The position numbers and the translations under genes are program-made. 16,353 nt of DNA from Desulfotomaculaceae bacterium (GTDB lineage: Bacteria; Bacillota; Desulfotomaculia; Desulfotomaculales; Pelotomaculaceae). Of this stretch, positions 1-16,353 are shown in pieces. The stretch is taken from assembly GCA_028704035.1 (NCBI GenBank), contig JAQVLS010000010.1, forward strand, positions 1-16,353. Direction: 5' to 3'. Numbering within the stretch: position 1 is the stretch's first letter; each line of letters starts with the position of its first letter. Below the pieces are notes generated by a model. It worked only from the letters and a program-made list of their open reading frames with translations. It was not told where the DNA came from and did not search any database.

Positions 1-1
1 T

Positions 2-391
2 TATCTGCAAAAACCCCGCAGCACTATTTTTTCCAGCCACCTGCTGAATGAGGTGGAAGATATTTTGGAGGACATTCTGCTGCTGCAGGAGGGCCAAAAA
101 CGCCTGCACCTGCCGATCACCGACCTGAAAGAATTTGCTGTGGCATTGCGGGGCAAAAAAGAAGTCATCTCTGAACTAACAGCCGGACAGGAGATTTATC
201 ATCAGAAAAACATCGGCAAGGATCACAGTTACATAGTGATCAGGCGTAATGCGGCTGATGGCTTACTGAAAAAGAGCGGCGCTGACGGTGTAGAAATCCT
301 TCCGGTAGCGGCAGACGACCTGTGTGTTTACCTTACCACCAGAAACAGGGGAGGGATCGATCATGTCTTTGACCGAAACCAGTCTTTTTGA
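2..391 (+). CDS. ABC transporter ATP-binding protein, C-terminal part (partial at 5' end)
   Basis: This is the last ~129 residues of an ABC ATPase whose start lies before the window. The open frame runs from base 2 and carries the segment after Walker B: a switch/H-loop histidine in STIFSSHLLNEVEDI, then LLLQEG, the usual 'filament/strand after the H-loop' arrangement of exporter ATPases. The rest is the variable C-terminal tail (about residues 40-129 of the visible part), typical of ABC-2 type exporters of antibiotics or peptides. The next gene, a permease, starts inside this frame (overlap of about 29 bases), which indicates translational coupling and one operon. The substrate cannot be read from the sequence. 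An internal ATG at 53 is not the real start, because ATPase homology continues upstream of it. Confidence 0.85.
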   Translation, partial: YLQKPRSTIFSSHLLNEVEDILEDILLLQEGQKRLHLPITDLKEFAVALRGKKEVISELTAGQEIYHQKNIGKDHSYIVIRRNAADGLLKKSGADGVEILPVAADDLCVYLTTRNRGGIDHVFDRNQSF

Positions 392-1112
392 CGCTGTCAG
401 GAACCAGTATTTATATAAACTAAAAAGCCGTCTGGGATTTTTTGTGGCTATGGCGGGTGCGCAGGTACTGGCTTTGCTGTTTTCTTTGCAAGGGGTATCA
501 AGTTACGGCATGGGGGCACAATACCTGGACATCTCCGTCAGATATTATTCCAGTAATGTAGTGATCTGGTTTACAGTTTTGTGGATAGCGATCATCGCTG
601 CTAAAGTAACGGCCAGAGATGAGCAAAATATTGAGTTTACCTTTGTGTCCAACCGCTTGAGCGGCAACCTTGCCAATGCGGCGTTTTTGGTTACTGCTGC
701 GTTAATTGGTGGGATTACGGCGATACTCAGCGGTTTTCTATTAAGGATAATAATTTATTTTAATGGCAACAGTTATCTGTTGAGCCAGAACTTTATTGCC
801 ACCCCTGACGTTGTTTTTACAGGTATGGCGGTGACGGTGTTGTATCTGCTGCTGTTTGGTTCGCTGGGTTATTTTTGTGGGGTTCTGGCGCGGCTGAGTA
901 AGGTGTTTATTGTATTGCTGGCCGGTTTATTTTTCGTCGCTGTTACCGGGTTCGCCGGGACCAACCCGCTGTTGCTGGCGACGCTCGATTATGTTTATGA
1001 TTTCTTTCGCGGTGAGAGCTCCCTGGCGCTGCTGGCGATCAAGGCGCTGCTCACTATGGTTCTGCTGTATGTCTGTTCCTTTATGCTGTCAAATAGACTG
1101 GAGGTCAGATAA
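363..1112 (+). CDS. ABC-2 type transporter permease
   Basis: A 249-residue hydrophobic protein that should form the membrane channel for the ATPase encoded just upstream. Six hydrophobic stretches are visible, around residues 24-43, 63-82, 105-130, 150-172, 177-197 and 220-240, which is the usual number for an ABC-2 permease. The N-terminal ~20 residues are polar and cytoplasmic-looking. I chose the ATG at 363 because a GGGGAGGGA ribosome binding site sits 7-8 bases before it. An earlier in-frame start at 324 would add 13 residues without a good site. The gene overlaps the ATPase gene and is followed immediately, with no gap, by the third gene. Family level is inferred from topology and context; no substrate is suggested. 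Confidence 0.75.
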   Translation: MSLTETSLFDAVRNQYLYKLKSRLGFFVAMAGAQVLALLFSLQGVSSYGMGAQYLDISVRYYSSNVVIWFTVLWIAIIAAKVTARDEQNIEFTFVSNRLSGNLANAAFLVTAALIGGITAILSGFLLRIIIYFNGNSYLLSQNFIATPDVVFTGMAVTVLYLLLFGSLGYFCGVLARLSKVFIVLLAGLFFVAVTGFAGTNPLLLATLDYVYDFFRGESSLALLAIKALLTMVLLYVCSFMLSNRLEVR

Positions 1113-1856
1113 ATGGCTGTTGTTTCTATTATTCCGCTATTAATAATTTTGGTTCTGGTTGCCCTGCTGTCGACGAAAGGCAGTAGTATTTCCCTGCGGC
1201 ATAATTTACAATCCTGGCTCGTCACCGGCTATATCCTGCTGCTGCTGGCTGCTCCCGCTCTTATCCCGTTGCTGCCGGCGGAAAACCTGGCCGACGTGAA
1301 AATGAAAACAGTAAGTGAAATGGACATTGTTACGGAAATGGCCGGGCAGGGAGGTCTGTTCACGCAGGCGCTGCAGGGCAGGCCGGAACAGGCGGAGGGG
1401 GCTTTTGTGCTGGAGCAATGGCAGTTTCCCTGCCGGCAAGACAGCATAATTAACCTGGTGGAAAATCACGCATACAGAAACGGCGCCGCAGAAAACAGCG
1501 TCACCATAGTAGTTGAAAAAAAGGACAGGGCGGATGGCCTGATGGAAATTGTCAATTATGCCACCAGAACTATCGTCGGGGGGTTCGATTTCTCCGACAG
1601 GATGAGAATGCATGAAGTAAACCTGGACGGCAATGTTTTGCTGGTCACCGGGCCGGAACGCCTGAAGGTGGTGTTGGGCATGTTCAGCAGGGAATTTGCC
1701 GCCGGCCAGATATTGGGTGAGGGTTCCGCAATGTTTGAGCATAGCGGCGGGATTGGCCACACCGGGACTATCCCCGGTTCGCAGCTGCTCTATTTGCGTA
1801 TTCCCGCTGATGTGAAGGTGCAGTCGGAGATGCCTGTTGTCTATGTTGAAGAATGA
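1113..1856 (+). CDS. membrane-anchored protein of unknown family, third component of ABC operon
   Basis: A 247-residue protein I do not recognise. Two hydrophobic segments lie at about residues 3-20 and 33-53. They are followed by a ~190-residue soluble domain with alternating hydrophobic strands (for example SVTIVVEKKD and NVLLVTGPERLKVVL), suggesting a beta-rich globular domain. A hairpin of two helices would leave both ends on the same side of the membrane, so the soluble part may be cytoplasmic. The ATG directly follows the permease's TAA, with GGAGG about 10 bases upstream inside the permease gene, so the two are certainly co-translated. By position it is probably an accessory or sensing subunit of the ABC-2 exporter. 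That role is inference only. Its TGA stop overlaps an ATG at 1853 (ATGA). Confidence 0.6.
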   Translation: MAVVSIIPLLIILVLVALLSTKGSSISLRHNLQSWLVTGYILLLLAAPALIPLLPAENLADVKMKTVSEMDIVTEMAGQGGLFTQALQGRPEQAEGAFVLEQWQFPCRQDSIINLVENHAYRNGAAENSVTIVVEKKDRADGLMEIVNYATRTIVGGFDFSDRMRMHEVNLDGNVLLVTGPERLKVVLGMFSREFAAGQILGEGSAMFEHSGGIGHTGTIPGSQLLYLRIPADVKVQSEMPVVYVEE

Positions 1857-1903
1857 TAGCTGAAAATGTGCATAAACAAATATTTAAAAAGGTGGTTTTG
1901 CCT

Positions 1904-3706
1904 GTGCAAAGCAAAGGAAGTCTTCCCGCCCGGCAGGAAATTGCGGAACAATACAAGTGGAGGCTTGAGGATATCTATGCCGGTGACGAGATGTGGGAAC
2001 AGGATTTTCTGGCGGTAAAAAAGCTGAGCGAAGAGATTAACGAGTACCGGGGCAAGCTGGGGCAGTCGGCCGGCGCCCTGCTGGCAGTACTGCAGTTGGC
2101 GTACAGGCTGCGGGAGCTTAACGAGAGAGTTTATACCTACGCCCGCATGCGCCGGGACGAGGACAACGCCGACCCTGTCTACCAGGCGCTCACTGACCGG
2201 GCGGAAAACCTTCATACCCTGGCGCAGACGGCGCTGTCATTCATTGAACCGGAAATTCTGGCGATCCCGCCGAAAACTCTGGACCGCTACCGCCTGGAAG
2301 AGCCGGGCTTGACACTATACGGTTTCATCCTGGACGAATTGCTGCGGCAAAAAGACCACGTCCTTTCTGCCGCTGAGGAACGGATCATCGCCGGGGCAGG
2401 TGAGGTGGCCCAAGCGCCAGCCAATATTTTCAAGATGATCAACAATGCGGATATGACCTTCCCGGCGATCAAGGATGAAGAAGGAAATGAGGCGGAGGTC
2501 ACCCACGGCCGCTACATCCGGTTCATGGAAAGCCCGCACCGCCGGGTGCGCCGGGAGGCTTTCACCTCTCTCTACAGTTCCTACCGGAAGCTGCAGAACA
2601 CGCTGGCCGCCACTCTCGCCTCCAGCGTGAAAAAGGACGTGTTTTATGCCCGGGCGCGGAAATTCCCATCGGCTCTCTCCGCTTAACTTTTTGCCGACAA
2701 CATTTCCCCCCAGGTATATGACAACCTGATCCAAACGGTGCGCCGCAACCTGGACGCCATGCGCCGCTATGTAGCCCTGCGCAAGAAACTGCTGGGGCTG
2801 GATGAACTGCACATGTATGATTTATATGCCCCGGTGATCAAGGACGTCAAATGGGAGATCCCCTACCCGGAGGCAGTTGAACTGGTCAAAGACGGGCTTG
2901 CGCCCCTGGGCGCCTCCTATGGCGAAATTCTGTCGCGCGGGTTTACCGAAGGATGGGCGGATGTTTTCGAAAACAAGGGTAAAACCAGCGGCGCCTATTC
3001 CTGGGGCCCTTACGGGGTACACCCTTATATTCTGCTGAATTACCAGGACAACTTGAGCAATGTCTTCACTATCGCCCACGAAATGGGGCACGCCATGCAT
3101 TCTTATCTCGCTTACAGTGAGCAGCCCTACCCTTACGCCCATTACACCATCTTTACGGCCGAGGTGGCTTCTACCGTAAGCGAGTCCCTGCTCATGGACC
3201 ACCTGCTCAAGACAGCGAGCGAGCGGGGCAAAAAGCTCTACCTGCTTAACCACTACCTGGAACAGTTTCGCGGTACTGTTTTCCGGCAGACTATGTTCGC
3301 CGAATTTGAAAAAATTATTCACGAAAATATCGAACAGGGCCAGGCTCTGACCCCCGCCTTGCTGCGCCGGGTTTACCGCCGGCTCAATGCAGATTACTAC
3401 GGGCCGGAGATGGTTGTAGACGAGGATGTGGAATTCGAGTGGGCGCGCATTCCCCATTTTTATTCCGCCTTTTACGTTTACAAGTATGCCACCGGTTTTT
3501 CCGCGGCGGCAGCCATTACCCGCCGCATCCTGGAAGAAGGCGCATCTGCAGTAGACCGTTATTTGGGCTTTCTGAAAAAGGGAGGCAGTGACTATCCTCT
3601 GGACCTGTTAAAATCCGCTGGGGTTGACATGGCCTCGCCGGCGCCGGTACAGGAAGGGCTGGACTTGTTTGCCCGGCTTTTGGACCAGATGGAAGAACTA
3701 ACCTAA
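1904..3706 (+). pseudogene. pepF: oligoendopeptidase F (M3 family), interrupted by one in-frame TAA
   Basis: A zinc metallopeptidase that degrades short peptides in the cytoplasm. Read from the GTG at 1904 (AAAGGTGG ribosome site about 8 bases upstream) it has 600 codons, the normal PepF length. The start matches the family pattern LPARQEIAEQYKWRLEDIY. An ATG at 1853, overlapping the previous stop, is an alternative start. The M3 catalytic motif HEMGH is at residues 392-396, with the third zinc ligand probably the Glu at 420 in FTAEVAST. At codon 261 (2684-2686) a TAA interrupts the conserved stretch SALSA-stop-LFADNISPQVYDNL. The frame is unchanged on both sides and the downstream sequence looks well conserved. 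One C-to-A change from TCA (Ser) would explain it. It is either a very recent pseudogene, a sequencing error, or a read-through case. The downstream half (ATG at 2738) has the active site but lacks the N-terminal domain. Confidence 0.9.
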
Positions 3707-3710
3707 GATC

Positions 3711-3732
3711 ACAGGGACGGTTGTCGTGACAC
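3711..3732 (+). repeat. short REP-like repeat after pepF
   Basis: Directly after the pepF stop lies CACAGGGACGGTTGTCGTGA followed by CAC. It contains a small TGTC-GT-GACA palindrome and the GGGAC...GTC core seen in three other places in the window (5490-5535, 11261-11277, 15892-15915). Sequences of this type are common as dispersed palindromes in Peptococcaceae genomes (from memory, not checked). It could be a terminator fragment or a repeat remnant. Confidence 0.45.
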
Positions 3733-3799
3733 GTTTTGTATAAACACAGGTGTTTTGGGCCAAGCTTTAACCATATACCTTAAAATGGAAGGATGTTTT

Positions 3800-5515
3800 A
3801 TGGGCATTTTGAGGCGGAAGAGGCTGGCCTTTATTCTTGTTGTTTTCTTTATATGTTTTCTGGGGTTGGCCCTGCGGTTGTGGCGGATCCAGGTCGTTGA
3901 AGGGGAGGTCTATGCCTGTCTGGCGCTGGAGCAGGGCAGCCTCAGCGTTTCATTGGAAGACGCCCCCCGGGGCAGGTTTCTCGACCGCAATTTAGTCCCG
4001 CTGGACGCAGGAAAAACCGAAAACAGGGTGGTGGTTTTTCCTGAGGTCGTTAAGAATAAAGATAGGGCCGCCGCAGACCTGGCGCAGATCCTCGGTGTAA
4101 ATGAAGCAGCTGTAAAAAAACATCTTGCCGGCGGGCCCGTTTACCTGCCGTACAGCCTCACCCCTGAGCAGACCGGCCTGATCCGGCAAAAGAACTGGAC
4201 AGGCATCATGGCGCTGCCGGTACATTTAAGATACGGTGAAAATTCCCTAGCCGCACAAACACTGGGCCACTTGGGCAAGGTATCGACTTATGCGGAATAC
4301 GCCGATTTAGCAGCCAATTCCGCCAAAGTTTACCGCTATGACGACCTGGTGGGTAAAACAGGTTTGGAGAAGGTGTACGAAGAGGATTTGAAAGGCAACA
4401 GGCCGGAACGGGCGGTCAGGGTTTTCAAAGACGCTAAAGGAAAGCTGCTCGACGGCCCTGGATTTGAGATGGAAGAGCAGGCGCCGGACAGGGACAGGCG
4501 CGATGTGGTCCTTACCCTGGATGTCCGCATCCAGCAGGTTGTAGAAGATATTATGGACCGGCAGGTAGACAGGGGCGCGGTGGTGGTGATGGAAGCAGGC
4601 ACCGGAGATATCCTCGCTATGACCAGCCGGCCGAGTTTTGACCCGGCCCGCCCGGCGCAAAATATTGACGGCGGGGCGGAGGGGAGCTCTTTTGACCACT
4701 GTACCGCGCTCTACCAGCCAGGTTCTGTTTTTAAAATAGTAGTGGCCGCGGCAGCCCTTGAAGACAACCCGGCCAGATTGCACAGCAGTTTTACCTGCCT
4801 CGGTGAAAATGAGAGCTTGATGCATTGCTGGAAACTTGGCGGACATGGCCGGATTAATTTTACAAGCGCCTTTGCCCAGTCGTGCAACCCCACTTTCGCC
4901 AGGATCGGGCTGGACCTGGGAGCGCAGCAGCTGATTGAATATGCCCGGCGGCTCGGCCTGGACAACCAGAACATTATCGGTTACCCGATGGGTTATGATC
5001 CGCGACAGGACCTTAGCCTAATCGGGGAACCTTACAACCTGGTCAACTGCAGCATTGGCCAGGGGCCGGTACTGGTTACGCCGCTGCAGGTAGCGGCGAT
5101 GACGAACACCATCGTTTCCGGCGGGATATACAGAGAGCCGCGCCTGGTTAAGGAAATCCGCAGCAGCAGCAGCGGCAGTGTCGCGCAGGAGTTTTATGCA
5201 GACGCCGGCAACCGGGCTGTATCACCGGACACTGCCGAAATACTGCGCAGTCTGATGGAATCAGTAGTTGACACCGGTACCGGGACAGAGGCGGCAGTAA
5301 CGGTCTTTGGCAGCGCCGGCAAGACAGGTTCGGCCCAGGTGGGCAGCAGCGGGGAGCAAACAGACGCCTGGTTTACCGGGTACGCTCCCCGAAAAAACCC
5401 GCGCTATGTGGTAACTGTACTGGTGGAAGGCGGCGCCAGCGGCAGTGAATCCGCCGCCCCCATCTTCCGCGAAATAATGGAGAAAATAACTGGGGGACAG
5501 TCCCCTGTACTTTAG
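3800..5515 (+). CDS. class B penicillin-binding protein (PBP2/SpoVD/FtsI-type transpeptidase)
   Basis: A 571-residue enzyme that cross-links peptidoglycan outside the membrane. An N-terminal membrane anchor spans about residues 9-29 (LAFILVVFFICFLGLALRLW). It is followed by a dimerisation/non-catalytic domain (residues ~50-240, including APRGRFLDRN) and the transpeptidase domain. All three active-site motifs are present: SVFK at 309-312, SCN at 361-363 and KTG at 508-510. There are no C-terminal PASTA domains. I chose the ATG at 3800, preceded by GAAGGATG about 7 bases away; an in-frame start at 3755 has no site. The gene stands alone, with no mur or division genes next to it, so a sporulation or accessory cell-wall role is possible but not shown. 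Its last codons and stop lie inside a large inverted repeat, so the C-terminal residues GGQSPVL are repeat-encoded. Confidence 0.92.
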   Translation: MGILRRKRLAFILVVFFICFLGLALRLWRIQVVEGEVYACLALEQGSLSVSLEDAPRGRFLDRNLVPLDAGKTENRVVVFPEVVKNKDRAAADLAQILGVNEAAVKKHLAGGPVYLPYSLTPEQTGLIRQKNWTGIMALPVHLRYGENSLAAQTLGHLGKVSTYAEYADLAANSAKVYRYDDLVGKTGLEKVYEEDLKGNRPERAVRVFKDAKGKLLDGPGFEMEEQAPDRDRRDVVLTLDVRIQQVVEDIMDRQVDRGAVVVMEAGTGDILAMTSRPSFDPARPAQNIDGGAEGSSFDHCTALYQPGSVFKIVVAAAALEDNPARLHSSFTCLGENESLMHCWKLGGHGRINFTSAFAQSCNPTFARIGLDLGAQQLIEYARRLGLDNQNIIGYPMGYDPRQDLSLIGEPYNLVNCSIGQGPVLVTPLQVAAMTNTIVSGGIYREPRLVKEIRSSSSGSVAQEFYADAGNRAVSPDTAEILRSLMESVVDTGTGTEAAVTVFGSAGKTGSAQVGSSGEQTDAWFTGYAPRKNPRYVVTVLVEGGASGSESAAPIFREIMEKITGGQSPVL

Positions 5516-5535
5516 TACAGGGGACTGTCCCCCAG
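5490..5535. repeat. perfect 22-bp inverted repeat, probable bidirectional terminator
   Basis: Arms at 5490-5511 and 5514-5535 are perfectly complementary with a two-base centre. Each arm contains its own 13-base palindrome: GGGGACAGTCCCC at 5493-5505 and GGGGACTGTCCCC at 5520-5532. The element can therefore form one long hairpin or two short ones. It covers the stop codon of the penicillin-binding protein gene and ends 4 bases from the stop of the convergent glutaredoxin gene. There is no long T-tract, so it is not a classical intrinsic terminator. It is the longest member of the REP-like family in this window. Confidence 0.8.
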
Positions 5536-5538
5536 CAG

Positions 5539-5769
5539 TTAGATTAGCTTTTCCAGCTCATTTTTGTTGAAACCCACTACCACCTGTTCTCCAACCGTGA
5601 TCGTGGGCACTGCCATTCGCCCTGTTTTTTTGATCATTTCTTCCCGTGCGGCTTCGTTTTCAGCAACATTTAACTCCTGGTATTTTATTCCCTTTTGTGA
5701 GAGGAACTCCTTCACGTGAGTGCAGTGAGGTCAGGTAGGGGTTGTATAAACTGTAACATTTTCATGCAT
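5539..5769 (-). CDS. glutaredoxin-like selenoprotein with UxxC active site (UGA at codon 13)
   Basis: On the minus strand, an ATG at 5769 with a GGAGGTG ribosome site six bases upstream (5776-5782) opens a 76-codon frame ending in TAA at 5539-5541. It contains one in-frame TGA (5731-5733). Read as selenocysteine (U), the N-terminus is MHENVTVYTTPTUPHCTHVK. This is a thioredoxin fold with beta1, the redox motif UPHC (residues 13-16), alpha1 (VKEFLSQKG), beta2, alpha2, the cis-proline TGRMAVPTI (residues ~49-57), and the GFNKNELEKL C-terminal helix. It resembles the short NrdH/YruB-like glutaredoxins (usually CPWC or CPYC, about 75-80 residues). TGA falls exactly on the catalytic Cys, the rest is intact, and a SECIS-like hairpin follows. 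It should be a cytosolic thiol/selenol oxidoreductase. The alternative is a nonsense-mutated glutaredoxin (TGC or TGT to TGA). Selenocysteine machinery is not in the window. Confidence 0.8.
5697..5715 (-). promoter_or_regulatory. candidate bacterial SECIS hairpin
   Basis: On the minus strand, GTGAAGGAGTTCCTCTCAC begins 16 bases after the UGA. It folds as a seven-pair stem (GTGAAGG with CC-T-TCAC, one C bulged) with the apical tetraloop AGTT. Bacterial SECIS elements need a short stem-loop just after the UGA with a G in a small apical loop, about 16-37 bases downstream. Here the G is base 24 after the UGA and is followed by U, as in the GU recognised by SelB in E. coli fdhF. I folded this by eye. 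Confidence 0.6.
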
Positions 5770-5820
5770 GATTAACACCTCCGATTTATGATTATTTTTT
5801 TATTATTCATTTACGCCAGG

Positions 5821-5938
5821 TGAAATATACGCTAGTGGAAGGAGCCGGTTTTCCCTGCCGGTAATTTCAGATGTAGGGTTGGCTCGATAATTGAAACAAC
5901 TATCGCGAGCTGGATTGATGACAGTACCCATTCCCTAC
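5821..5938. other. possible structured intergenic RNA or repeat remnant
   Basis: This is part of the gene-free stretch 5770-6113. Two nested structures can be drawn. The first is TGAAAT (5821-5826) with ATTTCA (5864-5869), closing over a GC-rich CCGG...CCGG segment. The second is GTAGGG (from 5873) with CCCTAC (to 5937), enclosing a hairpin of GCTCGATA with TATCGCGAGC. No known riboswitch class is recognised. Nothing coding is seen here on either strand. Confidence 0.3.
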
Positions 5939-5964
5939 GTCCCCACCGTTATTTAAAGAATTGG

Positions 5965-5993
5965 TTGATATTGGTAATTAATTCTGTTAAACT
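5965..5993 (+). promoter_or_regulatory. sigma-A-like promoter for the VanW gene
   Basis: TTGATA (5965-5970), a 17-base spacer, then TAAACT (5988-5993). The -35 matches the consensus at five of six positions and the -10 at four of six, with ideal spacing. It lies about 130-160 bases upstream of the VanW-family gene, the only plus-strand gene it could serve. Confidence 0.45.
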
Positions 5994-6153
5994 TAGTCAT
6001 GGAAGAATAAACCAAATCTCAATTTATTGAGGGAGGGTGGTGAGAAAATATTACATAACATTATAAAACGAAATTTTAATCTATCACTGATACACATGGA
6101 TTAGTTGACTGGGGTGAAAAATAATAAAAAAATATTTAATTATCATCGCGATT

Positions 6154-7629
6154 ATGGTTTTATCTACTGTTTATCCTCAGGTATTGTCTGCCTCAGCATT
6201 GAATAAAACTATTTTTGTGGTCGGCGGTAAGGATTACATAGTCAACAATTCCTTATATCAAATGGCTGAGGCCCCATACCTGGCAGGCGGCAGGGTGTTG
6301 ATCCCTTACAAAGAAGCGGCCGCAGCCCTCGGTATTGATGAAAAAAATATCCTGTGGGACAGCCAGATGAAGACAATTGAGATACACTCCGCAAATTCCG
6401 GCTTAAAATTCACCGTGGATGAAAAAGTTTTCTATGTTAACGGTGAGCCTCAGCAAATGGATGTGGCGCCTGTCAGCAGAGACGGGCAGATATTTTTGCC
6501 TGTTAAATGGCCGGCAGAGGCCCTGGGGTATGCAGTGGCCTGGGAGGCAAAATCACTATCAATCCTGATTGGCCCTCCCGGGGAGTTGCCGTTGTGGAAG
6601 CCTTTACCGACCGCTGAATTAAATGACAATGTGAGGGCGCTTGAATTTTCCGGTGATTCTTTGTATGCGATAAATAAGATTTCCTCCAGTTCCATTGCAT
6701 TTGTTGGCGAGTATGCGAATGTTTTCAACGCCGGAGTGGCGGCGCGGTATGCCGACGGATTCATATTGGAAGCAAATGAAGTGTTTTCTTTTGACAAAGT
6801 AGTGGGAGAAAGGAGTACCAAGAGGGGCTATATTGCCGGGTACGATATTCTGGATAATTTGACCATAGGCGGAGGCGTTTGCAGGACTTCGACGTTGTTA
6901 TACCAGGCTGCGCGCGGCGCCGGTCTTGAAATAATTGAAAGGCATCCCCACTATTTGCCGGTGCATTATACTCCGGTCGGCACAGACGCCAGTGTCAACT
7001 GGGGAACAATGGACCTGCGGTTTCGGAATAATCTCAACAGTTCTATCTTGATTAAAGCCGGGCTGGAGGAAAGGAAAGAAGACCGGCGTTTATGGACGGA
7101 GTTCTGGGAAAACAAACCGCTGCCAAAAGTCAAAGTGGCTGTTTTAAGAAAAGAGCCGGGCGAGAATTACCGGGACAACCTGGAGTCGGTACAGTTAACA
7201 GCAGTGATTAAGGACGGTACGTTTTATGTTTCACTGGAACAGTTGAGCGATCTTTTAAATTTGCCTTTAGAAATAAGGGAAATAGACGGGCTGCAGTATG
7301 CGGTACTGGGTCTGAATAATACCCAGTCAGTTAGATGCATTGCTAATAATAATAATGCCGTTGTTAATAACAATGAATTCCAGCTGGCCAGTCCCCCTTT
7401 CTGGCTGCCGGAATGCAACTGCAAGTTCTGGATCTCCCTTCAGGACTGGGCTAAAATTATCGGGGCTGATGTCTGCTGGAGTGGCGATACGGAGCCTATG
7501 GCGTTGCTGAATCTAAGCGGCGAAAAATATAGAATACGACAAAATGTTGAAGATAAAGACTGTCAGCCGGGCGTTGCTCCGGTCCAGGCCGCACTGGGAA
7601 TGATGGTTGATCCGGATAACCCTCAATAG
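6154..7629 (+). CDS. secreted copper-amine-oxidase-like stalk domain / VanW family protein
   Basis: An exported cell-surface protein of at least 491 residues. A stalk domain of the copper amine oxidase N-terminal type spans about residues 18-145, with two repeat units containing GGRVLIPYKEAAAALG and DGQIFLPVKWPAEALGY. A VanW domain follows at about 175-310 (ANEVFSFDKVVGERSTKRGY, IGGGVCRTSTLLYQAA). A C-terminal region at ~340-480 looks like another, diverged stalk repeat (DGTFYVSLEQLSDLLNLP). The VanW function is unknown; these architectures are common in clostridial cell envelopes. The start is doubtful. ATG 6154 has no ribosome site and cuts into the signal peptide. In-frame codons upstream encode IIKKYLIIIAIMVLST with only ATA/ATT as starts, before a TGA at 6115. 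A GTG at 6114 gives a good signal peptide only if one A of the seven-A run 6126-6132 is dropped. Confidence 0.85.
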   Translation: MVLSTVYPQVLSASALNKTIFVVGGKDYIVNNSLYQMAEAPYLAGGRVLIPYKEAAAALGIDEKNILWDSQMKTIEIHSANSGLKFTVDEKVFYVNGEPQQMDVAPVSRDGQIFLPVKWPAEALGYAVAWEAKSLSILIGPPGELPLWKPLPTAELNDNVRALEFSGDSLYAINKISSSSIAFVGEYANVFNAGVAARYADGFILEANEVFSFDKVVGERSTKRGYIAGYDILDNLTIGGGVCRTSTLLYQAARGAGLEIIERHPHYLPVHYTPVGTDASVNWGTMDLRFRNNLNSSILIKAGLEERKEDRRLWTEFWENKPLPKVKVAVLRKEPGENYRDNLESVQLTAVIKDGTFYVSLEQLSDLLNLPLEIREIDGLQYAVLGLNNTQSVRCIANNNNAVVNNNEFQLASPPFWLPECNCKFWISLQDWAKIIGADVCWSGDTEPMALLNLSGEKYRIRQNVEDKDCQPGVAPVQAALGMMVDPDNPQ

Positions 7630-7652
7630 GTTGCCTTTGTTTACAATTTTTG

Positions 7653-7681
7653 TTGACACATGTTACCTTTTATGGTACAGC
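7653..7681 (+). promoter_or_regulatory. possible promoter upstream of the cobalamin riboswitch
   Basis: A perfect TTGACA (7653-7658) is followed after 17 bases by a weak -10, TACAGC (7676-7681). Transcription would start about 15-20 bases before the first riboswitch stem, which is a sensible position. The -10 is poor, so the call is tentative. Confidence 0.35.
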
Positions 7682-7702
7682 TAAAAAAGCCTAATAAAAA
7701 AA

Positions 7703-7846
7703 GGATAAGCAGGGAAGCCGGTTAAATGCCGGCGCGGTCCCGCCACTGTATGAGGGAGCACCTTTGCAGCATGCCACTGGTTAAATCCGGGAAGGCGCAA
7801 AGTGAGCGATGAACTTGAGCCAGGATATCTGCTGTTCTTGTTATCC
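7703..7846 (+). ncRNA. cobalamin (adenosylcobalamin-type) riboswitch aptamer
   Basis: The conserved core is plain: GGGAAGCCGGTTAAATGCCG, then GCGCGGTCCCGCCACTGTA (about 7733-7751), then GCCACTGG, GGGAAGGCG, and the B12 box AGCCAGGATATCTGC (around 7818-7832). The P1 stem can be drawn between GGATAAGCAG (7703-7712) and CTGC...TTATCC (7829-7846). Such riboswitches bind coenzyme B12 and switch off B12 synthesis or cobalt/B12 uptake genes. The element is followed by an intrinsic terminator. Its original first target appears to be a ruined transporter gene (8143-8379). The intact downstream genes on the same strand are the beta-propeller protein and cobO. Confidence 0.95.
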
Positions 7847-7890
7847 GCCATTACCCACGACAGATGGGAAGGAAAATGGTTAAGGCAACG

Positions 7891-7920
7891 ACTTCCGCAT
7901 CAAACGTGCGGGGGTTTTTT
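7891..7920 (+). terminator. intrinsic terminator of the B12 riboswitch
   Basis: ACTTCCGCA (7891-7899) pairs with TGCGGGGGT (7907-7915) over a seven-base loop, including two G-U pairs, and runs into six T residues (7915-7920). Its position 45 bases after the aptamer fits the expression platform of a transcription-terminating B12 riboswitch. Confidence 0.8.
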
Positions 7921-7927
7921 ATTACAA

Positions 7928-8152
7928 GTGCAGCCAACGGTTCAGCCGGCACAGACTTCACAGCCGGAGCCGGTTGCCCAGCCTGTGACTGTTATCCGGC
8001 CGGCGCCGATTGTGCCGTTGACAGTAAAGGAAGGCAGGAAATTGCTGCGTTCCTGTCTAAATACTAAAGAAACCGGCGCGGTGCATACTGCCCTGGAGCA
8101 GGCGCTGCCTGCCCTGCTGATTTCACAGGGCGGAGCGGCGTCGTGCGCCTGA
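7928..8152 (+). other. Pro/Gln-rich open frame after the riboswitch, probably gene debris
   Basis: A GTG at 7928 opens a 74-residue frame ending just inside the transporter ATPase remnant. The first half is a Pro/Gln/Val-rich stretch (repeats like QPAQTSQPEPVAQP) and the second half is VKEGRKLL...ALEQALPALLISQ. There is no ribosome site, since the terminator lies directly upstream, and I recognise no family. It may be the displaced end of the gene originally controlled by the riboswitch, or a linker of a lost protein. A real small protein cannot be excluded. Confidence 0.25.
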
Positions 8153-8379
8153 AAAACCTGTGGTTCACCTACCCGGGCGGTTAGGGAGTTTTAAAAGGCG
8201 TCAGCCTGGATAGCAGAGAAGGAGAATTTGTCGCCGTCCTGGGTGAAACGGCGGGCAAATCGATGATGCTCAGGTAGCTAACCGGCCCCTTTTTTTCCGA
8301 CATCCCGGCCGAAGACCTCGACGGTGCCCCGGTCCGGCCTGAGCGGTTCAAGGAGATCAGGAAATCGCGGATTCATTAA
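8143..8379 (+). pseudogene. degenerate cobalt-transporter-like ABC ATPase (CbiO-type) fragment
   Basis: A GTG at 8143 opens a frame beginning VRLKNLWFTYPGG, a stop (TAG 8182-8184), then GVLKGVSLDSREGEFVAVLG. This is the first strand and A-loop region of an ECF/CbiO-type ATPase. The Walker A that follows is damaged: GETAGKSMM instead of GxxGxGKST, one residue short. A second TAG comes at 8275-8277, and the frame ends at 8379, far short of the ~270 residues of a CbiO. The gene is clearly dead. Its place after the cobalamin riboswitch suggests it belonged to a cobalt-uptake operon (cbiMNQO). That assignment rests on context and the FTYPGG...LKGVSL pattern typical of energy-coupling ATPases. Confidence 0.75.
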
Positions 8380-8427
8380 AAAATGGATGTCCGGTACCTG
8401 GAAAACATATGAAGGGGGCAAAGCCAC

Positions 8428-9720
8428 TTGAAGACGAGAAAAATGCTGTTGTTCTTAATGTCCGCGCTGTTCCTCTGCGCCCTGACGGGGGTTGCCGCCG
8501 CTGAGCGGCCGGATGCGGCCATATCTTCTCCAGCTGTGGAATGGTCTTATGTTTTTGGCCGGGGAGAAGGCCATTTTGTGGAGCAAACGAAAGACGGCGG
8601 CCTGATTTTAACCGGCTGGATTGATTCAGGCGAGGCCAACAGCGATGTTTTTCTCGCCAAATACGACGGCGGTGGTAGCAATCTCTGGCTGCAGACTTTC
8701 AGCGGCAACGGTTTCAATGACAGCCACTGCGTCAGGGAGGTTCGCGGCGGCGGTTACATTGTTGCCGCTGAAACCAAGTCAAAGGACGCTGATGACCATG
8801 ACATATATGTGGTGCGCACTGACGGGAAAGGAGCGCTGCTGTGGGAAAAAGTATTCGGCGGGCCGCGTTGTGACTATGCCTGGTCCGTTCAGCAGACGAA
8901 AGACGGCGGCTTCATCATGGCCGGGGGGACAGAGTCCTTTGGCGCGGGCATATACGACGTTTACTTGGTTAAGCTGGACTCCTCCGGGGATCTGATTTGG
9001 GAAAAAACTTACGGCGGGGCGGTTTCCGACTGCGGCTATTCCCTGCTGCAACTGGCTGACGGGGGCTTCCTTATCGCCGGCAACACGGAGTCCTTCGGCG
9101 CGGGCAACACCGACGTTTATCTATTGCGGATAGACGCCGGGGGAGAGATGATCTGGCAGAAAACTTACGGCGGCAGCGGCTCGGATTACGGCTGGGCTCT
9201 GGCAGCGGCACCCGACGGCGGGGGATATATAATTGCCGGGGAGAAGGAAATGGCTGGAGAGCAGGGCGCCATTTTCACTACTTACCTCTTGCAGGTGGAC
9301 CCCGACGGCAGCCTGCTCTGGGAAAATACATACGGAAACGGCCGCGCCGGCTCGTTTTACGGCGCCTGCCGGGTGGGAGACGGCTATGTCCTGACGGGCA
9401 AAATAGAGTCCGCCGGCGGCTACGACCTGTATGTGGTCAAAACTGCCGGGGACGGCAGCCTCATCTGGGAGAAAACGATTGATGGCGACGGCGCGGGCTG
9501 CGGCTATGCCGTTGCGCAGGTGCGCGGCGGGGGCCTGGTCGTGGCCGGGAAAAAAGGCATAGAAAAAAGTGCCGGCAGCGAAATATTAATGTTGAAATTG
9601 GCTGGAGGAGGCTGGACGAGCAGGGCTTATACGTGGTCAGTCGGCCTTGCTGTGGGAGTGTTCGCTTTGGTCCTGATTGTTTTCCGGGTTTTTTCAAGCC
9701 GGAATGACGCAAAATCATAA
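8428..9720 (+). CDS. exported seven-bladed beta-propeller protein with C-terminal membrane anchor
   Basis: 430 residues starting at a TTG (8428) with AGGGGGC 9-14 bases upstream. A signal peptide (MKTRKMLLFLMSALFLCALT, cleavage near VAAAE) is followed by seven repeats of 46-55 residues. Most repeats begin W-E-K-T-(Y/F)-G-G and contain a central DGGF(I/L)(I/M)AG strand and DVYLVK(L/I)D. Starts are near residues 31, 80, 132, 184, 236, 291 and 340, so a single closed seven-bladed propeller is likely. A transmembrane helix at about 396-418 (YTWSVGLAVGVFALVLIVF) is followed by a short basic tail (SSRNDAKS), which fixes the protein with the propeller outside. The best-matching repeats (3 and 4) look recently duplicated. 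The function is unknown. Its place between a B12 riboswitch and cobO hints at a link to cobalamin or metal metabolism, but no ligand residues can be named. Confidence 0.8.
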   Translation: MKTRKMLLFLMSALFLCALTGVAAAERPDAAISSPAVEWSYVFGRGEGHFVEQTKDGGLILTGWIDSGEANSDVFLAKYDGGGSNLWLQTFSGNGFNDSHCVREVRGGGYIVAAETKSKDADDHDIYVVRTDGKGALLWEKVFGGPRCDYAWSVQQTKDGGFIMAGGTESFGAGIYDVYLVKLDSSGDLIWEKTYGGAVSDCGYSLLQLADGGFLIAGNTESFGAGNTDVYLLRIDAGGEMIWQKTYGGSGSDYGWALAAAPDGGGYIIAGEKEMAGEQGAIFTTYLLQVDPDGSLLWENTYGNGRAGSFYGACRVGDGYVLTGKIESAGGYDLYVVKTAGDGSLIWEKTIDGDGAGCGYAVAQVRGGGLVVAGKKGIEKSAGSEILMLKLAGGGWTSRAYTWSVGLAVGVFALVLIVFRVFSSRNDAKS

Positions 9721-9749
9721 GGTACAAAAAAAATAAGGGGGGTAATGAA

Positions 9750-10289
9750 TTGAACGAGGATACTATTGGGAAAGGTTATGTCCAGGTTTACACCGGAAAC
9801 TGCAAGGGCAAGACCACGGCGGCACTGGGCCTGGCCTTCCGGGCCATGGGGCGGGGCCTGAAAACCTACGTGGGCCAGTTTATGAAAGGACAGAAATACG
9901 CCGAGCTGAAATCAGCAGAAATGTGCCGGCCATACATTACCATCGAGCAGTACGGCAAGGACACGCTGATCCACGTCAAAAACCCGCCGGAGGCCGAAGA
10001 TGTACAGATGGCCCGGGAAGGCCTGACTAAAGCAAAAAACGCTATGCTTTCCGGCACATACGGCATCGTTGTCTTTGATGAAATCAACACCGCCCATTTC
10101 TTTCACCTGATTACCACCGAAGAAATGCTGGAAGTGATCAGGTCCAAGCCGGCCGGCGTGGAAGTGATTTTCACCGGCCGGTATGCGCCGCCGGAGATCA
10201 TTGAGGCGGCGGATCTGGTGACCGAGATGACGGAAGTGAAGCATTATTATGAAAAAGGTGTGCCGGCCCGGGACGGCATCGAGCGGTAA
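9750..10289 (+). CDS. cobO: corrinoid (cob(I)yrinic acid a,c-diamide) adenosyltransferase
   Basis: A 179-residue cytosolic enzyme of the CobO/CobP/BtuR family. It transfers the adenosyl group of ATP to the cobalt of reduced corrinoids, making coenzyme B12 forms. The P-loop is VYTGNCKGKTTAALGLAFRA (GNCKGKTT at residues 16-23; the family norm is GxGKGKTT, so Cys replaces Gly at position 18). The Walker-B-like segment IVVFDEIN is at ~106-113 (Asp110, Glu111). VIFTGRYAPPEIIEAADLVTEM matches the family's C-terminal part. The TTG start at 9750 follows AAGGGGGG by seven bases; 28 bases separate it from the propeller gene, consistent with one transcript. The C-terminus ends DGIER, a few residues shorter than some relatives. 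With the B12 riboswitch upstream, feedback control by the product is likely, through the intervening ~2 kb. Confidence 0.93.
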   Translation: MNEDTIGKGYVQVYTGNCKGKTTAALGLAFRAMGRGLKTYVGQFMKGQKYAELKSAEMCRPYITIEQYGKDTLIHVKNPPEAEDVQMAREGLTKAKNAMLSGTYGIVVFDEINTAHFFHLITTEEMLEVIRSKPAGVEVIFTGRYAPPEIIEAADLVTEMTEVKHYYEKGVPARDGIER

Positions 10290-10473
10290 AGTAAACTATT
10301 ATTCAATATTGTTCTGGGGCTCCCTGGCCAAACGGGGCGCGGATCTAATCTGCGCGCCTGCCGCCTGGAACGACAGCAAGCGCCCGGAAAGATTAATACG
10401 GGCGGAGGCGGCGGCAGCGGCAGAAGGCAACGAAGTACATATTCTGCGCCTGAACCCGCTGGATGTCAGGTAA
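10290..10473 (+). pseudogene. gene remnant of uncertain family (perhaps flavin reductase-like)
   Basis: After cobO a frame encodes SILFWGSLAKRGADLICAPA followed by NDSKRPERLIRAEAAAAAEGNEVHILRLNPLDVR-type sequence (about 10300-10473). It has no start of its own. The last ~30 residues resemble the helix and strand of NADPH-dependent FMN reductases ('...LLEAALEAAEEAGAEVELIRLNDLDI'), but the pattern stops where the next conserved part should follow. The resemblance is weak and from memory. I would call it debris of a gene that once followed cobO. Confidence 0.25.
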
Positions 10474-10503
10474 AAGAAGTTTATGGAAAACATCGACTAT
10501 GAG

Positions 10504-11034
10504 CTATTTTAAAAGGCCCTTGACCATCAGATCCGCCATCAACATAACCTCGGCCTCAAAGCAGTTATAGGTATGTATGCTTTTTTTATAATCACCGTTA
10601 ATTATTTCTGAAGCCATTTGTATGGCCAAATTCAGATGTCTGTAGAGCATCGTTCTCCATACATCATATTGCCAGTATGGACTTGCGGTGGACAGGAGGG
10701 CCGACAGCTCATCGGCGTTCGCAAACAGTCTCTTATTTGTTTTTTTAGCCTCTGCGGTGTCATTGGCCATTGAAGCCCGCACAAGAGCGACGGCGAGACT
10801 TAAATGCTCAGTCAGCAGTTCCCTGAAAGAAAATGCAAATTGCCAGCCAAAAAAGCAGATTAAAAAATCAGAAAAATCGACGGGGTTCCTCAGCAGCCTC
10901 TGCACTACCGCTTCCTCATCCGGATTGTGAAAAATAGTCGCAGCAAAAGCCGCTCTGGTCCATTCACTATGCTGCATCCATAGCATGCGCACACGGTTGA
11001 CAATGCCTAAATAAGATCGATCTAAATGATTCAT
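10504..11034 (-). CDS. hypothetical helical protein, family often mislabelled acetylglutamate kinase
   Basis: A 176-residue all-alpha soluble protein. The ATG at 11034 is preceded by AGGGAGA five bases upstream. Key patterns are VNRVRMLWMQHSEWTRAAFA near the N-terminus, LLRNPVDFSDFL (~residues 48-59), LLTEHLSLAVALVRA (~73-87), NADELSALLSTASPYW (~107-122), WRTMLYRHLNLA (~126-137) and EAEVMLMADLMVKGL at the end. I recall very similar short proteins in Clostridium and relatives, with conserved W/H residues. They are sometimes wrongly annotated as acetylglutamate kinase, a fold this protein clearly does not have. The conserved histidines in EH and YRH positions could bind metal or heme, but that is speculation. 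It is transcribed toward cobO and stands alone. Confidence 0.75.
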   Translation of the reverse strand: MNHLDRSYLGIVNRVRMLWMQHSEWTRAAFAATIFHNPDEEAVVQRLLRNPVDFSDFLICFFGWQFAFSFRELLTEHLSLAVALVRASMANDTAEAKKTNKRLFANADELSALLSTASPYWQYDVWRTMLYRHLNLAIQMASEIINGDYKKSIHTYNCFEAEVMLMADLMVKGLLK

Positions 11035-11260
11035 GTCGCTCTCCCTGCATTTTTGCTTTTATAGTATGAAAAGGAATATTAGAATGTGATTGGGGAGGCG
11101 CGATTCTATCTCTTGTATCACGTTCAGCGTCTTATGCAGCCAGATACGCCGGCCTATATATAAGAAGACGGCCTGTTATGGGCATTTTGGCCGTTTAGAT
11201 CCTGATTTCTGCTGGGAGAAGACCGATAAAGCCGAAATTTTACGCAAATCTGTGTAGGTT

Positions 11261-11277
11261 GACAAGGGACCTGTCTC
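11261..11277. repeat. short REP-like repeat touching the TetR gene stop
   Basis: GACAAGGGACCTGTCTC abuts the stop codon of the minus-strand TetR gene. It shares the GGGAC...GTC core with the repeats at 3711, 5490 and 15892. The rest of the 243-base gap 11035-11277 shows no gene that I can recognise. Confidence 0.45.
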
Positions 11278-11838
11278 TTACAGCACAAGCGTGGTCAGTC
11301 TGATAATCGTTTCCGCCATGAAGCGCGGCGATTTATTCATATCGTCATTGAGCCATTTTTGGATCGCCCCAATACAACCTGTGAGGGTAAAGGCGTAAAT
11401 ATACTCGGCGTCCTCTTTGGAGATTGTGCCACCCCTGGTAAGGTCGCTGATGATTTTTTCATATACGAGCATAAGCACACGTTTTTGAAAATTCAAGTCT
11501 CCGCGCTCGCTGAGCAGGAGTTTACAAAGTCGTGCGTTTTCCTGGATGCATTCAAATATTTGCTCGACCATGTCAACCGGAACAATAGGCAAGTCATTCT
11601 GAGTAAAGGCGGAAAGATGCATTTCTATATTTTCAAACAACTGATTTTGTATTTTTTCGATTAAGTCATATTGGTCGTTATAATGTGCATAAAAGGTCGA
11701 GCGGTTGATGTCGGCATCTTCGCAGATTTCTTTAATGGAAATTTGCGAGATGTCTTTTTTTTCGAGCAGATTGATGAAGCTCTCCCTGAGCACCATCTTT
11801 GTATATTTGATTCTTCTATCAACTTTTTTGCTTCCCAT
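11278..11838 (-). CDS. TetR/AcrR family transcriptional regulator
   Basis: 186 residues from the ATG at 11838 (GGGG six bases upstream); a GTG at 11850 would add four residues. The N-terminal helix-turn-helix domain (residues ~8-55) is classical: KYTKMVLRESFINLLEKKDI, ISIKEICEDADINRSTFYAHY. The second, ligand-binding half is helical and resembles the TetR C-terminal domain of Firmicute regulators (DiHydroxyacetone-kinase-regulator-like), ending FMAETIIRLTTLVL. The gene is divergent from the MMPL exporter gene with a 197-base intergenic space carrying palindromes, so it most likely represses that exporter operon and itself. Inducer unknown. Codon use and the AT-rich surroundings are similar to the neighbouring exporter genes. 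Confidence 0.9.
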   Translation of the reverse strand: MGSKKVDRRIKYTKMVLRESFINLLEKKDISQISIKEICEDADINRSTFYAHYNDQYDLIEKIQNQLFENIEMHLSAFTQNDLPIVPVDMVEQIFECIQENARLCKLLLSERGDLNFQKRVLMLVYEKIISDLTRGGTISKEDAEYIYAFTLTGCIGAIQKWLNDDMNKSPRFMAETIIRLTTLVL

Positions 11839-11901
11839 TGTGTTCCCCACAGTTTTTTAGAATATGTTAGTTATCATACATTATACTCAGTGTTTGTTTA
11901 A

Positions 11902-11931
11902 TATCAATCATATGATAAAAATCTGATTGAT
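11902..11931. promoter_or_regulatory. candidate TetR operator palindromes
   Basis: TATCAATCATATGATA (11902-11917) is a palindrome of TATCA-N6-TGATA and contains the perfect 10-base palindrome ATCATATGAT. In addition, ATCAATC (11903-11909) is repeated inverted as GATTGAT (11925-11931). The cluster lies just upstream of the exporter promoter and between the divergent genes, where a TetR repressor would bind. Confidence 0.5.
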
Positions 11932-11958
11932 GACTTCACAGCACAGTATTATTATAAT
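11928..11958 (+). promoter_or_regulatory. promoter of the MMPL exporter operon
   Basis: A perfect TATAAT at 11953-11958 lies 78 bases before the MMPL start. The -35 is weak: TTGATG starting at 11927 would give a 20-base spacer. The -35 region overlaps the right arm of the candidate operator, fitting repression by TetR. Confidence 0.5.
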
Positions 11959-12035
11959 GCAATTGTGGCTGTTTAACAACACCGTGTTTAATAAAAAGGG
12001 CGCTGCGCATGGTTTAAGGGGGGACTTTCCATCCC

Positions 12036-14093
12036 ATGAAAAGGTTTTCGCAACTTATAACAAAACACAAAGGAATCGTGCTTACCATATTCCTGGTGCT
12101 GGCAGCGGTAAGCATGCTGCCGGCTGTTTTTGTTCCAGTCAACTATGACATGGTGGATTATCTGCCAAAAGACGCCCATTCCACCACAGCCATTTCGATC
12201 ATCAAGAAAGAATTCTTGGGAGATACACCCAACGCAAGAGTGATGGTTACAAACGTCACCGTACAGGAGGCCCTTGCGTATAAAGAAAAATTGTCCGCTA
12301 TTGACGGCGTTACTGCGGTAAAATGGCTGGATGATGTCCTCGGCAAGGATGTACTGATGGCCACGCCCCTTGAGTTTTTGGACGTTTCCGTGACAAAAAA
12401 ATACTATAAAGATGGTCATGCCTTGCTCGGCGTATCCATTGAAAGCGGCAAGGAATCTCCGGCAGTAAATGCGATCTACGGCCTGATTGGAGAGAATGAC
12501 GCCGTGGCGGGTGACGCCGTTAATACTGCCGTTACGCAGGGCATGGCAGTATCCGAGGTCTTAAACGCAATGGCTATCCTGCTCCCGGTGATCCTGATCA
12601 TCCTCATCCTTGCCACTACATCGTGGATAGAGCCGTTGTTATTCCTATTTACCATCGGTATCGCTGTGATCATTAACATGGGGACTTCTGCTTTATTTGG
12701 TGAAATATCCTTTATCACACAAACCGTCAGCCCAATTTTACAGCTTGCCGTTTCTCTGGATTACACCATTTTCCTGCTGCACAGCTTTAATAAATACCGG
12801 GCGTTCAGCGAACCGCGTGAGGCTATGCAGCTTGCTATGAAGCGGGCAATGCCAACGGTAGCAGCAAGCGCCGCTACGACGGTGATTGGTTTTTCGGCCT
12901 TGCTGTTTATGCGCTTTGGTATCGGATCGGATCTGGGTATTCAGCTGGTCAAGGGTGTGGTTCTGAGTTTTCTGTCCGTGATGATTTTCCTGCCCGCCTT
13001 AACCCTTACCGGCTACAGGCTTATTGATAAAACAAGGCACAAAAACATTGTGCCCGGCTGCCATAAAGTTGGGAAAGGGCTGATGAGGATCGGAATACCA
13101 ATGCTGATATTGGCGCTGATCGTGATCATACCGTGCTTTCTGGCCCAGTCAAATACCGGCTTTATGTACGGCATGGGCGGCGTAGCGGAAAGCTCCCGGG
13201 CCGGGAAAAACACGGCGTTGATTGAAACAGCCTTTGGCCGGGAAAATCCGCTGGCGCTTTTGGCGCCAAAAGAAACCCCGGGCAAGGAGGCCGCGCTTTG
13301 TGATGAGCTTTCCTCCATTCCTCATGTAACTGACGTGGTTTCCTTTGTAACGGCGGTGGGCGCTGAGATCCCGCCGCAATATATTCCCCAGGAAGTGCTG
13401 GATCAATTTTATTCCGGGCATTACGCGCGGATCATCCTGTACACCGATTCCCCTGAGGAGGGAGAACAGACCTTTGCTACCGTGCAAACGGTACTGGATA
13501 CCGCCGGGCGGCATTACGACACCTATTATCTGGCCGGGCCAAGCGCAACGTTATTTGATATGAAAGGCATGGTGGAGGCGGACATAAGGATTGTCAACCT
13601 GGTGGCCATTGTCGGCATTTTTATCGTGATCCTGTTGACGTTCCGCTCGCTTACCCTGCCGATATTCCTGGTGTTTACCATTGAAACGGCGATATGGATC
13701 AACCTTTCCTTTGCGTATTTTACTAATAATACATTGAGCTTTATCGGCTATCTGATCATCAGTACGGTGCAGCTCGGCGCCACGGTGGACTATGCTATCC
13801 TGCTGGCCAACCACTATATGACCGACAGAAAAAGCCTGCCAAAAAAGGAAGCGATGCAAAAAACCCTCTCCGGCAACCTGACGGCCATTCTCATTTCAGC
13901 CGGCATCCTTGCCTCAGCAGGGTTTATCCTGGCGGCCACGTCCGGCAATCCCATCGTCTCGGAGTTGGGCACACTGCTGGGCCGGGGGACGGTCTTATCC
14001 TTTGTCATGGTAGTCAGCGTATTGCCCGCGCTGCTGATTGTTTTTGATCGGGTGATTGAAAAAACAACGTTTAAAAACGGCTTCCATAGATAA
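12036..14093 (+). CDS. MMPL/RND-superfamily exporter
   Basis: A 685-residue membrane protein, probably using the proton gradient to export a lipid-like or toxic compound. The layout is two repeats. Each has one transmembrane helix (residues ~12-31 and ~352-370), an outside domain, and a five-helix bundle (~175-320 and ~510-670), for a total of about 12 helices. The characteristic acidic residues of the helix-4 motifs are present: VSLDYTIFLLHSFNKYR (Asp242) and ATVDYAILLANHYM (Asp585). The ATG at 12036 follows AAGGGGGG by about 12 bases. It is shorter than mycobacterial MmpL proteins and like the Firmicute YdfJ-type group. The heptad-repeat protein gene follows 36 bases later and must be co-transcribed. 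Regulation is probably by the divergent TetR protein. Confidence 0.9.
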   Translation: MKRFSQLITKHKGIVLTIFLVLAAVSMLPAVFVPVNYDMVDYLPKDAHSTTAISIIKKEFLGDTPNARVMVTNVTVQEALAYKEKLSAIDGVTAVKWLDDVLGKDVLMATPLEFLDVSVTKKYYKDGHALLGVSIESGKESPAVNAIYGLIGENDAVAGDAVNTAVTQGMAVSEVLNAMAILLPVILIILILATTSWIEPLLFLFTIGIAVIINMGTSALFGEISFITQTVSPILQLAVSLDYTIFLLHSFNKYRAFSEPREAMQLAMKRAMPTVAASAATTVIGFSALLFMRFGIGSDLGIQLVKGVVLSFLSVMIFLPALTLTGYRLIDKTRHKNIVPGCHKVGKGLMRIGIPMLILALIVIIPCFLAQSNTGFMYGMGGVAESSRAGKNTALIETAFGRENPLALLAPKETPGKEAALCDELSSIPHVTDVVSFVTAVGAEIPPQYIPQEVLDQFYSGHYARIILYTDSPEEGEQTFATVQTVLDTAGRHYDTYYLAGPSATLFDMKGMVEADIRIVNLVAIVGIFIVILLTFRSLTLPIFLVFTIETAIWINLSFAYFTNNTLSFIGYLIISTVQLGATVDYAILLANHYMTDRKSLPKKEAMQKTLSGNLTAILISAGILASAGFILAATSGNPIVSELGTLLGRGTVLSFVMVVSVLPALLIVFDRVIEKTTFKNGFHR

Positions 14094-14129
14094 TAAAAGA
14101 TGATTCCATATTGAAGAGGAGTGTTGGAA

Positions 14130-15944
14130 ATGAAAAGGTTTTTGTCAATATTTTTAACCGCCGCCCTGATACTTAATGCAGCCATCCCGGCATTTGCGGC
14201 CGGCATACCCACGCAAAAAGAAGAGGTTGTCTACGGCATGTTGGGAGCGGACGGTAGTGTGCAGAGTATTTATGTGGTCAACAGCTGCAAGGGGGGTATG
14301 ATTACCGATTACGGCAATTATAGCGCGGTGAGCAACATGACATCCTCAGAAAAGCTGACGCAAAGCGGCGATATGATTACGATCAATACCACAGCCGACC
14401 GTTTTTATTATCAGGGTACCCTGGAAACAAAGGCGCTGCCCTGGAACATTGCCATCGGATATAAATTGGACGGAAAAGAAATTTCGGCTTCCGAGCTGGC
14501 ATGCAAAAGCGGTGCCCTGATGATCACAATGTCCGTTACGCAAAATAAAGCCGCAAATTCTGCATTTTACGAAAATTATATGCTGCAGGCGTCTCTGACC
14601 CTGGACACGGATAAGTGCACGGATATTGCATCGCCAAACGCGACGCTGGCCAGCGCGGGTAAAAACAAGGTGGTCGCCCATACGGTCCTGCCGGGAAAAG
14701 ACGCAAATATCACAATCACGGCAAACGTACAAGATTTCACAATGAGCGGTGTGGAAATAACCGCTATGCCATTTTCCCTGCTCATTGAAATGCCGGATAC
14801 CGGGAGTCTGACCGCAGATATGACCAGCCTGGCGGATGCTGTGAGCACTCTGCATGACGGTTTGCAAAAGCTGTCCGAGGGCATGGCCAAAACCTATGCG
14901 GGGGCGCACAAATTAACTGACGGATCGGCGGATTTTGCCAGTGGGTTATCGGCACTTAGCGGCAATTCTGGGGAAATGCTGAGGGCGTCCGCAGGAATCA
15001 AGACGGCTATGGAAGATATTGTGAGGGCGTTTGATGAAGGAAACGGGGATTTCGGTTCGGATGACATCGCCGCGCTATCCGGCGGATTAAGGCAGCTTGC
15101 AGGCGGATTAAATGGAATCACCGCTGGTATGCAGAGCTTAAAAAACGGGTATGCCTCTGCTTATTTTGCCCTTGATTCGGCTATATCGGCCATACCAGAT
15201 ACGGACATAGACCCTTCGGCACTCTATGCAGCGGTGTACGGCAACGAAACATTGACCGCCACCCTTGACCAGCTTATGGAGTATCATGCGGCGGCCAAAA
15301 CGGTCAAAGGCACTTATACGGCGGTGCAGGAAGGGTTTGCTGCGGTTGAAGGCAGCCTGGACGCCATGTCCGGTTCTATCGGCACAATTGCGGGGCCGCT
15401 TGCGGGAATGGTAAATGAGGGGATGGATTTTGCGGCGCAAATGCAGCAGCTAAAAGACGGACTATCCCGGCTTGCAAATAACTACGGTCAATTCCATGCC
15501 GGGCTTGATCAATACATGAGCGGCGTTGGGCGCCTTGCCGATGGATACGGCGAGGTAGATGCGGGCATCAAGTCACTTACGGGCGGTATCGGAGAATTAA
15601 ATACCGGCGCTAAAGATTTATATGCGGGCGCAAGCGAACTGAATGAAGCAGTGGCCGGCCTGCCCGATGCCATACAGGTCAAAATAGATGAGATGGCAAA
15701 GCAATATGATAAGTCCGATTTTGTCCCCGTATCGTTTGCTTCGGACAAAAACACGGATGTGGGGGCCGTGCAATTTGTAATAAAGACCGCTTCCATAGAA
15801 TTACCCGCAGTGCAGCAGCCTGCTGTCCCAATGCCAGAGAAGCTGACCTTTTGGCAGAAACTTCTCAAGTTGTTTGGGTTATCCCGGTGGGTGGGACAGG
15901 GTGACAGATCCCTTTGCCTTATGTATTACCACGGATATACATAA
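14130..15944 (+). CDS. exported heptad-repeat (xxxLxxG) protein paired with MMPL exporter
   Basis: 604 residues. The ATG at 14130 is preceded by AGAGGAG; GTG at 14121 is an in-frame alternative. The signal peptide MKRFLSIFLTAALILNAAIP ends at AFA-AG. Residues ~30-225 form a beta-rich domain (EEVVYGMLGADGSVQSIYVV). From ~235 to ~525 come helical xxxLxxG heptads such as LHDGLQKLSEGMAKTYAGAH, LADGYGEVDAGIKSLTGGIG and LNTGAKDLYAGASELNEAV, of the type found in YhgE/Pip proteins, which suggests a long coiled-coil outside the membrane. I expect it to act as an extracellular partner of the MMPL exporter. The natural end was probably near FWQKLLKLFGL. The last ~19 residues are encoded by a repeat/hairpin and look like an accidental extension. 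Usually a C-terminal membrane helix follows the heptads; none is seen here. Confidence 0.8.
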   Translation: MKRFLSIFLTAALILNAAIPAFAAGIPTQKEEVVYGMLGADGSVQSIYVVNSCKGGMITDYGNYSAVSNMTSSEKLTQSGDMITINTTADRFYYQGTLETKALPWNIAIGYKLDGKEISASELACKSGALMITMSVTQNKAANSAFYENYMLQASLTLDTDKCTDIASPNATLASAGKNKVVAHTVLPGKDANITITANVQDFTMSGVEITAMPFSLLIEMPDTGSLTADMTSLADAVSTLHDGLQKLSEGMAKTYAGAHKLTDGSADFASGLSALSGNSGEMLRASAGIKTAMEDIVRAFDEGNGDFGSDDIAALSGGLRQLAGGLNGITAGMQSLKNGYASAYFALDSAISAIPDTDIDPSALYAAVYGNETLTATLDQLMEYHAAAKTVKGTYTAVQEGFAAVEGSLDAMSGSIGTIAGPLAGMVNEGMDFAAQMQQLKDGLSRLANNYGQFHAGLDQYMSGVGRLADGYGEVDAGIKSLTGGIGELNTGAKDLYAGASELNEAVAGLPDAIQVKIDEMAKQYDKSDFVPVSFASDKNTDVGAVQFVIKTASIELPAVQQPAVPMPEKLTFWQKLLKLFGLSRWVGQGDRSLCLMYYHGYT

Positions 15945-15952
15945 GGCAAAGG
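15892..15952. repeat. REP-like repeat and perfect 16-bp hairpin at the 3' end of the heptad gene
   Basis: GTGGGACAGGGTGACAGATC leads into CCTTTGCCTTATGTAT (15911-15926), which is exactly complementary to ATACATAAGGCAAAGG (15937-15952) across a ten-base loop. The first part carries the GGGA/GTC core of the other repeats in reverse (CAAAGGGATCTGTCACC on the minus strand). The stop codon of the heptad-repeat gene (15942-15944) falls in the right arm. No T-tract follows. A TATAAT occurs at 15959-15964, but without a good -35. Confidence 0.7.
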
Positions 15953-15991
15953 TACTGGTATAATTAACACAAAAGGGGTGAGCCTGCTTGA

Positions 15992-16210
15992 ACGGAAGAA
16001 GGCAAAGATGCGCTGATTGGCTTCCTGAATGCCGTTCTAAAACCAGTGCCCGGCAAGGAGCCGACATCAGTTTAGTTGCTGGACCGGGAACTGGATCCCA
16101 GGTACCTGCTAGATAGGGCGGCATGGTTAGACATACTGGCCCAAACGGCAACAGGAGCCCTGATTAACATAGTGTTTACAACCACTTTATACGTCAGTAG
16201 AATGGGATGA
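15992..16210 (+). pseudogene. remnant of Rpn-family PD-(D/E)XK nuclease / transposase-like protein
   Basis: The frame reads TEEGKDALIGFLNAVLKPVP, then a stop (TAG 16073-16075), then LLDRELDPRYLLDRAAWLDI and LAQTATGALINI, ending with TGA at 16208. This matches the N-terminal third of Rpn recombination-promoting nucleases (pattern: F..LF....N...LISFLNAIL...LNPEL......DKLSILDVKAKT.DG..INIEIQ). The catalytic Asp of LDI is kept, but the E-x-Q of INIEIQ has become V-F-T. The first ~25 residues and the rest of the protein are missing. It is clearly dead mobile-element-type debris. Confidence 0.75.
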
Positions 16211-16255
16211 ATTAGTTAAAATAATCGGCGAGACTGAATAAGCATCCGTGTAAAC

Positions 16256-16292
16256 GGTAATAATCTCCATATAGAAACAGATGGAGGTTACC
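16256..16292 (+). promoter_or_regulatory. hairpin that can hide the ribosome binding site of the last gene
   Basis: GGTAA (16256-16260) plus CTCCAT (16265-16270) can pair with ATGGAG (16281-16286) plus TTACC (16288-16292) around the ten-base loop ATAGAAACAG. The right arm contains the Shine-Dalgarno GGAGG (16283-16287) of the gene at 16295. Translation control is possible; the fold was made by eye. Confidence 0.4.
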
Positions 16293-16294
16293 AT

Positions 16295-16353
16295 ATGAAA
16301 AAATCGAAGAACATACTCACGGACAAAGAAATGGAACTGGTAAATCTGCTGAT
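16295..16353 (+). CDS. start of an unidentified gene (cut by window end)
   Basis: The ATG at 16295 has an ideal GGAGG seven bases upstream and opens MKKSKNILTDKEMELVNLL before the window ends. Nineteen residues are too few to name a family. A basic N-terminus followed by an amphipathic helix is all that can be seen. The gene comes after the Rpn remnant and is presumably an independent unit. Confidence 0.6.
   Translation, partial: MKKSKNILTDKEMELVNLL

Follow-up and report, generated by a model that had tools for sequence, protein, structure and literature searches.

Glutaredoxins that carry selenocysteine (Sec) are a described selenoprotein family, assigned to PF00462 and recognised by a UxxC motif in the available portions of two reports (PMC13188914, PMC9312934), and the accessible part of a survey lists glutaredoxins for Moorella thermoacetica, Alkaliphilus metalliredigenes (two) and Geobacter sulfurreducens (PMC1794560). 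The nearest protein of solved structure to the one described here is Grx1 of Clostridium oremlandii (cGrx1; residues 3–76, E value 5e-20), for which PDB entries 7c10, 7c12 and 7c13 are available, 7C10 being linked to PMC7642778 through a search listing. In the sections of that report that are available, the authors give cGrx1 a U(or C)PXC site, state that it is natively a selenoprotein, propose it as a reductant of a selenoprotein MsrA, and name glutathione as the reductant of cGrx1 itself. The consensus for bacterial SECIS elements (bSECIS), as given in the accessible part of PMC13188914, comprises a loop of 3–9 nt, a stem of 4–16 bp, a G within the first two loop positions, a distance of 16–37 nt from UGA to loop, and a minimum free energy of -7.5 kcal/mol or lower.

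A glutaredoxin frame with an internal TGA codon

The window, a 16,353-nucleotide stretch of DNA from a Desulfotomaculaceae bacterium, contains a minus-strand gene that, from sequence comparisons, almost certainly encodes a functional selenoprotein glutaredoxin with Sec at residue 13 (Table 1). The first-pass annotation had described a 76-codon glutaredoxin frame with a single TGA at the start of a CxxC motif, a GGAGG ribosome-binding site, and a stem-loop with G in an AGUU loop 16–34 bases beyond the UGA; the coordinates and translation agree with this description, and the site and the stem-loop are found where it placed them. The TGA is the sole internal stop of the frame and, when it is read as Sec, the protein takes the form MHENVTVYTTPT-U-PHC...TGRMAVPTI... 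The predicted glutaredoxin fold is plain, with the curated cut-offs passed, a CxxC-type site (UPHC) and a cis-Pro motif (VPTI); the product scores 75.4 bits against Pfam PF00462 (cut-off 22.9) and 101.4 bits against NCBIfam TIGR02196 YruB (cut-off 88.55), and narrowly passes NF041212 Uxx-star (68.6 against a cut-off of 66). The second cysteine of the motif, Cys16, is present in all 47 distinct aligned TGA genes of the order, and GGAGG stands ahead of the start in 12 of 12 rows in an alignment of close loci. The database entries examined for this gene and its close kin contain either a stub of 58–59 residues that lacks the active site, or a tryptophan at the site.

Table 1. Positions of the glutaredoxin gene and associated features in the window.
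Feature	Position	Strand	Description
Glutaredoxin gene	5769-5542 + TAA 5541-5539	minus	76 codons, translation with TGA as Sec
Predicted Sec codon	5731..5733	minus	in-frame TGA for residue 13; opens the UPHC active site
Presumed resolving cysteine	5722..5724	minus	codon TGC; Cys16 of UPHC
Ribosome-binding site	5778..5782	minus	GGAGG, 8 nt upstream of ATG
Predicted bacterial SECIS hairpin	5697..5715	minus	5' arm 5715-5709, loop AGTT 5708-5705, 3' arm 5704-5697, bulged C at 5701
Near-perfect palindrome	5486..5542	both	lies where the glutaredoxin and penicillin-binding protein-like genes converge

The hairpin (GTGAAGG-AGTT-CCTcTCAC, with seven base pairs and one bulge) spans nucleotides 16–34 after the TGA and agrees with the bSECIS geometry, with a loop AGUU, a G at loop position 2, and 22 nt from UGA to loop. 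It falls short of the bSECIS energy limit, with -5.1 kcal/mol alone and -6.6 kcal/mol within 36–39 nt, compared to -7.5 kcal/mol. When the 41 nt after the TGA are folded, its pair probability is 0.11 because of rival pairings with bases just past the TGA codon. A ribosome halted at UGA should cover the bases just after the codon. Taken alone the window hairpin is weak evidence for Sec, and the case is therefore decided by the relatives.

The Sec machinery that the first-pass annotation looked to in the same genome is largely there, with selC (tRNA-Sec, 71.9 bits), selB and selA (612 bits) all found; only selD was not found in this assembly of 1.67 Mb in 250 contigs, which is 83.86% complete. 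We take the missing selD as a probable assembly gap, and note that, of the 21 genomes searched for relatives (the window genome among them), 19 have selD over the cut-off. Each of the 21 SelD rows over the cut-off (L074–L077 and others) itself contains one in-frame TGA. SelB matches occur in 110 of the 113 genomes of the order, so that SelB gives no discrimination between TGA and other genomes and was dropped for this purpose; among the 47 TGA genomes a SelB match is absent from two (G029, G093).

The glutaredoxin gene converges on a penicillin-binding protein-like gene (3755–5515; 351 bits against a PBP2 model, below the cut-off of 455). Each strand of the palindrome between them scores as one long hairpin, and an 18-base piece has one further copy, on contig C191 of the same genome; it is probably a shared terminator, a small mobile repeat being the alternative. 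None of the eleven Rfam matches near the gene reaches its gathering score, and they were set aside as chance, the best three (to miRNA families) arising because of this palindrome, and a structured-looking stretch upstream of the gene (5820–5960) was dropped since it is not conserved in 12 close loci. At one relative's locus (L018) the order is penicillin-binding protein, HTH regulator, thioredoxin, and then a convergent Sec glutaredoxin, with partial versions of this arrangement at L095, L064, L050 and L088. Clustering of open reading frames at 50 whole-genome loci of the order places a thioredoxin cluster in the flanks of 17 and the regulator in those of 23, with some clusters representing antisense frames; five loci were inspected gene by gene. 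Neither the thioredoxin nor the HTH regulator is present at the corresponding spot in the window. Because the glutaredoxin gene lies on the other strand, these genes share a neighbourhood and do not form an operon.

Elsewhere in the window, an oligoendopeptidase F-like frame (1853–3706, plus strand) has an in-frame TAA at 2684–2686, with a TIGR00181 match on its second half; either the gene is broken or the assembly is wrong here, and the TAA is not a Sec codon. A cobalamin riboswitch (RF00174, 7670–7850, plus strand, 93.2 bits) precedes a corrinoid adenosyltransferase gene (9750–10289) by about 2 kb, and within 11278–14093 a minus-strand TetR-like regulator gene with a weak DhaS match is divergent from a plus-strand gene for an MMPL/RND-type transporter.

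TGA and Cys relatives, the hairpin core, and alternative readings

Of the 33 relatives identified in an initial scan of genome contigs, 12 (Pelotomaculum and kin) have TGA at residue 13 and 21 have Cys. A search of 113 genomes of the order gave matches in 87, many of them weak, and the 54 strongest places (E values down to 1.1e-19) were aligned; 48 of these, in 47 of the 113 genomes, have TGA at residue 13, and the remaining six have Cys [L063 (G094), L092 (G111) and L178–L181 (G081–G084)]. Some of the weaker matches outside this alignment also have TGA. The TGA form is present in cultured Pelotomaculum strains, and a single-contig genome, G095, contains two TGA copies of the glutaredoxin. The protein is conserved on both sides of the TGA across the 48 loci. 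Among 398 sampled genomes of the phylum, 84 places in 81 genomes match at an E value of 1e-15 or better; four were already in the alignment and the other 80 were added. Relatives with Sec or Cys had been expected to align at residue 13, and among all 155 aligned loci 90 have TGA there and 65 code for Cys. The site is Cys in protein P0003, which is 88% identical to the window protein, and genome G456 encodes both forms, L161 with TGA and the hairpin core and L146 with Cys and no core. Distant glutaredoxin-like matches in five genomes (G091, G092, G021, G019 and G024; 37–44% identity) have one in-frame TGA each, and perhaps belong to other Sec redoxin families.

The hairpin expected to be conserved with a true Sec codon is retained in most genes with TGA and missing from most with Cys. 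Its core, GTGAARGAGTWYCTYTC, is present at 81 of the 90 TGA loci compared to 3 of the 65 Cys loci. For the first 111 loci the corresponding figures are 74 of 79 and 2 of 32; for the 44 further loci, which are mostly more distant, include the four Cys places of G081–G084 together with the lower-scoring half of the matches in the phylum, and took no part in defining the core, they are 7 of 11 and 1 of 33. Five TGA loci of the first set lack the core, two through a stem mismatch (L071, L079), one with CTG in place of GTG (L115), and two with no loop G (L087, L110). In L087 and L110 codon 21 is GAT (Asp), whereas GAG occupies this position in 76 of the 78 distinct TGA genes; this accounts for the loop without G, in which these hairpins depart from the published bacterial SECIS rule. 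In the distant set the TGA loci without the core are L157, L166, L169 and L173, which are candidates for separate gains, another SECIS form, or errors.

Codon choice in the hairpin region is nearly invariant. The first 111 loci include 78 distinct TGA genes (79 before removal of one identical row; one Cys row was also dropped, leaving 31 of 32). Their codons are GTG for Val19 (77 of 77), GAG for Glu21 (76 of 76), CTT or CTC for Leu23 (78 of 78) and TCN for Ser24 (78 of 78), whereas outside the hairpin region these genes contain GAA 228 times against 85 for GAG, and their Val, Leu and Ser codons are mixed. The core matches 73 of these 78 genes; with synonymous codons shuffled within each gene over 500 rounds the mean is 6.7 and the maximum 17, a comparison with no correction for relatedness that, like the codon counts, covers the first 111 loci. 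In the order set, with 47 distinct TGA genes after one identical row was removed from 48, codons 19–24 rank first among all six-codon stretches in their ratio of observed to expected codon homozygosity.

These observations bear directly on other ways of reading the gene. A lone stop in an otherwise intact frame can arise in a pseudogene, or by a sequencing error for TGC or TGT, and both the pepF-like frame of the same window, broken by a single TAA, and the failure to find selD in this genome would sit well with such an origin; however, the same TGA occupies the same codon at 48 loci spread over 47 genomes, one of them the single-contig G095, with the protein conserved on either side and a constrained hairpin after it, and we regard a pseudogene or error as extremely improbable. 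That TGA is instead read as tryptophan or another ordinary residue, through a change of code or general read-through, might be suggested by the W printed at the site in predicted proteins P0002 and P0004–P0007. This too has next to no probability, as the 48 TGA loci of the order end in 29 TAA, 10 TAG and 9 TGA codons, all 65 aligned loci without TGA have Cys at the site, the Sec machinery is present, and the hairpin tracks the TGA. TGA is still a stop codon in the order.

It is likewise very unlikely that translation starts after the TGA and that only a 58-residue fragment from codon 19 is made, even though products of 58–59 residues are present in databases [e.g. P0009 (window) and PTH_1073 (P. 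thermopropionicum)] and codon 19 is fixed as GTG, a possible start codon. Such a fragment would be without the first strand and the entire active site, the part before the TGA is conserved along with its GGAGG throughout the 12 close rows, and a start codon offers no explanation for the fixed synonymous choices at codons 21, 23 and 24. All three readings were rejected, and the earlier interpretation as a selenoprotein glutaredoxin is supported.

Exchange between Sec and Cys

Two trees were built after identical rows were removed (111 reduced to 109, and 155 to 153). In the first, of 109 rows, a branch with support 95/87 sets all 78 TGA rows and 5 Cys rows apart from the rest, and six label changes are needed, at least four of them forced. 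One gain with five reversions, as the 109-row tree had suggested, was dropped, since the 153-row tree needs 14 changes. This enlarged tree, with 73 columns and many unresolved forks, has 14 undirected Sec/Cys label changes, of which at least seven are forced by well-supported branches; a branch supported at 100/98 has 87 of the 89 TGA rows and 16 Cys rows on one side. The TGA rows L157 and L166, which have no core, are located on the Cys-rich side.

The Cys genes found among TGA kin differ in the state of their hairpins. The core is intact in L063, L111 and L142, the loop G alone is changed in L104, the stem is lost in part in L135, and the hairpin is eroded in L092 and L125. SelB is still present in at least two hosts of Cys genes with SECIS relics, G094 and G111, where Sec would thus have been abandoned while the machinery was retained. 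On balance we favour the view that this glutaredoxin lineage is a natural Sec/Cys exchange series, in which Cys genes carry SECIS relics at successive stages; if so, the relics could date the pace of SECIS decay. The Cys forms whose hairpins are intact or decaying open Sec/Cys exchange to testing.

Proposed function and comparison with described selenoproteins

In the mechanism that we propose, a ribosome would reach the UGA at codon 13, SelB and its Sec-tRNA-Sec would be bound to the hairpin immediately downstream, and Sec would be inserted as the attacking residue of the UPHC site. By analogy with C. oremlandii Grx1, and from the motif itself, the selenolate of Sec13 would then attack a disulfide or similar bond of a client and Cys16 would resolve the mixed bond. 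Clients may include a peroxiredoxin or a methionine sulfoxide reductase. The oxidised glutaredoxin would most likely be recycled via a thioredoxin-reductase-like flavoprotein and not by glutathione; this route is favoured because a thioredoxin reductase is over the cut-off in the window genome and no GshF-type glutathione enzyme (TIGR01435) is over the cut-off in the 21 genomes, where there is one weak match (G061), the search having covered the GshF type of glutathione enzyme. A role as an electron carrier of the thioredoxin system would follow, and the gene probably adds a selenium-dependent redox carrier to these anaerobes.

The literature searched, which excludes most subscription journals, contains nothing on Pelotomaculum together with a glutaredoxin-like selenoprotein. 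The word Pelotomaculum is absent from the available portions of PMC13188914 and PMC9312934, and within the same literature the window gene is not reported in the accessible parts of PMC2432076 or PMC1794560. The Desulfotomaculum reducens entry in the available part of the latter survey has no glutaredoxin, a difference from the window genome. The reach of the Sec form across the order and the staged decay in the Cys forms may be the less-known part of these findings.

The gene itself is an additional Sec glutaredoxin within an already known selenoprotein kind, as had been anticipated when the family was thought perhaps not new. The Pfam family and UxxC motif given for Sec glutaredoxins in the portions of prokaryotic surveys available are both common to the window protein. 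In contrast, UXX-star families 1 and 2 have the motifs UxxT and GxGU, as described in the accessible part of PMC13188914, whereas the window protein has UxxC with a second Cys. The closest comparison is with cGrx1, whose host is of another lineage and whose solved dithiol form has CPHC where the window protein has UPHC; since this nearest solved protein is a native selenoprotein, the window gene belongs to a known kind.
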